From Dehalococcoidia bacterium (GTDB lineage Bacteria; Chloroflexota; Dehalococcoidia; Tepidiformales; Tepidiformaceae), in NCBI GenBank assembly GCA_020850615.1, contig JADZEI010000085.1, forward strand, positions 1-64,000: a stretch of DNA of 64,000 bases, written 5' to 3'. The translations under genes were made by a program, and so were the position numbers. This document shows, piece by piece, positions 1 to 64,000 of this stretch (position 1 is the stretch's first letter; each line of letters opens with the position of its first letter). Below the pieces are notes generated by a model. It did not search any database and was not told the DNA's origin. It was given only the letters and a program-made list of their open reading frames with translations.

Positions 1-188
1 CGCGCGCCTGGTTGCCTGCATACGTACCCGCCGCTGCTACGACCCCGACCTCTGGCAATGCCGGAAGGCCGCCTCTGCCGCTTGACGGACAACCACAGAT
101 GTCCTATTGGTCGCGCCACCGATGGGCCGCGCCGCTGATGGCGGGCGGGGATTCGACAGGGAGGCGGGCGGGGCTCGACAATCGAGCG

Positions 189-965
189 ATGCTGATGCGC
201 CGGATTATCCCCTGCTTCGATGTCAACGAGGGCCGCGTCGTGAAGGGCGTCTCGTTCGTCGAGCTGCGCGACGCGGGCGACCCGGTGGAGCTCGCCAAGC
301 TGTACGAAAAGGAGGGGGCGGACGAGCTCGTCTTCCTCGACATCACGGCTTCGAGCGACAACCGGGCGACGATGTACGACATGGTGGCGGCGACGGCGGA
401 CCAGGTGTTCATCCCGTTCACGGTTGGCGGGGGCATCCGGGCGGTGACGGACATGAAGGTGATGCTGGAGCTGGGCGCCGAGAAGGTGAGCATCAACACG
501 TCGGCGATCCAGAACCCGGACCTGATCAACGAGGGCGCGTACCGGTTCGGGAGCCAATGCATCGTGGTTGCGATCGACGCGCGGCGGGTGCCGGAGGAGC
601 CGGGCCGCTGGGAGGTGTTCACCCACGGCGGGCGCAACCCCACGGGGCTCGATGCGGTGGAGTGGGCGCAGGAGGCGGTGCGGCGCGGCGCGGGCGAGCT
701 GCTCGTGACGAGCATGGACACAGACGGCCACCAGACGGGCTACGACAACGGGATGCTGCGCGCGATCAGCGAGGCGGTGACGGTGCCGGTGATCGCGTCG
801 GGCGGGGCCGGGGGGCCGAAGCATATGGCCGACGCGCTGACGATCGGCAAGGCCGATGCGGTGCTCGCGGCGAGCATCTTTCACTTCGGGACGTACAGCA
901 TCCGCCAGGTGAAGGAGGAGCTCGCCGCGGCGGGCATCCCCGTGCGCCTGGAAGCGGACGCCTGA
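189..965 (+). CDS. hisF: Imidazole glycerol phosphate synthase subunit HisF
   Basis: This is the cyclase subunit of IGP synthase. With HisH it turns PRFAR plus ammonia into IGP and AICAR in histidine synthesis. The 258-residue protein has the family's usual length. It opens [12 protein letters not shown], with the catalytic Asp at the end of the first strand, and then shows [24 protein letters not shown] and VIASGGAG, the phosphate-binding and second catalytic Asp regions of the (beta/alpha)8 barrel. The open frame extends upstream, but homologues begin at this ATG. A GACAAT hexamer lies 6 nt before it, so the transcript may be leaderless. hisI follows after 13 bp, as in a his operon; hisH and hisA are not in the window. 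Confidence 0.95.
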
Positions 966-978
966 GCCGGGCCGCGCG

Positions 979-1323
979 ATGTCGGAAGAGCACGTCCTGA
1001 GGTTCGATGACGCTGGGCTGGTGCCGGCTGTGGTGCAGGACGCGGACAGCGGGGCCGTGCTGATGCTCGGGTACATGAACCGCGAGTCGATCGCGCGCAC
1101 GTTCGAGACGGGCCGGGTGACGTTCTGGAGCCGGAGCCGGGGCGAGCTCTGGGAGAAGGGCGCGACGAGCGGGAACACGCTGCAGTTCGTGAGCGTGGCG
1201 AAGAACTGCGAGGCGAACTCGTTGCTGGTGCAGGCGCGACAGGTGGGCCCGACCTGCCACACGGGCAACACGACCTGCTACTACCGCCCGCTCGACCCTG
1301 CGGTGGACCTGCCGGGAGACTAG
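979..1323 (+). CDS. hisI: Phosphoribosyl-AMP cyclohydrolase HisI
   Basis: This enzyme opens the adenine ring of phosphoribosyl-AMP to give ProFAR, the third step of histidine synthesis. At 114 residues it is the stand-alone cyclohydrolase without the HisE pyrophosphohydrolase domain. Visible motifs are the VQDADSG..LMLGYMN segment, TFWSRSRGELW.KGATSGN, the metal-binding Cys of the AKNCEANSLL segment, and a C-terminal CHTGNTTCYY with further zinc-ligand cysteines. It starts 13 bp after hisF and is presumably cotranscribed with it. Its stop overlaps the stop of the convergent DUF402 gene by 4 bp. Confidence 0.95.
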   Translation: MSEEHVLRFDDAGLVPAVVQDADSGAVLMLGYMNRESIARTFETGRVTFWSRSRGELWEKGATSGNTLQFVSVAKNCEANSLLVQARQVGPTCHTGNTTCYYRPLDPAVDLPGD

Positions 1324-1844
1324 CCGGGCAGGATTGCGCAGCCTTCGCTGAAGGGAAAGGCGCCTCGGCGGGCGAGGTCGGCGACTTCGCCGGCGGCATC
1401 CTCGGCCGCTTCGATGACGTCGCAGGGGTAGCCGTATTTGCGCTGGTGGAGGGCGAACTCGTCGGCATCGAGGAGCTCGACGCCGCCGTTGGGGCGGCGA
1501 ATGACGTCGAGGTCCAGGTCGACGTAACTCAGCTCGCAGCCTTCGAGGCGCGGCGGGGTTGTGATGTTGCAGTACCAGAGGGCGGTGCTGCAGCCGGGCC
1601 GGGAGAGCTGGAAGACGTTGTACCAGCGGTCGCGCCAGAAATAGACGCGGCTATCGTAGGGCGAGCGGAACTCGCCGCGGCTGGTGTAGATGGGGGAGCG
1701 GGCGCGGTAGCTCGCGACGAGGAGGGTGCCGTCGTCGGAGATGACGCGAAAGGGCTGGATCCAGTGCGCGGCGCCATCGTATTTGGTTGCCCGCAGGAGG
1801 ATCCGAGTACCGGGCTGGGCGATGGTGTGGGGGAGTGCCTGCAT
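1320..1844 (-). CDS. DUF402 family protein (copy 1)
   Basis: This 174-residue protein belongs to the DUF402/FomD-like family, small beta-barrel proteins, some of which hydrolyse nucleoside diphosphates. The signature is the late SYVDLDLDVIRR strand followed by a DADEF..H..KYGYP helix; YFWRDRWYNV and STALWYCNI lie before it. A GTG exists 15 bp upstream, but the ATG at 1844 is preferred because TATGAT lies exactly 6 nt before it, the leaderless pattern seen at several genes here. A paralogue is at 37350-37862. The physiological substrate is unknown. Confidence 0.8.
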   Translation of the reverse strand: MQALPHTIAQPGTRILLRATKYDGAAHWIQPFRVISDDGTLLVASYRARSPIYTSRGEFRSPYDSRVYFWRDRWYNVFQLSRPGCSTALWYCNITTPPRLEGCELSYVDLDLDVIRRPNGGVELLDADEFALHQRKYGYPCDVIEAAEDAAGEVADLARRGAFPFSEGCAILPG

Positions 1845-1850
1845 CTGCGG

Positions 1851-1856
1851 ATCATA
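1851..1856 (-). promoter_or_regulatory. Leaderless -10 box of the DUF402 gene
   Basis: TATGAT on the minus strand is followed by 6 nt (CCGCAG) and then the ATG at 1844. No Shine-Dalgarno sequence is visible. This spacing puts the transcription start at or within a base or two of the initiator codon. Confidence 0.5.
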
Positions 1857-1921
1857 CACAGTGCATCCGCCGGTTACTCAGCGGTTACGTGAAGTTCGGG
1901 AGAAAATCGCTTCGCCTGGGG

Positions 1922-2137
1922 CTAATCGTTCGCGAACAGCAGACCGGCCACGATGCCGGCAACGATGGCAACGACGCCGAGGGTGGCCATGTAGCCGACC
2001 ATGGCGCCGGAGAAGCGTTCCACGATGTCGTGGTGCATCGGGGCGGCGTTGGGGTCGTCGTGGTGGCCATGGTGCGCGTCGGCGCCGGGCTCGTGCGGGA
2101 CATCGGCGTGCACTTCTTCGTGGATGGCCTGGGCCAT
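1922..2137 (-). CDS. Small His-rich single-pass membrane protein
   Basis: This is a 71-residue protein of unknown function. The first 40 residues are strongly acidic and His-rich (AHHGHHDD, MHHD), suggesting metal binding. One hydrophobic helix at about residues 46-68 (GYMATLGVVAIVAGIVAGLL) ends in a short FAND tail. The ATG at 2137 is supported by GAGG about 9 nt upstream. The gene is divergent from the DUF309 gene, with 75 bp between starts. The open frame extends upstream but becomes antisense to DUF309 and is not believable there. It could be a metal chaperone or a small subunit of a respiratory complex; nothing in the sequence decides this. Confidence 0.6.
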   Translation of the reverse strand: MAQAIHEEVHADVPHEPGADAHHGHHDDPNAAPMHHDIVERFSGAMVGYMATLGVVAIVAGIVAGLLFAND

Positions 2138-2200
2138 GTGCGAAACCTCGTGTGCTGGTGGGGGTATTGTCGCAACGCGCGGGCTTTGGCGCACCCGTGC

Positions 2201-2206
2201 TAGGCT
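2201..2206 (+). promoter_or_regulatory. Leaderless -10 box of the DUF309 gene
   Basis: TAGGCT is followed by 6 nt (CGGGGC) and the ATG at 2213. It matches the TANNNT-N6-ATG layout seen at other promoters here, and no ribosome binding site is present. Confidence 0.45.
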
Positions 2207-2212
2207 CGGGGC

Positions 2213-2719
2213 ATGACACAACCAGCTCGCCGCCGCCCGAAGGCGCTCGTGACGAAGACGATCACGGTGCCGGGGAACCTGCGCCAGGCCGTGCACGAGT
2301 TCAATTCCGGGCTGTTCTTCGAATGCCACGAGTCGCTCGAGGAGATCTGGCAGGAGGAGCAGGGCGAGGTGCGGGACCTCTACAAGGGGCTCATCCAGGT
2401 GGCGGCGGCGTTCGTCCACGCGGGGCGGGACAACCGGTTCGGAGTGAACCGGCTGCTGACGACGGGGCTCGGCTACCTTGCGCCGTACCGCGCGGAGGAC
2501 GCGATGGGGTTCAACGTCGACGCGATCTGCCGCGCGGGCGAGGCGGTGGTCGCGGCGCTGCGGGAGCTGCCGGACGACCGCATCCACGAACTGGTGGCGT
2601 TGGCGCCGGAGTACCGGCTGGACGAATCGCGGCTCGCGGCGGAGGCGGCGCGGTGGGGGGCCTGGGGGTTCGACCGGGCGGGCAACGCGTTGCCGATGGA
2701 GATCACGGTCGCCGAGTAG
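2213..2719 (+). CDS. DUF309 domain protein
   Basis: This 168-residue helical protein carries the DUF309 signature: a first helix with FNSGLFFECHESLEEIW, in which the F.CHE.LE..W pattern forms a conserved pocket, followed by LYKGLIQVAAAFVHAGR and a third helix with GVNRLLTTGLGYL. Members occur widely in bacteria and plants, and no biochemical role is established. TAGGCT lies 6 nt before the ATG and no Shine-Dalgarno sequence is visible, so leaderless translation is likely. It is divergent from the His-rich membrane protein. Confidence 0.85.
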   Translation: MTQPARRRPKALVTKTITVPGNLRQAVHEFNSGLFFECHESLEEIWQEEQGEVRDLYKGLIQVAAAFVHAGRDNRFGVNRLLTTGLGYLAPYRAEDAMGFNVDAICRAGEAVVAALRELPDDRIHELVALAPEYRLDESRLAAEAARWGAWGFDRAGNALPMEITVAE

Positions 2720-2802
2720 CCGCAGCCGAACGGGCTTCGATCGCAGGAAGAGCGCGCCGGGGCGGCTGTGTGAGGTATGTCACGAAATGGTCGCGACGAA
2801 CT

Positions 2803-2831
2803 TTGATGACACAAGCGGCCTAGCCTACCCT
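2803..2831 (+). promoter_or_regulatory. Candidate promoter of the ABC exporter operon
   Basis: TTGATG (2803-2808), a 17-nt spacer and TACCCT (2826-2831) resemble a housekeeping -35/-10 pair. Transcription would start near 2838, giving a leader of about 60 nt before the GTG of the ATPase gene, which has GGAGG 8 nt upstream. Confidence 0.4.
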
Positions 2832-2897
2832 TCATAGTGGCTCTGTTGACGTTTTTTCCCAACCACTCTGGAGCGGTGCCCCCTGGAGGTCCTGGTA

Positions 2898-3656
2898 GTG
2901 ACGAATTCCTTGCGCCCAACTGCTGGAGAAGCGCGCTTCGGCGACGTTGTGATCGAAGCCCTCGAAGTCCAGAAGACGTATGACACGGGGACCGTCCAGG
3001 TCCACGCCCTCCGGGGCGTCAGCCTGCAGGTCCGCCGCGGCGAGATGGTCGCGATCATGGGGCCTTCGGGGTGCGGCAAGACCACGCTGCTGAACAGCCT
3101 CTCCGGGCTCGATGAGTTCGATTCCGGCAAGGTGCTGATCAACGGGACGGACATCAACAAGATGCCGGACGACCGGAAGACGGAGTTCCGGGCGAAGGAC
3201 ATGGGGTTCGTCTTCCAGACGTACAACCTGCTGCCGGTGCTGAGCGCGGCCGAGAACGTGGAGCTCCCGCTCATCGTCTCGGGGACGAAGCCGAAGGTGG
3301 CGCGGGAGATGGCGATGGAGTCGCTCCGGCGGGTGCGCCTGGAGGACTTCGCCCGGCAGCGGCCGAGCCAGCTTTCGGGTGGTCAGCGGCAGCGCGTGAC
3401 GATTGCCCGGGCGCTGGTGAACCGGCCCGCGATTGTGTGGGCGGACGAACCGACGGGCGCGCTCGATTCGCAGACGGCGAACGAGATCATGGACCTGATC
3501 GTCGAGCTGAATGATGCGGAGCACCAGACGTGCGTGATCGTGACGCACGACCCGAAGGTGGCGGCGCGCTGCCACCGGACGATCCACATGGCAGACGGCG
3601 TCATCGTCCGGGAGGATTCCCAGGCGGAGATGGCCGTGGCGGCGGCGAGGCACTAG
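2898..3656 (+). CDS. ABC transporter ATP-binding protein, MacB/LolD type
   Basis: This is the 252-residue nucleotide-binding subunit of an FtsX-family (MacB/LolD) transporter. Walker A is GPSGCGKTT, the signature is LSGGQRQRV, Walker B leads into [10 protein letters not shown], and the switch His lies in [10 protein letters not shown]. The family couples ATP hydrolysis to mechanical work by the partner permease, moving lipoproteins, peptides or drugs across or out of the membrane. The GTG start has GGAGG 8 nt upstream. The permease gene begins 4 bp after this stop, so the two subunits are translationally linked. Confidence 0.93.
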
Positions 3657-3660
3657 CGCC

Positions 3661-6600
3661 ATGAAGGAGCTGTGGGGCGTCCCGATGACGTACATCGCGG
3701 CCAGTTGCCTGGTCGTGACGGTGCTGATCCTGCTGTTCATCGCGTTCATCGCGGTGCGCAACCCCGTCATGTTCAAGATGGGGTTGCGGAACATCCCCCG
3801 GCGAAAGGGGCAGACCGCGCTGATCGTGGTCGGCCTGATGCTTTCGACGGTCATCATGAGCGCCGCCTTCGGCACCGGCGACACGCTTTCGACGAGCGTG
3901 ACCGAGGAGGTCTACGGGATCCTCGGTGAGGCCGACGAGATCATCAACTGGGATACGGACAAGCAGCCCGCGCCGGTCGACCAGCAGCTCATCCCGCTCG
4001 CGGAAGTGGAGCGGTGGCAGCAGCAGTTCGCGGATGACCCGGACATCGAGGCGTTCGTGCCGTTCATCTCGGAGGGGGTGCCGCTGCTGAACACGCGGAC
4101 GCGCCTGAACCAGGCCTCCGCACAGGTGGTGGCCTTCCGGGAGGAAGACGCGGCCGCGCTCGGCGGACTGAAGGACCTCTCGGGCAACGCAGTCCAGGTG
4201 ACGGGCCGCGAGATGGTGGTCAACGAAGACCTGGCCGAGGAGATCGACGCGCAGCCCGGCGACACGATCGTGGCGTTCTATGGCGGCGAGGAGATCGAGT
4301 TCACGGTGAAAGCGATCGCGCCGAGCCAGGTGCTCAGCGGCGCGCTGGGCACGGGCGACCCGGAAGGCGCGGCCGTCGACTTCGCCGTGCTCGCGGAGAT
4401 CACCGGGAAGGGCGAGAACGCGGACGCGGTGTTCGTTTCGAACACGGGCGGCGTGAAGGAAGGGATGAAGCGCTCCGACGCGGTGGAGGCGAAGCTGCTG
4501 CCGGTCCTGGAGGACACGCCCTACCAGGTGCAGCTCTTCAAGAAGGAGGGCATCCGCTTCGCCGAGCTGATCGGCAGCGGGTTCACGACGGTGTTCATCG
4601 TCTTCGGCCTGTTCTCGATCGCGGCGGGCGTGCTGCTGATCTTTCTGATCTTCGTGATGCTGGCGGCGGAGCGGAAGCCGGAGATGGGCATGGCCCGGGC
4701 GGTGGGCGCGAAGCGGCGGCAGCTGGTCGAGTCGTTCCTCGCCGAAGGCATGGGCTACGACCTCGGGGCGGCGGTGGTCGGGCTGTTCGCCGGCATGCTG
4801 GTGACGGTGGCGATGGTCCAGATCGTGACCGGTGCGGCCGGGGACGACCTGGGATTCGACATGACGGTGACGTTCGCGCCGCGAAGCATGATCACGGCGT
4901 TCTGCCTCGGGCTGATCGCGACGTTCATCGTCATCTTCATCGCCTCGTGGCGGGCGAGCCGGCTCAACATCACGGCCGCGATCCGCGACCTTCCGGAGAC
5001 GAAGCCGATCAACCCCGAGCGGGCGACCTGGCGCGGGTACGTGCGGGCGGTGCTGAACGGCGTGATCGCGCTCGGGCTGCCGCTGGGCCTGGCGCTCTTC
5101 CTGCTGGGGCCGATCGGGATGGTCATCGGTGCGCCGCTGGCGATCATCGGGCTTGTCAGCCCGTGGTTCTACGCGCTGCGCGGTTCGAGCGTGGCCCTGC
5201 CTGCGGACGACCGCTCGCACGAGCCGCCGCCGAAGTGGCCGTGGATCCTGGGCCTCTGCCTCCTCCCGGTGTTCGGCCTCGGCCTGCTGATCATCATCCC
5301 GTACTTCATCGCGCTGGGGCTGGTGCGGCTGGTGCGCGACCGGAAGCCGTCGAACATGCCGACGTGGCTGCCCCTGGCGGGCATCGTGGTCCCGCCACTC
5401 GGGTTCGTGGTGGCACTCCTGCAGGACGCGAAGGCGCAGATCGCCTGGAGCGCGGGCATCGCCACGGCGTTCGCGATCATGGGCGCGGCGTTCACCTACG
5501 GCGGGCTCGATACCAATACCGCGTTCATGTTCCTGTTCGGCGTGTCGCTGCTGTTCCTGTGGGTGGCGCTGACGCTGCGCTACTTCCACATCGCGGAGCG
5601 GCTGTCGTTCACGGTGACGAGCCTGGTCTTGCTGGCGCTCTGGTACACGCCGAGCTCGGTCACGGAGCCGGTCCTGGGCGAGCTCGACGGAGACATCGAG
5701 CTGTTCTTCCTGAGCGGCATGGTGATGGTGACGTGTGGCGTCTTCATCGTGATCTACAACGCGGACATCGCATTGCCGGCGCTCGCGAACCTGGGCTCGC
5801 GGTTCGGGCGCATCGTCCCGGCGCTCAAGACGGGCGTGGCCTACCCGCTGACGGCGCGCTTCCGGACGGGCATGACGATGCTGATGATCGGCCTGATCAT
5901 GTTCTCCCTCGTGATGATGGCGACGATGAACACGAACTTCGCGAACGTGTTCCTGAACGACGACACGCGCGGCGGCATGGACGTGCTGATCGGCGTGAAT
6001 TCGAACAACCCGGTGGATGACCTGCAGGCCGCGCTCGAAGAGGGCGGTGTCGATACGTCGAAGATCCAGGCGGCGGCAGAGATGCGGATCGCGTACCCCT
6101 TCGAGACCGAAGTCGAGAACATCGACCAGAAGGAAGTGGACGACGAGACGCCGGAGTTCCTGCGGTACATGCTCATCGGCGCCGACGACACGTTCATGAC
6201 AGCGACGAACATCGCCATGAAGTACTACGCCGCGGGCTACGAGACGGACCAGGAGGTCTGGCAGGCGCTTCGGGATAACCCAACGTACGCGGTCATCCCG
6301 GCCTCGCTGCAGCAGGCGCAGGAGGGCTTTGTCTTCGGGATGGACGACAGCCTGCTCTCGCTCGACACGCGCGAAGACGGTTTCGAGCCGTTCACGCTGC
6401 GGGTCCGGGACCCGGGCACGGGCAAGGAGACGACGCTGACCGTCATCGGCGTGATGAAGGAAGCGGCGGACACGTTCATCACCCTGGGCGGCGGGTTCAC
6501 CGGCGGGATCATCACGAGCCAGGAGACGGTGGCGGACACGCTGCCGTCGTCGCAGGGGCAGCGGTTCTACCTGCAGCTCACGCCGGGTACGGATGCGCGG

Positions 6601-7098
6601 GAATTCGCGAAGAGCGTCGAAGCGGCCCTGGTGCAGGCGTCGGCGGACTCGCTCGAGAAACTGCTGGACGACCAGCAGCGCATCCAGACCGGGTTCATGC
6701 TGGTGTTCCAGGGCTTCATGGGGCTTGGCCTGGTGGTCGGCATTGCGGCGCTCGCCGTCATCGCGTCTCGGGCGGTGGTGGAGCGGCGGCAGCAGATCGG
6801 CATGCTGCGGGCGATTGGCTACCAGCGGTCCATGGTGGCGCTGAGCTTCCTCTTCGAGTCCGGGTTCATCGCCGTCTCCGGGATCGTGCTCGGGCTGGGG
6901 CTTGGGCTCTCGCTGGCGTGGGTGCTCTTCGCGACCGGGGACATCGGCGAGGAGGCTGCGAACGCGCCGTTCATCGTGCCGTGGATGAACTTGCTCGTCA
7001 TCTGCGCGATCGCGTTCGTGGCCTCGATGGTGATGACGTTCCTGCCGGCGCGGCAGGCATCGCGGGTGCCGGTGGCGGAGGCGCTGCGCTACGAGTAG
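3661..7098 (+). CDS. FtsX-like ABC transporter permease (large)
   Basis: This 1145-residue permease pairs with the preceding ATPase. An N-terminal membrane segment (about residues 10-32) is followed by an extracytoplasmic domain of about 230 residues. The first FtsX bundle (about 305-440) contains the MARAVGAKRRQL coupling region. A central stretch of several extra helices follows (about 455-715), then a second extracytoplasmic domain, and a final FtsX bundle (about 1015-1140) with the matching MLRAIGYQRSMV coupling motif and a C-terminal PARQASRVPVAEALRYE. The duplicated arrangement resembles actinobacterial and Chloroflexota exporters in which one polypeptide supplies both halves. The substrate cannot be told from sequence. 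Confidence 0.9.
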   Translation: MKELWGVPMTYIAASCLVVTVLILLFIAFIAVRNPVMFKMGLRNIPRRKGQTALIVVGLMLSTVIMSAAFGTGDTLSTSVTEEVYGILGEADEIINWDTDKQPAPVDQQLIPLAEVERWQQQFADDPDIEAFVPFISEGVPLLNTRTRLNQASAQVVAFREEDAAALGGLKDLSGNAVQVTGREMVVNEDLAEEIDAQPGDTIVAFYGGEEIEFTVKAIAPSQVLSGALGTGDPEGAAVDFAVLAEITGKGENADAVFVSNTGGVKEGMKRSDAVEAKLLPVLEDTPYQVQLFKKEGIRFAELIGSGFTTVFIVFGLFSIAAGVLLIFLIFVMLAAERKPEMGMARAVGAKRRQLVESFLAEGMGYDLGAAVVGLFAGMLVTVAMVQIVTGAAGDDLGFDMTVTFAPRSMITAFCLGLIATFIVIFIASWRASRLNITAAIRDLPETKPINPERATWRGYVRAVLNGVIALGLPLGLALFLLGPIGMVIGAPLAIIGLVSPWFYALRGSSVALPADDRSHEPPPKWPWILGLCLLPVFGLGLLIIIPYFIALGLVRLVRDRKPSNMPTWLPLAGIVVPPLGFVVALLQDAKAQIAWSAGIATAFAIMGAAFTYGGLDTNTAFMFLFGVSLLFLWVALTLRYFHIAERLSFTVTSLVLLALWYTPSSVTEPVLGELDGDIELFFLSGMVMVTCGVFIVIYNADIALPALANLGSRFGRIVPALKTGVAYPLTARFRTGMTMLMIGLIMFSLVMMATMNTNFANVFLNDDTRGGMDVLIGVNSNNPVDDLQAALEEGGVDTSKIQAAAEMRIAYPFETEVENIDQKEVDDETPEFLRYMLIGADDTFMTATNIAMKYYAAGYETDQEVWQALRDNPTYAVIPASLQQAQEGFVFGMDDSLLSLDTREDGFEPFTLRVRDPGTGKETTLTVIGVMKEAADTFITLGGGFTGGIITSQETVADTLPSSQGQRFYLQLTPGTDAREFAKSVEAALVQASADSLEKLLDDQQRIQTGFMLVFQGFMGLGLVVGIAALAVIASRAVVERRQQIGMLRAIGYQRSMVALSFLFESGFIAVSGIVLGLGLGLSLAWVLFATGDIGEEAANAPFIVPWMNLLVICAIAFVASMVMTFLPARQASRVPVAEALRYE

Positions 7099-7110
7099 CC
7101 GTGTTTTGTC

Positions 7111-7141
7111 CATGCGCGCACGCCGGTAGAGTGCGCGCATG
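7111..7141. promoter_or_regulatory. 11-bp inverted repeat over the SDR -10 box and start
   Basis: CATGCGCGCAC (7111-7121) and GTGCGCGCATG (7131-7141) are perfect 11-bp inverted arms 9 bp apart. The spacer and right arm contain TAGAGT (7127-7132), which lies 6 nt before the ATG at 7139. The palindrome therefore covers the -10 box and initiator of what looks like a leaderless promoter, and is well placed for a dimeric repressor. Confidence 0.5.
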
Positions 7142-7921
7142 GAGCAACCGGAACTGCTCGGCACGCAGCTCTTCGACCTGACCGGGAGCGTGGCGCTGGT
7201 CACCGGCGCCGGGCGGGGGCTCGGCCGGACGATGGCGCTGGCCCTCGCAGCGGCCGGCGCGGACGTCGTCGTATCGGCGCGTACGGCCTCGGAGATCGAG
7301 GCGCTGGCGGCGGAGGTGCGGGGGCTGGGCCGGCGGGCCGCCGCGTTCACCTGTGACGTGACGGACGAGGCGTCCTGCACGGCGCTGGTCGACGGCGCGG
7401 TGGCGGAGATGGGGCGGATCGACATCCTCGTGAACAACGCCGGGATCAACGTCCGCAAGCCGGTGCTGGACCTGGGGTTCGACGAGTACCAGCGGGTGCT
7501 GGCGACGAACCTGCACGGCTACTTCCTCTGCGCGAAGGCGGCGGGCGCGCACATGGTGGCGCAGGGCTCCGGCAAGGTGATCAACATCTCGAGCATCATG
7601 GGGCGGGTGGCGCTGGCGGGGCAGGGTGCCTACGCGAGCTCCAAGGGCGCGATCGAGCAGCTCACGAAGGTGCTGGCGATCGAGTGGGCGCGCGCGAACG
7701 TGCAGGTGAACGCGATCGGCCCGACCTACTTCGAGACCGAGCTCACGCGGCCGCTCTTCGAGGACCCGGAGCGCAAGGACTTCATCAGCGAGCGCACGCC
7801 GATGGGGCGCTGGGGCCAGCCACACGAGCTGGCCGGCGCCGTGATCTTCCTCGCGAGCCGGGCGAGCGACTACGTGACGGGGCACACCCTCATCGTCGAT
7901 GGAGGGTGGACGGCCTGGTAG
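7139..7921 (+). CDS. SDR family oxidoreductase
   Basis: This 260-residue classical short-chain dehydrogenase/reductase has the NAD(P)-binding GAGRGLGR motif near residue 20, NNAG at about 100, the catalytic Ser in NISSIMGR, and YASSK with the catalytic Tyr and Lys near residue 162. Length and the C-terminal YVTGHTLIVDGGW resemble the 3-oxoacyl-ACP reductase/gluconate 5-dehydrogenase group. The substrate is not identifiable. There is no Shine-Dalgarno sequence; TAGAGT lies 6 nt upstream inside an inverted repeat. The 3' end overlaps the convergent VOC gene by 32 bp. Confidence 0.88.
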   Translation: MEQPELLGTQLFDLTGSVALVTGAGRGLGRTMALALAAAGADVVVSARTASEIEALAAEVRGLGRRAAAFTCDVTDEASCTALVDGAVAEMGRIDILVNNAGINVRKPVLDLGFDEYQRVLATNLHGYFLCAKAAGAHMVAQGSGKVINISSIMGRVALAGQGAYASSKGAIEQLTKVLAIEWARANVQVNAIGPTYFETELTRPLFEDPERKDFISERTPMGRWGQPHELAGAVIFLASRASDYVTGHTLIVDGGWTAW

Positions 7922-8357
7922 GCCAGGTGGTGGCCGGGCGTGCGGGTGGCGGGGGCGGGCCGGGCTCGGCATCGGAGGTCTGCCAGAGCGTGAGCACGTA
8001 GCCATCGGGGCCCATGACCTGGCATTCGCGGGTGCCGCCGAGCTCGGAGGGCGTGGCGATGGAAAGCCCGCCCATGCGCAGCCCCGTGGCGTAAGCGGCA
8101 TCGACATCGGGGACGCGGAGGCGGATCTCGGCCCCGATGCCGCGGGCGACGCCTTCCTGGGCGAGGGCGCGATACCAGGGGTGGCGGCGGTCGGCGTCGT
8201 CGTCGTGGAGGGAGATGCGCGCGGTCCCGGCGCGCATCTCGGCGAAGCCGGGGTGCCGTTCGAGGATCTCGAGGCCGCCAACGGCCTGGAGGAAGCCGGC
8301 GAGCCCGGCGATGTCAGTCGTCCAGATCACGAGGCCGAGAGCGGCTTCGTCGTGCAT
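7890..8357 (-). CDS. VOC (glyoxalase/bleomycin-resistance) family protein
   Basis: This 155-residue protein has one vicinal-oxygen-chelate domain of two beta-alpha-beta-beta-beta halves. It shows LGLVIWTTDIAGLAGFLQAVGG at the N-terminus and EIRLRVPDVDAAYATGLRMG and VMGPDGYVLTLWQ in the second half. The pattern fits the glyoxalase-like group; metal ligands are not obvious enough to assign a reaction. A TTG at 8408 could start a longer form, but the ATG at 8357 aligns with the domain and has a plausible AAGG upstream. The proline-rich C-terminal tail is antisense to the end of the SDR gene. Confidence 0.7.
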   Translation of the reverse strand: MHDEAALGLVIWTTDIAGLAGFLQAVGGLEILERHPGFAEMRAGTARISLHDDDADRRHPWYRALAQEGVARGIGAEIRLRVPDVDAAYATGLRMGGLSIATPSELGGTRECQVMGPDGYVLTLWQTSDAEPGPPPPPARPATTWPTRPSTLHRR

Positions 8358-8403
8358 ATCCCAGGGGCCTTCCGAGCCCGCCACGGGCGCAGTATAAGGT
8401 CGT

Positions 8404-8451
8404 GTCAAGTATCAAGACCACCAGTTACCATAACTGGTCTTGATACTTGAC
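8404..8451. repeat. Long near-perfect intergenic hairpin
   Basis: GTCAAGTATCAAGACCA (8404-8420) and its exact reverse complement (8435-8451) flank a 14-nt centre. The centre can extend the stem: CCAGTTA (8421-8427), loop CCA, TAACTGG (8431-8437), giving a 21-bp stem with one 3-nt bulge. It is markedly more AT-rich than its surroundings. It lies upstream of the VOC gene and just beyond the 3' end of the zinc-ribbon gene, and has no T-run. A strong operator, a terminator for the minus-strand zinc-ribbon gene, or a palindromic repeat element are all possible. Confidence 0.7.
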
Positions 8452-8470
8452 CAAACGCTATTTGACCAGG

Positions 8471-8653
8471 CTATGCGGCGATGAGGCGGCCGTTGAACGA
8501 CCCGCAGATCGGGCAGCGGGGTACGCGCGTGACCCGGGGGCTATCGGCGAAGTTGTAGCGGCACTGGCAACTCTCGCACTCGAAGCGCTGAAACATCTTG
8601 CCCTCGGCGCGTTTGCGGCCCCAGCCCGTTTCGAAACTTGCTGTCGTGTCCAT
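8471..8653 (-). CDS. Small zinc-ribbon protein
   Basis: This 60-residue protein has two Cys pairs, FECESCQCRYNF and PRCPICGSFNG, spaced as one structural zinc ribbon, preceded by a basic N-terminus. The ATG at 8653 has a G-rich stretch just upstream (GGACGCAGGG on the minus strand). It is divergent from argF with about 105 bp between starts. Such ribbons often bind nucleic acid or act as small protein adaptors; the role here is unknown. The compact length and Cys spacing argue for a real gene despite its size. Confidence 0.65.
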   Translation of the reverse strand: MDTTASFETGWGRKRAEGKMFQRFECESCQCRYNFADSPRVTRVPRCPICGSFNGRLIAA

Positions 8654-8743
8654 CCCTGCGTCCCCCCCGTACTTCCAGTAACGGCAGCACCGGGAGCGGA
8701 GTAAACCACAAAACGGTCGCTGGCGGGAGATCCACTGGTCAAC

Positions 8744-8752
8744 TGATATACT
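8744..8752 (+). promoter_or_regulatory. Extended -10 promoter of argF
   Basis: TGATATACT is an extended -10 element (TG-N-TATACT) ending 8 nt before the argF ATG. There is no Shine-Dalgarno sequence in that gap, so the transcript is probably leaderless or nearly so. Confidence 0.55.
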
Positions 8753-8760
8753 TCCGCCCC

Positions 8761-9699
8761 ATGCAACAAGGCCAACGTCACCTTCTCTCCTCGGCCGACC
8801 TGAGCGGCGAGGAGATCTCCCACGTGCTCGATGTCGCGGCGGCTCTGAAGCGCCGTCCCCAGCGCCTGCTCGAAGGGCGTCAGCTCGCGCTGGTGTTCGA
8901 AAAGCCGTCGTTGCGTACGCGGGTGAGCTTCCAGGTGGCGATGCGCCACCTCGGCGGCGAGACGATCTACCTGGCCCCGCAGGAAGTCGGGCTGGGCGAG
9001 CGGGAGGCGATCAAGGACGTCTCGCGGGTGCTCGCGCGGTACGTCGACATTGTGGCGGTGCGCACCTATGGGCAGAGCATCGTCGAGGAGTACGCGCAGT
9101 ACTCCGGCATCCCGGTGATCAACGCGCTGACGAACGAGGAGCACCCCTGCCAGGCGCTCGCGGACCTGCTGACCGTGCGCGAGAAGCTCGGCGACGACCT
9201 GCGCGGCAAGTCGCTGGCGTTCATCGGCGATGGCAACAACGTCTCGGCGAGCCTGGTCGTGACCGCGGCCTCGCTGGGGATGGACGTGCGGATGGCGGCG
9301 CCGAAGGGGTACATGCTGCCCGAGGAGACCGTCAGCGAGGCGGCCGCGCGGGCCGAGGCGAGCGGCGGCACGCTAACGCTCGTGACGGACCCCGCGGAGG
9401 CGGTCGCGGGCGCCCAGGTGCTCTACACGGACGTCTGGACCTCGATGGGGCAGGAGCGGGAGGCGGAGCGGCGCCGGATCGACTTCGCCGGCTACCAGCT
9501 GAACCGGGAGCTGGTGGCGCAGGCCGGGCCGGGGGCGCTGATCATGCACGACCTGCCGGCCCACCGCGGCGAGGAGATCACCGACGAGGTCCTCGAAAGC
9601 GAGGGTTCGATCATCTTCGACCAGGCGGAGAACCGGGTATGGGCACAGGCTGCGGCGGTGGCGTTCCTGCTCGGCGTGGCCGGCCAGGTCCAGTCCTAA
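8761..9699 (+). CDS. argF: Ornithine carbamoyltransferase
   Basis: This enzyme transfers carbamoyl from carbamoyl phosphate to ornithine to make citrulline in arginine synthesis. The 312-residue protein has the carbamoyl-phosphate site SLRTR (residues 50-54), HPCQALAD (128-135) and the DVWTSMGQE ornithine-side motif (224-232). The usual HCLP signature reads HDLP (263-266), replacing the Cys that normally lines the ornithine site. Overall length, AHRGEEITDEV and the remaining motifs still favour OTCase over aspartate or acetylornithine relatives. The ATG at 8761 is chosen because upstream codons do not resemble the family and a promoter abuts it. Confidence 0.9.
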   Translation: MQQGQRHLLSSADLSGEEISHVLDVAAALKRRPQRLLEGRQLALVFEKPSLRTRVSFQVAMRHLGGETIYLAPQEVGLGEREAIKDVSRVLARYVDIVAVRTYGQSIVEEYAQYSGIPVINALTNEEHPCQALADLLTVREKLGDDLRGKSLAFIGDGNNVSASLVVTAASLGMDVRMAAPKGYMLPEETVSEAAARAEASGGTLTLVTDPAEAVAGAQVLYTDVWTSMGQEREAERRRIDFAGYQLNRELVAQAGPGALIMHDLPAHRGEEITDEVLESEGSIIFDQAENRVWAQAAAVAFLLGVAGQVQS

Positions 9700-9762
9700 C
9701 CGGGGCGTTGGGCCGAACCGGTATGATGGGCGAGATTGCCGGGGCGGCGGCAACGCGCTGCC

Positions 9763-10590
9763 ATGCCTGACTTCGATCACCTCCGCGATATCCTCGAACA
9801 GTTCGAACCGTCGAGCGCGGTCGACGTCCTGCTGATCGCGGTCGCGATCTTCTCGACGCTGCGGCTGCTAAGCGGGACGCGGGCGATGACGCAGCTGCGC
9901 GGCGCGCTCGGGATCATCCTCGTGGTGGTGGTGCTCGGCCGGATCTTCGACCTGACGGTGGTGAACTTCATCGTCGAGCATTCGCTGACGGCGGCGCTGG
10001 TCGCGGCGGCGGTCATCTTCCAGCCGGAGCTCCGGCGGGCGCTGGACCGGCTGGGGCGGACGGGCCTGGGCGGCTGGGCGAAGGGCGGCGCGAACCGGGC
10101 GGTGGTGGATGCGCTGGTGACGGCGGCGGGTCGCATGTCGCGCGAGCACCACGGCGGGCTGTTCGTGATCGAACGGGGGACGGGCCTGCAGGACGTCATC
10201 GACACCGGCATCCCGGTGGATGCGCGGGTATCGCCGGAGCTGCTGGCCGGCATCTTCTATCCGAATTCGCCGCTGCACGACATGGCAGTGGTGCTGCGCA
10301 ACGAGCGCGTGGTGGCGGCGGGCTGCGTGTTGCCGCTGGCGAACGAGCTGCCGGCCCACGAACGCAACCTGGGCACGCGGCACCGGGCGGCCATCGGCAT
10401 CACCGAGCAGACGGACGCGCTCTCGGTGGTCGTCTCGGAAGAGACGGGCGAGATCAGCGTGGCGCTGGCCGGCCGGCTGACGCACGTGGCGGACGAGCGC
10501 CGGCTGAAGGCGGTGCTCGAGTGGCTGCTCGATCCGTCGAACGCGGGGGCGATGTCGCGGGCGGAGGAACGGGAACGGGTGGCGGTGTGA
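9763..10590 (+). CDS. cdaA: Diadenylate cyclase CdaA
   Basis: This is a membrane-bound synthase of cyclic di-AMP from two ATP. The 275-residue protein has three N-terminal hydrophobic helices (about 20-35, 45-63 and 70-88) and a DAC domain (about 110-250) containing GTRHRAAIG with the RHR motif at 206-208. The catalytic DGA motif reads HDMAVV (172-177): the catalytic Asp173 is kept but Gly is replaced by Met. The ATG at 9763 is preferred to an in-frame TTG at 9736. A TATGAT box lies near 9722-9727. It overlaps the cdaR start by 4 bp, the usual CdaA-CdaR pairing. Confidence 0.9.
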   Translation: MPDFDHLRDILEQFEPSSAVDVLLIAVAIFSTLRLLSGTRAMTQLRGALGIILVVVVLGRIFDLTVVNFIVEHSLTAALVAAAVIFQPELRRALDRLGRTGLGGWAKGGANRAVVDALVTAAGRMSREHHGGLFVIERGTGLQDVIDTGIPVDARVSPELLAGIFYPNSPLHDMAVVLRNERVVAAGCVLPLANELPAHERNLGTRHRAAIGITEQTDALSVVVSEETGEISVALAGRLTHVADERRLKAVLEWLLDPSNAGAMSRAEERERVAV

Positions 10591-11846
10591 AACGCGCACG
10601 GGAGTTCTGCGGGCGGTGCTGGCAGGCGGGCTGGGGCATGACGCGGGCGGGCGCCGGGAGCGTGGCCGCGCACTGGGCGCTCGCGCTGTTCAGCCTCGTG
10701 ACGGCGTTCGGCGTGTGGATGGCGATCCAGGACGTAGAGAACCCGCGCACCCGCTCGGACATCGAGGGCGTGGTCGACGTGACGGCGGTGAACGTGCCGG
10801 ACGGCTTCCTCGTCGAGGACATCGAGCCGATCCGGATCCGCGTGGAGGCGCGGGAGGAGCTGCTCGCGAAGCTGCTGCCCGCGGACTTCGAGGCGACCGT
10901 GGACGTGAAGGACATCGAGCCCGGCGAGGCGGCAACCCGGCGGGTCCGCGTGGTCTCGGAGGTCGACGATGTCCGCGTTGTGAGCACGCACGAGGTCGCG
11001 GTCATCCTCGTGCCGGCGGCGGAGCGCGAGATCGCCGTGACGGTCCAGCGCACGGAATCGCTGCCGCCGACGCTCGAAGAATCGGAGGCGCCGAGCATCG
11101 AGCCGGCGTTCGTGACCATTCGCGGGCCGCAGGAGCTGGTCGACCAGGTGGCGACGGTGCGGCTGGACGTGAACCTGAGCGGCGCCCGCAACGAGACGGA
11201 GACGTTCACCGGCGACCTGGCGGCCTACACGGAGAGCGGCCAGGTGCGGCAGGTCGAGATCCTGCCGGAGCAGGCCAAGGTGACGTTCAAGATCCGGCAG
11301 CTGGTGACGAGCCGGCAGGTGGACCTCTTCGCCGTGATCACGGGCGACCCGGCAGCTGGCTACCGGGTGGCGGGGACGACGATCGCGCCCGCGACGGTGC
11401 TGGTGACCGGCACCAAGGCGGTGATCGACGGCCTGCGGCCGCCGCTGAACGTGGAGAAGATCGACATCACGAACCAGACGAAGACGGTGACGATGACGCG
11501 GCGGGTGGAGGCGCCCGCGAACACATCGGTGCAGCCGCAGACGGTGACGGTGACGATCCAGATCGAGGCGATCCAGGGTTCGGAGACGCGGTCGGTGCGG
11601 GTGGAGCCCGAAGGGATGCCCGCCGGGCTCCAGTTACAGACGGGCGCGTATACTGCGTTAGTGAAGCTTTCCGGTCCGCAGGACCTCCTCAACAACACAA
11701 AGCCCGAAGACGTGCGCGTGACCGTGTCGTTCGCGGGCGCGGTGGCCGGTACGGCGGCCTACACGCCGAAGGTGACGGCCCCCGCCGGGGTCCGGGCCGA
11801 GGTGAGCCCCGTGACGATCACGCTCGTGCCGCTGGTCACGCCATGA
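10587..11846 (+). CDS. cdaR: YbbR-domain protein, CdaA regulator CdaR
   Basis: This 419-residue membrane-anchored protein has an N-terminal helix (about residues 29-47, HWALALFSLVTAFGVWMAI) and then four extracytoplasmic YbbR-type beta domains of about 80-90 residues, each with the recurring NVPDGF/TVDVKDI and VTIRGPQELVDQV/VDLN pattern. In Firmicutes CdaR binds CdaA and modulates c-di-AMP output; the same role is inferred from the shared 4-bp GTGA overlap. GGAACGGG precedes the GTG start. An internal ATG at 10638 just before the membrane helix is an alternative start. Confidence 0.85.
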   Translation: MKRAREFCGRCWQAGWGMTRAGAGSVAAHWALALFSLVTAFGVWMAIQDVENPRTRSDIEGVVDVTAVNVPDGFLVEDIEPIRIRVEAREELLAKLLPADFEATVDVKDIEPGEAATRRVRVVSEVDDVRVVSTHEVAVILVPAAEREIAVTVQRTESLPPTLEESEAPSIEPAFVTIRGPQELVDQVATVRLDVNLSGARNETETFTGDLAAYTESGQVRQVEILPEQAKVTFKIRQLVTSRQVDLFAVITGDPAAGYRVAGTTIAPATVLVTGTKAVIDGLRPPLNVEKIDITNQTKTVTMTRRVEAPANTSVQPQTVTVTIQIEAIQGSETRSVRVEPEGMPAGLQLQTGAYTALVKLSGPQDLLNNTKPEDVRVTVSFAGAVAGTAAYTPKVTAPAGVRAEVSPVTITLVPLVTP

Positions 11847-13192
11847 CCGCTCCCGCATCGGCCGGGCTGCCCCGCGTCGTCATCGTGGGGCGGCCGAACG
11901 TGGGCAAGTCCTCGCTGTTCAACCGCGTGGTCGGTGAACGCCGTGCGATCGTCGAGGACGAGCCGGGGACGACGCGCGACCGTGTGGAGGCGGACGTGGA
12001 GTGGCTCGACCGCCGCTTCCGGCTGGTCGACACGGGCGGGTTCGAAACGAGCACGGAGAACGTCTACGCGCCGGCGATCGTGGGCCAGATACGGACCGCC
12101 ATCGAGAACGCGGACCTGGTGCTGTTCTGCATCGACGCGCGCGACGGGATGACCGCGAGCGACTACGACATCGCCGAGGTGGTGCGGCGGGCGAACCGGC
12201 CCACGCTCGTGCTGGCGACGAAGGCGGACAACGAGCGCCGCGAGCTCGCCGGGATGGCGGAGGCGGCGACGCTCGGCATGGGCGAGGTGATGCCGCTGAG
12301 CGCGATGCACGACGTGAACGTCGGCGTGATGCTCGACGAGGTGGTGGCGCGGCTGCCGGAGACGCTCGCGATCGAGGAGAGCGACCGCGTGCGCATCTCC
12401 ATCGTCGGGCGCCCGAACGTGGGCAAGTCGGCGCTCCTGAACGCGATCGTGGGCGAGGAGCGGGTAATCGTGAGCAACGTCGCGGGGACCACGAGGGACG
12501 CGATCGATACAGAGGTCGACACGCCCGCGGGGAAGTTCGTGCTGATCGATACGGCGGGCGTGCGGCGGCCCGGGCAGCTCGGGAAGGGCATCGAGCGCCA
12601 CTCGGTGATGCGCACGGACACCGCGATCGAGCGCTCGGACGTCGCGGTGCTGGTGATCGACGGGAGCGAGGGCGTGACCGCGCAGGACACGCACATCGCG
12701 GGCCGGGCGATGAAGGCCCAGAAGGGCCTGATCATCGCCGTGAACAAGATCGACCTGTGGGACGACCCCGAGGCGCGCCGGGAGTGGGCGGATCGGCAGA
12801 TGCGCGGCCGGATGCAATTCGTGCCCTGGGCGATGGTGACGTTCATCTCGGCGCTGCAGTCGAAGGGCCTGGAGAAGCTGCTCGAGCTGGCGGTGGAGGT
12901 GCGTGAGGCGCGGCGGCGGCGGATCAGCACCGGCGAGCTCAACGCGGTACTGACCAAGGCGATGCGGAAGCACGCGCCGCCCGTGGTGCACGGCAAGCGG
13001 CTGAAGCTGCTCTACGCGACGCAGGCGGGCATCGACCCGCCGACGTTCATCCTCTTCGTGAACGACCCGGCGATCGTGCACTTCAGCTACCGGCGCTTCC
13101 TCGAACGTGCACTTCGGGAGGCGTACGACTTCGAGGGGACGGCGATCAAGCTGGTGTTTCGGGGGCGAACCGAGGACAATTCGCGGTCGTGA
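11843..13192 (+). CDS. der: Ribosome biogenesis GTPase Der (EngA)
   Basis: This double GTPase is needed for 50S subunit maturation. The 449 residues hold two G domains (about 10-170 and 183-355) and a KH-like C-terminal domain. Domain 1 has GRPNVGKSS, DTGG and a G4 motif TKAD (126-129) in place of NKxD. Domain 2 has GRPNVGKSA, DTAGVRRPG and a normal NKID. The ATGA overlap with cdaR and GTGA overlap with plsY show translational coupling. The open frame extends far upstream as a shadow of cdaR; the conserved start is here. Confidence 0.95.
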   Translation: MTAPASAGLPRVVIVGRPNVGKSSLFNRVVGERRAIVEDEPGTTRDRVEADVEWLDRRFRLVDTGGFETSTENVYAPAIVGQIRTAIENADLVLFCIDARDGMTASDYDIAEVVRRANRPTLVLATKADNERRELAGMAEAATLGMGEVMPLSAMHDVNVGVMLDEVVARLPETLAIEESDRVRISIVGRPNVGKSALLNAIVGEERVIVSNVAGTTRDAIDTEVDTPAGKFVLIDTAGVRRPGQLGKGIERHSVMRTDTAIERSDVAVLVIDGSEGVTAQDTHIAGRAMKAQKGLIIAVNKIDLWDDPEARREWADRQMRGRMQFVPWAMVTFISALQSKGLEKLLELAVEVREARRRRISTGELNAVLTKAMRKHAPPVVHGKRLKLLYATQAGIDPPTFILFVNDPAIVHFSYRRFLERALREAYDFEGTAIKLVFRGRTEDNSRS

Positions 13193-13815
13193 TCCTGGAG
13201 TACGGCGCAAACATCGTCATCGGTTACCTGCTGGGGTCGATCCCCTTCGGGCTGGTGGTGGGCTACCTGTTCACCGGCGGCGACATCCGCTCGCGGGGGA
13301 GCGGCAAGACCGGCACGACGAACGTGCTGCGGACGGCCGGCAAGCTCGCCGCGGCGCTGGTGGCGGCCGGCGATATCTCGAAGGGCGTGGTACCGGCGGT
13401 CATCGGGCGGTTCGTGTTCGATAACGACGGTGCGGCGGCAGCTGGCGCGGCGGCCGGGATCGTGGGCCACGTGTGGCCCGTGTTCGCGGGGTTCCGCGGC
13501 GGGCGCGGGGTGGCGGTGGCGTTCGGGGGGGTGCTCGGGCTCACGCCGTTGATCGCCCTGGCGTTCCCCGTCATCGGTGCTCTGATCGTCATCCCGACGC
13601 GCTACGTGTCGCTGATGTCGGTGCTCGGGACGCCGATCGCGGCGGCGATCGTGGGGCTGGCGGTGCTGATCTGGGACGTGCCGGCAGAGTTCGCGCTCTA
13701 CGGGCTGTTCGCGGTTCTGATCATCGAGTACATGCACATCCCGAACATCCGGCGGCTGCTGAACGGCACGGAGCCGCGGTTCGGGAAGGGCGGCGACCGC
13801 CCGGCGACGGGCTAG
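13189..13815 (+). CDS. plsY: Glycerol-3-phosphate acyltransferase PlsY
   Basis: PlsY transfers acyl from acyl-phosphate to glycerol 3-phosphate, the first membrane step of phospholipid synthesis. The 208-residue integral membrane protein has about five hydrophobic helices. Its three family motifs are GSIPFG near the N-terminus, RSRGSGKTGTTNVLR (variant of GSGNPGATN) and GHVWPVFAGFRGGRGVA. It starts with GTG overlapping the der stop by 4 bp. gpsA, which makes its glycerol-3-phosphate substrate, begins 4 bp downstream, a metabolically sensible pair. Confidence 0.93.
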   Translation: MILEYGANIVIGYLLGSIPFGLVVGYLFTGGDIRSRGSGKTGTTNVLRTAGKLAAALVAAGDISKGVVPAVIGRFVFDNDGAAAAGAAAGIVGHVWPVFAGFRGGRGVAVAFGGVLGLTPLIALAFPVIGALIVIPTRYVSLMSVLGTPIAAAIVGLAVLIWDVPAEFALYGLFAVLIIEYMHIPNIRRLLNGTEPRFGKGGDRPATG

Positions 13816-13819
13816 CGCG

Positions 13820-14815
13820 GTGGCCCACTACGGCGTCGTTGGCGCCACCTCGTGGGGCTTCGGGATCGCGTGGTTGCTCCGCGGCAACGGCCACGACGTC
13901 ACCGTGCTCACCCGGACCGAGGGGGAAGCGGCGGCGCTGCGCGGCAACCCGCGGCTCGCGCGCCTGCCGGAGATCGCGCTCGACGGGTGCGGGTTCGCAC
14001 CGGCAGCTGCTCCACCGGCCTGCGACGGGTACGTGGTCGTGGTGCCGTCGCAGTCGGTGGCAGCGACGCTCGCGGGGAGCGGGCTCGACCGGCGCGTGCC
14101 GGTGTTGTCGGCGGCGAAGGGCATCGAGCACGAGGGCGGGCGGCTGATGAACGCGGTGGTCGAAGGTGCCGGGTGGCCGGCGGAGCTGGTCTCCGCGTTG
14201 AGCGGCCCGAACCTGGTCCACGAAATCGTCCGTGGGATGCCGGCGGCCTCGGTTGTGGCATCGAGCTCGGAGCGCGAGGCGGAGCGCTGGCAGACGGCGC
14301 TTTCGGGGCCGCGCTTCCGGACGTACCGCTCGCACGACGTGGTGGGCGTCGAGGTCGCGGGTGCGCTGAAGAACCCGATCGCGATTGCGGCGGGGGCTTG
14401 CGTCGCCCTCGGGCTGGGCGCGAACGCGGTGGCGGCGGTGATGACGCGGGGGCTGGCGGAGATCACGCGGTTCGGGGTCGCGCTCGGCGCCGACCCGCTG
14501 ACGTTCCAGGGCCTCGCAGGGGTGGGCGACCTGGTGGCGACGTGCTACTCGCCGCTGAGCCGGAACCACCGGCTGGGGAACCTGCTCGCTTCGGGCAAAT
14601 CGCCGGGGGATGCGCTGGCTGAGATCGGCGAGGCGGTGGAAGGCGCGACGACGGCGCCGGTGGCGCTGCGCGTGGCCGCCGCCCACGGCGTCGACCTGCC
14701 GATCACGGAGCAGGTGGCGGCGGTGCTGGCGGGCGAGGTGGGCGTCCAGGAGGCGATGCTCCGCTTGCTCAGCCGGCGGCTGACGGCCGAGTCCCCGCCC
14801 GGGGCTGGGTGCTAG
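13820..14815 (+). CDS. gpsA: Glycerol-3-phosphate dehydrogenase [NAD(P)+]
   Basis: GpsA reduces dihydroxyacetone phosphate to sn-glycerol 3-phosphate for lipid synthesis. The 331-residue protein shows an N-terminal nucleotide-binding loop GATSWGFGIA (the usual GxGxWG, with Thr for the second Gly), SGPNLVHEI, the catalytic-Lys segment GALKNPIAIAAG and SRNHRLG near the substrate site. The GTG at 13820 lies 4 bp after plsY. It is the last clearly coupled gene of the cdaA-cdaR-der-plsY-gpsA run. Confidence 0.93.
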   Translation: MAHYGVVGATSWGFGIAWLLRGNGHDVTVLTRTEGEAAALRGNPRLARLPEIALDGCGFAPAAAPPACDGYVVVVPSQSVAATLAGSGLDRRVPVLSAAKGIEHEGGRLMNAVVEGAGWPAELVSALSGPNLVHEIVRGMPAASVVASSSEREAERWQTALSGPRFRTYRSHDVVGVEVAGALKNPIAIAAGACVALGLGANAVAAVMTRGLAEITRFGVALGADPLTFQGLAGVGDLVATCYSPLSRNHRLGNLLASGKSPGDALAEIGEAVEGATTAPVALRVAAAHGVDLPITEQVAAVLAGEVGVQEAMLRLLSRRLTAESPPGAGC

Positions 14816-14818
14816 AGT
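14813..14818 (+). promoter_or_regulatory. Leaderless -10 box of the HEAT-repeat gene
   Basis: TAGAGT overlaps the gpsA stop codon and is followed by 6 nt (AGGCGC) and the ATG at 14825. This is the same hexamer and spacing as at the SDR gene (7127-7139). It suggests that a separate transcription unit begins here. Confidence 0.45.
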
Positions 14819-14824
14819 AGGCGC

Positions 14825-15763
14825 ATGACGTCGAGTCCACGGCAGCTCACCACGCTGCTCGAATCGCTGACCACGGGGCACCAGCCCCTCGCCGCGGAGC
14901 TGACACTGTTCTCGGACCTGGACCGGGAGGAGACGGAACAGCTCCGCGCCGCCTGGCCGCGCATCCCGGCGGGGACGCGCGAACAGATCGTCGTGCGCGC
15001 GACGGAGCTCGCCGAAGACAACGTCGACCTCGACTTCGACCGGCTCGCCGGCGTCGCGCTGGACGACCCGGACGCGACGATCCGGCGGCACGCCGTGGCG
15101 TCGACCTGGGAGTCGTCGGACCGGGCGATCGGCCGGCGGCTGACGGGACTGCTCCAGGACGACCCGGACGAGCAGGTGCGCGCGGACGCGGCGTCGGCGC
15201 TCGGCGGGTTCGTGCTTCAGCGGGAGCTCGAAGCGCTCAACGCCGCGGAAGGCGACGCGATCGTCGACGCCCTCCGCGCGGTCGCAAAGAACCCCGCGGA
15301 GCCGGTCGACGTGCGCGCCGGCGCGGTGGAGTCGCTCGGCTTCCGGTCGCTGCCGTGGGTGGCGACGCTGATCAACGACGCGTACTACGACGACGACCGG
15401 CGGCTGCGGGTGGCGGCGATGGTCGCGATGGGCCGGTCGGCGGATATTTCGTGGCTCGACCTGCTGGACGACGACGCGCGCTCGGACGACCCGGAGTTCC
15501 GGTTCCACGCGGCGAGCGCGTTCGGCGCGATCGGGTCGGAGGATGCGGTCGACACGCTGGCGGAGTTGCTCGAGGACGAGGACACGGAGGTGCTGCTGGC
15601 GGCGCTCCTGGCGCTGGGCGAAATCGGCGGCGCCGAGGCGGTGCGCTACCTCGAGGAGTACATCGAAGTTGCGCCGCCCGAGTTCGCAGAACCTGCGCAG
15701 GTGGCGCTCGAGACGGCCCTCTTCGTCACCGGCGAACGCGGGGACCAGCTGCTTTCGCTATGA
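14825..15763 (+). CDS. HEAT-repeat protein
   Basis: This acidic 312-residue protein is built from roughly 30-residue helical HEAT/PBS-lyase-like repeats, for example DDPDATIRRHAVAS, DDPDEQVRADAASALGG, DDRRLRVAAMVAMG, DPEFRFHAASAFGAIG and DTEVLLAALLALGEIGG. Such solenoids are protein-interaction scaffolds, and no catalytic motif is visible. It overlaps the Nudix gene by 4 bp (ATGA), so the three-gene HEAT/Nudix/GNAT unit is probably one transcript. Its partner is unknown. Confidence 0.8.
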   Translation: MTSSPRQLTTLLESLTTGHQPLAAELTLFSDLDREETEQLRAAWPRIPAGTREQIVVRATELAEDNVDLDFDRLAGVALDDPDATIRRHAVASTWESSDRAIGRRLTGLLQDDPDEQVRADAASALGGFVLQRELEALNAAEGDAIVDALRAVAKNPAEPVDVRAGAVESLGFRSLPWVATLINDAYYDDDRRLRVAAMVAMGRSADISWLDLLDDDARSDDPEFRFHAASAFGAIGSEDAVDTLAELLEDEDTEVLLAALLALGEIGGAEAVRYLEEYIEVAPPEFAEPAQVALETALFVTGERGDQLLSL

Positions 15764-16200
15764 GCAGGGAGATCCCGGTCCGTGATGCTGTTTCGGCCGG
15801 CGGCGTGGTCTACCGCCGGGCGGGGGATGGCACGGTCGAGGTGGTGCTCTGCGGGCGCCCGAGCGAGAAGCTCTGGGGGCTGCCGAAGGGGACACCGGAC
15901 GACGGCGAGGCGATCGAGCACACGGCCCTGCGCGAAGTGCGCGAAGAGACGGGCCTCGAGGCGGTAATCGTCCAGAAGCTGGGGTCGATCGACTACTGGT
16001 TCATGGCCAACGGGGTGCGTTACCACAAGTGGGTGCACCACTGGCTCATGGAACCCACCGGCGGCGACCTCGGCGACCACGACCACGAGTTCGAGGCGGT
16101 GGAGTGGGTGCCGATCGACCAGGCCTTCCGGCGGCTCACCTTCGAAAACGAGCGGCGGATGGTGGCGGAGGCATCGCGGCTGCTGGAGTCCGGGATTTGA
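15760..16200 (+). CDS. Nudix hydrolase
   Basis: This 146-residue Nudix protein has a textbook box from G-TPDDG-E-AIEHTAL to REVREETGL (GX5EX7REUXEEXGU). The Glu residues of that box bind the metal that cleaves nucleoside diphosphate-X bonds. The sequence around it (SAGGVVYRR, LWGLPKGTPDD, HKWVHHWLME) resembles the Ap4A/diadenosine-polyphosphate or MutT-like bacterial group, but specificity cannot be assigned. It starts in the last codons of the HEAT gene (ATGA overlap) and itself overlaps the GNAT gene. Confidence 0.9.
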   Translation: MSREIPVRDAVSAGGVVYRRAGDGTVEVVLCGRPSEKLWGLPKGTPDDGEAIEHTALREVREETGLEAVIVQKLGSIDYWFMANGVRYHKWVHHWLMEPTGGDLGDHDHEFEAVEWVPIDQAFRRLTFENERRMVAEASRLLESGI

Positions 16201-16826
16201 ACGCGCCGGGCGGGCCGGGGGTGCTGGACCACCTGGTGGTGGCGAACGCCGGTCTCGTCCGCATCCGGCGGAAGCACCCCGCCGACGCCCGCAACGACTA
16301 CGCCTGGCGCCGCGACGCGGAGCTGATGCGGTTCGACGGGAGCCAGCCGATCGAACGCAGCTTCGAGGAGTTCGCGGCCGGGCTCGAAAGTGACATCGCC
16401 TTCCCGCGGAGCGACCGGCAGGTGTTCGCGATCGAGACGGGCGAGGGCGTCCACATCGGCAACTGCATGTTCTACAACGGGGACCCGGTGGGCGGTTCGG
16501 CGGAGCTCGGGGTCTCGCTGGCGCACCCGGACTACCGGGATCGCGGGCTGGGCACGGCGACGGTGATCGCGTTCCTGCGGCACCTCTGGTCGGCGTCGGC
16601 GTTCCGGCGGATCGAGCTGCACACGCTGGAGTGGAACGTGCGGGCGCAGCGCTGCTTCGAGAAGGCGGGCTTCGGTTCGCGGGCGCTGGTGGTGCGCGGG
16701 GACACGCGCCTGGTGCGGATGGAGGCGCGGCGCGAGTGGTGGCTGCTCTGGGAGATGGAGGGGCGGTTCGACTTCGTCCCGAACGTGCCCTGCCCGGCGC
16801 CGGCGGGGAGCGGAAAGCCGGCCTGA
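16197..16826 (+). CDS. GNAT family N-acetyltransferase
   Basis: This 209-residue GNAT protein has the acetyl-CoA-binding loop as HPDYRDRGLGTATVIAFLRH, preceded by strand ELGVSLA and followed by LHTLEWNVRAQRCFEKAGF. That arrangement is typical of the RimJ/RimL and antibiotic-acetylating subgroup. The proposed start is a TTG overlapping the Nudix stop (TTGA) with GGAG upstream; a GTG at 16221 is an alternative giving 201 residues. The acceptor substrate is unknown. A short C-terminal tail after residue 190 is not part of the domain. Confidence 0.8.
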   Translation: MNAPGGPGVLDHLVVANAGLVRIRRKHPADARNDYAWRRDAELMRFDGSQPIERSFEEFAAGLESDIAFPRSDRQVFAIETGEGVHIGNCMFYNGDPVGGSAELGVSLAHPDYRDRGLGTATVIAFLRHLWSASAFRRIELHTLEWNVRAQRCFEKAGFGSRALVVRGDTRLVRMEARREWWLLWEMEGRFDFVPNVPCPAPAGSGKPA

Positions 16827-16914
16827 ACCGGGCGGCGCCAGCCCATGGCGTCCGCGAGTCCTCGAATCGCGGCGGTTCCGGTTGTCGCCCTGCTGGCAAC
16901 GTTGCTGTCACCGA

Positions 16915-17020
16915 AGCGGGGGAGCGCGCCACCGGGTTGATCTGCCGCATGGATGGGCGACTGCCGAAATCTCAGATGGAAGGACGGCGTCGCGGGAGCT
17001 GGTGCTCTGGGTGCGACCAG
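16915..17020 (+). ncRNA. Candidate structured leader of the AAA+ gene
   Basis: The 204 nt between the GNAT stop and the AAA+ ATG have no convincing gene. Within them, GCGA-CT-GCCG (16957-16966) can pair with CGGC-G-TCGC (16985-16993) around an 18-nt loop. An ordered set of words, GGGGGAGC, GCCG, AATCTCAG, AAGGAC and GCTCTGG, resembles the conserved core of glycine-type riboswitch aptamers, though one expected segment is divergent. This is a weak visual match, and the downstream gene has no obvious glycine link. Confidence 0.25.
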
Positions 17021-17030
17021 GTGAAGAGGT

Positions 17031-18413
17031 ATGGACGGAATGACCGCCGGCAACCTGGCTGTTTCGGACAGCCAAACAGGCCCGGCCGCCGCGCCACCGC
17101 GTGGCCTCCACGCCAGCATCCGGTCGCTGCCGGGCCTGCCGCCCGCACCGGACCGCGTGATCGACCTCGGTCTGCCGGACCGGTTCATCGAGGATCTGGC
17201 GCTGAAGACGCTCTACCGGATCAGCACGCCGACGCCGGTCGCGATCGCGAGCTCGATGCGGATCCACCCTGCGATCGTGCGCGAATCGCTGGAGGGATTG
17301 AAGCGCGCGCGGCTCGTCGAGACGACGTCCGCCTCGGGGCGGCTGGAGTCGGAGTGGCAGTACCGGCTCACCGAGATGGGCATGCACGAGGCAGAGAACG
17401 CGTTCTCGCGCAGCCGCTACGTCGGCCCGGTGCCGGTGCCGATCCAGGACTACTTCCGAATGCTGGAATACGACGTCGAGGTCGGCGCGCCGGACCCGGT
17501 GCGGCTGGCGCGGGCGCTGCAGCAGCTCGTCCTCGCGCGGGACGTCGTCGCGAAGGTGTGCCTGGCGCTGACCTCCGGGCGGCCGGCGATGCTCTGGGGC
17601 GCGCCCGGCAATGGCAAGACGACGATCCTCGAGCTCACGAGCGAGGCCATCCACGGCGTGACGCTGCTCCCGGTGTCGGTCTACGTCAGCGGGCACATCA
17701 TCAAGCTGTACGACGACCTGGTGCACGTAGTGGTCGAGGGCGACGACGCGGGCGAATCGACGCAGTACGACCGGCGCTGGATGCGGATCCGGCGGCCGTT
17801 CGTGTTCGTCGGCGGCGAGCTGCGGCACGAGGACCTGGACCTGGCGTTCGACGCGGCGGTCGGATACCACCAGGCGCCGCCGCACCTGAAGGCGCACGGC
17901 GGGCTGCTCGCGATCGACGACTTCGGGCGGCAGCAGGTTTCGCCGCACGCGCTGCTGAACCGGTGGATCGCATCGCTGGAACGGGGCGAGGACACGATGT
18001 CGCTGGTCACGGGCGAACGGATCACGTTCCCGTTCCGGTCGACGATCTGCTTCAGCACGAACCTGGAGCCGCGGACGATGCTGGAGGAGGCGCACCTGCG
18101 GCGCATCCCCTACAAGATCCGGATCCCGGAGCCCACGCCGGCGCAGATGGCGGAGATCTTCCGGCGGTTCGCGGAGGCGATGGGCGTGGAAGTCGCGCCG
18201 CACGGCATCGAGAACGCGGTGGACATGGTGCACCGTGCCTCGGTCGGCAACTCGCGGAGCTGCCACCCGCGCGATGTGCTCCAGCTGATCATCGAAGAGG
18301 CGCGGTTCGTGAAGCGGCCGCCGGTGCTGGAGCCAGCGGCGACGCGGCGGGCATGCGAGGTGTACTTCGCGACGGACCCCGGCCCGGCGCAACCGCCACC
18401 GCAGCGGGGGTAG
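17031..18413 (+). CDS. AAA+ ATPase with N-terminal winged helix
   Basis: This 460-residue cytoplasmic ATPase starts with a helical/winged-helix region at about residues 45-130 (IRESLEGLKRARLVE, then a YRLTEMGMHEA wing). The AAA+ core has Walker A GAPGNGKT (190-197), Walker B LLAIDDFG (291-298), a sensor-1-like STICFSTN and a C-terminal helical lid with SCHPRDVLQLI. This resembles the MoxR-like ATPases found in Chloroflexota near type IV/Flp pilus or tail-like systems. No such genes adjoin it here, so its client is unknown. The ATG at 17031 and one at 17040 are both possible starts. Confidence 0.75.
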   Translation: MDGMTAGNLAVSDSQTGPAAAPPRGLHASIRSLPGLPPAPDRVIDLGLPDRFIEDLALKTLYRISTPTPVAIASSMRIHPAIVRESLEGLKRARLVETTSASGRLESEWQYRLTEMGMHEAENAFSRSRYVGPVPVPIQDYFRMLEYDVEVGAPDPVRLARALQQLVLARDVVAKVCLALTSGRPAMLWGAPGNGKTTILELTSEAIHGVTLLPVSVYVSGHIIKLYDDLVHVVVEGDDAGESTQYDRRWMRIRRPFVFVGGELRHEDLDLAFDAAVGYHQAPPHLKAHGGLLAIDDFGRQQVSPHALLNRWIASLERGEDTMSLVTGERITFPFRSTICFSTNLEPRTMLEEAHLRRIPYKIRIPEPTPAQMAEIFRRFAEAMGVEVAPHGIENAVDMVHRASVGNSRSCHPRDVLQLIIEEARFVKRPPVLEPAATRRACEVYFATDPGPAQPPPQRG

Positions 18414-18461
18414 GGGCTACTGGCGCAGGGCCGGCCGCCGGCGGCGATGGTGCTGGCTAAC

Positions 18462-18516
18462 GCGGACGGTGGGTGCAGGGGTCACGCGGGCGCTCCGTGA
18501 CCGTCGCGCTACTGAT
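18462..18516. repeat. 55-bp direct repeat, left copy
   Basis: Left member of a pair with 18840-18894: 55 bp, same orientation, five mismatches by eye (about 91% identity), including a 33-bp core with one mismatch. It overlaps the last 8 bp of the DUF433 gene. This copy alone contains a GGTCACG...CGTGACC inverted repeat. The copies are 378 bp apart and bracket the antitoxin gene. Confidence 0.85.
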
Positions 18517-18781
18517 CTGCGGCGTACTGTTCGAAGAAGGCGAGTTCTTCCGCGAGGCTCGCTTCGATCTCGTCCCGGTTGGCGAAGTAGTAGGCGAGCG
18601 TGGCGTACACGCCCTCGAGCGTGAGGTGCGGGTACATGTCGTTCACGAGCTCGTCGGGCGTGTAGCCCTGCTTCCAGCAGCGGGCGATGTGGTCGACCGA
18701 GATGCGGGTCCCGGCGATGCGTGGCCGGCCGCCGACGACGCCGGGCGTGCGCTCGATGAGGGTGCCGATTTCGACGCTCAT
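18509..18781 (-). CDS. DUF433 antitoxin-like protein (orphan)
   Basis: This 90-residue DUF433 protein has an N-terminal strand and the family motif GGRPRIAGTRISVDHI, then a helical WKQGYTPDELVNDMYPHLTLEGVYATLAYYFANRDEI segment like the VapB-type winged HTH of antitoxins. These genes usually sit directly upstream of a DUF5615 PIN-like toxin. The 95 bp downstream here contain no such gene, so it is an orphan. It is flanked by 55-bp direct repeats, the left one covering its stop codon, which suggests a duplication or insertion unit. Confidence 0.85.
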   Translation of the reverse strand: MSVEIGTLIERTPGVVGGRPRIAGTRISVDHIARCWKQGYTPDELVNDMYPHLTLEGVYATLAYYFANRDEIEASLAEELAFFEQYAADQ

Positions 18782-18839
18782 GCGGTTATCGTAGCAGTGT
18801 GCGGACGGGCATGGTGGAGGTTGCGACAGTCCTGGCGGC

Positions 18840-18894
18840 GCGGACGGTGGGCGCCGGGGGAACGCGGGCGCTCCGTCACCGTCGCGCTACTGAT
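18840..18894. repeat. 55-bp direct repeat, right copy
   Basis: Right member of the pair with 18462-18516, in the same orientation. It ends 5 bp before the -35 box of the helicase promoter. The repeat pair plus the intervening DUF433 gene looks like a tandem-duplicated or inserted segment between the AAA+ gene and the helicase. Confidence 0.85.
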
Positions 18895-18898
18895 GATG

Positions 18899-18927
18899 TT
18901 GACGGCGCCCTGCGTGGCCACCATACT
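18899..18927 (+). promoter_or_regulatory. Promoter of the helicase gene
   Basis: TTGACG (18899-18904), a 17-nt spacer and CATACT (18922-18927) form a good sigma-70-type promoter. The predicted transcription start near 18934 rules out the in-frame ATGs at 18893/18896 as starts and supports the GTG at 18959. Confidence 0.6.
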
Positions 18928-18958
18928 CCAGAACATTCGTTCTTGTCAGGTGGGCCGC

Positions 18959-21259
18959 GTGCCGAAGCCACCCCCAGCGTACCCCGTCCCCGCTGTCCGG
19001 CCGATCCCGCCCGCGGTGGTCGCCGAGGCGCTGGTGACCGAGCTCCAGGCGAAGCCGACGGACGTGATCGTGCGGCGGATCGAGGCGCGCGGGCCGCGGT
19101 TCGGCGAGTGGCCGGAGGGGCTCGACCCGCGGCTGGTGGCGGCGCTCAGGCGGCGCGGGATTGAGCGGCCCTTTGTGCACCAGTCGGCGGCGATTTCGCA
19201 CGCGCTGGCGGGGGCGAACGTGGTGGTGGTGACGCCGACGGCGAGCGGCAAGACGCTGTGCTACAACGTGCCGGTCCTCGATACGATCCTGCGGGATCGG
19301 TCGGCGCGGGCGCTCTACCTGTTCCCGACGAAGGCGCTGGCGCAGGACCAGCTCGAGGAGCTCCACGGGCTCATCGGCGAGGTGGGCGAGGAGATCGGCA
19401 CGTTCACCTACGACGGCGACACCCCGGCCGATGCGCGGCGGGCGGTACGGGCGGCGGGGCACATCGTGCTGACGAACCCGGACATGCTGCACACGGCGAT
19501 CCTGCCCCACCACACGAAGTGGACGAAGCTGTTCGAGAGCATCGAGTACGTCGTCATCGACGAGCTGCACACCTACCGGGGCGTGTTCGGGAGCCACCTC
19601 GCGAACGTGATCCGGAGGTTGCGGCGGATCTGCCAGTTCTACGGGTCCGACCCCACGTTCATCCTCTCGTCGGCGACGATCGCGAACCCGGGCGAGCTGG
19701 CGACGGCGCTGGTGGGCGACCACGTGGAGCTCGTGGACGACAACGGGGCGCCCGCGGGTGAACGCGTGGTGGTGGTGTACAACCCGCCGGTGGTGAACCG
19801 GGAGCTCGGCATCCGCCAGTCGTCGCTGAAGGCGGCACGTGACATCGGGGCGCGGCTGATCCGGAGCGGCGTGCAGACGATCGTGTTCGTGCCGAGCCGG
19901 GTGCGGGTGGAGCTGCTGCTGACCTACCTTCGCGAGGCCCTACGCAACAAGCCGGGCGACCCGGAGCGGGTGGCCGGCTATCGGGGTGGCTACCTGCCGA
20001 ACGAACGGCGGCGGATCGAGCAGGGGCTGCGGGATGGGACGGTGCGGGGCGTGGTGGCGACGAACGCGCTCGAGCTGGGTATCGACATCGGCGGGATGGG
20101 CGCGAGCGTGGTGATGGGCTACCCGGGCTCGATCGCGAGCCTCTGGCAGCAGTTCGGCCGGGCCGGGCGGCGACAAGAGACGTCGCTCTCGGTGCTCGTC
20201 GCGTCATCGAACCCGCTGGACCAGTACGTGTGCGCGAACCCGGACTTCGTCTTCGGGCGGCCGGTGGAGCGCGGGCTGATCGACCCGGACAACCTCTACG
20301 TGCTGGGGAGCCACCTGAAGTGCGCCGCCTTCGAGCTGCCATTCCGAGTGGGCGAGGTCTTTGGCGCGCACACGGACGAACTGCTCGACATCCTCCACGA
20401 GGAGAACGTGGTCCAGCGCGCGGGCGACCGCTACCACTGGATGAGCGAGGCCTACCCGGCGGAGCAGGTGAGCCTGCGCACGGCGAGCACGGACAACTTC
20501 GTCATCATCGAGCAGGGGCCGCAGCCGCGGGTCATCGGCGAGTGCGACCGGCCGAGCGCGCCGCTGCTCATCCACGAGGACGCGATCTACATCCACCGCG
20601 GGCAGCAGTACCAGGTGGAATACCTCGATTGGGACGACAAGAAGGCGTACGTGACGCCGGTTTCGGTGGACTACTACACCGACGCGCAGCTGGCGGTGGA
20701 GCTGAAGGTGCTGGACGGGTTCCGGGACGAGGGCGTGGCCGGCGGGCGGCACGAAGCGGGCGAAGTCGCAATCACGTTCCTCGCGACCATCTTCAAGAAG
20801 GTGAAGCTGCACACGCACGAGAACGTGGGCTGGGGGAAGATCGCGATCCCCGAGGAAAACCTGCACACGAGCGCGTACTGGGTCAGCTTCGACGAGGCCG
20901 CGACGCGGGGGTTGGGACGCGATGATATCGCAGCCGGGCTGGACGGCGTGGCCCACCTGCTGCGCAACCTCGCGCCGGTGTACTGCCTCTGCGACGCGCG
21001 GGACATCGGCGCGCAGGCGCAGGTGCGGGCGCCGCACCACCAGCTGCCGACCGTCTTCCTCTACGACAACATCCCGGGCGGCGTCGGCCTGGCGGACCGG
21101 CTGTTCGACATCCGCGACGATCTGGTGGAGGCGAGCCTCGCGCTGGTGAAGGCGTGCCCCTGTGAGAATGGCTGCCCGTCGTGCGTGGGGCCGCAGGTGG
21201 AATCGCGCAGCCCGGCGAAGCGCGCGGCGGAGCGGATGCTGGAGCGGCTGCGGGGCTGA
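18959..21259 (+). CDS. DEAD/DEAH-box helicase with DUF1998 domain, MrfA/YprA-like
   Basis: This 766-residue superfamily-2 helicase has Walker A TPTASGKT (92-99), a DELH box (201-204), a SAT motif in LSSATIAN and motif VI in QQFGRAGR. A C-terminal DUF1998 region carries the CLCD and CPCENGCPSC cysteine clusters. This layout matches YprA/MrfA of Bacillus and fungal Hrq1, which act in repair of mitomycin-type DNA damage; that role is inferred. The GTG at 18959 has AGGTGG 5 nt upstream and lies downstream of the predicted promoter. Confidence 0.85.
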   Translation: MPKPPPAYPVPAVRPIPPAVVAEALVTELQAKPTDVIVRRIEARGPRFGEWPEGLDPRLVAALRRRGIERPFVHQSAAISHALAGANVVVVTPTASGKTLCYNVPVLDTILRDRSARALYLFPTKALAQDQLEELHGLIGEVGEEIGTFTYDGDTPADARRAVRAAGHIVLTNPDMLHTAILPHHTKWTKLFESIEYVVIDELHTYRGVFGSHLANVIRRLRRICQFYGSDPTFILSSATIANPGELATALVGDHVELVDDNGAPAGERVVVVYNPPVVNRELGIRQSSLKAARDIGARLIRSGVQTIVFVPSRVRVELLLTYLREALRNKPGDPERVAGYRGGYLPNERRRIEQGLRDGTVRGVVATNALELGIDIGGMGASVVMGYPGSIASLWQQFGRAGRRQETSLSVLVASSNPLDQYVCANPDFVFGRPVERGLIDPDNLYVLGSHLKCAAFELPFRVGEVFGAHTDELLDILHEENVVQRAGDRYHWMSEAYPAEQVSLRTASTDNFVIIEQGPQPRVIGECDRPSAPLLIHEDAIYIHRGQQYQVEYLDWDDKKAYVTPVSVDYYTDAQLAVELKVLDGFRDEGVAGGRHEAGEVAITFLATIFKKVKLHTHENVGWGKIAIPEENLHTSAYWVSFDEAATRGLGRDDIAAGLDGVAHLLRNLAPVYCLCDARDIGAQAQVRAPHHQLPTVFLYDNIPGGVGLADRLFDIRDDLVEASLALVKACPCENGCPSCVGPQVESRSPAKRAAERMLERLRG

Positions 21260-21323
21260 GCGATAACGTGCCGGGAACGGACCGGGCGCTACAATGCCGC
21301 CAACCGCCACCGGGAGGGCGCTG

Positions 21324-21959
21324 TTGAATACTCGGGTGATAACGATCGCGCGCCAGGTGGGCACGGCGGGCGAGGAGATCGCAACCGCGGTTGCGGCGCG
21401 CACGGGCTTCCGCGTGATCGACTACCAGGTGATCCAGGCGGCGGCGCAGGAGGCGGGCGTCTCGCCGGAGACCGTGAGCGAGGCCGAGCACACGCCCTCG
21501 CTGATGACGCGCATCCTGGAGAGCCTGGCCCGGAACCCGAGCATGCCCGTCGCGGCCTGGGCCGACCCGATCCCGCTGACCACGAGCCCGTTGTTCACCT
21601 CCGCCGATTACCGGCGGTTCGTGGAGGACGTGATCAAGGATGTCGCGGACCGGGGCGAGTGCATCATCGTCGGGCACGCGGCGCAGGTCATCCTCAAGGC
21701 CCGCTTCGACACCTTACGCGTCCTTGTCACCGGGTCGCCCCAATTCCGGGCGCGGCGCATCATGGGCGGGATGGGAGTGGACGAGAAGACGGCGCTCAAG
21801 ACGGTCGAGCGGACGGACCACGAGCGGCTGGACTACTTCCGGCGCTTCTACGACACGGGATGGCTTTCCCCCTGGGTGTACGACCTTTGCATCAATACGG
21901 ACCACGTGAACAGCGAGCAGGCCGCCGAGGTCATCGCGCACTCCGCGTCGCTGCGCTGA
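21324..21959 (+). CDS. Cytidylate kinase-like family protein
   Basis: This 211-residue protein belongs to the cytidylate-kinase-like group. The first strand and loop read VITIARQVGTAGEEIA, where the family usually has a (S/A)RQ.G..G..IA loop; FRVIDYQVIQAAA follows. ECIIVGHAAQVIL precedes a lid-like RRIMGGMGVDEKTALKTVERTDHER. The TTG at 21324 is preferred because GGGAGGG lies 5 nt upstream; an ATG at 21294 lacks a ribosome site and overlaps a TACAAT sequence. The nucleotide substrate is not established for this group. Confidence 0.75.
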   Translation: MNTRVITIARQVGTAGEEIATAVAARTGFRVIDYQVIQAAAQEAGVSPETVSEAEHTPSLMTRILESLARNPSMPVAAWADPIPLTTSPLFTSADYRRFVEDVIKDVADRGECIIVGHAAQVILKARFDTLRVLVTGSPQFRARRIMGGMGVDEKTALKTVERTDHERLDYFRRFYDTGWLSPWVYDLCINTDHVNSEQAAEVIAHSASLR

Positions 21960-22537
21960 CGCTGCTGGCGGTCGCGGGCCTGGCCGCGGCGGCGGCCTGT
22001 GGCGATGGCGGCGAGGACGACGCGGAGCCGGCGGGGAGCTCGACCGCGACCGCGGCGGCGACCGAGGTCACCACCTCGGTGAAGCCGGCGGACCTGATGC
22101 CCGACCTGTCGGGGAGCGGCTATCAGAAGGTCGACGCGTTCGCCGGGCCCGTGGCGCAGGCCGGCCAGCAGAACTACCGCACCGTGTGGGCGAAGACCGC
22201 GAACACCAACCTGATAGCGCTCGTCGACGCGACCGTCTTCGCGAAGCCGGAGGATGCGCGGACGAACTACACGACGGTCTCCGCGGCCTGGAAGAACCCG
22301 CCGCCCGGCCTCGTCGGTGGCGTCACAGGCTTCGTCGATACGCCGTCGCCCGCGGTTGGCGACGAACGCAAGTCGTACACGCCGAGCGGGGCGGACTCGA
22401 AAGGGAACAAGATCTGGACCGACGTCTACCGCATCGGCAACGTCGTCGTGGTGGTCCAGGTGATCGACGCCGCGCAGGGCGAGCAGATGGCGCTGCGCGA
22501 GCAGCTCGCCAAGGACGTGGCCGCGAAGGTGCGTTAG
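21887..22537 (+). CDS. Predicted lipoprotein
   Basis: The mature protein is about 180 residues after a lipobox-like LAAAAAC. A hydrophobic segment (ALTLLAVAGLAAAAA) is preceded by an Arg-rich stretch, and a Ser/Thr/Ala-rich spacer follows the Cys. The rest (YQKVDAFAGPVAQAG, VVVVQVIDAAQGEQMALREQLAKDVAAKV) matches no family I recognise. The start is uncertain: the TTG at 21887 gives an Arg-rich n-region but overlaps the previous gene by 73 bp, whereas a CTG at 21956 would give a 4-bp overlap but no basic residues. It is convergent with the next VOC gene. Confidence 0.65.
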   Translation: MHQYGPREQRAGRRGHRALRVAALTLLAVAGLAAAAACGDGGEDDAEPAGSSTATAAATEVTTSVKPADLMPDLSGSGYQKVDAFAGPVAQAGQQNYRTVWAKTANTNLIALVDATVFAKPEDARTNYTTVSAAWKNPPPGLVGGVTGFVDTPSPAVGDERKSYTPSGADSKGNKIWTDVYRIGNVVVVVQVIDAAQGEQMALREQLAKDVAAKVR

Positions 22538-22893
22538 CGGCGGTCCAGGCGCCGGGCGAACACGATCTCGTGGCCGTCGGGGTCGAGGAGGGCGAAGCAG
22601 CGCTCGCCCCAGGGGGCGTCCTGCGGCTCGGCGAGCGGCCGGTAGCCGGCGTCCAGCGCGCGGCGGTGGTACGCGTCCACGTCGTCCACCCAGAAGATAG
22701 CGCGGCCCCACCAGGCGAGCTGGCGTCCTTCCGCGGGTGTGAGGTTCAGGAACGACGCGCCGCCGCGGAAGACCGTGAACCCGCACTCGGGACCGCCCCA
22801 GGCCTGCTCGAAGCCCATGGCGCGGTAGAAGGCGGCGGCCGCCGGCATGTCGTTGGTCGCGAGGGTGAGGGCGCTAAGGCATTCGATAGTCAC
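22534..22893 (-). CDS. VOC (glyoxalase-like) family protein
   Basis: This 119-residue vicinal-oxygen-chelate domain has a first half with LTLATNDMPAAAAFYRAMGF and second-half motifs IFWVDDVDAYHRRALDAGY and CFALLDPDGHEIVFARR. The pattern, including a candidate metal-ligand Glu near the end, fits the glyoxalase/extradiol-dioxygenase-like group. A reaction cannot be assigned. Its 3' end overlaps the lipoprotein stop by 4 bp. It is divergent from the degenerate-receiver regulator across an AT-rich 100-bp control region. Confidence 0.75.
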   Translation of the reverse strand: MTIECLSALTLATNDMPAAAAFYRAMGFEQAWGGPECGFTVFRGGASFLNLTPAEGRQLAWWGRAIFWVDDVDAYHRRALDAGYRPLAEPQDAPWGERCFALLDPDGHEIVFARRLDRR

Positions 22894-22910
22894 GAGGCAC
22901 TCCCGGGTCT

Positions 22911-22973
22911 GGTTTACTTTCTTTTTGCAAAGTGCATATAGGGGGTTTACCTAAGGGCAAGCCTGCATATAAT
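22911..22973 (+). promoter_or_regulatory. Promoter and direct repeats upstream of the regulator
   Basis: TTTACC (22946-22951), a 16-nt spacer and a perfect TATAAT (22968-22973) form a clear promoter, with transcription predicted from about 22980. GGTTTAC occurs twice in direct orientation (22911-22917 and 22944-22950), three helical turns apart, the second overlapping the -35. Winged-helix OmpR-family regulators often bind direct repeats, so self-control by the downstream gene is possible. Confidence 0.6.
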
Positions 22974-23008
22974 CCGCATCCTTGGATTCTCAAATGGGAG
23001 TAGCCAGC

Positions 23009-23770
23009 GTGGGTGCCGATGGCGAGAGCCGCCGCTTCCGCTCGTGTCTGCTGGTTGCTCGGCGGGGGACGGAGACGCTCCCGTTCGTGCGGGCGCTGCA
23101 CGCGGGCGGGTTCGCGGTCCTGGAGCGGGAGCCGGACGCGGTCTCGGTCCAGCTGGTGGTGAGCGCGGAATTCGACCTCGTTGCCTGGGCATCGGATTCA
23201 CTTTCCACCACGGACTATGGCGTGATGGCTGCGGCGCAGCGTGCGGGAGTGCCGTTCATCTCGCTCTTCGAAGCAGCGACCCCGGCGAAGGTGTCCGATT
23301 GCCTGCGAGCCGGTGCCGACGCCTGCCTGCAGCTCGACGCCGATCAGCGGGTCGTGGTCGCGCAGGCGCTCGCCGTGCTGCGGCGCCGGGGTAAGGTGGA
23401 AGACGGGGAGGAAAGCGGCGTCCTTCAGATCGGGGACCTTTCGGTCGATGTCATTAGGTGCGAGGTAGAACGCGCGGGACGGTATATCCCGCTCACCGCC
23501 TCGGAGTTCCGGATCGTGGAGTACATGGCGCGGCGTGCGGGCCGCGTGGTCAAGGCCCACGAAGTCCTGAACGCCGTGTCGGATGAGTTTGAGTACCGGC
23601 CGCGGGAGGCCCAGGAGGTCTTCAAGGTCTACGTCCGCCGAATCCGGCGTAAGCTGGAGCCGACCGAAGCAGAACCGCGCTACCTGGTCACGGTGCGGGG
23701 CTTCGGGTACCGGCTCGAAGGTGGCACGCCGGCCCGCGAGCATTCGCGGGCGGCAGGACGGACGGCCTGA
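23009..23770 (+). CDS. OmpR-like winged-helix regulator with degenerate receiver (copy 1)
   Basis: This 253-residue protein has an N-terminal receiver-like domain (about residues 10-125) and a C-terminal Trans_reg_C winged helix (about 140-245) with LTASEFRIVEYMA, VFKVYVRRIRRKLE and TVRGFGYRLEG. The receiver lacks the usual phospho-acceptor Asp context and the Lys of the last loop (GADACLQLD in place of GADDYL.KP), so it is probably phosphorylation-independent. The GTG at 23009 has GGGAG 8 nt upstream; an ATG at 22994 is an alternative. It is followed 37 bp later by the partner gene. A paralogous pair lies at 45.0-46.5 kb. Confidence 0.75.
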   Translation: MGADGESRRFRSCLLVARRGTETLPFVRALHAGGFAVLEREPDAVSVQLVVSAEFDLVAWASDSLSTTDYGVMAAAQRAGVPFISLFEAATPAKVSDCLRAGADACLQLDADQRVVVAQALAVLRRRGKVEDGEESGVLQIGDLSVDVIRCEVERAGRYIPLTASEFRIVEYMARRAGRVVKAHEVLNAVSDEFEYRPREAQEVFKVYVRRIRRKLEPTEAEPRYLVTVRGFGYRLEGGTPAREHSRAAGRTA

Positions 23771-23807
23771 GGGCCGGGCCCGGGTTGCACCGTCGCGGGG
23801 GAGTTGC

Positions 23808-24392
23808 ATGTCGAAGCGTGACGACGGTGCGCCGTTCGCGGGCCGGATGAAGGACCCTGCCGAGGGAGACCCCGCGATGCGGCGGCTCCGGCGGCGGTAC
23901 GACCAGCTGCGCGAGGACTACGAGGAGCTGCTCGACCGACTGGCCGACCTGGAGGAGCGGATCGCCGAACGTGACGCGGTTGTAACGTCTTCGCAATCTC
24001 TCGCGCAGAGCTTGAGTCTCCCGATTGACGCACCCGGGGGTGTCCTTGCAGAACTGATCCCGCACCTGGTTGCGCCGCTGGCCAGGCTGCGAGAGGAGTA
24101 CGAGGCCACGCTCGGGGGACTGCAGACCATCGTCGAGGGGCTGAACAGCCTTGCCGCGGGCGCCATGAAGGGCCAGCGCGGTGGCGGAGCCGTGGCGACC
24201 GCCGAGCCGGGCCTCGCTCCCGGCCGCGAGACTGGCCGGCCGCGTCAGCTCCAGGTCGAGGTCAAGGGCAAGGGGTTCGGCGAGCTGCTCGACTTCCAGG
24301 AGCGGATCACCTCGATCGAGGGCGTGGCCCGGGTCTCGATCCACGGGATCGACAGCGAACGGGCGACCTTCATCGTCGAGCTGACGAACTGA
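23808..24392 (+). CDS. Coiled-coil plus C-terminal beta-alpha-beta module protein (copy 1)
   Basis: This 194-residue protein is of unrecognised family. Residues about 20-60 (RRLRRRYDQLREDYEELLDRLADLEERIAER, shown in parts here) predict a coiled coil. A second helix with LREEYEATLGGLQ and GLNSLAAGA follows. After a disordered linker comes a roughly 45-residue beta-alpha-beta-type module with LLDFQERITSIEGVARVSI. The second helix and the C-terminal module align by eye with the protein at 46000-46473. GGGGGAG lies 5 nt before the ATG. It sits directly behind the regulator gene, so joint function is inferred. Confidence 0.6.
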   Translation: MSKRDDGAPFAGRMKDPAEGDPAMRRLRRRYDQLREDYEELLDRLADLEERIAERDAVVTSSQSLAQSLSLPIDAPGGVLAELIPHLVAPLARLREEYEATLGGLQTIVEGLNSLAAGAMKGQRGGGAVATAEPGLAPGRETGRPRQLQVEVKGKGFGELLDFQERITSIEGVARVSIHGIDSERATFIVELTN

Positions 24393-24451
24393 CGCTTGCG
24401 CCGATGGGCGCGCGTCGTCACCATCGCCCCACCGAAACGGAGGGGCACCCC

Positions 24452-24817
24452 ATGGACATCGCGAAGTACAACGCGGACTGGCTCCAGGCCTGGACGGACA
24501 AGGACGTCCCGCGCCTGCTCGAGCTCTACCACCCGGACGTGGTCTACAAGGATGGGCAGACGGTCGCGGGGCTGAAGGGCCACGAAGCCCTGGGCGCGTA
24601 CCTCACGGGGCTGTTCGCAGCCACGCCGCCGATGCGCTACAACCCGGACGAGGTGTGGGCGATCGAGGGCGGCTACTGCGGGCGCTGGATCTGCACGATG
24701 GATCTGCCCGACGGGACGAAGCGCTACCTGCGCGGCTTCGACCTCGTGCTGCTCGATGGGGACCGGATCACGCTGAACGAGGTGTACACGCACGACCTCG
24801 GCGCGGCGAAGAAATAA
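24452..24817 (+). CDS. SnoaL/NTF2-like protein
   Basis: This 121-residue alpha+beta cone protein of the SnoaL-like group begins YNADWLQAWTDKDVPRLLELYHPDVVYKDG, with later strands RWICTMDLPDGTKRYLRGFDLVLLDGDRI. Such domains form small cyclases, isomerases or binding proteins, and the ligand cannot be deduced. The ATG at 24452 has GGAGGGG 7 nt upstream; the frame extends to 24404 but without support. It precedes the thiolase-like/DUF35 pair by 88 bp, so a shared catabolic role is possible. Confidence 0.7.
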   Translation: MDIAKYNADWLQAWTDKDVPRLLELYHPDVVYKDGQTVAGLKGHEALGAYLTGLFAATPPMRYNPDEVWAIEGGYCGRWICTMDLPDGTKRYLRGFDLVLLDGDRITLNEVYTHDLGAAKK

Positions 24818-24905
24818 CGCCGCGCCTTCGGCAGGAAGCAATGCCGCGGGTTGTGTAGGATTCCCCCTCATCAGTCCACGGCAGCTGATGCAGCAGAGGT
24901 GAACG

Positions 24906-26078
24906 ATGAGTGAGGACTTCACGATCCGCGACCGGGTCGCGATCGCGGGGATCGGCGAGACGACGTACTACCGGCGCGGTGCGGCGCCGGTGAGCGAATT
25001 CGAGCTGACGCTCGAGGCGATCCTGAAGGCGGTCGAGGACGCGGGCCTCGCGGCCACGGATATCGACGGCTTCGCGTCGTATAGCAACGACCGGAACGAC
25101 CCGTCCCGCCTGGCGACGGCGCTGGGGATCAAGGACCTGGCGTTCTCGAACATGTTCTGGGGCGGCGGCGGCGGCGGCGGGAGCGGCGCCGTGGCGAACG
25201 CGGCGGCGGCGATCGTCGCGGGTTACGCGGAGGTGGTGGTGGTGTACCGCGGCCTCGCGCAGGGGCAGTTCGGCCGCTTCGGGCAGGCGGCGCCGCTGAA
25301 GCACGTCTCGTGGCCGATGAGCTACACCGCGCCCTATGGGCTGCTCTCGCCGGCGCAGACCTTTGCGATGCGCGCGAACCGGTTCATGTACGAGCACGGC
25401 GTGAAGCAGGACGCGCTGGCGGCGATAGCCATGGCCTCGTACCACCATGCGCAGTCGAACCCGCGGGCGGTGATGTATGGCCGGCCGCTGAGCCGGGAGG
25501 ACTACGACAACTCGCGCTGGATCGTGGAGCCGTTCCACCTGTTCGATTGCTGCCAGGAGAACGACGGCGCTGCTGCCGTCATCCTCACGAGCGCGGCACG
25601 GGCGCGGGACCTGAAGCAGAAGCCCGCGTACATTCTCGCGGCGTCGCAGGGCTCGGACTTCCGGCAGTCGGCGCCGGCCCACAACGCGCCGGACTACCCG
25701 AGCTCGAACTTCAAAACGGTCGCGAAGCGGCTGTACGCGATGGCGGGCGTTGGGCCGGACGAGGTGGACGTGGCCCAGGTCTACGAGAACTTCACCGGCG
25801 GCGTGATGATGAGCATCGTCGAGCACGGGTTCTGCAAGCCGGACGAGGTGAACGAGTTCTGCACGTTCGAGACGCTGACGGCGCCGAACGGGAAGCTGCC
25901 GATCAACACGAGCGGCGGGAACCTGGCGGAGTGCTACATGCACGGGCTCGAGCTCATCACGGAGGCGGTGCGGCAGGTGCGGGGCACATCGACCTGCCAG
26001 GTGCCGGACGTGAACATCAGCCTGGTCGCATCGGGGCCGATGGTCTCGCCGGTGAGCGACCTCATTCTGCGGGCCTGA
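24906..26078 (+). CDS. Thiolase-like protein, lipid-transfer/aldolase type
   Basis: This 390-residue thiolase-fold protein is of the SCP-x/Ltp class, beginning RDRVAIAGIGETTYYRRG. The position where thiolases carry the nucleophilic Cys is instead a glycine run ending GSGAVAN, so ordinary Claisen chemistry is unlikely. Conserved later motifs include CQENDGAAAVILTS and TSGGNLAECYMHGLELITEAVRQVRG. Paired with a DUF35 gene 11 bp downstream, it resembles Ltp2-ChsH2 retro-aldolases of steroid side-chain breakdown; this is inference. It has AGAGGTG before the ATG and a TAGGAT box near 24859. Confidence 0.8.
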   Translation: MSEDFTIRDRVAIAGIGETTYYRRGAAPVSEFELTLEAILKAVEDAGLAATDIDGFASYSNDRNDPSRLATALGIKDLAFSNMFWGGGGGGGSGAVANAAAAIVAGYAEVVVVYRGLAQGQFGRFGQAAPLKHVSWPMSYTAPYGLLSPAQTFAMRANRFMYEHGVKQDALAAIAMASYHHAQSNPRAVMYGRPLSREDYDNSRWIVEPFHLFDCCQENDGAAAVILTSAARARDLKQKPAYILAASQGSDFRQSAPAHNAPDYPSSNFKTVAKRLYAMAGVGPDEVDVAQVYENFTGGVMMSIVEHGFCKPDEVNEFCTFETLTAPNGKLPINTSGGNLAECYMHGLELITEAVRQVRGTSTCQVPDVNISLVASGPMVSPVSDLILRA

Positions 26079-26089
26079 GGGAGGACGAG

Positions 26090-26542
26090 ATGACCGCGGC
26101 TTCGACAACGGAACGGTACCTGCCGGAGGGGCTCGCCATCCCCGCGGCTTCGCCCGATGGGCTGGACACCGAGTACTGGGCGGCGGTGCGCCGCCACGAG
26201 CTGGTGGTGCAGCGCTGCAACGCCTGCCGGGGCTTCCAGTTCGGCCCGGAGTGGATCTGCCACCAGTGCCGGTCGCTGGACCTGGCCTGGGAGCAGGTGC
26301 AGACGCGCGGGCGGATCTACAGCTGGGAGCGCGTCTGGCACCCGGTGCACCCGGCGCTGAAGAACGGCTGCCCCTACGTGGTGGTGCTGGTCGAGCTCCC
26401 GCAGGCCGGGAACGTGCGCATGGTCGGCAACCTCCTCGGCGACCCGATGCAGCCGATCGTCATCGGCAGCGAAGTCGAGGCGGTGTTCGAAGACCACGTG
26501 GAGGATGAGGTCACGCTGGTGCAGTGGCGCATCGTCAATTGA
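26090..26542 (+). CDS. DUF35 (Zn-ribbon/OB-fold) acyl-CoA-binding protein
   Basis: This 150-residue protein opens with a helix and then has a rubredoxin-like ribbon, CNACRGFQFGPEWICHQC, followed by an OB fold (GRIYSWERVWHPVHPAL, PYVVVLVELPQ, VIGSEVEAVFED). DUF35 proteins partner with thiolase-like or hydratase subunits and are required for their folding and activity on CoA substrates. It follows the thiolase-like gene by 11 bp with GGAGG in that gap. The stop codon lies inside a heptamer repeat. Confidence 0.88.
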   Translation: MTAASTTERYLPEGLAIPAASPDGLDTEYWAAVRRHELVVQRCNACRGFQFGPEWICHQCRSLDLAWEQVQTRGRIYSWERVWHPVHPALKNGCPYVVVLVELPQAGNVRMVGNLLGDPMQPIVIGSEVEAVFEDHVEDEVTLVQWRIVN

Positions 26543-26554
26543 CGATTGTCGATT
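26534..26554. repeat. Heptamer tandem array (3 units)
   Basis: GTCAATT-GACGATT-GTCGATT: three imperfect 7-bp units spanning the stop codon of the DUF35 gene. It is the shortest of four heptamer arrays found between genes here. Confidence 0.5.
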
Positions 26555-26560
26555 AGCCGG

Positions 26561-26935
26561 TCACACCCACTTTGGGTCGCGGTATTCGTCGCGGACGGGG
26601 GAGAAGACGTCGATGGCGATGGTGTCTTCGATGACCTCGACTTCGTGTTCGACGCCGCCGGGGACGCACCAGCTGTCGCCGGCGGTGAGCTCGCGCCAGG
26701 TGTCGCCGAGGCGGAAGCGGAATCGGCCGGAGGCGAGGTAGCCGATCTGTTCGTGGGGGTGGGTGTGCGCCGGGACGTGGCTGCCTGCGGCCATGTGGAG
26801 CTCGTGCAGGCTGGTGTGCGCGCCTTCGTTCAGCGTGCGCCGGACGATGCCGGGGAGCATCTCGACCGGCGTCGCCTCGGCGTTGCAGGCCAGGCAGCCG
26901 GCCGCGCGGAGCTCTTCGAGCGTGGGTTCGGCCAT
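26561..26935 (-). CDS. Cupin domain protein
   Basis: This single-domain cupin has 124 residues. Motif 1 is AAGSHVPAHTHPHEQIGYLASG, with the His and Glu metal ligands, and motif 2 is PGGVEHEVEVIEDT with a further His. An N-terminal extension carries CLAC. The metal and substrate are unknown. The ATG at 26935 has GAGGG 8 nt upstream, overlapping the end of purD, which lies immediately upstream in the same direction; cotranscription with purine genes is likely. Confidence 0.85.
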   Translation of the reverse strand: MAEPTLEELRAAGCLACNAEATPVEMLPGIVRRTLNEGAHTSLHELHMAAGSHVPAHTHPHEQIGYLASGRFRFRLGDTWRELTAGDSWCVPGGVEHEVEVIEDTIAIDVFSPVRDEYRDPKWV

Positions 26936-26945
26936 GGTGTGTCCC

Positions 26946-28223
26946 TCAGTGCGCGCCGCTATCGAGCAGCGCGATGTCCTTGCGGTAGTGCGCGTCCGTG
27001 AAGTGGATGCGCCGGACGTTGTCGTACGCCTTTTCGCGCGCCGCTTCAACGGTGTCGCCGGTGGCAACGACGCAGAGGACGCGGCCCCCGTTCGTGACCA
27101 GGCCGCGGGCGTCCTGCTTCGTCCCCGCCTGGAAGACCTGGACATCGGGGTCGACGGCGTCGATGCCCTCGATGACGTGGCCGAGCTTGTAGGTGGCCGG
27201 GTAGCCGCCGCTCGCCATGACGACGCCGACGGACGGCCGGGGGGACCAGCGGACGTCCACCTCGTGGAGGCGGCCTTCGGCGGCGGCGTGACAGACTTCG
27301 AAAAGGTCGGACTCGAGGCGGACCATGAGCGCCTGGGTCTCGGGGTCGCCCCAGCGGGCGTTGTACTCGATCACGTGGACGCCGCCTTCGGTGACCATGA
27401 GCCCGGGGTAGAGGGTGCCGTTGTAGGGCGCGCCCTCGGCCGCCATGCCGGCGAGGGTGGGCTCGACCACCTGGCGGACGACGTCCGCGGTGAGGGCCGC
27501 GTCGACGCGGGCGGAGGGGCTGTAGACGCCCATGCCGCCGGTGTTGAGGCCGATGTCGCCGTCCTGGGCGGTCTTGTAGTCGCTGATGAAGGGCATGAGG
27601 ACGGCGGTCTTGCCGTCGCAGAAGGCGTGGCAGCTCGTCTCCCAGCCGTAGAGGCGCTGTTCGATGACCACTTCGTCGCCGGCGGCGCCGAAATCACGCC
27701 GAAGCATGGCGATGTCGAGCGCGTTGAGGGCGTCGCGGTGGTCGTTGCAGACGATGACGCCCTTGCCGGCGGCCAGCCCGGAGGCCTTCACGACGAGCGG
27801 CCCATCCGGGAGCGACTCCACGTAACTGCGTGCCTCCGCGTAGGCGCCGAAGGTCGCGTGGCGCGCGGTCGGGATGCCGTGGCGGACCATGAAGTCCTTC
27901 GACCATGCTTTCGAGGATTCGAGACGGGCGGCGGCCTGGGTGGGCCCGTAGCAGAGCACGCCCTGCGCGCGGAGCCGGTCGACCAGCCCGAGGGGCTGCG
28001 GGTCGTCCATCGAGGCGAGGTAGAAGTCGATGCGGAGCTCGGCGGCGGCCTTGCAGATGCCGTCGATGTCCTTCGGCTGGTAAGGGAGGTTGGTTGCGAC
28101 GAGGGCGGTGCCGGCGTTGCCGTTGGCGACGAAGATCTCGTCGACCTTCGGGCTCTGGCGGAGCTTCCAGGCGATGGCGTGTTCGCGGCCGCCGTTGCCG
28201 GCGAGGAGGACGCGTGCGCCCAT
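26946..28223 (-). CDS. purD: Phosphoribosylamine-glycine ligase
   Basis: PurD joins glycine to phosphoribosylamine using ATP, the second step of purine synthesis. The 425-residue protein has the N-terminal GNGGREHAIAWKL loop, the ATP-grasp segment VVKASGLAAGKGVIVC, GGMGVYSP near the active site and YNARWGDPETQ with metal-binding residues. Length is normal. It lies directly after the retropepsin-like gene and downstream of guaA, forming a purine cluster. Confidence 0.95.
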   Translation of the reverse strand: MGARVLLAGNGGREHAIAWKLRQSPKVDEIFVANGNAGTALVATNLPYQPKDIDGICKAAAELRIDFYLASMDDPQPLGLVDRLRAQGVLCYGPTQAAARLESSKAWSKDFMVRHGIPTARHATFGAYAEARSYVESLPDGPLVVKASGLAAGKGVIVCNDHRDALNALDIAMLRRDFGAAGDEVVIEQRLYGWETSCHAFCDGKTAVLMPFISDYKTAQDGDIGLNTGGMGVYSPSARVDAALTADVVRQVVEPTLAGMAAEGAPYNGTLYPGLMVTEGGVHVIEYNARWGDPETQALMVRLESDLFEVCHAAAEGRLHEVDVRWSPRPSVGVVMASGGYPATYKLGHVIEGIDAVDPDVQVFQAGTKQDARGLVTNGGRVLCVVATGDTVEAAREKAYDNVRRIHFTDAHYRKDIALLDSGAH

Positions 28224-28568
28224 CTAGTTCGCCTCCAGTGCGATGAGTTCATGGCGGGTGGGGTGGACCTGGAGATGGAGGTCGGCCAGCGCCTGCGCGC
28301 CAACCAGGCATGCGTCCGCCGGCTCGCCGAATACGACGCGGGTGCGCGCCGTGTGGCCCGAAACGGCAACCGTTGCCCGTCCCGTGCGGCGGCGGTGCAC
28401 CTCGCCGGTGGGGGCGATGACGCGCCAGTCACCGGTCCGGCGGATACCGAGCTCCCGCAGCACCTCAGCGTCGACCACGAGGGGCAGCTCGCCGGATTCG
28501 AGGATGCACTGGACCATCGCCTCGCGGCCGTTCGGCCCGCGGAGCAGGACATCCACGTGGGAACTCAT
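28224..28568 (-). CDS. Retropepsin-like (clan AA) protein with altered active site
   Basis: This 114-residue protein has the single-lobe fold pattern of prokaryotic retropepsin-like aspartic proteases: a strand CILESGELPLVVDAEVLRELGI, then APTGEVHRRRTGRATVAV and a C-terminal CLVGAQALADLHLQVHP. The usual Asp-Thr/Ser-Gly catalytic triplet reads Glu-Ser-Gly (24-26), so it may be inactive or work differently. GAGGAGG precedes the ATG. The stop abuts the purD start, so the two are coupled. The spacer to guaA upstream holds a heptamer array. Confidence 0.65.
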   Translation of the reverse strand: MSSHVDVLLRGPNGREAMVQCILESGELPLVVDAEVLRELGIRRTGDWRVIAPTGEVHRRRTGRATVAVSGHTARTRVVFGEPADACLVGAQALADLHLQVHPTRHELIALEAN

Positions 28569-28594
28569 TCGGCCGCCTCCTCGTGGCTACTCGC

Positions 28595-28622
28595 TAATCG
28601 GCAATCGGCAATCGCCAATCGG
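28595..28622. repeat. Heptamer tandem array (4 units)
   Basis: TAATCGG-CAATCGG-CAATCGC-CAATCGG: four 7-bp units in the 62-bp spacer between guaA and the retropepsin-like gene. The following CAATTCC is a decayed fifth unit. Confidence 0.75.
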
Positions 28623-28630
28623 CAATTCCG

Positions 28631-30244
28631 TTATTCCCATTCTATGGTGCCGGGCGGCTTGGGCGTGATGTCGTAGACGACGCGGTTCACGCCGTGCACT
28701 TCGTTCACGATGCGGTTCGACATGCGGGCGAGGAGCTCGTGCGGGAGGCGCGCCCAGTCCGCCGTCATCGCATCGTCGGCGACGACGGCGCGGATGGCGA
28801 CGGCGTAGCCGTAGGTGCGGAAGTCGCCCATGACGCCGACGGTCTGGGAGTTCGTGAGGACGGCGAAGCTCTGCCAGATGTCGCGGTAGAGGCCGGCCTT
28901 GCGGATCTCGTCCATGACGATGAGGTCGGCGCCGCGGAGGATGTCGAGCTTCTCCTTCGTCACTTCGCCCAGCACGCGGATGGCGAGGCCGGGGCCCGGG
29001 AACGGGTGCCGCCAGACCATCTCTTCCGGCAGGCCGAGGGCTTCGCCGATGCGGCGCACTTCGTCCTTGAACAGGTAGCGCAGGGGCTCGACGAGGCCGA
29101 ACTTCATGTCGGGCGGGAGGCCGCCGACGTTGTGGTGCGTCTTGATCTTCGCGGCGCCCTTGCCGTGGGAGGCGCTCTCGATGACGTCCGGGTAGAGCGT
29201 GCCCTGGCAGAGGAAGCGGGCGTCGGTGATGCTGCGGGCCTCGCGTTCGAAGAGCCGGACGAACGTGTTGCCGATGCGGATGCGCTTCGTCTCGGGGTTC
29301 GTGACCTCGGCGAGGGCGGCAAGGAACTCGTCTTCTGCTTCGACGTGCACGAGGTTCATCTGCATGTTGCGGGTGAACGTCTCGACCACTTCCTCGGCTT
29401 CGCCGGCGCGGAGGAGGCCGTTGTCGACGAAGATGCAGGTGAGCTGGTCGCCGATGGCGCGGTGGACGATGGCGGCGGCGACGGCGCTATCGACGCCGCC
29501 GGACAGGCCGCAGATGACGCGGCCGTCGCCGACCTGGGCGCGGATCGCCTCGACCGCCTCCTCGATGAAGTTGCCGGCGTTCCAGGAGCCATCGGCGCCG
29601 CAGACGCGGTGGACGAAGTTCGCGAGCACTTCCTTGCCGCGCGGCGTGTGCGCGACTTCGGGGTGGAACTGGAGCCCGTAGTAGCCGCGCGAGCGGTCCG
29701 CCATGACGGCGATGGGCGAGTTGTCCGAGTGGGCGGCCGCGGCGAAGCCGGGCGGGAGCTTCTCGAGCCGGTCGCCGTGGCTCATCCAGACGTCGATGTC
29801 GGGCGGGAGTCCTTCGAAGAGCGGGAAGTTGCCGTCGCTCCAGACGGTGGCGGGGCCGTACTCGCGTTCGCGGCCGGGGCCGACGACACCGCCCAGCTGG
29901 TGGGCCATGAGCTGCATCCCGTAGCAGATGCCGAGCACGGGCAGGCCGGATTCCCAGACCCACTCCGGCGCGAGCGGGGCGCCCTCTTCGTACACGGAGT
30001 TCGGGCCGCCCGAGAGGATGATGCCCTTCACGTCCTGGCCGAGCAGGCGGTCGGGCGAGGCATCGAAGGGGAGGAACTCGCAGTAGGTGTTCAGCTCGCG
30101 GACGCGGCGGGCGATGAGCATGCTGAACTGCGAGCCGAAGTCCAGGACGACGATGGTCTGGTGGCCCTTTGCGGGGTCGGGTGCGGAGGCGGTAGCGGGA
30201 GATTCTTCGGTGGTCAGCGTGGGTGGCCCCTGTGTGGCATCCAT
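28631..30244 (-). CDS. guaA: GMP synthase (glutamine-hydrolysing)
   Basis: GuaA amidates XMP to GMP with ATP and glutamine. The 537-residue protein has a class I amidotransferase domain (about 28-215) with nucleophilic Cys in GICYGMQ and the His/Glu pair in QFHPEV. The ATP-pyrophosphatase domain (about 225-410) has SGGVDSAV, and the C-terminal dimerisation domain ends [11 protein letters not shown]. The first 27 residues are an extra, probably disordered Ser/Thr/Pro-rich extension. There is no Shine-Dalgarno sequence; TACTTT lies 5 nt before the ATG, suggesting a leaderless transcript. It is divergent from rpiB. Confidence 0.96.
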
Positions 30245-30249
30245 GGGTG

Positions 30250-30255
30250 AAAGTA
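30250..30255 (-). promoter_or_regulatory. Leaderless -10 box of guaA
   Basis: TACTTT on the minus strand is followed by CACCC and the guaA ATG at 30244, with no ribosome binding site in between. Transcription would begin at or beside the initiator. Confidence 0.4.
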
Positions 30256-30320
30256 GCACGAAGGGGCGGGGATTGACGATCGGGCGGGCGGGACATTGGG
30301 CGCGCGGCGGTGCGTATGCG

Positions 30321-30348
30321 GACCTTTGACTTTCGACTTGTGACCTTC
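30321..30348. repeat. Heptamer tandem array (4 units)
   Basis: GACCTTT-GACTTTC-GACTTGT-GACCTTC: four imperfect 7-bp units in the 141-bp divergent region between guaA and rpiB, placed where regulators of either gene could bind. Confidence 0.65.
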
Positions 30349-30385
30349 GTGGCGGATACTGGTTCGAGTTGAACGGAGGGCGCGT

Positions 30386-30853
30386 GTGATTATCGCGTTT
30401 GGGGCCGACCACGCCGGCTGGGAACTGAAGCAGGTGCTGGTCGAGGCGGCCGGGGAGCTGGGCCACACCGTGATCGACGTGGGCACGAATGGCCCGGAGA
30501 GCGTGGATTACCCGGACTTCGCCGAGGCCGCGTCGCAGAAGGTCGTCGCCGGCGAGGCGGACCTGGGGGTGGTGATCTGCAGCAACGGCGTGGGGATCAG
30601 CATCACCGCGAACAAGGTGCCAGGTATCCGCTGCGCGCTCTGCCACACGAGCTGGGGCGCCGCCCGGGCACGGCAGCACGCGAATGCGAACATGCTCGCG
30701 CTCGGGGCGTGGGAGATCGGCCGCGGCGTGGCCGTGAGCATCCTCGAAGCCTTCCTCGGGGCGGAGTTCGAAGGCGGCCGGCACGAGCGCCGGGTGGCGA
30801 AGATGATGGACGTTGAGCGCCGCGGCATCGGCGCGGAGAGGACGACAGCGTGA
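30386..30853 (+). CDS. rpiB: Ribose-5-phosphate isomerase B
   Basis: This enzyme interconverts ribose 5-phosphate and ribulose 5-phosphate. The 155-residue protein opens [15 protein letters not shown], has [16 protein letters not shown], and carries the active-site Cys in [16 protein letters not shown] (the family usually has CGTGIG) and [10 protein letters not shown]. The GTG start has GGAGGG 5 nt upstream. The pgk GTG overlaps its stop by 4 bp, making it the head gene of a central-carbon operon. Confidence 0.93.
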
Positions 30854-32046
30854 GTGACGTTTCGATTGGCAAGAAGACCGTGCGGGACATCGATGTCCGC
30901 GGCAAGAAGGTGCTCGTCCGCGCGGACCTGAACGTGCCGCTCGCCGATGGCGGCGTCGCGGACGACACGCGCATCCGGGAATCGCTGCCGACGGTGCGGT
31001 ACCTCCAGGAGCAGGGCGCGCACGTCATCCTCTGTTCGCACCTGGGGCGCCCGAAGGGGAAGGACGCCGCGCTCTCGCTGGCGCCGGTCGCGGGGCGGCT
31101 GGGCAACCTCCTTGAGCAGGACGTGGTCTTCGCCGAGGACTGCATCGGCGAGGAAGCGGCGAACGCGGTGGCCCAGGGCGTCTCGCTCGGGCGGGTGGTC
31201 CTGCTGGAGAACCTCCGCTTCTACAAGGAGGAAGAGGCGAACGACCCCGGCTTTGCGCAGCAGCTGGCGAGCCTGGCCGAGGTGTACGTGAACGACGCGT
31301 TTGGCGCGGCGCACCGGGCCCACGCCTCCACCGAGGGCGTCACGCACTACCTCCCGGCGGTCGCGGGCTTCCTCATGGAAAAGGAAGTGCGCTACCTGAG
31401 CGCGCTGGTGGCGAAGCCGCCGAAGCCGTTCGCGGCGGTCATCGGCGGCGCGAAGGTGAGCACGAAGATCCCGGCGATCGAGCACCTGCTGCCGAAGATC
31501 GACATCCTCCTCCTCGGCGGGGGCATGGCGAACACCTTCCTCAAGGCGAAGGGCGTCGATGTGCAGGCGTCGCTGGTGGAGGACGAGCAGGTCGCGGTCG
31601 CGGCGCGCATCCTCCAGGATGCCGAAGCGCGCAGTGTGAGCGTCTACCTGCCGACGGACGTGGTGGTGGCGGACAAGTTCGCCGAGGACGCGACCGCGGA
31701 GACGGTGCCCGCCGAGGCCGTGCCCGCCGGGCGCATGATCCTCGACATCGGCCCGGCCACGGTGCAGGCGTTCGACGCGGCGCTGCGGGTCGCGAACGCG
31801 GTGGTCTGGAACGGGCCGATGGGCGTGTTCGAGATGGAGAAGTTCGCCGCCGGCACGCGGGGCATGGCCCAGTCGCTCGCGAACCTGAAGGCGACGACCG
31901 TGGTGGGCGGCGGCGAGACCGCGCAGGTGGTCGCCGAGCTCGGGCTACACGACAAGTTCACCCACGTCTCCACGGGCGGCGGCGCCTCGCTGGAGATGCT
32001 CGAAGGGCGCGTGCTGCCGGGCGTGGCCGCGCTCCAGGACGCCTGA
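30850..32046 (+). CDS. pgk: Phosphoglycerate kinase
   Basis: PGK transfers phosphate between 1,3-bisphosphoglycerate and ADP. The 398-residue protein shows [19 protein letters not shown], the ENLRFY.EEE segment, [23 protein letters not shown] and the nucleotide-binding [10 protein letters not shown] and VVGGGETA. Length is standard. It starts with GTG in the rpiB stop (GTGA). apgM and tpiA follow two genes later, so the operon covers the lower glycolytic trunk. Confidence 0.97.
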
Positions 32047-32048
32047 GG

Positions 32049-32615
32049 GTGCTATTCGCATTTCGCGGCATCCGGTTCTACCAGCTGATCCTGGCGGTCG
32101 CGGCGCTGGCGACGGGCCTCGGCGCGGTCTTCTCGCTGAAGGCGTTCGTCGACGACCGCGGCGCGCCGTTCATCTTCCTCGCGCTCATCCTGGGCGCGGT
32201 GTTCCTGTTCCTGTTCGGCACGGCGCTGCGGGCGCCGACGTCGTTCGTGGCGGTGGCGGAGGAGCGCACCCGGGTCCGCTATTCGCCGTTCCTGGACCGC
32301 GTGTTCGACAACCGGGAGATCGTGAACGCGGAGCTGGTGCGGCACCCGTGGTGGGGCGGCATGGGCGTCCGCACCATGTTCCGCGGCGACGTGGCACTCG
32401 CGAGCACGTGGGGCGCGGCGGCGCGGATCACGTTCCGGGAGCCGGTGCGCGTCTGGCTCATCCCGCGGCTGATCCCGGTGCGGACGCAGCGGCTCATCGT
32501 CACGGTTCGCAACCCGGAGAAGCTGGTAGAACGATTCCGCCAGGCCACGCCCGCACCTTCGCGGCCGGCCCCAACCGCTCGTAAGATGAGGAACCGTGGA
32601 TTTCGAACTCGCTAA
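32049..32615 (+). CDS. Membrane protein with PH-like domain
   Basis: This 188-residue protein has two hydrophobic helices near the N-terminus (about 10-30 and 40-60) and a soluble beta-rich region (FVAVAEERTRVRYSPFLDRVFDNREI, RLIVTVRNPEKLVERFRQAT, given in parts) reminiscent of bacterial PH-like domains. It starts with GTG 2 bp after pgk and overlaps apgM by 20 bp. Its function is unknown; its place inside a glycolytic operon may be incidental. The C-terminal 20 residues are basic and proline-rich. Confidence 0.65.
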   Translation: MLFAFRGIRFYQLILAVAALATGLGAVFSLKAFVDDRGAPFIFLALILGAVFLFLFGTALRAPTSFVAVAEERTRVRYSPFLDRVFDNREIVNAELVRHPWWGGMGVRTMFRGDVALASTWGAAARITFREPVRVWLIPRLIPVRTQRLIVTVRNPEKLVERFRQATPAPSRPAPTARKMRNRGFRTR

Positions 32616-33798
32616 ACGACTTTCCCAGCCGAACACGACCAAAATCATCCTCTGCGTGATGGATGGCCTTGGCGGATTGCCGCGCGAAGCCACCTGGCGG
32701 AGCGAGATGGAACAGGCGGACATCCCGAACCTGGACCGGCTCGCGAAGCATGCGGAGGTGGGCCTGACGGTGCCGGTGGGCCCGGGCATCACGCCCGGCA
32801 GCGGCCCCGGGCACCTCGCGCTCTTCGGCTACGACCCGTACGTGTACGACATCGGCCGCGGCGTGCTGGAAGCGGTGGGCATCGACTTCGAGCTCGGCCC
32901 GGACGACGTGGCGGCGCGCGGCAATTTCTGCACCCTCGCCGACGACGGCACCATCTCGGACCGGCGCGCCGGGCGCGTGGCGACGGACATCTCGGCGAAG
33001 CTGGTCGAACGGCTGCGGGAGATCAAGCTCGACGGGGCGGAGGTGCTGGTCGAGCCCGTGCGGGAGCACCGGTTCGTGCTGGTGCTGCGCGGCCCCGGGC
33101 TGGGTGACGCAGTGAGTACGACCGACCCGCAGCGCGTGGGCCTGACGCCGATCCCGGCGGCCGGCGCGGACGTGGCCTCGCAGAAGACGGCGGCGCTGGT
33201 CAACGAATTCGTGGCCAAGGCGCACGCGGTCCTGGCCAATGCGGCGCCCGCGAACGGTCTGGTGTTGCGCGGGTTCGCGAAGTACCCGCAGCTGCCGCAG
33301 TTCCCGGAGATCTGGGGGCTGCGCGCGGCGGCGCTGGCGGTGTACCCGATGTACCGCGGGCTGGCGAAGCTCGCGGGGATGAAGGCGCTCGCCTGCCCGG
33401 GCGGCATGGAGGAGCAGATCCGCGTCGTCCGCGAAAAGTGGGACGAGTTCGACTACTTCTTCGTGCACTATAAGAAGACCGACGCGGCGGGCGAGGACGG
33501 CGACTTCGAGCGGAAGTGCCACGCGCTCGCCGAGTTCGACCAGTACGTGCCGGCGCTGCTGGACCTTGGCGCCGACGTGCTCATGATCGCGGGCGACCAT
33601 TCGACGCCGGCGCTGATGGCGGCGCATTCGTGGCACCCGGTGCCGTTCCTGCTGCACTCGCGCTACTGCCGCGAAGGCGGGGCCGAGCACTTTAACGAGC
33701 AGGAGTGCCTGAAGGGCAGCCTGGGCCGCTTCCCCGCGGTCGACGTGATGCCGCTGGCCATGGCCCACGCCATGCGCTTCGAGAAGTACGGAGCCTGA
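32596..33798 (+). CDS. apgM: Cofactor-independent phosphoglycerate mutase, archaeal type
   Basis: This enzyme interconverts 3- and 2-phosphoglycerate without bisphosphoglycerate. The 400-residue alkaline-phosphatase-superfamily protein has the N-terminal metal/Ser region LCVMDGLGGLP, TPGSGPGHLALFGYDP, a central insert domain with FCTLADDGTISDRRAGR and a C-terminal GDHSTPALMAAHSWHPVP metal site. This is the ApgM rather than the GpmI or GpmA type. The GTG at 32596 lies inside the 3' end of the membrane-protein gene. tpiA follows 3 bp later. Confidence 0.93.
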   Translation: MDFELAKRLSQPNTTKIILCVMDGLGGLPREATWRSEMEQADIPNLDRLAKHAEVGLTVPVGPGITPGSGPGHLALFGYDPYVYDIGRGVLEAVGIDFELGPDDVAARGNFCTLADDGTISDRRAGRVATDISAKLVERLREIKLDGAEVLVEPVREHRFVLVLRGPGLGDAVSTTDPQRVGLTPIPAAGADVASQKTAALVNEFVAKAHAVLANAAPANGLVLRGFAKYPQLPQFPEIWGLRAAALAVYPMYRGLAKLAGMKALACPGGMEEQIRVVREKWDEFDYFFVHYKKTDAAGEDGDFERKCHALAEFDQYVPALLDLGADVLMIAGDHSTPALMAAHSWHPVPFLLHSRYCREGGAEHFNEQECLKGSLGRFPAVDVMPLAMAHAMRFEKYGA

Positions 33799-33801
33799 CC
33801 C

Positions 33802-34545
33802 ATGCGACGACCGTTCATTGCCGGCAACTGGAAGATGAACACAACCGAGGCGGAGGCCGTTGCCCTCGCGAAGGGCGTGGCTGAAGCGACGGCCGGGGCC
33901 GCCTGCGATGTCGCCGTGTGCGTGCCGTTCCCTCACCTCGGGCCGGTGCGCGAGGCGCTGCGCGGCAGCCCGGTCGGGCTGGGCGCGCAGGACGTGTACT
34001 GGGAGCCGAAGGGCGCGTTCACGGGCGAGGTGAGCACCGCCATCCTCGCGGACTACTGCCGCTACGTGATCATCGGGCATAGCGAGCGGCGCCAGTTCTT
34101 CGGCGACACGGACGAGTGGGTGCAGCGCAAGCTCGCCGCCGTCCTCGCATCGCCGCTGGACCCGATCGTCTGCGTGGGCGAGCTGCTCGAGGAGCGCCGC
34201 TCGGGCCAGACGGAGGCGGTCCTGGCGCGGCAGATCGCCGAGGGGCTCAAGGGCGTCGAGCTCACGCCGCGGGTGACGGTCGCCTACGAGCCGGTCTGGG
34301 CGATCGGCACGGGCGAGACCGCCACACCGGAGGTCGCGCAGGCGGCGTGCGCCTTCGTGCGCGGGGAGCTGCGGAAGCTCTGCGGCGATGTGGCGGACGC
34401 GATCCGGATCCAGTACGGCGGCAGCGTGAACGCGGAGAACGCGGCCGAGCTGCTGTCGCAGCCGGACATCGACGGCGCGCTGGTCGGCGGGGCCTCGCTG
34501 AAGGCGGACCAGTTCGCGGTAATCGTGAAGGCGGCACCGGCGTGA
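33802..34545 (+). CDS. tpiA: Triosephosphate isomerase
   Basis: TpiA interconverts dihydroxyacetone phosphate and glyceraldehyde 3-phosphate. The 247-residue barrel has the N-terminal GNWKMN with the catalytic Lys, IIGHSERR with the catalytic His, AYEPVWAIGTG with the catalytic Glu and hinged loop, and YGGSVNAEN for phosphate. Its stop shares a base with the miaA ATG (TGATG). Confidence 0.97.
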   Translation: MRRPFIAGNWKMNTTEAEAVALAKGVAEATAGAACDVAVCVPFPHLGPVREALRGSPVGLGAQDVYWEPKGAFTGEVSTAILADYCRYVIIGHSERRQFFGDTDEWVQRKLAAVLASPLDPIVCVGELLEERRSGQTEAVLARQIAEGLKGVELTPRVTVAYEPVWAIGTGETATPEVAQAACAFVRGELRKLCGDVADAIRIQYGGSVNAENAAELLSQPDIDGALVGGASLKADQFAVIVKAAPA

Positions 34546-35483
34546 TGCTCCGCCGCCTGGTCGCGCTCGTGGGGCCGACGGCATCCGGCAAGTCCGCGAT
34601 GGCGATCGAGCTGGCGGAGCGGCTAGGCGGCGACATCGTGAACGCGGACAGCCGCCAGGTCTACCGCGGGATGGACATCGGCACGGCGAAACCAACGGCG
34701 GAGGAGCGGTGGCGGGTGCGCCATCACCTGTTCGACATCATCGAGCCCGCCGACCCGTACAGCCTCGCGCTCTACAAGCGGGACGCGAAGGCGGCGCTCG
34801 ACGCGATCTGGGCGCGCGACGCGTTCGCGTGGGTGGTGGGCGGCACGGGCCAGTACGTCTGGGCGCTGCTCGAAGACTGGAAGGTGCCGGAAGTCGCGCC
34901 GGACGAGGCGATGCGGGCGGAGCTCGCGGCCGTGGCGGAGCGCGACGGGGTGGAGGCGCTGCACGCGCGCCTCGCGGAAGTGGACCCGGTGGCGGCAGGG
35001 CGGATCGACGCGCGGAACGTGCGGCGGGTGATCCGCGCGATCGAGGTGTTCGAGCACACCGGCGTGCCGATAAGCACCTGGCAGACGCACGGGACGCCCG
35101 ACTTCGAGTATCTCCTGTTCGGCGTGGACGTGCCGCGTGAGGAGCTCGACCGGCGGATCGACGCGCGGGTCGAGGCGATGTTCGACGCCGGGTTCGTGGA
35201 CGAGGTGCGCGGGCTGCTCGATGCCGGGGTGCCGGCGGATGCGCCCTCGATGTCGTCGATCGGCTACGGCGAGGTGGTGCGGCTGCTGCGCGGAAAGCTC
35301 ACGCTGGAGCAGGCGAAGGACGAGACGAAGCGGGCGACGCGGCGGCTGGCACGCCGGCAGGCGCAATGGTTCCGGCGCGACGACCGCCGGATCACCTGGG
35401 TGCGCGACGCGGACGACGTGGAGCTGCAGGCGAACATCTTCACGGGGGCGTGTACGAATACGATCCGGGGTGCGCGGCGGTAG
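34545..35483 (+). CDS. miaA: tRNA dimethylallyltransferase MiaA
   Basis: MiaA adds a dimethylallyl group to A37 of tRNAs reading UNN codons. The 312-residue protein has the P-loop GPTASGKS, the DSRQVYRGMDIGTAKP catalytic Asp region, HHLFDIIEP, GGTGQYVWALLE and RRLARRQAQWFRRD for tRNA contact. The ATG at 34545 overlaps the tpiA stop by 1 nt; GTG at 34542 is an equal alternative. It is the last gene of the rpiB operon, before a convergent epimerase and a heptamer array. Confidence 0.95.
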   Translation: MLRRLVALVGPTASGKSAMAIELAERLGGDIVNADSRQVYRGMDIGTAKPTAEERWRVRHHLFDIIEPADPYSLALYKRDAKAALDAIWARDAFAWVVGGTGQYVWALLEDWKVPEVAPDEAMRAELAAVAERDGVEALHARLAEVDPVAAGRIDARNVRRVIRAIEVFEHTGVPISTWQTHGTPDFEYLLFGVDVPREELDRRIDARVEAMFDAGFVDEVRGLLDAGVPADAPSMSSIGYGEVVRLLRGKLTLEQAKDETKRATRRLARRQAQWFRRDDRRITWVRDADDVELQANIFTGACTNTIRGARR

Positions 35484-35490
35484 CGGGGGA

Positions 35491-35522
35491 GTCCTTAGTC
35501 CTTGGTCCTTAGTCCTCAGTCC
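35491..35522. repeat. Heptamer tandem array (4.6 units)
   Basis: GTCCTTA-GTCCTTG-GTCCTTA-GTCCTCA-GTCC: four full 7-bp units and a partial one between the convergent miaA and epimerase genes. The epimerase stop codon is formed by the fourth unit. Confidence 0.8.
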
Positions 35523-36535
35523 GCCAGTTTTCCTGCCTGGGCGGAGGTGATGTGGCCGGCGCGGAGGAGGGAGCGGACGGTGTCGGTGAGGGTGTCTTCG
35601 AGCGGGCGCATGGCGAAGCCGAGGTCGGCGACCGCGGCGGCGTGGTCCATTTCGCGGTGGGGTTGTGTGACGAAGCGCATGGTTTCGCCGTTGAGCGGGA
35701 GCCGCCAGGGCGAGATGCGCTGGCCAAGGTCCACGACCGGCGCGCTCCCGCGGACGAGCGTGTCGGGCAGCGTGGCGTAGCGGATGCGGTGCCCGGTGAG
35801 GCGGATGAGCAGCGTGGCCAATTCGACGCTGGAGGTCAGTTGTCCGGCGAGCAGGTAGCCGCGCGGTCCGCGCCCCGGCTGAACCGCACGGGCGGTCGCC
35901 TCCGCCACGTCGCGGACATCGACCAGGGGGAAGCTGCCGCCGCGGTTCACGAGGCGCATCCGGCCGCGCAGGAAGTTCGACGCGATCTGGTGTGACTCGC
36001 CGAAGTACGGGTCGTCCGGGCCCCAGACGCTCCCGGGGAGGACGGTGACGACGGGCAGGCCGCGCTCCTGGAGCTGGCGGGCGAAGCGCTCGGACTCGGC
36101 TTTGCTCGCGGCGTAGGGGCCGATGGTGCCGGTGACGGGCGAGCTCGCCGAGGCCGGCCCGCGGCCGGGCACGAGCGCGATGTAGCTGCTGACGTGGACG
36201 ACGGGGTCGAGCTGCGCGGCGGTCGCTGCTTCGAGCACGTTTCGGGTGCCGGTGCGGTTCGTCTCGCGGACCTCCCGGGCGCGGCGATTGTCCAGGGAGT
36301 AGATCGAGGCGGCGTGGACGACGGCGTCGCAGCCCTGGAGGGCGGCCTCGACGGAGGCGCGGTCCGTCACGTCGCCGCGGACGGCTTCGGGCGCATCGAT
36401 GCCGTGCGGCGCGAACGCGGGCGCGACGCGGGCGGGGTCGCGCACCAGGAGCCTCACATCGTGGCCGGCGCGGGCGAGGGCGGCGACGGTGTGGCTGCCG
36501 ACGAAGCCGGTTCCGCCGGTGACGAGGACGCGCAT
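35516..36535 (-). CDS. NAD-dependent epimerase/dehydratase family protein
   Basis: This 339-residue extended SDR has the N-terminal MRVLVTGGTGFVGSH nucleotide loop, HAASIY, VHVSSY, and YAASK with the catalytic Tyr and Lys, then VVTVLPGSVWGPDD. The set is close to nucleoside-diphosphate-sugar epimerases and dihydroflavonol-reductase-like proteins; the substrate is unknown. The ATG at 36535 has GGAGG 7 nt upstream. The last codons fall inside a heptamer repeat shared with the miaA 3' region. Confidence 0.88.
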   Translation of the reverse strand: MRVLVTGGTGFVGSHTVAALARAGHDVRLLVRDPARVAPAFAPHGIDAPEAVRGDVTDRASVEAALQGCDAVVHAASIYSLDNRRAREVRETNRTGTRNVLEAATAAQLDPVVHVSSYIALVPGRGPASASSPVTGTIGPYAASKAESERFARQLQERGLPVVTVLPGSVWGPDDPYFGESHQIASNFLRGRMRLVNRGGSFPLVDVRDVAEATARAVQPGRGPRGYLLAGQLTSSVELATLLIRLTGHRIRYATLPDTLVRGSAPVVDLGQRISPWRLPLNGETMRFVTQPHREMDHAAAVADLGFAMRPLEDTLTDTVRSLLRAGHITSAQAGKLAD

Positions 36536-36577
36536 GGGGTGCCTCCGGGCCGCACGGGCGGCGCGGATGACATGATA

Positions 36578-36609
36578 CGTAAAACAGGCCACCCGGATGG
36601 GTGGCCTGT
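36578..36609 (-). terminator. Rho-independent terminator of the ferredoxin gene
   Basis: ACAGGCCACCC (36584-36594), loop GGAT, GGGTGGCCTGT (36599-36609): a perfect 11-bp stem. Read on the minus strand it is followed by TTTTACG, a U-run. It lies 24 bp beyond the ferredoxin stop. Confidence 0.85.
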
Positions 36610-36632
36610 GCGAACGTGCTTGCGGGCGGTGC

Positions 36633-37136
36633 TCAGCTGGTCATTGGGGCGCGCGCCTGCATGACGAACGCCTGCTCCTCGGGGGAGAGCTCGGACCAGT
36701 CCTTCAGGACCTCGGTCTTGAGCGGGAAGATGTGGATCGCGTCCCAGCCGCAGACATCCTCGCAGAGGCGGCAGCCGGTGCACTTCTTCTCGTCGACGGT
36801 GCTGACGCCGAAGAAGTCATCGATGCGGTCGGAGTGCTGGAGGCTGAGGGCGTCGAACGGGCAGATGTTGATGCAGAGCTCGCAGCCGGAGCCGATGCAC
36901 TTCTCTTCGATGGTGACGGCCTTGGGCCACTTGTCCTTCTTGAGGGAGCGGCAGACGTCGCCGAACGTGTTGAGGATGGCTTCCGGCGGGCAGACGATGC
37001 CGCAGGCGCCACAGTCGATACAAAGGGTGGGGTCGATGACGTGCAGCGAGTTCCGTTCGCCGGTGATGGCGTTCGTGGGGCAGCGCTTGGTGCAGGCGGT
37101 GCAGCCGATGCACGTCTCGATGATCTTGTAGGCCAA
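36633..37136 (-). CDS. Four-cluster ferredoxin-like protein
   Basis: This 167-residue electron carrier has four Cys motifs: CIGCTACTKRCP and CIDCGACGIVCP as a classic pair, then CIGSGCELCINICP with a two-residue longer first gap, and CTGCRLCEDVCGWD lacking the usual Pro. Four [4Fe-4S] clusters are expected. The TTG at 37136 is chosen because AYKIIETCIGC is the normal ferredoxin N-terminus and GAGAGGGA lies upstream. It has its own terminator. It may serve the NifJ oxidoreductase or another redox enzyme in the cell; no partner gene is adjacent. Confidence 0.85.
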   Translation of the reverse strand: MAYKIIETCIGCTACTKRCPTNAITGERNSLHVIDPTLCIDCGACGIVCPPEAILNTFGDVCRSLKKDKWPKAVTIEEKCIGSGCELCINICPFDALSLQHSDRIDDFFGVSTVDEKKCTGCRLCEDVCGWDAIHIFPLKTEVLKDWSELSPEEQAFVMQARAPMTS

Positions 37137-37195
37137 TGCGTCCCTCTCGACGGGGAATCGATGAGGACATCGTACCAGCTTTGCGGAGGTCATGC

Positions 37196-37340
37196 CGTGG
37201 GCGGAGCTTTCCGCAGCAGGGACGACGCGGCCGTGCTCGATGAGGTGCGAGGGCTCGGAGCGGCGTTCGCGCGCAAGCCGGCGGCGTTGGACGAGCTGGT
37301 CGAATTCGCGCGGAAGCTGCGCTCCCGGCTTTCGACCTGG
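37196..37340 (+). other. Coding-like fragment without a stop
   Basis: A plus-strand frame here reads as a plausible helical segment (DDAAVLDEVRGLG, AALDELVEFARKLRSRL) with GC-rich third positions. It has no stop before it runs antisense into the DUF402 gene. It could be a gene remnant whose 3' part was lost, or chance. The 213 bp between ferredoxin and DUF402 hold nothing else. Confidence 0.2.
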
Positions 37341-37349
37341 CCCGGGGGA

Positions 37350-37862
37350 TCAGAGTGGCCCGCGGGAGGCCATGACCCGGCCGAGCAGCGCCGCGGGCGA
37401 CGCATCGAACGGGCAGGCGCGGGCGAGCATGAGCGAGAGGGCGAGGTTCACCCCCTCGCCGGCGGCGGCGATTGCAGCTGCGTCGTAGCCCATCTCCCGG
37501 GAGTTGCGGGCGAAGTCATCGAAGTCGCGGACGCGCGGAGCGAGCGCGGGGGCGGCCATCACGTCGAGGTCGAGGTCCACCCAGGTGATCGTGCGGCCGT
37601 CGAGCCGGGCCGGGAGGGCGGCGTCGCACTGGTACTCGAGCAGAATGCCCTTCGCATCGAAGGAGACGAGCACGACGAGCGGCCGGTCCACACCGAAGTA
37701 GCCGAGGGCGTGGGCGACGGGAGCGCCTGCTTCGGTCTCGTGGGGCGGCGCCTCGTAGTAGACGGTGAGCCACTCGCCGGAGCCGTCGACGAGGTCGCCC
37801 GGCCACTCCTTCTTTGGCGTGCCATCGAACTTCCGCTTGATGCTGACGACCGGGTTGCGCAC
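37350..37862 (-). CDS. DUF402 family protein (copy 2)
   Basis: This 170-residue paralogue of the protein at 1320-1844 has the DUF402 signature TITWVDLDLDVMA followed by VRDFDDFARNSREMGYD, and an N-terminal strand VVSIKRKFDGTPKKEWPGDLV. DUF402/FomD-like proteins are small barrels, some with nucleoside-diphosphatase activity; the role here is unknown. It starts with GTG. The DUF2470 gene lies 17 bp upstream on the same strand and is probably cotranscribed. Confidence 0.75.
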   Translation of the reverse strand: MRNPVVSIKRKFDGTPKKEWPGDLVDGSGEWLTVYYEAPPHETEAGAPVAHALGYFGVDRPLVVLVSFDAKGILLEYQCDAALPARLDGRTITWVDLDLDVMAAPALAPRVRDFDDFARNSREMGYDAAAIAAAGEGVNLALSLMLARACPFDASPAALLGRVMASRGPL

Positions 37863-37879
37863 GCGGGAAGGGTAGCAGC

Positions 37880-38212
37880 TCAGTGGGAGGGGCGACCGGT
37901 CGGTGCCTCTTCTTCGCGTGGTTCGATGCCGAGCCGCGCGCAGGATTCGCGGTACATGCGCACGACTTCCATACGGATGTCGCGGCGTTCGACCGGTGTG
38001 GTGGCCCAGGGCACACGGACCGTGCGCTCCCCGGCGGGGGTCTGCGCCGCGAAGGTGACGCCCTGCTCGTCGAGGCCGGTCATGCGGGCGGTTTCGGTGG
38101 AGGGCTCGGTGCCGAGCGCCCGGCAGATGAGCGCGTTGTCTTCCGGGTGGTCGGCGTTCATGTGGCCGCTGACGGCGGCGATGACGTCTGGGGAGAAGAG
38201 GTCGCCGGGCAT
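37880..38212 (-). CDS. DUF2470 domain protein
   Basis: This 110-residue protein is essentially one DUF2470 domain. HMNADHPEDNALICRAL is the family's HMN..H.D signature, and ARMTGLDEQGVTFAA and PVERRDIRMEVVRMYRESC follow. The domain occurs at the C-terminus of flavin/heme-binding split-barrel proteins such as HugZ-like heme oxygenases, where it helps bind tetrapyrrole. A free-standing copy near the HtaA heme-type surface protein is suggestive but not proof of a heme role. Confidence 0.8.
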   Translation of the reverse strand: MPGDLFSPDVIAAVSGHMNADHPEDNALICRALGTEPSTETARMTGLDEQGVTFAAQTPAGERTVRVPWATTPVERRDIRMEVVRMYRESCARLGIEPREEEAPTGRPSH

Positions 38213-38236
38213 GGGGGAGCTCCTGGGGGATATAGA

Positions 38237-38263
38237 GCGGCCCGCGAGAAGCTCGCGGGCCGC
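38237..38263 (-). terminator. Strong hairpin after the HtaA gene
   Basis: GCGGCCCGCGAG (38237-38248), loop AAG, CTCGCGGGCCGC (38252-38263): a perfect 12-bp stem 28 bp past the stop of the minus-strand HtaA gene. Only TCTATAT follows, so it is a terminator-like structure without a full U-run. Confidence 0.6.
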
Positions 38264-38291
38264 GGAGACGATGCGATGGGCCGCGGCGGGA

Positions 38292-39728
38292 CTACGCCCG
38301 GCGGCGGCTGAGGGCGACGGCGGACGCGCCGGCGCCGGCGAGGATGACCACGGCCACCAGGACGAGCGGCAGGATCTCCTGGCCGTTGTCCGCGGTGCCG
38401 CTACCGGTGGACGGCGGCTGCGGCGCGGTGGTCGTGGTGGCGGTGGTGCCCGTGAAGGTCAGGGCGGTGTAGCTTTCGAACAGCGGCTGGACGGCGCCGC
38501 TGCCGGGGTAGGTGTAGATGCCACAGTTGCCGCCGGCGATCGCGCCGGAGTAGCCGGCCTTCACGGCGACGGTCGCGGTGAACGAGCCATCCGGGTTGAG
38601 GGCGACGGTCTGGTCGCGGCCGACGAGGTCGCGGCTGGCTTCGGGCACGGCCCAGAGGATGCCACCTTCGCCGTAGACGGGGCGGGCGCTGCTCGGCACG
38701 CCGGCGGAGGGCTTCCAGTCCTGGGCGAAGCAGCCGAAGGCGATGAACACGCCCGCGGGCTGGCCGGCGAGCGGCGGGCGCGTGCCCGTGGCGAGCGAGT
38801 ACAGGAAGCCGCGGCCGGTGACGGTCACGCTATCGCCGGCCGCGTTCACGCTGGTCTTCGAGACCGTGACGGCGGGCGGGGCGGAGGGCGTGGTCGCGGT
38901 CGCCGTCGCTGTGGGGCTGGCGGTTGCGGTAGCGGTCGCCGTGGCGGTCGCGGTGGCGGTCGACGTCGCCGTCGCCGTCGCGGTTGCCGTGGCCGTGCTC
39001 GTTGCAGTCGCGGTGGCGGTGCTGGTCGCGGTAGCCGTCGGGGTCGTAGCGGCGGCGAGCGTGACGGTGAAGGTCACCGGGTCGAGCGCGATGTTCGGCA
39101 TCTCGGAACCGTAGAACTGGTCGAAGCCGACCATGGCCATGGCCGCGGCGACACCGACGGCCGGGGCCGCGGTGACGTTGAAGACGCCGGAGGCATCGGC
39201 GGTGAGGTCTTCGCCCGAGAGGTCGACGGTGGCGATGGTCACGCCGGTCTGCGTCGCGAAGGCGGGCGGCGTGGCGGCGGGGTCGAGGGCCACCAGCGGC
39301 CGGGCGGAGATGTCGCCGACGACGGTGGCGGTGTCGCCGTTCACGACGATGCGGAGGTTGCTGAAGGTGGAATCGAGGAGGGCGCCGTTGCCGTAGTCGT
39401 GGCCCCAGATGCGGACGGAGCCGGTGAAGGCGACCTCGCCGGTGCCGGCCTCGGGGTCGAGGTCGCCGGAGGCGGAGGGGAAGGTAAGGACGCCGCCAGC
39501 GTAGGTGGCGCCGCCAGTGGCCTCGACTCCGCCATCGGCGACGGGCCCGGAGACGTAGTTGAGGAAGCTGGTCCGGATGTTCCAGGTGAGCGAGCCGCCC
39601 GTGACGTCACGGGAAGCGGCATTGGCGGGGCCGGCGAAGACGAGGACGGCGAGCAGCGCTGCCGCGAGAAGGGCACCGAGCGCGGCAACCGGGCCGGCGC
39701 GGTGAGTGGTGAACCTCCGACTATTCAT
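38292..39728 (-). CDS. Secreted HtaA-domain surface protein
   Basis: This 478-residue exported protein has a signal peptide of about 37 residues ending FAGPANA. It is followed by an HtaA domain (about 42-225): GGSLTWNIRTSFLNYVSGP, then GSVRIWGHDYGNGALLDSTF. HtaA domains bind heme in corynebacteria. Residues about 228-285 are a Thr-Ala linker, followed by an all-beta domain (286-430) and a C-terminal anchor: PPSTG, a helix (452-472) and SRRRA, like a sorting signal. GGGGGA precedes the ATG. It is likely a cell-surface heme or adhesion protein; ligand binding is inferred. Confidence 0.75.
   Translation of the reverse strand: MNSRRFTTHRAGPVAALGALLAAALLAVLVFAGPANAASRDVTGGSLTWNIRTSFLNYVSGPVADGGVEATGGATYAGGVLTFPSASGDLDPEAGTGEVAFTGSVRIWGHDYGNGALLDSTFSNLRIVVNGDTATVVGDISARPLVALDPAATPPAFATQTGVTIATVDLSGEDLTADASGVFNVTAAPAVGVAAAMAMVGFDQFYGSEMPNIALDPVTFTVTLAAATTPTATATSTATATATSTATATATATATSTATATATATATATASPTATATATTPSAPPAVTVSKTSVNAAGDSVTVTGRGFLYSLATGTRPPLAGQPAGVFIAFGCFAQDWKPSAGVPSSARPVYGEGGILWAVPEASRDLVGRDQTVALNPDGSFTATVAVKAGYSGAIAGGNCGIYTYPGSGAVQPLFESYTALTFTGTTATTTTAPQPPSTGSGTADNGQEILPLVLVAVVILAGAGASAVALSRRRA
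38874..39047 (-). repeat. Coding Thr-Ala repeat in the HtaA protein
   Basis: About 58 codons of alternating Thr and Ala, with occasional Ser and Pro, encoded by degenerate 6-bp units. It forms a flexible, possibly glycosylated stalk. Such tracts vary in length by slippage. Confidence 0.75.
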
Positions 39729-39871
39729 GCATCCCCCATGGATTTGGACGGTTTTGGGAACTTGCTGCGGACATGGTGCCAGCTTTTCGCGGTGCACGCG
39801 ACCCCGGCAAGAATAAGGCATGGCTTACTCATTGGGAATGGTAGGGCTAGCGTTGGTGCGGCAACCGGGGG

Positions 39872-40216
39872 CTAACGTGTGCTCTGGCGGCGTGGCGGAA
39901 TGTGCGACGCGATGAGGTCGGCCGCCGCGTCCACTTCGGCAGTAGTGCGAAGCGTGAGGCAGACCGCCGTGCTGCCCTCGCGCATGCTTGGGCAGGTGTA
40001 GGTCGCGGAATGGCGACCCTGTCCCGCGGCATACATCACTGCGTTGGGAGCTGTTGGCGCGTGGCTGGCAGGTAGCCAGCAGTTCGCGAACGCCTGCACC
40101 CCGCGCTCGAGCAGGACTTCGAAGCCCGGGCGGACCTGCCACACGTGAGCCTTCTTCGTCGAACGGTCGGGCGTGCCCAGCAACGCGGTGAGGCGCTGCC
40201 ACATGAGTTCTTCCAT
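39872..40216 (-). CDS. Hypothetical protein downstream of the DHOD-like gene
   Basis: This 114-residue protein is not recognised. Its ATG shares a base with the stop of the DHOD-like gene (TAATG), so it is translationally coupled to it and to nifJ. It begins with a helix (MEELMWQRLTALLG), then VRPGFEVLLERGVQAFANCWLP, several Cys and Thr in SATYTCPSMREGSTAVCLTL, and a final amphipathic helix TAEVDAAADLIASHI. No membrane segment is seen. The frame extends upstream only as an antisense shadow. Confidence 0.55.
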   Translation of the reverse strand: MEELMWQRLTALLGTPDRSTKKAHVWQVRPGFEVLLERGVQAFANCWLPASHAPTAPNAVMYAAGQGRHSATYTCPSMREGSTAVCLTLRTTAEVDAAADLIASHIPPRRQSTR

Positions 40217-41226
40217 TACGGCGAGGGGATGCGGGTGGCGTAGGAGCTGAGCGCCTGCATGTACTGCGAGCGCTCGTAGGCGGTCGGGTCCGGGATGCTC
40301 TGCTGGGCGAGACTGCCCTTGAGCTGGTCGACCGAGCTGTAACCGTGCTCGTCCATCCACGCGCGCAGGCCGGCGACGACCGTGCCGACGTGCTCGGGGC
40401 CGTGCTGGAGCAGCGCCGATGCCATCATCGCGATGTCGCCGCCGGCGAGGAGCACTTTGAGCACGTCCGCCGTGGTGTGCACGCCGCTCGTCGCCGCGAG
40501 GGAGATCGAGGCCTGGCGGCGGAGGATCGCGAGCCAGCGCAGGGGCAGCGAGAGCTCCGCGGAGGTGCTCAGGCGCACGGTTGGCGTGACGGTCAGCGTT
40601 TCGAGGTCGATATCCGGCTGGACGAAGCGGTTGAAGAGGACGAGCCCGTCGGCGCCGGCCAGGGCGAGCTTGCGGGCCATGGCGGGGATGGCGCTGAAGT
40701 GCGGCCCGATCTTGACCGCGAGCGGCACGCTGATCGTGTCTCGCACGGACGCGACGAGGTCAGCGTAGCGCTGCTCGACCGCTTCGGCGTCCTCATCGGG
40801 ACCGGCGGGGATGAGGAAGATGTTGAGCTCGATCGCGTCGGCACCGGCGTCTTCCATCAGCTTCGCGTAGCGCGTCCAGCCGCCGGGCGAGGCGCCGTTC
40901 AGGCTGGCGATGACCGGGATGGAGAGCTCCCGCCGGGCACTGGCGATGTGCTCGAGGTAGGTGTCGGCGATGTTCCGCGTCTCGGGGATGGGCGGGAAGA
41001 AGCTCTGGGCTTCGAAGCAGCTCTCCGTCCACTGTTCGAGGAACTCGTGGATGTCCATGTCAGTGCGCTCGATCTGCTCTTCGAACAGGGAGCGGAGGAC
41101 GACCGCGCCGGCGCCGGCCGCCTGGAGCCGGTGGAGGACGTCCAGCTTCTCGGTGAGCGGCGAGGCGGACGGGACGACCGGCGTCGCCAGGCGCATGCCC
41201 ATGTAGGTGGTGCCGAGGTCTACCAC
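40216..41226 (-). CDS. Dihydroorotate dehydrogenase-like protein
   Basis: This 336-residue FMN-type barrel is of the DHOD class-1-like family. It opens VDLGTTYMGMRLATPVVPSAS, has ASLNGASPGGWTRYAKLMEDAG, VKIGPHFSAIPAMARKLALAG and C-terminal TSGVHTTADVLKVLLAGGD for flavin phosphate. The NxSCPN loop that carries the DHOD catalytic base reads ELNIFLIPAG here, so orotate chemistry is doubtful. Such genes are often found beside nifJ, as here (7-bp overlap). The GTG start has GGAGG 7 nt upstream. Confidence 0.85.
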   Translation of the reverse strand: MVDLGTTYMGMRLATPVVPSASPLTEKLDVLHRLQAAGAGAVVLRSLFEEQIERTDMDIHEFLEQWTESCFEAQSFFPPIPETRNIADTYLEHIASARRELSIPVIASLNGASPGGWTRYAKLMEDAGADAIELNIFLIPAGPDEDAEAVEQRYADLVASVRDTISVPLAVKIGPHFSAIPAMARKLALAGADGLVLFNRFVQPDIDLETLTVTPTVRLSTSAELSLPLRWLAILRRQASISLAATSGVHTTADVLKVLLAGGDIAMMASALLQHGPEHVGTVVAGLRAWMDEHGYSSVDQLKGSLAQQSIPDPTAYERSQYMQALSSYATRIPSP

Positions 41227-44200
41227 AGCGGTTCCTCCTGCTCGTCGCCGCGGGCGGCGAGGTCCTCGTGTTCGGGGACGACCTGTGGGGCGTGGCGTTC
41301 GACGCCGGCCACCTGTTCGTAGAGGCGCCACCGCTCGTCGATGTCGTCCTGGGCCATGGCGAGGAGCTGCTCGGCCTCGTCCGGGTTCGCCAGCTGGAGC
41401 ATGCCGAAGCGGGCTTCCTTGAGCGCGAAGTCGCGGAAGCGCAGCGATGGCCGCTTCGAATCCAGCTGGAACGGGCGTTCGCCGAATTCCGCGGCGTTCG
41501 GCTTGTAGCGGAAGAGCGGCCAGTAGCCGCTGAGGACGGCGTCTCGCTGGTGCGTCATGGAGGTGCTCATGTCGATGCCGTGGGCGATGCAGGTGCTGTA
41601 GGCGATGATCAGCGACGGCCCGTCGTAGGCCTCCGCCTCGGCGAACGCGCGGATGGTCTGCATGTTGTCGGCGCCGAGCGCGACCTTGGCGACGTAGGTG
41701 TTGCCGTAGGCGGCCGCGATCATGCCGAGGTCCTTCTTACCCACGCGCTTGCCGGCGGCGGCGAACTTCGCCACGGCGCCCCGCGAGGTGGACTTCGAAG
41801 CCTGGCCGCCGGTGTTCGAATAGACCTCCGTGTCGAGGACGAGGATGTTCACGTTCTTGCCGCTGGCGAGCACGTGGTCGAGGCCGCTGAAGCCGATGTC
41901 GTAGGCCCAGCCGTCGCCGCCGACGATCCAGATGCTCTTTTCGACGAGGTTGTCGGCGACAGTGAGCAGCCGGTGGGCTTCGGGGCTGGTTTCGCCGGCG
42001 AGGAGTTGCTTCACGGCGTGGACGCGTTCGCGCTGGGCGGCGATCTCCGGTTCGCTCGACTGATCGGCCTGGAGGATGCGCTGGGCGAGGTCCTCGCCGA
42101 CGACCGGCGCCAGCTCGTGCAGGAGGCGGCGGGCGAGTGCGGTCTGCTGTTCGACGGCGAGCCGCATGCCAAGGCCGAACTCGGCGTTGTCTTCGAAGAG
42201 CGAGTTGGACCAGGCCGGCCCGCGGCCGGCGTCGTCCTGGCGCCACGGGGTGGTCGGCAGGTTGCCGCCGTAGATGGAGGAGCAGCCGGTCGCGTTCGCG
42301 ATGAGGAGCCGGTCGCCGAAGAGCTGCGTGAGGAGCTTGAGGTAGGGCGTTTCGCCGCAGCCGGCGCACGCGCCGGAGAACTCGAAGAGCGGCTGGAGCA
42401 TCTGCGAGCCCTTGATCGATGCCGCGTTCACGGTCGTGCGGTCGCGCTCGGGGAGGGCTTCGAAGAACGCCCAGTTGGCGCGTTCGCGCTCGCGGTGCTC
42501 CGGTGCGGGCGCCATGTTGATGGACTTGTGCTTCACCTCGGACTTGCTCCGGGCGGGGCAGACATCGACGCAGATGCCGCAGCCGGTGCAGTCGTCGGGC
42601 GCGACCTGGATGGTCATCATGCTGCCGGGCGCGTCCTTGCCGGACCATTCCATGTGCTGGAAGGTGTCGGGCGCGTCGAGCAGCGTGGACCCGTCATAGA
42701 CCTTCATGCGGATGGCCGCATGCGGGCAGACGAGCGCGCACTTGGCGCATTCGATGCAGATCGACGGGTCCCACACCGGGATCTCGGCGGCGATGCCGCG
42801 CTTCTCCCACTGCGTGGTGCCGGTGGGGAAGGTGCCATCGGCGGGGAGGGCGCTCACGGGGAGGGCATCGCCGCGCCCGGCGATCATCGGGCAGGTCACG
42901 TCCTTCACAAAGGCCGGCGCGTGGGCGGGGACGAGCTCGATCATGTGGCCGCTGCCGTCCGCGACCGCCGGGACGCATACCTCGTGGAGCCCGTGCAGCG
43001 CGGCATCGACGGCCGCGAAGTTGCGCTCGAGGACGGTGGCGCCGCGCTTGCCGTAGGTCTTCTGGATCGCGTCCTTGATCGCGGCGATCGCCTGGTCCTG
43101 CGGGAGGACATCTGCGAGCGCGAAGAAGCAGACCTGGAGGACGGTGTTGATCCGGTTCCCGAGGCCGGCTTCCTTCGCCACCCGGCTGGCGTCGACGACG
43201 AAGAGGCGGAGTTGGCGCTCGATGATCCGCTCCTGGACTTCGCGCGGGAGGCGGTCCCAGGTGCCCTCGGGACCGTGCGGGCTGTTCAGCAGGAAGGTCG
43301 CGCCGTGGTCCGCCAGCTCGAGCACGTCGACGCGGTCGAGGAGGTGGAACTGGTGGCAGGCGACGAAGCTCGCGCGTTGCACGAGGTAGGTGGAGCGCAC
43401 CGGTTCGTGACTGAAGCGGAGGTGCGAGACCGTGACCGTGCCGGACTTCTTCGAGTCGTAGACGAAATAGCCCTGGGGGTACATGCCCGTCGCGTCGCCG
43501 ATGATCTTCGCCGTGTTCTTGTTCGCGCCGACCGTGCCGTCGGAGCCGAGCGCGTAGAACACGGCGCGGACGCCGTGGCCGGTGTCGGTGTCGAACGCGG
43601 GGTCGTAGTCGATGCTCAGCCCGCTGACGTCGTCGATGATGCCGACGGTCGCGTGGGGGCGGGGGCGCTCGCGGGCGAGCTCGGCGAAGGCGCCGGCGGC
43701 CATCGCGGGCGTGAACTCCTTGGAGGCGAGGCCGTAGCGGACGCCGATCACGCGGGGCTGCCGTTCGAATGGCGCGCTGCCGTCGGCCATGGCCTCGCTC
43801 AGCGCGGCGACGATGTCGGTGTAGAGCGGCTCACCGACGGCGCCGGGCTCCTTCGTGCGGTCGAGGACGGCGATGCTGCGGGTCGTCGCGGGGAGGGCGG
43901 TGACGAAGTCCGCGACCGAGAACGGGCGGAAGAGGCGGACCTTGAGCAGGCCGACCTTCTCGCCGCGCGCGTTCAAGGCCTCGATCGCCTCTTCGATGGC
44001 GCCGGCGGCGGAGCCGAGGACGACGAGGACCCGCTCGGCGGCCGGGTCCCCGACATAATCGAAGAGGCGGTAGCGGCGGCCGGTGAGGCGCGCGAATTCG
44101 TCCATCACCTCGCGGGTGATGGCGGGCGCGGCGGCGTAGTAGGGGTTCGCGGCTTCGCGCGACTGGAAGAAGACGTCCGGGTTCTGCGCAGTGCCGCGGA

Positions 44201-44843
44201 TGACCGGCGCATCCGGCGTCAGGCGGCGGGCGCGGTGGGCGGCGACGAGCTCGTCCGGGATGAGCGCGCGGATGGTGTCGTCGCAGAGGAGGGTGATCTT
44301 GTTCAACTCGTGGGAGGTGCGGAAGCCATCGAAGAAGTGGAGGTAGGGCACGCGCGCCCGGAGCGTCGCGGCGGTGGCGATGAGGGCGAAGTCCTGGGCT
44401 TCCTGGACGGAGGCGGAACAGAGCATGCCCCAGCCGGTGCCCCGCACCGCCATCACGTCGCTGTGGTCGCCGAAGATGGAGAGCGCGTGGGTGGCGACGG
44501 CGCGGGCGGCCACGTGGAAGACCGCCGGGGTGAGCTCGCCGGCGATCTTGAACATGTTGGGGATCATCAGGAGGAGGCCCTGGGACGCCGTGAAGGTCGT
44601 CGTCAGGGCGCCGGCCTGGAGGGCGCCGTGGACCGCACCGGCGGCGCCGGCTTCGCTCTGCATCTGGATGACGCGGGGGATGGTGCCCCAGATGTTGTCA
44701 TGGCTCGCGGCGGACCAGGCGTCGGCGAGCTCGGCCATCGCCGAACTGGGGGTAATCGGGTAGATGGCGATGACTTCCGATGTCTTGTGGGCGACGTAGG
44801 CCGCGGCCTCGTTCCCGTCGACGACGGCGAATGTTCCGTTCAC
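41220..44843 (-). CDS. nifJ: Pyruvate:ferredoxin (flavodoxin) oxidoreductase NifJ
   Basis: This 1207-residue single-chain PFOR oxidises pyruvate with CoA to acetyl-CoA, CO2 and reduced ferredoxin. In order it has the pyruvate domain (YPITPSS at about 28), domain II, and the gamma domain with SGTVTVSHLRFS. Two 8Fe-ferredoxin motifs follow, CIECAKCALVCP near residue 695 and CTGCGICVDVCP near 750. Then come CAGCGETPYLKL and the thiamine-diphosphate site GDGWAYDIG...YSNTGGQAS (about 970-1005), and a C-terminal Cys in AYSTCIAHGIDM. The GTG start has GGGAGC upstream. It indicates low-potential electron metabolism; the polyferredoxin at 36.6 kb is a possible acceptor. Confidence 0.95.
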   Translation of the reverse strand: MNGTFAVVDGNEAAAYVAHKTSEVIAIYPITPSSAMAELADAWSAASHDNIWGTIPRVIQMQSEAGAAGAVHGALQAGALTTTFTASQGLLLMIPNMFKIAGELTPAVFHVAARAVATHALSIFGDHSDVMAVRGTGWGMLCSASVQEAQDFALIATAATLRARVPYLHFFDGFRTSHELNKITLLCDDTIRALIPDELVAAHRARRLTPDAPVIRGTAQNPDVFFQSREAANPYYAAAPAITREVMDEFARLTGRRYRLFDYVGDPAAERVLVVLGSAAGAIEEAIEALNARGEKVGLLKVRLFRPFSVADFVTALPATTRSIAVLDRTKEPGAVGEPLYTDIVAALSEAMADGSAPFERQPRVIGVRYGLASKEFTPAMAAGAFAELARERPRPHATVGIIDDVSGLSIDYDPAFDTDTGHGVRAVFYALGSDGTVGANKNTAKIIGDATGMYPQGYFVYDSKKSGTVTVSHLRFSHEPVRSTYLVQRASFVACHQFHLLDRVDVLELADHGATFLLNSPHGPEGTWDRLPREVQERIIERQLRLFVVDASRVAKEAGLGNRINTVLQVCFFALADVLPQDQAIAAIKDAIQKTYGKRGATVLERNFAAVDAALHGLHEVCVPAVADGSGHMIELVPAHAPAFVKDVTCPMIAGRGDALPVSALPADGTFPTGTTQWEKRGIAAEIPVWDPSICIECAKCALVCPHAAIRMKVYDGSTLLDAPDTFQHMEWSGKDAPGSMMTIQVAPDDCTGCGICVDVCPARSKSEVKHKSINMAPAPEHRERERANWAFFEALPERDRTTVNAASIKGSQMLQPLFEFSGACAGCGETPYLKLLTQLFGDRLLIANATGCSSIYGGNLPTTPWRQDDAGRGPAWSNSLFEDNAEFGLGMRLAVEQQTALARRLLHELAPVVGEDLAQRILQADQSSEPEIAAQRERVHAVKQLLAGETSPEAHRLLTVADNLVEKSIWIVGGDGWAYDIGFSGLDHVLASGKNVNILVLDTEVYSNTGGQASKSTSRGAVAKFAAAGKRVGKKDLGMIAAAYGNTYVAKVALGADNMQTIRAFAEAEAYDGPSLIIAYSTCIAHGIDMSTSMTHQRDAVLSGYWPLFRYKPNAAEFGERPFQLDSKRPSLRFRDFALKEARFGMLQLANPDEAEQLLAMAQDDIDERWRLYEQVAGVERHAPQVVPEHEDLAARGDEQEEPLW

Positions 44844-44963
44844 AACTGCTCCCGCGGGCGGGCGAATCCCCGCGGCGGTGGTCGCAGCACCGCGCGAGGG
44901 TGGTCCGGCACGTGCGGCTGGTGGGGGCGCGTGCCGGCCTGCCGACCCTCCTACGACCATCCG

Positions 44964-44991
44964 CCAATACGACCGGCGTGTCGGGGGTCAA
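44964..44991 (-). promoter_or_regulatory. Candidate promoter of nifJ
   Basis: On the minus strand TTGACC (44991-44986), 16 nt and TATTGG (44969-44964) resemble a -35/-10 pair about 120 bp upstream of the nifJ start. The rest of the 185-bp gap holds no other recognisable element. Confidence 0.35.
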
Positions 44992-45028
44992 GGGGCGGGA
45001 CATCGCGGGACGAACGGCCGGAAGGTGG

Positions 45029-45853
45029 TCAGCGGTGGCTGGATGCGCCGGGGAGGGTGGCGTGCTCGCGCCGTTCGAACATGTAGCCCATGCCGCGGAC
45101 GTTATGGATGTATTCGCGGCCGGGCGCCACATCGTGGATCTTGCGGCGGATACGAAGGATGTAGACCTTTACCTGGGCCGCGGCCGACTCCTCCGGCGCC
45201 TCGATCCCGGCGGCGGCGAGGATGCCCGCCGGGGAGATGACGCGGCCCGGGTTCGCCGCGAGCGTTGCGAAGACGCGGAACTCCATGCCCGTGAGCGGGA
45301 TGAGCTGGTCGCCGAACCAGGCTTCGCGGCGCTCTTCGAGGATGCGGAAGCCGGCCGTTTCGAGGCCGCGGGGGTAGGACGCGAAGCCCTGGCCGGAGCG
45401 GCGGGCGATCGCGGCGAGCACGGCGTTGAGCACGGCCGGGTCCTCGCTCTCCCGGAGGAAGGCGTCGGCGCCCGCGTTGAGGGCGCGGGCCAGGTCCGCC
45501 GGGTCGTCGCCGCTGACGAGGAGGAGGATGCAGGCGTCGCTGGCCTGGCGGAGCTCGTGCACCGCCTCGGTCAGGCGGTCGCCAGGCAGCTCGGCGACCA
45601 GGACGATCAGCGCGGGCGCGAGCGAGGTCACGAGCTGGACGGCGTTCTCGTCGAAGGGGCGGTCGGTGGCGGCGATGCGCTGGTTGAGCATCGCGCCGAT
45701 GAGCCCGGCCGGGTTGTAGGGATGGAGGTGGAAGACGAGCGCGACGAATTCCGGCCGGCCGGTGAGCGGCGGGTCAGACCCCTGTTCGGGGTCGCGGCTG
45801 TCTGCGGGTTCTGGTAGCCGTGAAGCGTCCATGCCTGCGCACCCTGGGGCCAT
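45029..45853 (-). CDS. OmpR-like winged-helix regulator with degenerate receiver (copy 2)
   Basis: This 274-residue paralogue of the regulator at 23 kb has a receiver-like domain (about 60-170): ALIVLVAELPG lacks the phospho-acceptor Asp, and GADAFLRES lacks the conserved Lys. The Trans_reg_C winged helix follows (about 185-262) with LTGMEFRVFATLA, QVKVYILRIRRKI and NVRGMGYMFERR. It starts at ATG 45853 with AAAAGG upstream, or at ATG 45832. It is divergent from a gene paralogous to the other regulator's partner, supporting a two-gene module. It lies 185 bp behind nifJ and may or may not control it. Confidence 0.72.
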   Translation of the reverse strand: MAPGCAGMDASRLPEPADSRDPEQGSDPPLTGRPEFVALVFHLHPYNPAGLIGAMLNQRIAATDRPFDENAVQLVTSLAPALIVLVAELPGDRLTEAVHELRQASDACILLLVSGDDPADLARALNAGADAFLRESEDPAVLNAVLAAIARRSGQGFASYPRGLETAGFRILEERREAWFGDQLIPLTGMEFRVFATLAANPGRVISPAGILAAAGIEAPEESAAAQVKVYILRIRRKIHDVAPGREYIHNVRGMGYMFERREHATLPGASSHR

Positions 45854-45999
45854 TGTGCGCCTTTTCGGTCGGGATTGCGCGGGTTCGAACAGCAATCCGG
45901 CCCGAACAGGGCACCCTTTTTTCCGGTTTTCGGCGTACCATACCTGTGCCCCGGAGACTGCGCGGCCGGTGAGTATGCGGGCCTGGGGGCGGAGGATCG

Positions 46000-46473
46000 A
46001 TGGACGAGGCGCCCGGCCACGGCCGGATGGCACCGCAGCACGGGGTCGTGCCCGCGGATGTGGTGCTGCGCCCGGTCCGGAGGCTGGAATCGGCGTACCG
46101 GGAAACGGCGGACCTGGTGGAGCGCCTGGCCGCGGGCCTGGACTCGCTCGCCGCGGATCTTGCGGCCGGCGCGGGCGTTCGCACGGCGGCCGTGGCGGCG
46201 GTGCCGGTGCCGGTGGAAGCGGACCGGATCGCGAAGCTGCGGAAGGACGTGGCCGGCTTGCCCGGCGTGACCGAAGTGGTCGTCGCGGGTTCGAGCGATG
46301 GCGTGACGCGGCTGCTGGTCCAACTTGGTGGCGACGACCGTGCGGAGCCGGTGGAGCCGAGGGTGGTGTGCATCGAATGTGGCCGGGTGGTCGTGGACGG
46401 GGACCTGCCCGCGTCGCACGGGCTCTGCCCGGAGTGTGTGGACAGGTTCGTACGCGGGGCCGGCCGGGATTAG
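46000..46473 (+). CDS. Helical/beta-alpha-beta module protein with C-terminal zinc ribbon (copy 2)
   Basis: This 157-residue protein has an N-terminal helix (VRRLESAYRETADLVERL, then GLDSLAADLAAGAG) and a middle module (IAKLRKDVAGLPGVTEVVVAG, then RLLVQL) that align by eye with the protein at 23808-24392. It gains a C-terminal zinc ribbon (CIECG...GLCPECVDRF) and lacks the long N-terminal coiled coil of copy 1. GGAGG lies 5 nt before the ATG. It is divergent from regulator copy 2 with 146 bp between starts. Its stop codon falls inside the CIRCE box. Confidence 0.65.
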   Translation: MDEAPGHGRMAPQHGVVPADVVLRPVRRLESAYRETADLVERLAAGLDSLAADLAAGAGVRTAAVAAVPVPVEADRIAKLRKDVAGLPGVTEVVVAGSSDGVTRLLVQLGGDDRAEPVEPRVVCIECGRVVVDGDLPASHGLCPECVDRFVRGAGRD

Positions 46474-46496
46474 CACTCTTGACACCTGAGTGCTAA
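46470..46496. promoter_or_regulatory. CIRCE operator (HrcA-binding site)
   Basis: TTAGCACTC (46470-46478), 9 bp, GAGTGCTAA (46488-46496): a perfect match to the CIRCE consensus bound by the heat-shock repressor HrcA. The 9-bp spacer itself contains TTGACA (46479-46484), probably the -35 box, so HrcA binding would block the polymerase. It precedes the FmdB zinc-ribbon gene by 47 bp. Confidence 0.92.
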
Positions 46497-46543
46497 TCCG
46501 CGCACCATGCAGATCAGTCCGATGCCCCTTCGGGAGACCACCG

Positions 46544-46843
46544 ATGCCGATCTACGAATACAGCTGCCCGGCGTGCGACGCCACCTACGAGCTGCAGCAG
46601 AGCTTCTCCGCGGAGACGACACACACGTGCACGGAGTGCGGAAAAGGGACCGCGAAGCGGGTACTCCACGCGCCACGCGTGGTGTTCAAGGGCTCGGGCT
46701 GGTACGCGACCGATAGCCGCAAGAGCAGCAGCGCCGTCGAGGACACTGCGCCGGCGGAGAGCACCCCGGCCAAGCCGAGCGAGACCACCAGCACCAGCAG
46801 CAGCACCCCAGGCGCGGATGCATCGGTAAGTGCAGCACAATAA
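46544..46843 (+). CDS. FmdB-family zinc-ribbon protein
   Basis: This 99-residue protein has the FmdB-type N-terminus MPIYEYSCPACDATYELQQSF with a second Cys pair in HTCTECGKGTAKRVL, forming one zinc ribbon, and a SGWYATD segment. A Ser/Thr/Pro-rich disordered tail of about 45 residues follows. GGGAG lies upstream of the ATG. Function is unknown in the family. The perfect CIRCE box just upstream implies heat-shock control through HrcA, pointing to a proteostasis link. Confidence 0.88.
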   Translation: MPIYEYSCPACDATYELQQSFSAETTHTCTECGKGTAKRVLHAPRVVFKGSGWYATDSRKSSSAVEDTAPAESTPAKPSETTSTSSSTPGADASVSAAQ

Positions 46844-46880
46844 ATAGAACGCAGGCACTTTATCCGCACGGAATGGCCGG

Positions 46881-46892
46881 TATACTGGGCGA
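46881..46892 (+). promoter_or_regulatory. Leaderless promoter and pseudo-palindrome of tetR-1
   Basis: TATACT (46881-46886) is followed by GGGCGA and the ATG at 46893. The box sits in CCGGTATACTGG, a 12-bp sequence palindromic at 10 positions, a plausible operator for the TetR protein encoded downstream. Confidence 0.5.
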
Positions 46893-47501
46893 ATGGCTGC
46901 GGGTGGTCGATTCAACGGGGTCGGGGATGGGACGCCGGACCGCATCCGGCGCGCGGCGCGGGAGCTGTTCGCCGAACAGGGCTATGAGCGGACCACGATC
47001 CGGGAAATCGCCGCGCGAGCCGGCATAACGGACCCCGCGGTCCTCTACTACTTCAAGTCCAAGCGTGGCCTGCTGACGGCGATCCTCGAGGAGCCGACGC
47101 TCGAGCCGCTTGCGCCCATGACGTCGTGGGACCCGGGGCGCGTCGCCGACCATTTCGTCACCGTGCTCGATGACTACATCGACCGGGCTGACCTCTTCCG
47201 TGTCGCGATGACGCGGGCCCTGGCCGACGATGACGACACGAACGCCTTCAACCGGCGACTCACGCGGGACTTCAACAAGGTGTTCGCGCCGGTCATCCAG
47301 GAGTGGTGCGGCACCGACACTCCGACGATCATGACGGCCGCGACGGCCGCCTTCCGGGTCCTGCTTTCCGACATCGTGGTCGGCGGCGAGCCGATCGACG
47401 GTCCGGGCCAGCGTGACTGCGTGCGCGAGCGGTTTAGACGGTGCATTCTGCTTGTATTGTCCCCTCCACCGGCGGAGGGAGCTCGATCGCTGACCGCCTG
47501 A
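46893..47501 (+). CDS. TetR family transcriptional regulator 1
   Basis: This 202-residue protein has a standard N-terminal TetR HTH: RIRRAARELFAEQGYERTTIREIAARAGITDPAVLYYFKSK (given for recognition in parts: helix 1 about 17-30, recognition helix about 47-56). A ligand-binding all-helical C-terminus follows with no specific signature. It appears to be transcribed from a leaderless promoter whose -10 is palindromic. A second TetR gene follows 55 bp later. Neither gene's effector is visible. Confidence 0.9.
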   Translation: MAAGGRFNGVGDGTPDRIRRAARELFAEQGYERTTIREIAARAGITDPAVLYYFKSKRGLLTAILEEPTLEPLAPMTSWDPGRVADHFVTVLDDYIDRADLFRVAMTRALADDDDTNAFNRRLTRDFNKVFAPVIQEWCGTDTPTIMTAATAAFRVLLSDIVVGGEPIDGPGQRDCVRERFRRCILLVLSPPPAEGARSLTA

Positions 47502-47556
47502 ACGGCACGGCGGGAGGCGGCGGAACAGGGGGCATCACCGGGGGGATTGCCGAGCC

Positions 47557-48186
47557 ATGCCTGTCCAGGAACCTGCGCGTCATGCCCGGAGCGGAGACAC
47601 CAGGACCGTCATCCTCGATGCCTCACTCGAGCTGTTTGGCCGGGACGGGTACGAGGCGACGACCGTGCGCCGCATCGCTGACCGCTGCGGGATCACGGAC
47701 GCGGCGCTCTACTACTACTTCGATTCCAAGCAGGCGATCCTCGACGCGCTCTTCGTGGAGCGCTGGTCCGCGACGACGAGCGACTACCCGCTCCGCATCC
47801 CGCAAGGGCCGGTGACTACGGAGACGCTCGTGGCGGTGGCGGAGATCGCGCTCGAACGGTTCGTGACCCACGACGCGATCACGCGGCTCCTGCTTTCGCG
47901 CGCACTGGCCGACGACGTGCGGGCGCGCGAACTGCGCAAGCAGCGGCTCGCCACCTGGCGCAACACCATCCGCGACCTGTTCGACGAGCGGTTCCGGCCG
48001 GAGGACGTGGACCTGGTGGTCGATGCCTTCATGTGGGTGATCATCGGCTTCGGGATCACGTCGCAGGCGTCGTTCGGGCGGAAGCTCGCCGACGCGGTGC
48101 AGGACCCGGAGTTCCGCGAGCACTACCGCGCGGTCATCCGGCGGGTCGCGCCGGTCGACGAGCTGGCGGGGTGCCGGCGCGCGTGA
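47557..48186 (+). CDS. TetR family transcriptional regulator 2
   Basis: This 209-residue TetR protein has its HTH within [21 protein letters not shown] and [14 protein letters not shown], with helix 3 nearly identical in pattern to the upstream TetR. The C-terminal half includes [23 protein letters not shown]. The two may have arisen by tandem duplication, though their C-termini differ. The dtd GTG overlaps its stop by 4 bp, so it is cotranscribed with dtd and possibly proS. Confidence 0.9.
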
Positions 48187-48650
48187 GGGCAGTCGTCCAG
48201 CGGGTGACGCGCGCTAAGGTCCGTGTGGAGGGCGAGGTTACTGGCGCCATCGGCCGCGGGCTCGTCGTCCTGCTCGGCGTTACGCATGAGGACACGCCCG
48301 CCACCGCCGAGCGCTTCGCGGAGAAGCTGGCCGGGCTGCGCGTCTTCGAAGACGCCGACGGGAAGATGAACGTGGGCATCCGCGAGGCGGGCGGGGACTA
48401 CCTCTGCATCAGCCAGTTCACGCTGTACGGCGACGTGCGCAAAGGGCGGCGGCCGTCGTTCACGGAAGCGGCGCCGCCGGCGATCGCAGAGCCGCTCTAC
48501 GAGCTGGTGTGCGTGCGGCTGGCAGCGCTCGCGGGGGTGCGCTGCGAACGCGGCGTGTTCGGCGCCGAAATGGCGGTCGAGCTCGTGAACGACGGGCCGG
48601 TGACGCTGATCCTGGACTCGCGGGACCTCGAAGCACCGCGGCGGCCTTGA
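48183..48650 (+). CDS. dtd: D-aminoacyl-tRNA deacylase
   Basis: Dtd hydrolyses D-amino acids (and Gly from tRNA-Ala) off mischarged tRNAs. The 155-residue protein has [16 protein letters not shown] at the start, the active-site [15 protein letters not shown] and the C-terminal [11 protein letters not shown] containing the family's cross-subunit Gly-Pro motif. It starts with GTG in the tetR-2 stop (GTGA). proS follows 57 bp later, grouping two translation-fidelity genes. Confidence 0.95.
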
Positions 48651-48707
48651 CCGTCGGGCGGGTACGCCCCAAGTTCAACCAACCACCTGCGACAAGGGAT
48701 CGCCGCC

Positions 48708-50408
48708 ATGCGGATGAGCAAGCTCCTGTTCAAGACGCTCCGGGAAGTGCCGGCGGAGGCCGAGCTCCCGAGCCACCAGCTCCTCCTGCGGGCGGGGCTC
48801 GTGACGCCGCTGGCGGCGGGGCTGTACTGCTTCACGCCGCTCGGCTGGCGGGTCTTCCGCCGGATCGAGAACATCATCCGCGAGGAGATGGACCGCAGCG
48901 GCGCCCAGGAGGTGCACCTGCCGGCGCTCAGCCCGATCGAGCTCTGGGAGCAGTCCGGGCGGTCCGTAACGATGGGCCAGACGCTGTTCCGGCTGGCGGA
49001 CCGCAAGGAGCGCGGCTTCGCCCTCGGGCCGACGCACGAGGAGGTGGTCAGCTTCCTCGCTTCGCGGCACATCCAGAGCTACCGCGACCTGCCGGTGACC
49101 GTCTACCAGATCCAGACGAAGTTCCGGGACGAGCCGCGGCCGCGGGGCGGGCTCATCCGCCTGCGCGAGTTCACGATGAAGGACGCGTACAGCTTCGACG
49201 CGGGCTGGGAGGCGCTCGACACGTCCTACCAGCTGGCGTTCGACGCCTACATCCGCATCTTCGAGCGCGCGGGCGTGCCGGTGATCCCGGTGGCGGCCGA
49301 TAGCGGCGCGATCGGCGGCAAGGACAGTCAGGAGTTCGTCTTCCTGACGCCGAACGGCGAGGACGAGATCCTCCTCTGCCCCGGCTGCGGTTATGCCGCG
49401 AACGCCGAGAAGGCGGAGTTCCGGCGGCCCGACGCGGTCGCGGCCGAGGCGGCGCCGCTGGAGCGCGTTTCGACACCCGGCCAGAAGACGATCGCCGACC
49501 TCGCCGCGTTCCTCGGCATCGAGGCGCGCCAGACGGCCAAGGCCGTGTTCTACCGCGCCGACGGTAAGCCGGTGATGGCCATCGTCCGGGGCGACCTGGA
49601 CGTGAACGAGGTGAAGCTGAAGAACGCGCTCAAGGCGACCGCCCTGGAGGTGATGGAAGAGGCGCACGTGCGCGCGGCCGGGCTGGTCGCGGGCTCCGCG
49701 GGCCCGGTGGGTCTGCAGGGCGTGAAGACGGTGGCGGACCCGAGCGTGGTCGAGGCCGCGAACCTGGTGGCGGGTGCGAACGAAGCCGATGTGCACCTCC
49801 GGAACGTGAACCATGGCCGCGACTGGACGGCGGAGCTGGTCGCGGAGATCGCGCTGGCGCGGGCGGGCGATGCCTGCGCGCGCTGCGGCGCTGTCCTCGA
49901 AGCACGGCGTGGCATGGAGATGGGCCACGTCTTCAAGCTCGGGACGATGTACTCCGAGGCGATGGGCGTGCAGTACCTCGACGAGCAGGGCGAGCGGAAG
50001 CCCGCGGTCATGGGCTGCTACGGCATCGGTGTCGACCGGCTGATCGCGGCCTGCATCGAGGCGAACAACGACGCCAACGGGATTACCTGGCCGGCGGAAG
50101 TCGCGCCCTACGACGTGCACGTCGTGGCGCTGAACCTGGACCAGGAGGCGGTCGCGACGGCGCTGGCAGGGCTCGAAGCGGAGCTCGGCGCGGTGGGCCT
50201 CTCCGTGCTCGTCGACGACCGGCCGGACTCGGCGGGGATCAAGTTCAAGGACGCGGACCTGCTCGGCATCCCGGTGCGGCTCACGGTGAGCCCGCGGTCG
50301 CTGGAGAAGGGCGGATTCGAAATCCGCAACCGGCGGACGGGCGAGACCGACGTCGTGGGCGCGGCCGAGGTGGTCGGGCGGGTGCGCGGGGTGCTGGGGA
50401 TCGGTTAG
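48708..50408 (+). CDS. proS: Prolyl-tRNA synthetase, bacterial type
   Basis: This class II synthetase charges tRNA-Pro. The 566-residue protein is the bacterial form with an editing insert. Motif 1 is around PLGWRVFRRIENIIREEMDR, motif 2 is TKFRDEPRPRGGLIRLREF (shown here as one 19-residue stretch), and a YbaK-like insertion covers about residues 225-380 with GDLDVNEVKLKNAL. Motif 3 is MGCYGIGVDRLI, and the anticodon-binding domain ends the chain. AAGGGA precedes the ATG. Confidence 0.96.
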   Translation: MRMSKLLFKTLREVPAEAELPSHQLLLRAGLVTPLAAGLYCFTPLGWRVFRRIENIIREEMDRSGAQEVHLPALSPIELWEQSGRSVTMGQTLFRLADRKERGFALGPTHEEVVSFLASRHIQSYRDLPVTVYQIQTKFRDEPRPRGGLIRLREFTMKDAYSFDAGWEALDTSYQLAFDAYIRIFERAGVPVIPVAADSGAIGGKDSQEFVFLTPNGEDEILLCPGCGYAANAEKAEFRRPDAVAAEAAPLERVSTPGQKTIADLAAFLGIEARQTAKAVFYRADGKPVMAIVRGDLDVNEVKLKNALKATALEVMEEAHVRAAGLVAGSAGPVGLQGVKTVADPSVVEAANLVAGANEADVHLRNVNHGRDWTAELVAEIALARAGDACARCGAVLEARRGMEMGHVFKLGTMYSEAMGVQYLDEQGERKPAVMGCYGIGVDRLIAACIEANNDANGITWPAEVAPYDVHVVALNLDQEAVATALAGLEAELGAVGLSVLVDDRPDSAGIKFKDADLLGIPVRLTVSPRSLEKGGFEIRNRRTGETDVVGAAEVVGRVRGVLGIG

Positions 50409-50436
50409 CGGGCCGTGACCGCCGCTTGCCACGCCG

Positions 50437-50445
50437 TGCTATACT
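50437..50445 (+). promoter_or_regulatory. Extended -10 promoter of the nusA operon
   Basis: TGCTATACT is an extended -10 element (TG-N-TATACT), 29 bp past the proS stop. Transcription would start near 50452, just upstream of an intrinsic-terminator-like hairpin. Confidence 0.55.
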
Positions 50446-50469
50446 GCCGGGAGACGCATTCCTCACGGG

Positions 50470-50493
50470 AGTGGGCCACCGGCCCACTTTTTT
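50470..50493 (+). terminator. Intrinsic terminator in the nusA leader
   Basis: AGTGGGCC (50470-50477), loop ACC, GGCCCACT (50481-50488) with six T residues (50488-50493): an 8-bp stem and U-run. It ends 10 nt before the nusA ATG. It could terminate read-through from proS. Because a promoter lies between proS and the hairpin, it also sits in the nusA leader and could be an attenuator sensitive to NusA itself. Confidence 0.8.
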
Positions 50494-50503
50494 ATTGGGC
50501 ATT

Positions 50504-52018
50504 ATGAAGAGTGACTTTCTGCTTGCGATCAGCCAGCTGGCTGCCGAAAAGAACCTCGCACGGGAGATCGTGTTCGAGGCGGTAGAAGCCGCGCTCTCCT
50601 CCGCGTACCGCGGCAAGGACGAGAATTCGAACGTCTATGTGCGGATTGACCCCGATGCGGGCGACATCCACTACTACTCGCAGAAGACGGTCGTCGAGGA
50701 AGTCGAAGACGACGCGGTCGAGATTTCCGTCGCGCAGGCGAAGCGCTACAAGCCCGATGCCCAGGAAGGCGACGTCCTCGACTTCGAGATGCCCATCCCC
50801 GATGGGGCCGGGCGCATCGCTGCGCAGACGGCGAAGCAGGTCGTGCTCCAGCGGCTGCGCGAAGCGGAACGGGATGCGGTCTACGAGGAGTACTCCGGCA
50901 AGGAAGGCGAGATCATCGTCGGGACGGTGCAGCGGATTGAGCCGCGCCAGGCGATCATCGAGCTGAGCCGCGGCACGGAAGCGACGCTCCCGTCGAGCGA
51001 GCAGGTCCGCAACGAGCACCTGCGCGCCGGGCAGCGCCTGAAGGTCATCATCCTCAAGGTGGAGCGCGCGACCAAGGGCCCGCAGGTCATCGTCAGCCGC
51101 AGCCACCGGAGCCTGCTCCGCCGCCTGTTCGAGCTGGAAGTGCCGGAGATCAAGAGTGGCACCGTCGAGATCAAGTCGATCGCACGCGAAGGCGGCCATC
51201 GCAGCAAGGTGGCGGTGCATTCACGCCTGGCGAGCGTCGACCCGATCGGCGCCTGCGTCGGCATGCGCGGCAGCCGCATCCAGAACATCGTGAACGAGCT
51301 GACGGGCGAGCGGATCGACGTCATCAAGTGGGACCCGGATGCGGGGAACTTCGTTTCGAACGCGCTGAGCCCGGCGCAGGTGATCGAAGTCGAGATCGAC
51401 GAAGACGAGCACCGCGCATCGGTCGTGGTGCCGGACCGGATGCTGTCGCTCGCGATCGGCAAGGAAGGGCAAAACGCGCGGCTCGCGGCGAAGCTGACGG
51501 GCTGGCGGATCGACATTTCGAGCCAGGCGGCGAAGGAGCGCGGCGAAGAGGCCGCGCCATCGAGCTTCGCGCCGTTCGCCCCGGGCGAAGAGCCGGATAT
51601 CGACATCATCGAAGAGGCCGAGGAAGTGGCGGCGGCTGCGGAAGCCGCTCCGGCGCTCGAGCCGGTCGAGGTCGCGGCCACCCCTGCGGCGGAAGTGGAG
51701 CTGCCGGCGGCGCCTGCAGCCGAGGAGGAAGAGGAAGTCCTCTCCTTTGCGGCCGCGGTGGACCGGATGGCCATCCCCGACCGCGAGGAACGCGAGGCCG
51801 AGGACTACGGCGAGGAGGACGAGGAGGAGTACGAGGTGCCGACGATGATCGTGCCCGAAGAACGCCCCTCCGCGATCCGGTTCGCCGAAGACGTGCTGCC
51901 GCGCCAGGTCGTCGAGGAAGAGCCGAAGAAGCCAGTGCCGGCGAAGCGTCCGAAGCGCGCGCCGCGGTTCGAAGAGGAAGAAGACGAGGACTACGACTAC
52001 TCGGGTCGTATCCACTAA
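50504..52018 (+). CDS. nusA: Transcription termination/antitermination factor NusA
   Basis: This 504-residue NusA has its N-terminal RNA-polymerase-binding domain (1-125) and an S1 domain (about 130-198, [20 protein letters not shown]). Two KH domains follow, with [20 protein letters not shown] and [17 protein letters not shown]. From about residue 350 comes a long acidic, Ala/Glu-rich, probably disordered tail of 150 residues in place of the AR repeats of E. coli. No clear ribosome site precedes the ATG, which lies just past a terminator hairpin. rimP, often the gene before nusA, is absent. Confidence 0.95.
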
Positions 52019-52030
52019 AGGGAGACAGCG

Positions 52031-52330
52031 GTGAAGGGCCCGAAGCCGCGGCACGTGCCGCAGCGCACCTGCATCGGGTGCCGGCAGGAAGCGGGAAAAC
52101 GGGCCTTCATCCGGATTGTGCGGACGCCGGAGGGCCGCGTGGCGGTCGATGAGACGGGGCGGGCGAACGGCCGCGGCGCCTATCTGCACCCTGAACGCGC
52201 CTGTTGGGAGAGAGCGCTCAAAGGCGGTACAATAACCTACGCTCTAAAGATAGCCCCGGTGAAAGAGGACGTGGAGGCGCTGCGCGCCTTCGCTATGGCG
52301 CTCCCGGTTGAAGAAAGCGAAGGCATATGA
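52031..52330 (+). CDS. ylxR: YlxR (RnpM/DUF448) RNA-binding protein
   Basis: This 99-residue protein has the YlxR signature [20 protein letters not shown] and [21 protein letters not shown]. Family members bind RNA, and in Bacillus the protein (RnpM) interacts with RNase P. The position between nusA and infB is conserved across bacteria. GGGAGA lies before the GTG, and infB overlaps its stop by 4 bp. The C-terminal helix is acidic, unlike the basic core. Confidence 0.93.
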
Positions 52331-54114
52331 CAGCACAACCATCGTCGAAGGTGAGGCAGGTCGAACTGCCCCCCGCGTTGACAGTGAAGGAGCTCGGCGA
52401 CTCGCTGAACGTGTCGCCCGTGGAAGTGATCAAGCGGCTGATGACGCACGGCGTCATGGCCTCGATCAACCAGACTGTGGACTACGACACGGCGGCGATT
52501 ATCGCGGTCGACCTCGGATTCGATCCGCTCGAGACGAAGCCCGAGCCGGTCGCGGCGCCCGCGGCGGCGGTCGACGAGGAGATCGAAGACGACCCGGCGA
52601 CGCTGAAGCCGCGCCCGCCGGTCGTGACCATCCTCGGCCACGTCGACCACGGCAAGACGAGCCTGCTCGACGCCATCCGGCGGACGAAGGTGGCCGCGGG
52701 CGAGGCGGGCGGTATCACGCAGCACATCGGCGCCTACCAGGTGGAGCGCGATGGCAAGCCGATCACGTTCATCGACACGCCGGGCCACGCCGCGTTTACG
52801 GCGATGCGCGCCCGCGGGGCGCAGGCGACGGACATCGCGGTGCTCGTGGTGGCCGCGGATGACGGCGTGATGCCGCAGACCATCGAAGCGATCGGCCACG
52901 CCCAGGCGGCGGGCGTGCCGATGATCGTGGCGATCAACAAGATGGACCGGGCGGAAGCGAACCCGGACCGGGTGAAGCAGCAGCTCACGGAACATAACGT
53001 GCTCGTCGAGGACTACGGCGGGGACGTGATCGCGGTGCCGGTTTCGGCGGCGAAGGGCACGGGCATCGACGACCTGCTCGAGACGATCAACCTCGTCGCG
53101 GAAGTGGGCGAGCTCAAGGCGAACCCGGACCGCGCGGCGAACGGCGTCGTCATCGAAGCCGAGCTCGACCCCGGCCGCGGCCCGGTGGCGACGCTGCTCG
53201 TGAAGGGCGGGACGCTGCACCAGGGCGACGCGATCGTGCTCGGCGAGATCAGCGGCAAGGTCAAGGCGATGTTCGACGACACGGGCAAGCGGTTCCGCGA
53301 TGCGGGGCCTTCCGCGCCGGCCGTGATCATGGGCCTCGAAGCGGTCCCGGAGGCCGGCGAGCGCTTCCTCATCGTTGGCGACGAGAAGCAGGCCCGCGCG
53401 ATCGTCGATGAGCGGCGGCGGCGGCGTGAGGCTGCGGAGCAGACGGACCACGCCCACGTCAACCTCGACACGCTCTTCAACGAGATCAGCGCCGGCAAGC
53501 TCAAGGAGCTGATCATCATCCTGAAGGCGGACGTGCGCGGCAGCTCGGAAGCGATCAAGGCATCGCTGGAGCGGCTGAGCACGGCCGAGGTGAAGGTGAA
53601 GACGATCTACGCTGCCACCGGCAACGTGAACGACAACGACGTCATGCTCGCGGAAGCGTCGAACGGCATCATCATCGCGTTCAACACGAAGGTGGACCCC
53701 TCGGCGAAGAAGCGGTCGGAGGCGGTGGGCGTCGAAATCCGGTCGTACAACATCATCTACCAGCTCCTCGAGGACATCGAGAAGGCGCTCGTGGGCATGC
53801 TCGAGCCGGTGTTCCACACCGTGGTCGACGGCCACGCGGAAGTGCGCGCGGTGTTCAAGTCGAGCCGCCTTGGCGGCATCGCCGGTTGCTACGTGACGGA
53901 CGGGACGATCAAGCGCAGCTCGAGCGTGAAGGTGCTCCGGCGCGGCGAAGAGCTCGCGATCGGGCGCTGCGAGGGCCTCAAGCGCCTGAAGGACGACGTG
54001 CGCGAAGTGCAGGCGGGCTACGAATGCGGCGTGGTGATCAGCGGGTTCGACAAGTTCCAGGAAGGGGACGTGCTCGAGTTCTTCCACCAGGAGCAGGCGG
54101 CCCGCACGGCCTGA
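52327..54114 (+). CDS. infB: Translation initiation factor IF-2
   Basis: This 595-residue IF-2 is the short type, with only about 90 residues before the G domain: one IF2_N segment with [21 protein letters not shown]. The G domain has [31 protein letters not shown] and NKMD. The domain II barrel, domain III and C-terminal fMet-tRNA-binding C2 domain follow with the expected [11 protein letters not shown] near the end. The ATG overlaps the ylxR stop. It lacks the long charged N-terminal extension of many bacteria. Confidence 0.97.
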
Positions 54115-54118
54115 GCCG

Positions 54119-54496
54119 ATGACACGCCGCACCGACCGCGTGAATGAGCTCCTCCGCGAGGAGCTCAGCAACCTGCTGCTGCGCGGGCTCAAGGACCCGC
54201 GGGTGTCGCACGGCCTCGTCACCATCACCGAGGTGCGCACGTCGCCGGACCTGCGCCATGCGACCGTGTATGTGTCGCACCTGGGCGACGAGGGGGAGCG
54301 GGCGGGCGTGCTCGACGGGCTGACGCACGCGGCGCACTACCTCCACAACGAGCTCGTGAAGCGGCTGGACCTGCGCAACGTGCCCGAGCTGCTCTTCCGG
54401 TTCGACCCGTCGATCGAGCGCGGCGACCGGCTGGCGCAGCTCATCCACAAGGTCTCTACGGAGCGCGGCGAGACGCCGGGCGCGGACCCGGAGTAG
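54119..54496 (+). CDS. rbfA: Ribosome-binding factor A
   Basis: RbfA is a 30S maturation factor with a KH-type fold. The 125-residue protein has RVNELLREELSNLLLRGLKDPRV, VTITEVRTSPDLRHATVYVSHLG and KRLDLRNVPELLFRFDPSIERGDRL (each shortened in the usual way when aligned). It begins 4 bp after infB. Length and motif order are normal. Confidence 0.95.
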   Translation: MTRRTDRVNELLREELSNLLLRGLKDPRVSHGLVTITEVRTSPDLRHATVYVSHLGDEGERAGVLDGLTHAAHYLHNELVKRLDLRNVPELLFRFDPSIERGDRLAQLIHKVSTERGETPGADPE

Positions 54497-54498
54497 CG

Positions 54499-55422
54499 GT
54501 GGCGAGGGGCCGGGACGAGGGGCCGGCGGGAATCCTCCTGGTCGACAAGGCGCAGGGCTGGACCAGCCACGACGTGGTGGCGAAGGCGCGCGGCATCTGC
54601 CGCCAGCGGCGCATGGGCCACACGGGCACGCTGGACCCGATGGCGACGGGGCTGCTCGTGCTCTGCCTGGGGCGGGCGACGCGGCTCGTCGAATACATAA
54701 CGGCACACGACAAGCAGTACGAGGGCGTCATCCGGCTCGGCGAGACGACGGACACGGACGACGCCGAGGGCACAGTAGTGGCGACGGCGCCGGTGCCCGC
54801 GCTCGACGACGGCGTTCTGCGGGAGCTCGAACGGCGGTTTACGGGCGTGCTCATGCAGCGGCCGCCGGCGTATTCGGCGGTGAAGGTCGAGGGGCAGCGC
54901 GCGTACGCCGTGGCACGCCGCGGCGGTGCGGTCGAGCTCGCGGAGCGGCCCGTGCGCGTGGACCGCATGTCGCTCGCGGTCACCGGGCCGGGCGAGGTGC
55001 GCATCAGCGTCACCTGCGGGCCGGGCACGTACATCCGGAGCCTCGCGCGGGACGTGGGGGCGGCGCTGGGATGCGGGGCGCACCTCTCGGCGCTGCGGCG
55101 CACCAGGAGTGGCCGGTTCAGCGTCGAGGAGGCGGTGTCGCTCGACGAGCTGGAGCGCATCGTGCGTGCGGGCGCCCTCGAAGATGTGCTGCGCGCGCCG
55201 GACGAGGGGCTCGCGAGCGAGCCCGCGGCGATCCTTTCGGAGGAGCATGGCGGGCAACTGCTGCACGGCGGGACGTGCCGCACGGAGCCCCCGGGCGAGC
55301 CGCCAATCGAGGTCGTGCGGGTGTACGACGCAGGAGGGCGGTTCCTCGCTGTGGGGCGGCTGGACGCGGCGGGGACGGTGTCGCCGGTGAAGGTTGTGGG
55401 GCCGATTCCCGGATTCGACTAG
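54499..55422 (+). CDS. truB: tRNA pseudouridine(55) synthase TruB
   Basis: TruB makes pseudouridine 55 in the T-arm of tRNAs. The 307-residue protein has GILLVDKAQGWTSHDVV, the catalytic Asp in HTGTLDPMATGLL, YEGVIRLGETTDTDDAEG and a C-terminal PUA-like region after about residue 235. It starts with GTG, with GGAG a few bases upstream in the end of rbfA. It is the last gene of the nusA operon. Confidence 0.95.
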   Translation: MARGRDEGPAGILLVDKAQGWTSHDVVAKARGICRQRRMGHTGTLDPMATGLLVLCLGRATRLVEYITAHDKQYEGVIRLGETTDTDDAEGTVVATAPVPALDDGVLRELERRFTGVLMQRPPAYSAVKVEGQRAYAVARRGGAVELAERPVRVDRMSLAVTGPGEVRISVTCGPGTYIRSLARDVGAALGCGAHLSALRRTRSGRFSVEEAVSLDELERIVRAGALEDVLRAPDEGLASEPAAILSEEHGGQLLHGGTCRTEPPGEPPIEVVRVYDAGGRFLAVGRLDAAGTVSPVKVVGPIPGFD

Positions 55423-55478
55423 TTATGTCCTGTCCGGATTCGGGCAGGAATTGACACGAATCCGGCTGGTTGTATCAT
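55409..55478 (+). promoter_or_regulatory. Promoter with three CCGGATTCG boxes
   Basis: TTGACA (55451-55456), 16 nt and TATCAT (55473-55478) form a strong promoter for the zinc-ribbon peptide. CCGGATTCG occurs at 55409-55417, again at 55434-55442, and inverted (CGAATCCGG) at 55457-55465. The last two are perfect 9-bp arms flanking the -35 box; the first lies in the truB 3' end. This is a likely operator cluster. Confidence 0.6.
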
Positions 55479-55541
55479 CGCGGAAAGGGGACGGAGAGTG
55501 CCGGAGCATCTGCTTACGCACTAATACATTTCTGGCCGTCC

Positions 55542-55561
55542 CGTCCGCAGGTTTGCGGACG
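55542..55561 (+). promoter_or_regulatory. Leader hairpin before the zinc-ribbon peptide
   Basis: CGTCCGCA (55542-55549), loop GGTT, TGCGGACG (55554-55561): a perfect 8-bp stem immediately upstream of GAAGGAGG, the ribosome site of the GTG at 55575. The leader is about 90 nt. The hairpin could stabilise the mRNA or modulate access to the ribosome site. Confidence 0.5.
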
Positions 55562-55574
55562 TGAAGGAGGACCC

Positions 55575-55715
55575 GTGGAAGCCTATTGCCTGAAGTGCCG
55601 GGAGAAGCGGGAGATGAAGGATCCCAAGGCCATCACGATGAAGAACGGCAAGCCGGCCACCGAGGGTTCGTGCCCGGTCTGCAGCACCCGGATGTTCAAG
55701 ATCGGCAAGGCGTAG
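55575..55715 (+). CDS. DUF5679-type zinc-ribbon peptide
   Basis: This 46-residue peptide has YCLKCREKREMKD and GSCPVCSTRMFKIG, two CxxC pairs separated by a lysine-rich loop (KAITMKNGKPATEG), the layout of DUF5679. A strong AAGGAGG precedes the GTG. It has its own promoter with palindromic boxes and a leader hairpin, unusual investment for so small a gene. Nucleic-acid or ribosome binding is plausible but unproven. Confidence 0.85.
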   Translation: MEAYCLKCREKREMKDPKAITMKNGKPATEGSCPVCSTRMFKIGKA

Positions 55716-55738
55716 CCTCAGGCCGACGTTGGGACGCA

Positions 55739-55767
55739 GACGGGCGGCCGGGAATCGGCCGCCCGTC
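55739..55767. terminator. Bidirectional hairpin between convergent genes
   Basis: A 12-bp perfect stem, arms 55739-55750 and 55756-55767 with loop GGAAT, lies between the zinc-ribbon stop and the hisN stop. It has no U-run on either side, so it is a terminator-like structure rather than a classic intrinsic terminator. Confidence 0.55.
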
Positions 55768-55788
55768 GCCATACCCGGCGCCCGCGCG

Positions 55789-56565
55789 TCAGGCGCGGAG
55801 GATGGCGAGCAGCTCCTCGTGGAGGATGCCGTTGCTCGCCACGACCGAATCGCCGACGCCGTCGGTACCCTGCCAGGTGGTCATGCGGCCGCCGGCCTCG
55901 GTGATCACGGGGTAGAGGGCCGCCGCATCCCAGATGTTCATCACCGGGTCGAGCATGATGTCCGCCCGGCCCGCGGCGACGAGCAGGTAGCCGTAGCAGT
56001 CGCCCCAGGTGCGCAGCAGCCCCGCGCGGTCGTTCAGGGCGGCGAAGGCGGCGGGGTGGTAGCGCGGCATGCGCTGGAAGCTCGTAATCAGCACCGTCGC
56101 ATCGGCGAGCGCGGCCGTGTCCGATACGTGCGCCGGCTGGCCGTTGATCCAGGCGCCACAACCGGTCGCGGCCGATGCGGTCTCGCCGGCCGCATGGCAG
56201 GCGATGACGCCCACCACAGGCTGGCCGTCCCGTTCGAGTGCGACGAGGGTGCCGAAGAGCGGCACCCCGTGGACGAACGATTTCGTGCCGTCGATGGGGT
56301 CCAGGATCCAGCGGTGGCGGCCGTCGCCCGGGGTTTCGCCGAACTCCTCGCCGAGGACCCCGTGGCCCGGGCACTCGCGCGCGAGGAAGGCGCGGATCGC
56401 CTCCTCGGCGTTGCGGTCGGCGAGCGTGACGGGCGTGCGGTCGGCCTTGAGCTCGACGGCGATGCCCGAGCGGAAGAGCGGCATGACCACCTCGCCGGCG
56501 ATGCGCGCGGCTTCGCGGGCGATAGCGAGGAGCTCGCGCAGGTCGCCGGTGTCCGGGTCGCTCAC
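55789..56565 (-). CDS. hisN: Histidinol-phosphatase, inositol-monophosphatase type
   Basis: This 258-residue Mg-dependent phosphatase of the IMPase fold has VELKADRTPVTLADRNAEEAI, GHGVLGEEFGE, the metal site WILDPIDGTKSFVHG and C-terminal MNIWDAAALYPVITEAGG. The PVT.ADR start and GDCYGYLLVAAGRAD segment are characteristic of HisN rather than inositol phosphatase, fitting the hisF/hisI genes at the window start. The GTG overlaps the aldo-keto reductase stop by 4 bp (GTGA). Inositol phosphatase activity remains an alternative. Confidence 0.82.
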   Translation of the reverse strand: MSDPDTGDLRELLAIAREAARIAGEVVMPLFRSGIAVELKADRTPVTLADRNAEEAIRAFLARECPGHGVLGEEFGETPGDGRHRWILDPIDGTKSFVHGVPLFGTLVALERDGQPVVGVIACHAAGETASAATGCGAWINGQPAHVSDTAALADATVLITSFQRMPRYHPAAFAALNDRAGLLRTWGDCYGYLLVAAGRADIMLDPVMNIWDAAALYPVITEAGGRMTTWQGTDGVGDSVVASNGILHEELLAILRA

Positions 56566-57554
56566 CGGGCCGAGTCCCCGAGCCGGTACGGGCGGGTGAG
56601 CTCGTCCAGGCGCTGCTTCAGGTCCGCCGGGAGCGGCGCATCGAGCGCGGCGATGACCGGTTCGAGCTGCTCCGGGCGGCTGGCGCCGATGATAGGTGCG
56701 GTGATGACCGGGTTCGCGAGCACCCAGGCGACGGCGAGCTGGGGCATCGGCAGCCCGGCTTCGGCGGCCAGCGGGCGGATCTGCTCGACGGTTTCGAACA
56801 TGCCTTCGTGCCAGTAGCGGTCCTGGTAGCGCGGGCCGGCCGTGCCAAGGGTGAAGCGCGAGCCCTCCTCGGGGCCGGCGTCGCGGCTGTGCTTGCCGGT
56901 GAGGAGGCCGCCGGCGAGCGGGTTGTAGGGGATGACGCCGATGCCCTCTTCGCCGCATAGGGGCAGGAGCTCGCGCTCGATCTCGCGGAAGAGCAGGTTG
57001 TAGCGCGGCTGGACCGAATCGAAGCGGACGACGTTCATCGCCTCGCTGCGGCCGATGGCGCGGGCGACCTGGTAAGCGAGGAAGTTCGAGCAGCCGACGT
57101 AGCGCACCTTGCCCGCGCGGACGACGTCTTCGAGCGCGCGGAGCGTCTCATCGATCGGCGTCTCGGGGTCGTAGCCGTGGAGCTGGTAGAGGTCGACATA
57201 GTCGGTCTGGAGGCGGCGCAGCGAGGCGTCGACGGCGTCGAGGATGTGCTTGCGGGAGTTGCCGCGGTCCCAGCGGCGGCGAGAAGTGGCCGCGAAGCAC
57301 TTCGTGGCGAGGACGACCTCGTGGCGGCGGCCCTGCATCCAGCGGCCGATGATCTCCTCGGTGCGGCCGATCGTCTCCAGCGTGCCGCCGATCGGGTAGG
57401 CGTCGGCGGTATCGAGGAAGGTGACGCCGGCGTCGAAGGCGCGGTTGAGGATCTGCACGGAGTCCTGTTCGTTGCACTGCAGCCCGAAGGTCATGGTGCC
57501 GAGGCAGAGGCGGGAGACCTGGAGGCCGGTCCGGCCGAGGCGGGTGTACTGCAC
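56562..57554 (-). CDS. Aldo/keto reductase
   Basis: This 330-residue NADPH-dependent AKR barrel has RLGRTGLQVSRLCLGTMTFG, FLDTADAYPIG with the catalytic Asp and Tyr, VVLATKCF with the catalytic Lys, DYVDLYQLHGYDP with the catalytic His and VIPYNPLAGGLLTGKH. It resembles the YajO/AKR11-like potassium-channel-beta group; the substrate is unknown. The GTG at 57554 has AGGAG 6 nt upstream. hisN is coupled downstream. It is divergent from the FHA gene. Confidence 0.88.
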   Translation of the reverse strand: MQYTRLGRTGLQVSRLCLGTMTFGLQCNEQDSVQILNRAFDAGVTFLDTADAYPIGGTLETIGRTEEIIGRWMQGRRHEVVLATKCFAATSRRRWDRGNSRKHILDAVDASLRRLQTDYVDLYQLHGYDPETPIDETLRALEDVVRAGKVRYVGCSNFLAYQVARAIGRSEAMNVVRFDSVQPRYNLLFREIERELLPLCGEEGIGVIPYNPLAGGLLTGKHSRDAGPEEGSRFTLGTAGPRYQDRYWHEGMFETVEQIRPLAAEAGLPMPQLAVAWVLANPVITAPIIGASRPEQLEPVIAALDAPLPADLKQRLDELTRPYRLGDSAR

Positions 57555-57692
57555 TGGGAGCTCCTGGGTGGGGTGGCGTGCATTATCGCCCATCGGCCCG
57601 GCACCCTCACGCCGCGCCGATGAAGTCCGCATTGCGACGGGGCCGGGATCCGGCGACAGCGGCGCTGCGTGTGCAAGCACGGCCCCGGGCGG

Positions 57693-57743
57693 TATAGACT
57701 GCCAGCCACACCCGTCCTTATCAGCGGGTGTCCGAAGGACGGG
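57693..57743 (+). promoter_or_regulatory. Promoter and Shine-Dalgarno-sequestering hairpin of the FHA gene
   Basis: TATAGA (57693-57698) is a likely -10 box. In the leader, CCCGTCCTT (57711-57719) is the exact complement of AAGGACGGG (57735-57743), 15 nt apart. The right arm contains the purine-rich ribosome site and ends 2 nt before the ATG. Pairing would hide the ribosome site until melted or bound. Confidence 0.5.
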
Positions 57744-57745
57744 GC

Positions 57746-59224
57746 ATGGAATACGGCACGCTACGGGTCCACACACCGGATGGCCAGGTGCGAGAGTACC
57801 CGATCGAAGTCCCGTCGGTGGTCGTCGGGCGCGCGGAAGGGAATGGCGTGGTCATCGACCACGTGACGGTCTCGCGGCGGCACGCGCAGCTCCGGATCGA
57901 GGATGGCCGTCTGATCGTCGAGGACCTGGGGTCGGCGACGGGGACGTTCGTCGCCGGGCAGCGCATCCCATCGAACACGCCGAACCTGGTGGAGGAAGGC
58001 AGCACGCTGCGGTTCGGCGATGCGGAGGCGCTCTTCCTCGTGCCGGTGGCGGCGATGGCCCAGGCGGTCCCGCTGGCAGGGATGGGCCCGGGCGCGGCGA
58101 GCGCGACCGACAGCCAGGCGACCGTGGCGGTGACGCTGTCCTCGCCCTCGGCGCCGGTGGCCGCGGGCGCGACGACAACGGGCACGGTGGTCATCCAGAA
58201 CCGCGGGAACGTGGTGGACCAGCTCACCATCTCGGTGGCGGACATCCCGGCTGCGTGGGTGCGCCTGAGTCGCCAGCAGCTCTCGCTGGTGCCCGGCGCG
58301 CGCGACGAGATCACGATCGTCATCCAGCCGCCGCGCACGGCCGAGGCGGTGGCCGGCGAGTACCCGTTCTCGGTCTCGGTGCTCTCGCGCGAGCATGCGC
58401 GCGAAGTGCGCGTGCTCGGCAGGTTCGTCGTGCTCCCGTTCGAGGCGTTCACGCTCGCGCTGCAGCCGACGCGGAGCACGGGCGACTTCCGCGTGGTCGC
58501 AGAGAACGGCGGCAACGCACACGCGAGCTACCAGCTGGCCGGGCGCGACGACGAGGCCGCGCTCGAGTACCGGTTCGACAAGGACAACGTGCAGCTGGCG
58601 CCGGGCGCGCGCGAGACCATTTCGTTCGACGTGGCGACGCGGAAGCGGAAGCTGTTCGGCAAGGTGGCCGCGGTCCCGTTCAAGGTCGAGGCGCAGCCGG
58701 TCGGCGGTGGCGTCCAGAAGGCGGCCGCCGATGGGCAACTGGCGGTGCGGCCGCCCCTGCGCCACTGGAAGTGGCCCGTCATCGGTGTCCTGGTGGTGGC
58801 GGCGCTGGGTGGCGGCGCCTGGGGCTACCGATCGAACTGCAGCGGAGACATGCCGTTCTGCAGCGCCAGCGGCGGGGACGGCGACGGTGGCAGCCAACCA
58901 GCGGCGCCCACCGCGACCGCCGAGCCGACGGCGGCCGGCACGGCAGCCCCCGACGGCCTCCGCAACGGCATCGCCGCGGTGATCCAGAACTCGCCCGAGG
59001 GGAACTGCCTCCGCGTGCGCGAATACCACACGCGTCGCACCGACGACCCCCGGAGCAAGGTCATCGGGCTGCTCTGCGACGGCGACCGCGTGCAGATTGT
59101 CTCGGATTCCGTGATCGACGAGGGCTTCATCTGGTGGACGATCGACAACGGGGAAGGCCTGCTCGGCTGGGCGGCGGAAAAGCAGGTCACCGGCGGCGAC
59201 GTGTTCATGGTGCCCGCCGAGTAG
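57746..59224 (+). CDS. FHA-domain membrane protein with C-terminal SH3 domain
   Basis: This 492-residue protein has an N-terminal FHA phosphothreonine-binding domain (about 15-100) with VVVGRAEGNGVVIDHVTVSRRHAQL (read in parts), LGSATGTFVAGQ and LRFGDAEALF. Two beta-sandwich domains follow (about 125-330), then a membrane helix (about 345-362, WPVIGVLVVAALGGGAWGY) and a low-complexity linker. The C-terminal SH3-like domain (about 410-490) has CLRVREYHT and LLGWAAEKQ. The topology suggests a cytoplasmic phospho-sensor linked to an outer binding domain. It is convergent with tail-like genes; FHA proteins regulate some contractile secretion systems. Confidence 0.85.
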   Translation: MEYGTLRVHTPDGQVREYPIEVPSVVVGRAEGNGVVIDHVTVSRRHAQLRIEDGRLIVEDLGSATGTFVAGQRIPSNTPNLVEEGSTLRFGDAEALFLVPVAAMAQAVPLAGMGPGAASATDSQATVAVTLSSPSAPVAAGATTTGTVVIQNRGNVVDQLTISVADIPAAWVRLSRQQLSLVPGARDEITIVIQPPRTAEAVAGEYPFSVSVLSREHAREVRVLGRFVVLPFEAFTLALQPTRSTGDFRVVAENGGNAHASYQLAGRDDEAALEYRFDKDNVQLAPGARETISFDVATRKRKLFGKVAAVPFKVEAQPVGGGVQKAAADGQLAVRPPLRHWKWPVIGVLVVAALGGGAWGYRSNCSGDMPFCSASGGDGDGGSQPAAPTATAEPTAAGTAAPDGLRNGIAAVIQNSPEGNCLRVREYHTRRTDDPRSKVIGLLCDGDRVQIVSDSVIDEGFIWWTIDNGEGLLGWAAEKQVTGGDVFMVPAE

Positions 59225-59271
59225 GCGTAGAGGCGTAGAGGCGTGAAGGCGTAGAGGCGTAGAGGCGTGGA
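59224..59271. repeat. Octamer tandem array (6 units)
   Basis: GGCGTAGA repeated six times with slight variation (units 3 and 6 read GGCGTGAA and GGCGTGGA), starting in the stop codon of the FHA gene. The remaining 72 bp to the convergent tail gene hold nothing recognisable. Confidence 0.8.
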
Positions 59272-59343
59272 GTGGCGTCCGCCGCGTTGGGTGGTATTGG
59301 TCGCAGCGTTGCGCCGGAGCTTGCTGCTGTTGCCGGCCGGCGG

Positions 59344-60099
59344 TCAGCTGCGCTGAAGTTCGACCGTGGCGGCGGTGAAGGCGGGCTTCTGGATGTCGAT
59401 GATGCGGCGGAGCAGCTCGAGGTCGACATCCTGGCCGCGGGGCACGCGCAGCCGCACGATGAACCGGTAGCCGAGGTCGCGGCGGGCGCCGACCTGGCTG
59501 AGCGTCGGCTCGATGATCTCGGCGTCGAGCCCGGTGTAGAGCCGGATGGCGAGCTGCATGCCGCGCCGCGTGCCGCGCCAGCGGAACAGGTCCGAGGCGA
59601 GGCCGACGAGGTCGCGGCGGCGCTCTTCGGGCCAGCGTTCGTCCATCACGAGCCCGAGCCAGGACGCCAGCCAGGGCAGGAGGTCGCGCGGCGTCAGGTC
59701 GGGGTCGAACAGGTGGGGGATGTTGTCCACCGTCCGGCTGATCGGGCTGAGGATAGTCTCGAAGATGAGCAGGAAGCGCGCCAGGAACTCGTTGTCGCTG
59801 TACACGCCGGGCAGGTAGTCGAGGTAGGTGCTGCGGTAGGCCGGCACGCCGGGCGGCGGCGGCGGGATGAACGCGGGCGGGCCGCTGCCGAAGGCGGTGG
59901 GCTCGTTCGGGCCCTGCGGGCCGCCGGGGCCTGCGGGGAGCGGTGGCGGCCCCGGGCGGAGGCTCGCGGGCGCCACGTAGATCAGCCGGGTGTCGGTGAC
60001 CGCTTCCGGGGGCGCCGCCGGGGGAGCGGCGGGGCGCGGTGGGGCCACTTCGGCGGCGGTACGCTCCGCCGGCGGGTCCAGCCTCTCCTGGATGCTCAT
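59344..60099 (-). CDS. Phage-tail/contractile injection baseplate protein (gpI-like, TIGR02242 type)
   Basis: This 251-residue protein has a Pro-rich first 85 residues and then the conserved domain of the P2 gpI-like tail family: YLDYLPGVYSDNEFLARFLLIFE, PHLFDPDLTPRDLLPWLASWLGL, and RDLVGLASDLFRWRGTRRGMQLAI (motifs given consecutively). It ends with a FTAATVELQRS strand. In extracellular contractile injection systems such a protein forms a baseplate wedge. Its ATG overlaps the stop of the upstream baseplate gene by 4 bp (ATGA). Confidence 0.85.
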   Translation of the reverse strand: MSIQERLDPPAERTAAEVAPPRPAAPPAAPPEAVTDTRLIYVAPASLRPGPPPLPAGPGGPQGPNEPTAFGSGPPAFIPPPPPGVPAYRSTYLDYLPGVYSDNEFLARFLLIFETILSPISRTVDNIPHLFDPDLTPRDLLPWLASWLGLVMDERWPEERRRDLVGLASDLFRWRGTRRGMQLAIRLYTGLDAEIIEPTLSQVGARRDLGYRFIVRLRVPRGQDVDLELLRRIIDIQKPAFTAATVELQRS

Positions 60100-62072
60100 C
60101 GCTCGGTTGCCACCACGGTGACCACGGGCTCGAGCGGCAGGATCAGCACGTCGTCGGGCAGAGTGACCCGCTGGCCGGCGGCGCGGGATGTGCCGAGCTG
60201 GAGGTCGACCTGGAAGAGCGTGACGTCCTGGGCGTATTCGACGCCATCCACGGACTGGACGACGGACTGCATCTCCGAGAGGTAGAGGTCGCGGCCGAAG
60301 GGCCAGCCATCGCCCGTGGGGCCGCCGAGCAGCGGATCCAGGTACTCGACGATGCGGTGCGTGACCGCCTGGCGGACCGCGTCGGCGCTGTGCCCCCGGC
60401 GGACGAGGATGCTGGCCTCGACGGAGACGCCGACGTAGGCGGGGCCATCGACGACGAGCTGCGTGCCGAGGAGGCGGCGGTCGTCCAGGTAGGCGCGCAC
60501 CTCTTCGAGCAGGTCGGGCGGCGGCTGGAGCGTGGCCTGGGTGCGCTGCAGGTCGGCGGGGATGATCGGCACGACGAGGAGCTCGACCGTGCCGGCGGGC
60601 ACGGAGCCGCTGACGCCATCCGTGCGCGACTGGATGCAGTAGGCGCGGGCGACGCGGCGGGAGGCCTCGCGGGCGAGGAACTGGTAGTCCTCGGCGGTGA
60701 CGGCGCGGTCCTGGGTGCGCAGCGCCTGCGGGGCGCGCATCTTTGCGGCGTCGAGCGTCTCGGCGTCGAGGCCGCCGGTGGCCGCCTCGCTGTTCGTCAC
60801 GGATGCGACGTAGGGGATCGACGACTTGAGGACGGTGAGGGTGTTCGCGCCGACGTTGCCCCGCAGCCCGCCGCCGGAGCGGTAGCGCGTCATGCGCGCG
60901 CCGAGCCCCTTGCCCGCGGTCGCGCCATAGGCGTGTTCGCTGCCGTCGCGCTGGCGAATCGTCGGGCCGAACGTGATGGTGCCGGTGACGCCGTCGAGGG
61001 TGTAGTGGTGGTCGCTGGGGCCGGAATCGCGGAAGGAGCTCACCTCTTCCCAGTGGACCCAGGTGCCATCGTCGAGCTGCGTCTCCACGTATTCGTCGGC
61101 CCGGCGCGGCAAGAGCGGAGTGTGGTGGAGGGTGAAGGTTTCGCCGGGGACGCCGGTGGTGCGGCCGAGGAGCTCGCCCTGGATGACGGTCGAGTGCGTC
61201 GCCATGGCGGTGCCGCCGATGGCCTCCGTGCGGACGAGGTTGATGCGGGGCGAGGCCGAGTACTCCGGCTGTCGCGGGCGCGGCTGGAGCACGCGGAGGC
61301 GCAGCCAGTAGCCCCCCTGGCGAGCCATGACCCGCGGTTCCATGCTCGGCGGCAGGGCGAGCATGACTTCGCCGGACTGGTTCAGGCCGCCCGTCTGGTC
61401 GAGCTCGACGCGGGCGCGCTGCCAGCCGTGGAGGTCGCCGCACCAGGCTTCCCAGGCCAGCGGCGGGTCCTTCGGGTCCACGCCAATGCCTTCGACCGTG
61501 CAGTCAATGTGCATGGAGACGATGTGCGAGCTGAGGTTCTCGGCGAACCCGTAGTAGAGCGCATCGCCCGGGATAGGGACACGCTGGAAGGCGTCGAAAT
61601 ACTCGTCCTCGGCCTGGAGGCGGGGCAGGTAGTCGGTGAAGGTCGCGCCATCGGACGAGAAGAGGAAGTGGCGCAGCGTCGGAGGCCAGATGAGGAGGTC
61701 CTCGTCGGTGGTGAACGGGATGGCTTCCCGGTCGCCGGTGCGGACGGTCGCGACTTCGGTGCCACGGGCGATGGTCACGGGGCCGGGCTGCGCCGCGGTG
61801 AGCATGAACGTGAGACGCGTGCGCGCGGGCACCGGCTCCTTGAGCCCCATGCCGATGAGCTCCATGAACCGGATGTAGTTCTTCTCCGGCACGCGGTTCA
61901 TGCGATAGAGCAGGAGGTCCGTCATCCAGGCGAAGAGCTCGATCATGGTGACGCCGGGGTCGGAGACGTTGTGGTCCGTCCACTCCGGGCAGTAACGCGG
62001 GATGAGCGCCTTGGCTTCGTTGACGATGTCCTGGAACGAGCGGTCGTCGAGGCGGATGTCGGGTAGTGGCAT
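60096..62072 (-). CDS. Baseplate J-like assembly protein (TIGR02243 type)
   Basis: This 658-residue baseplate wedge protein has the N-terminal signature ALIPRYCPEWTDHNVSDPGVTMIELFAWMTDLLLYRMNRVPEKN (in consecutive parts), typical of the putative baseplate assembly family of tail-like systems. A large beta-rich middle follows, and a C-terminal J-domain with TAEDYQFLAREASRRVARAYC and ASILVRRGHSADAVRQAV. It is equivalent in position to Afp11-type proteins. It lies 22 bp behind the gp25-like gene on the same strand. No PAAR tip gene lies between them. Confidence 0.88.
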   Translation of the reverse strand: MPLPDIRLDDRSFQDIVNEAKALIPRYCPEWTDHNVSDPGVTMIELFAWMTDLLLYRMNRVPEKNYIRFMELIGMGLKEPVPARTRLTFMLTAAQPGPVTIARGTEVATVRTGDREAIPFTTDEDLLIWPPTLRHFLFSSDGATFTDYLPRLQAEDEYFDAFQRVPIPGDALYYGFAENLSSHIVSMHIDCTVEGIGVDPKDPPLAWEAWCGDLHGWQRARVELDQTGGLNQSGEVMLALPPSMEPRVMARQGGYWLRLRVLQPRPRQPEYSASPRINLVRTEAIGGTAMATHSTVIQGELLGRTTGVPGETFTLHHTPLLPRRADEYVETQLDDGTWVHWEEVSSFRDSGPSDHHYTLDGVTGTITFGPTIRQRDGSEHAYGATAGKGLGARMTRYRSGGGLRGNVGANTLTVLKSSIPYVASVTNSEAATGGLDAETLDAAKMRAPQALRTQDRAVTAEDYQFLAREASRRVARAYCIQSRTDGVSGSVPAGTVELLVVPIIPADLQRTQATLQPPPDLLEEVRAYLDDRRLLGTQLVVDGPAYVGVSVEASILVRRGHSADAVRQAVTHRIVEYLDPLLGGPTGDGWPFGRDLYLSEMQSVVQSVDGVEYAQDVTLFQVDLQLGTSRAAGQRVTLPDDVLILPLEPVVTVVATER

Positions 62073-62094
62073 GGCGTGGGCGGCGGGGGTCCGC

Positions 62095-62499
62095 CTACTC
62101 CTCTCGGATCAGGTAGAAAGGATAGACGAGCGTGCGTTCGTCCTTGGTGGCGCGGATGCTGTAGCGGATGGAGACGTTGAGACGGCCCCGGGCCGCGTCC
62201 GAAAGGTCCGGCTCGACGATGATGTCGCGGACTTCGATGCGGGGCTCCCACCAGCCGAGCGCTTCCTCGACGTAACGCCGGGCGAGGCCAACGGTATCGG
62301 CGGTGAGCGGCGCGAAGACCAGCTCGTGGATGCGGCAGCCGAAGTTGGGCCGCATCACGCGTTCGCCGGGGCTCGTCGAGAGGACGAGGACGATCGCCTG
62401 GTCGATGTCCTGCGTCCCGTCGGCCATGGCGATGCCGCCGCTCCCATTCGGAAGCACCGGGAACGCCCAACCGCGGCCGATCAGCGGGTTGTCAGTCAT
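62095..62499 (-). CDS. GpW/gp25-like baseplate protein
   Basis: This 134-residue protein of the gp25 family is the conserved lysozyme-like wedge protein of phage T4, type VI and extracellular contractile systems. Motifs are GWAFPVLPNGSGGIAMADG, the QAIVLVLSTSPGERVMRPNFGCRIHELVF segment (TxxGER core) and RYVEEALGWWEPRIEVRDI. The ATG at 62499 has GGAG-like purines nearby. The longer open frame upstream is a shadow of the spike gene. Confidence 0.9.
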   Translation of the reverse strand: MTDNPLIGRGWAFPVLPNGSGGIAMADGTQDIDQAIVLVLSTSPGERVMRPNFGCRIHELVFAPLTADTVGLARRYVEEALGWWEPRIEVRDIIVEPDLSDAARGRLNVSIRYSIRATKDERTLVYPFYLIREE

Positions 62500-62561
62500 C
62501 GGAGGCGCTAGCTTACCGGAAACCGCGTTCGTGGGGGTGGGAGCATGGGGGGAGCCTCCGA

Positions 62562-64000
62562 TTAGTTGAGCTTGATGACGGCGCCCTTGATCTCGACCGG
62601 GCCGCCGGCCTGCAGCTTCATCATCCCGCTGGCGTTGAGCTCGATCTGGGCGCTTTTGACGGTGGCCTTGGTGGTGGCTTCGACGAGGATCTCGGCCGCC
62701 TTCACCTGCACTTTGGCCTGCGCGTCGATGTCGATTTCGTTCTTCACCGAGTCCCAGGTGATCTTCTGGTTCCCGGTCTTGTCGATGATCTCGATCTTCT
62801 CGCCGCCGGACTTGTCGGTGAAGGTGAGGAGGTGGCCGGCTCTCGTCTTGACCTGGCGGACGATGACCTGGCCTCCCTGCTCGAAGGCGCTCGTCGCGAG
62901 CGGCGGCTTGTCCCGGCCGTTCCAGAGGCAGCCGAGGATGAACGGCCGGTTCACATCGCCATGTTCGAAGCCAACCACGACCTCGTCGTTGATCTCGGGC
63001 ATGAACTGGAAGCCGCGGGCGTTGCCGGTCATCGGCGTGGCGAAGCGGCACCAGTTCGACTCGACGTTGTCGGCGAGCCAGGGGAACTTCACCTTGACGC
63101 GGCCGTCGCCGTCCGGGTCCTTCACGTTCGTGACGAGCCCGATGACCAGGCCGCGCCCGAAAGAGGTATCGTGCCGCGGCGAGCCGGCGGCATCGAGCAG
63201 CAGGTCGCCAGTGGAGCTCGATGCGCCGTTCGTGGCTTCGAAGCGGGTGATCCAGCCGCGCTCGTAGTCGTACTGGTGCTGGACGCGGGTGAGCAGGTAG
63301 TTCCCGGCGAAACGCGTGCCAACCTTGTCGATCTTGACCACTTTCCCTACCGCAATCGCCGCGTTCCCGTAGCATTCGCCCTCGGCGAAGATGTCGCCGT
63401 TGCGCATCTCGTTGAGCATCGACTGCGCGACTGCCTGGGCGGCCGACTGGCTGGGGACGGGGACATCGACCAGGACGACGTTGCCCGGCGTGATGCCGCC
63501 GGCGCTCGATGCGTTGTTGCCGTTAATGCCCAGGCTGTGCAGCAGCTCTGCGCTGCTGGCGCGGCCGACGATGGCCTGCTTGGTCGCGGGGTCCCAGCCC
63601 CGGACCGAGACCTCCGCCGCCTGGGACGCGGCCGTCAGGCGCGGGCGGAACTCGAAGAGCTCCGTGCCCCAGTTCAGCGTCGCGGCGGGTGAGCCGGTGG
63701 TAAGCGAGGACCACTTCTTGAACTGCAGGCTGGTGCCTTCGACGCGCAGGTAGAAGCCGATCAGCCGCGCGCGCTGCCGGAGGAACTCGTAGTCGGTCAG
63801 GTTGTCCTGGAGGACGTACTTGTAGACCTCGCTGGTGGTGTCGGAGCTGGCGGACAGCCCGGCTGCACCGGCGACGGCGCTGACGATGTCGCTGTCGGTG
63901 ACCTGGAGGTACGTCTTCGTCTTGCGGCCGTTGTGGAGCCGGTGGCCGCGGTCGAATGCCGTGATGCGGAGGGATAGCGCACCGTCGGGCCTGTAGAACG
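62562..64000 (-). CDS. VgrG/gp5-gp27-like tail spike, 5' end beyond the window
   Basis: At least 479 codons remain open to the right edge, so this is a partial gene. The visible N-terminal part is gp27/gpD-like (KYVLQDNLTDYEFLRQRARLIG, LQFKKW, SVRGWDPATKQAIVG; short extracts). An OB-fold gp5 part follows from about 63200 down, with GLVTNVKDPDGDGRVKVKFPW and GFQFMPEINDEVVVGFEHGD. The C-terminal triple-stranded spike region has ITWDSVKNEIDIDAQAKVQVKA and ends GAVIKLN. This is the central spike of a contractile injection system (Afp8-like). Sheath, tube and ATPase genes would lie further right. Confidence 0.88.
   Translation of the reverse strand, partial: FYRPDGALSLRITAFDRGHRLHNGRKTKTYLQVTDSDIVSAVAGAAGLSASSDTTSEVYKYVLQDNLTDYEFLRQRARLIGFYLRVEGTSLQFKKWSSLTTGSPAATLNWGTELFEFRPRLTAASQAAEVSVRGWDPATKQAIVGRASSAELLHSLGINGNNASSAGGITPGNVVLVDVPVPSQSAAQAVAQSMLNEMRNGDIFAEGECYGNAAIAVGKVVKIDKVGTRFAGNYLLTRVQHQYDYERGWITRFEATNGASSSTGDLLLDAAGSPRHDTSFGRGLVIGLVTNVKDPDGDGRVKVKFPWLADNVESNWCRFATPMTGNARGFQFMPEINDEVVVGFEHGDVNRPFILGCLWNGRDKPPLATSAFEQGGQVIVRQVKTRAGHLLTFTDKSGGEKIEIIDKTGNQKITWDSVKNEIDIDAQAKVQVKAAEILVEATTKATVKSAQIELNASGMMKLQAGGPVEIKGAVIKLN

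Follow-up and report, generated by a model that had tools for sequence, protein, structure and literature searches.

A predicted HrcA operator precedes a Ruc-type zinc-ribbon gene in a Dehalococcoidia bacterium and its relatives

Introduction

Why should a CIRCE operator stand in front of a small gene that is annotated merely as 'FmdB family zinc ribbon'? This question is raised by a 64,000-nucleotide stretch of DNA from a Dehalococcoidia bacterium (contig JADZEI010000085.1, positions 1 to 64,000), which was analysed as a whole and is called the window below. A first, sequence-only reading of the window had regarded the gene product as uncharacterised and of unknown function, and its regulation as a new entry to the HrcA regulon. 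Neither statement is supported, as the family has a studied member. Rv0991c of Mycobacterium tuberculosis, named Ruc, combines a zinc ribbon with a disordered tail in a small protein, and it was found with DnaK (PMC7448276). It acts as a holdase solely when oxidised, is heat-induced and is directly repressed by HrcA (PMC7448276, PMC8557902). The accompanying guess of a role in proteostasis appears to have been right, judging from the homology of the protein to this redox-regulated chaperone (PMC7448276).

HrcA-controlled Ruc is therefore already known in mycobacteria, and the surprise of the locus is largely removed. What is new is the breadth of the CIRCE-ruc link, its conservation in another phylum and the design of the promoter. 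A literature search found no paper on CIRCE-ruc conservation in Chloroflexota or on this promoter design; the search did not extend to subscription literature and regulon databases, where fmdB may already be listed as an HrcA target. Taken together, the box is very probably an operator through which HrcA represses a promoter of sigma-70 type, and the gene behind it encodes a Ruc-type redox-regulated chaperone in this reading.

Results

The operator and its companions in the genome

A pattern search of the window identified TTAGCACTC-TTGACACCT-GAGTGCTAA as an exact CIRCE (Table 1), the full operator letters being TTAGCACTCTTGACACCTGAGTGCTAA. The inverted repeat TTAGCACTC-N9-GAGTGCTAA is thus present with 0 mismatches, as had been stated at the outset. 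It is the sole CIRCE match within the window even if 3 mismatches are allowed, and none was obtained in 100 dinucleotide shuffles. Coordinates, Pfam and NCBIfam likewise confirmed the earlier description of an FmdB-type protein of 99 residues whose ATG (46544) follows the operator at a spacing of 47 nt.

Table 1. Features of the CIRCE-ruc locus (window coordinates)
Feature	Position	Strand	Basis
CIRCE operator, perfect inverted repeat, predicted HrcA binding site	46470..46496	.	exact match, shuffles, family conservation
-35 element TTGACA in operator loop	46479..46484	+	sequence; family alignment
Putative -10 element CACCAT, 18 nt after -35, family pattern NANNAT	46503..46508	+	family alignment
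ruc homologue (FmdB/Zn_ribbon_8), 99 aa: ribbon C8, C11, C29, C32, VVFKGSGWY block, Ser/Thr/Ala/Pro-rich disordered tail	46544..46843	+	Pfam, NCBIfam, alignment, AlphaFold
TetR-family regulator, directly 3' of ruc, possibly same transcript	46893..47501	+	Pfam TetR_N; family relatives
Second TetR-family regulator	47557..48186	+	Pfam; family relatives

The genome (4.17 Mb, 95 contigs, 95% complete) is from the same family as Tepidiforma: in one family relative, G032, the locus L012 matches Tepidiforma flava NZ_CP115149.1 without a difference over 3273 bases. One copy of hrcA is present, whereas its absence had been named beforehand as a refutation of HrcA control. A genome-wide search for further boxes, also proposed by the sequence-only reading, returned five CIRCE sites with up to 3 mismatches, and the genes behind them were assigned by Pfam and by reading of the translations. 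Three boxes are perfect and belong to hrcA, a groEL (C38) and the ruc gene of the window, and a box with one mismatch is found at groES, which is followed by a second groEL. A box with two mismatches, TTAGCACTCGGTTTGCTACACTGCTAA (L005:1501-1530; C87:27635-27661 in this genome, G000), stops 2 bases short of the dnaJ GTG. A reversed control pattern was matched once in this genome but in none of 60 relatives, and the five-site list is therefore nearly free of chance matches. The dnaJ site taken alone is not safe; 27 near-identical bases, matched by sequence alone, form a two-mismatch site in the family relatives G007, G027 and G030, among others. The TACACT within this dnaJ box might act as a -10 if dnaJ is transcribed without a leader.

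Conservation of the operator at ruc

A ruc-type gene was present in 57 of the 61 genomes searched, including 34 of the 37 family genomes, this one among them. Absence of the box in close relatives that keep the gene had been put forward as a second refutation. The search instead recovered a CIRCE before ruc in 33 of these 34 family genomes at up to 3 mismatches (32 at up to 2; 19 perfect), located 64-105 bp ahead of the start codon, while the backward control pattern was never encountered upstream of ruc in the same 34 genomes. The exception is G012, whose ruc has no recognisable CIRCE. In other families of the class, approximately 5 of 19 sampled loci carry a CIRCE at the gene and about 14 do not have a recognisable one. 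These loci and G012 indicate that the CIRCE-ruc link is not universal.

A strict composite search, for a CIRCE core followed after about 20-80 bp by the start of the gene, misses mismatched boxes and longer distances; it was successful in 21 of the 195 class genomes examined, against 0 for its backward control. Scanning of GTDB (84,980 species) gave at least 116 matching stretches, at least 104 of them with an FmdB/Ruc-type frame right after the CIRCE, and the exact Cx2C-x17-Cx2C spacing was seen in at least 102 of these 104 frames. Among the matches listed, the record titles are mostly those of Actinomycetota and Chloroflexota, with single titles from Riflebacteria/Ozemobacter, Acidobacteria/Vicinamibacteria, Myxococcales, Ignavibacteriales/Bacteroidetes, Proteobacteria and others, the phylum being given by the MAG label alone. 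One such record, L072 (PBTV01000007.1, titled Rubrivirga sp.), encodes a Ruc-type protein near-identical to those of the actinobacterial MAGs L045, L058 and L107 and is for this reason probably mislabelled or contaminated. Oddly titled MAGs of this kind were left out as evidence for extra phyla.

A promoter in the operator loop

The TTGACA that had been noticed within the spacer is confirmed (Table 1). Alignment of the family sites on the operator placed TTGAC in the loop at 26 of 33 sites and TTGACA at 21 of 33. Bases further 3' are enriched as well (operator position 35 is A in 25/33 sites, position 38 is A in 23/33 and position 39 is T in 25/33), and these conserved bases are consistent with a putative -10 of the form NANNAT. 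The -10 at ruc is weak, and a promoter scan with a stricter sigma-70 rule called none at this gene, so that the layout is drawn from the family alignment. The arrangement with TTGACA in the loop is also present at groEL. As the -35 lies within the CIRCE loop, HrcA would cover it and should block the promoter directly. In genus g13 (loci L033-L036 and L153-L155), CIRCE half-sites were observed at ruc, with one arm often reading TTAGCAGTC. The box of this genus is degenerate and its loop does not contain TTGACA, and consequently its ruc promoter must be built differently.

The protein is a Ruc homologue

The 99-aa protein matched Pfam Zn_ribbon_8 (48.7 bits) and the NCBIfam FmdB family TIGR02605 (60.3 bits), both above the cut-off. 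The cysteines of its Cx2C-x17-Cx2C ribbon occupy positions identical to those of Ruc, and these are the positions that were mutated in that protein (PMC7448276). In a small set of sequences, the homologue from Mycobacteroides chelonae aligned over 62 aa (39% identity, E 1e-15), and its sequence is in close agreement with the residues of M. tuberculosis Ruc that can be read from the primers of the published study. An AlphaFold model is confident for the ribbon (residues 1-45) and disordered in the tail (pLDDT about 45 from residue 60), the C-terminal tail comprising 41 aa rich in Ser, Ala, Thr and Pro. A PDB sequence search with the protein gave low-scoring zinc-finger matches alone. Based on the cysteines, the M. 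chelonae alignment and the modelled ribbon and tail, the predicted identity as a Ruc homologue is well supported, and redox chaperone activity would be expected by analogy. At the C-terminus (46835-46840 in the window, and homologues), 26 of 103 Ruc-type proteins behind CIRCE end in AAx (mostly AAS) versus about 1.6 expected from shuffled tails; as the sequences are related, this is only suggestive of a conserved C-terminal signal, e.g. a degron.

A search for Hsp33 (PF01430) gave no match in this 95% complete genome, while 8 of 14 control genomes were positive. This absence agrees with a published survey, in which Ruc homologues were detected in 22 of 22 Chloroflexi examined and Hsp33 homologues were rare or absent there (PMC7448276).

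The box could be an HrcA operator and the protein nevertheless a nucleic-acid- or protein-binding zinc ribbon (an 'FmdB putative regulator') that is merely heat-induced. FmdB-type ribbons are widespread and, to our knowledge, only one member has been tested for chaperone activity. The FmdB name and the zinc-ribbon fold are non-specific, and the activity is known for a single distant homologue, of which the M. chelonae relative resembles the window protein at the above 39% over the ribbon. We nevertheless consider this explanation unlikely, since the protein retains every feature to which activity is tied in Ruc (the four cysteines, the conserved block and the disordered tail), the regulon is the same as that of Ruc and Hsp33 was not found in the genome.

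Genes downstream and upstream of the operator

In most family relatives, as in the window, ruc is followed by TetR genes on its own strand, and a ruc-tetR-tetR transcript under HrcA is therefore possible. The operator might even serve mainly the TetR pair, with heat shock leading to a metabolic or efflux response and ruc being the leader gene of the operon. The conserved position of the pair and the lack of a visible plus-strand terminator after ruc would fit such a function. However, the box lies directly ahead of ruc, and in the wider set it accompanies ruc where no TetR match was found, which makes a primary role in TetR control improbable.

On the upstream side, the sequence-only reading had described an overlap of the operator with the stop of a preceding ribbon-containing gene. 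The overlap itself is real, as the TAG (46471-46473) of a 157-aa ORF (46000-46473) lies inside the left arm, but neither Pfam nor NCBIfam gave a match for the ORF. It also has no counterpart among the ruc loci of relatives, and the overlap thus looks local and meaningless. A role for the upstream gene in the CIRCE-ruc link was rejected for the same lack of counterparts. The ORF contains two CxxC motifs (CIECG and CPECV) and is divergent from a response-regulator-like gene on the minus strand that starts near 45850. The sequence 5' of CIRCE-ruc is not common to relatives, and often a tRNA-Ser gene is located there. Despite the overlapping stop codon, the idea that the repeat arose by chance, or that it terminates or attenuates transcription of the upstream gene, can practically be dismissed, because the exact match extends over 18 bases and is absent from shuffles, no T run follows the repeat, and it is kept in relatives in which the ORF is replaced by unrelated sequence that often contains a tRNA gene.

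Discussion

The favoured explanation, an HrcA operator at the promoter of a Ruc-type chaperone gene, suggests the following course of events, for which we infer HrcA binding to the box and heat induction of ruc. Under normal conditions, HrcA would occupy the CIRCE, whose loop contains the -35 hexamer, and thereby exclude RNA polymerase. On heating, or under a burden of misfolded protein, active HrcA would be lost and ruc induced together with groES-groEL, groEL, hrcA and probably dnaJ. The Ruc-type protein would hold one zinc by its four cysteines; upon oxidation, zinc would be lost and disulfides formed, and the disordered tail would hold unfolded clients for DnaK/DnaJ. In this bacterium, it may fill the place of the missing Hsp33.

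More broadly, HrcA control of ruc may form a core branch of the CIRCE regulon that is ancient and common to Actinomycetota and Chloroflexota and scattered elsewhere, with Ruc as a standard HrcA-controlled chaperone beside GroE and DnaJ that replaces Hsp33 where it is lacking; we regard this proposal as evenly balanced between true and false. The conservation of the sequences carries a regulatory link from experiments in M. tuberculosis to another phylum and supports the view of Ruc as a general stress chaperone rather than a mycobacterial peculiarity. It also provides a name and a testable function for the annotated zinc-ribbon gene, and the harmless thermophiles of the genus Tepidiforma are possible test systems for Ruc function.

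Comparison with known systems

The M. tuberculosis protein shares with the window protein the C8, C11, C29, C32 ribbon, a VVFKG block and a disordered hydrophilic tail. At both genes an HrcA site, predicted in the present case, overlaps the promoter, and both regulons include groES-groEL, groEL and hrcA-dnaJ, so that the list of M. tuberculosis HrcA targets (groEL2, groES-groEL1, rv0991c-rv0990c and hrcA-dnaJ2; PMC8557902) is nearly the same as the one in this genome. The two systems differ in the overlapping promoter, which is read by SigH in M. tuberculosis, where HrcA and SigH sites overlap at ruc (PMC7448276), whereas a sigma-70-type -35 lies in the CIRCE loop here. The downstream gene is rv0990c in M. 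tuberculosis and tetR in the window, and in M. tuberculosis the Pup-proteasome presumably removes HrcA. Hsp33 resembles the Ruc-type protein in the proposed role as a zinc-cysteine redox-switched holdase, but the two are not related in sequence. With the classical HrcA/CIRCE regulon (groE, hrcA-dnaK), the genome shares the operator, the repressor and the companion genes, and it differs by ruc as an extra target outside the usual groE/dnaK set.
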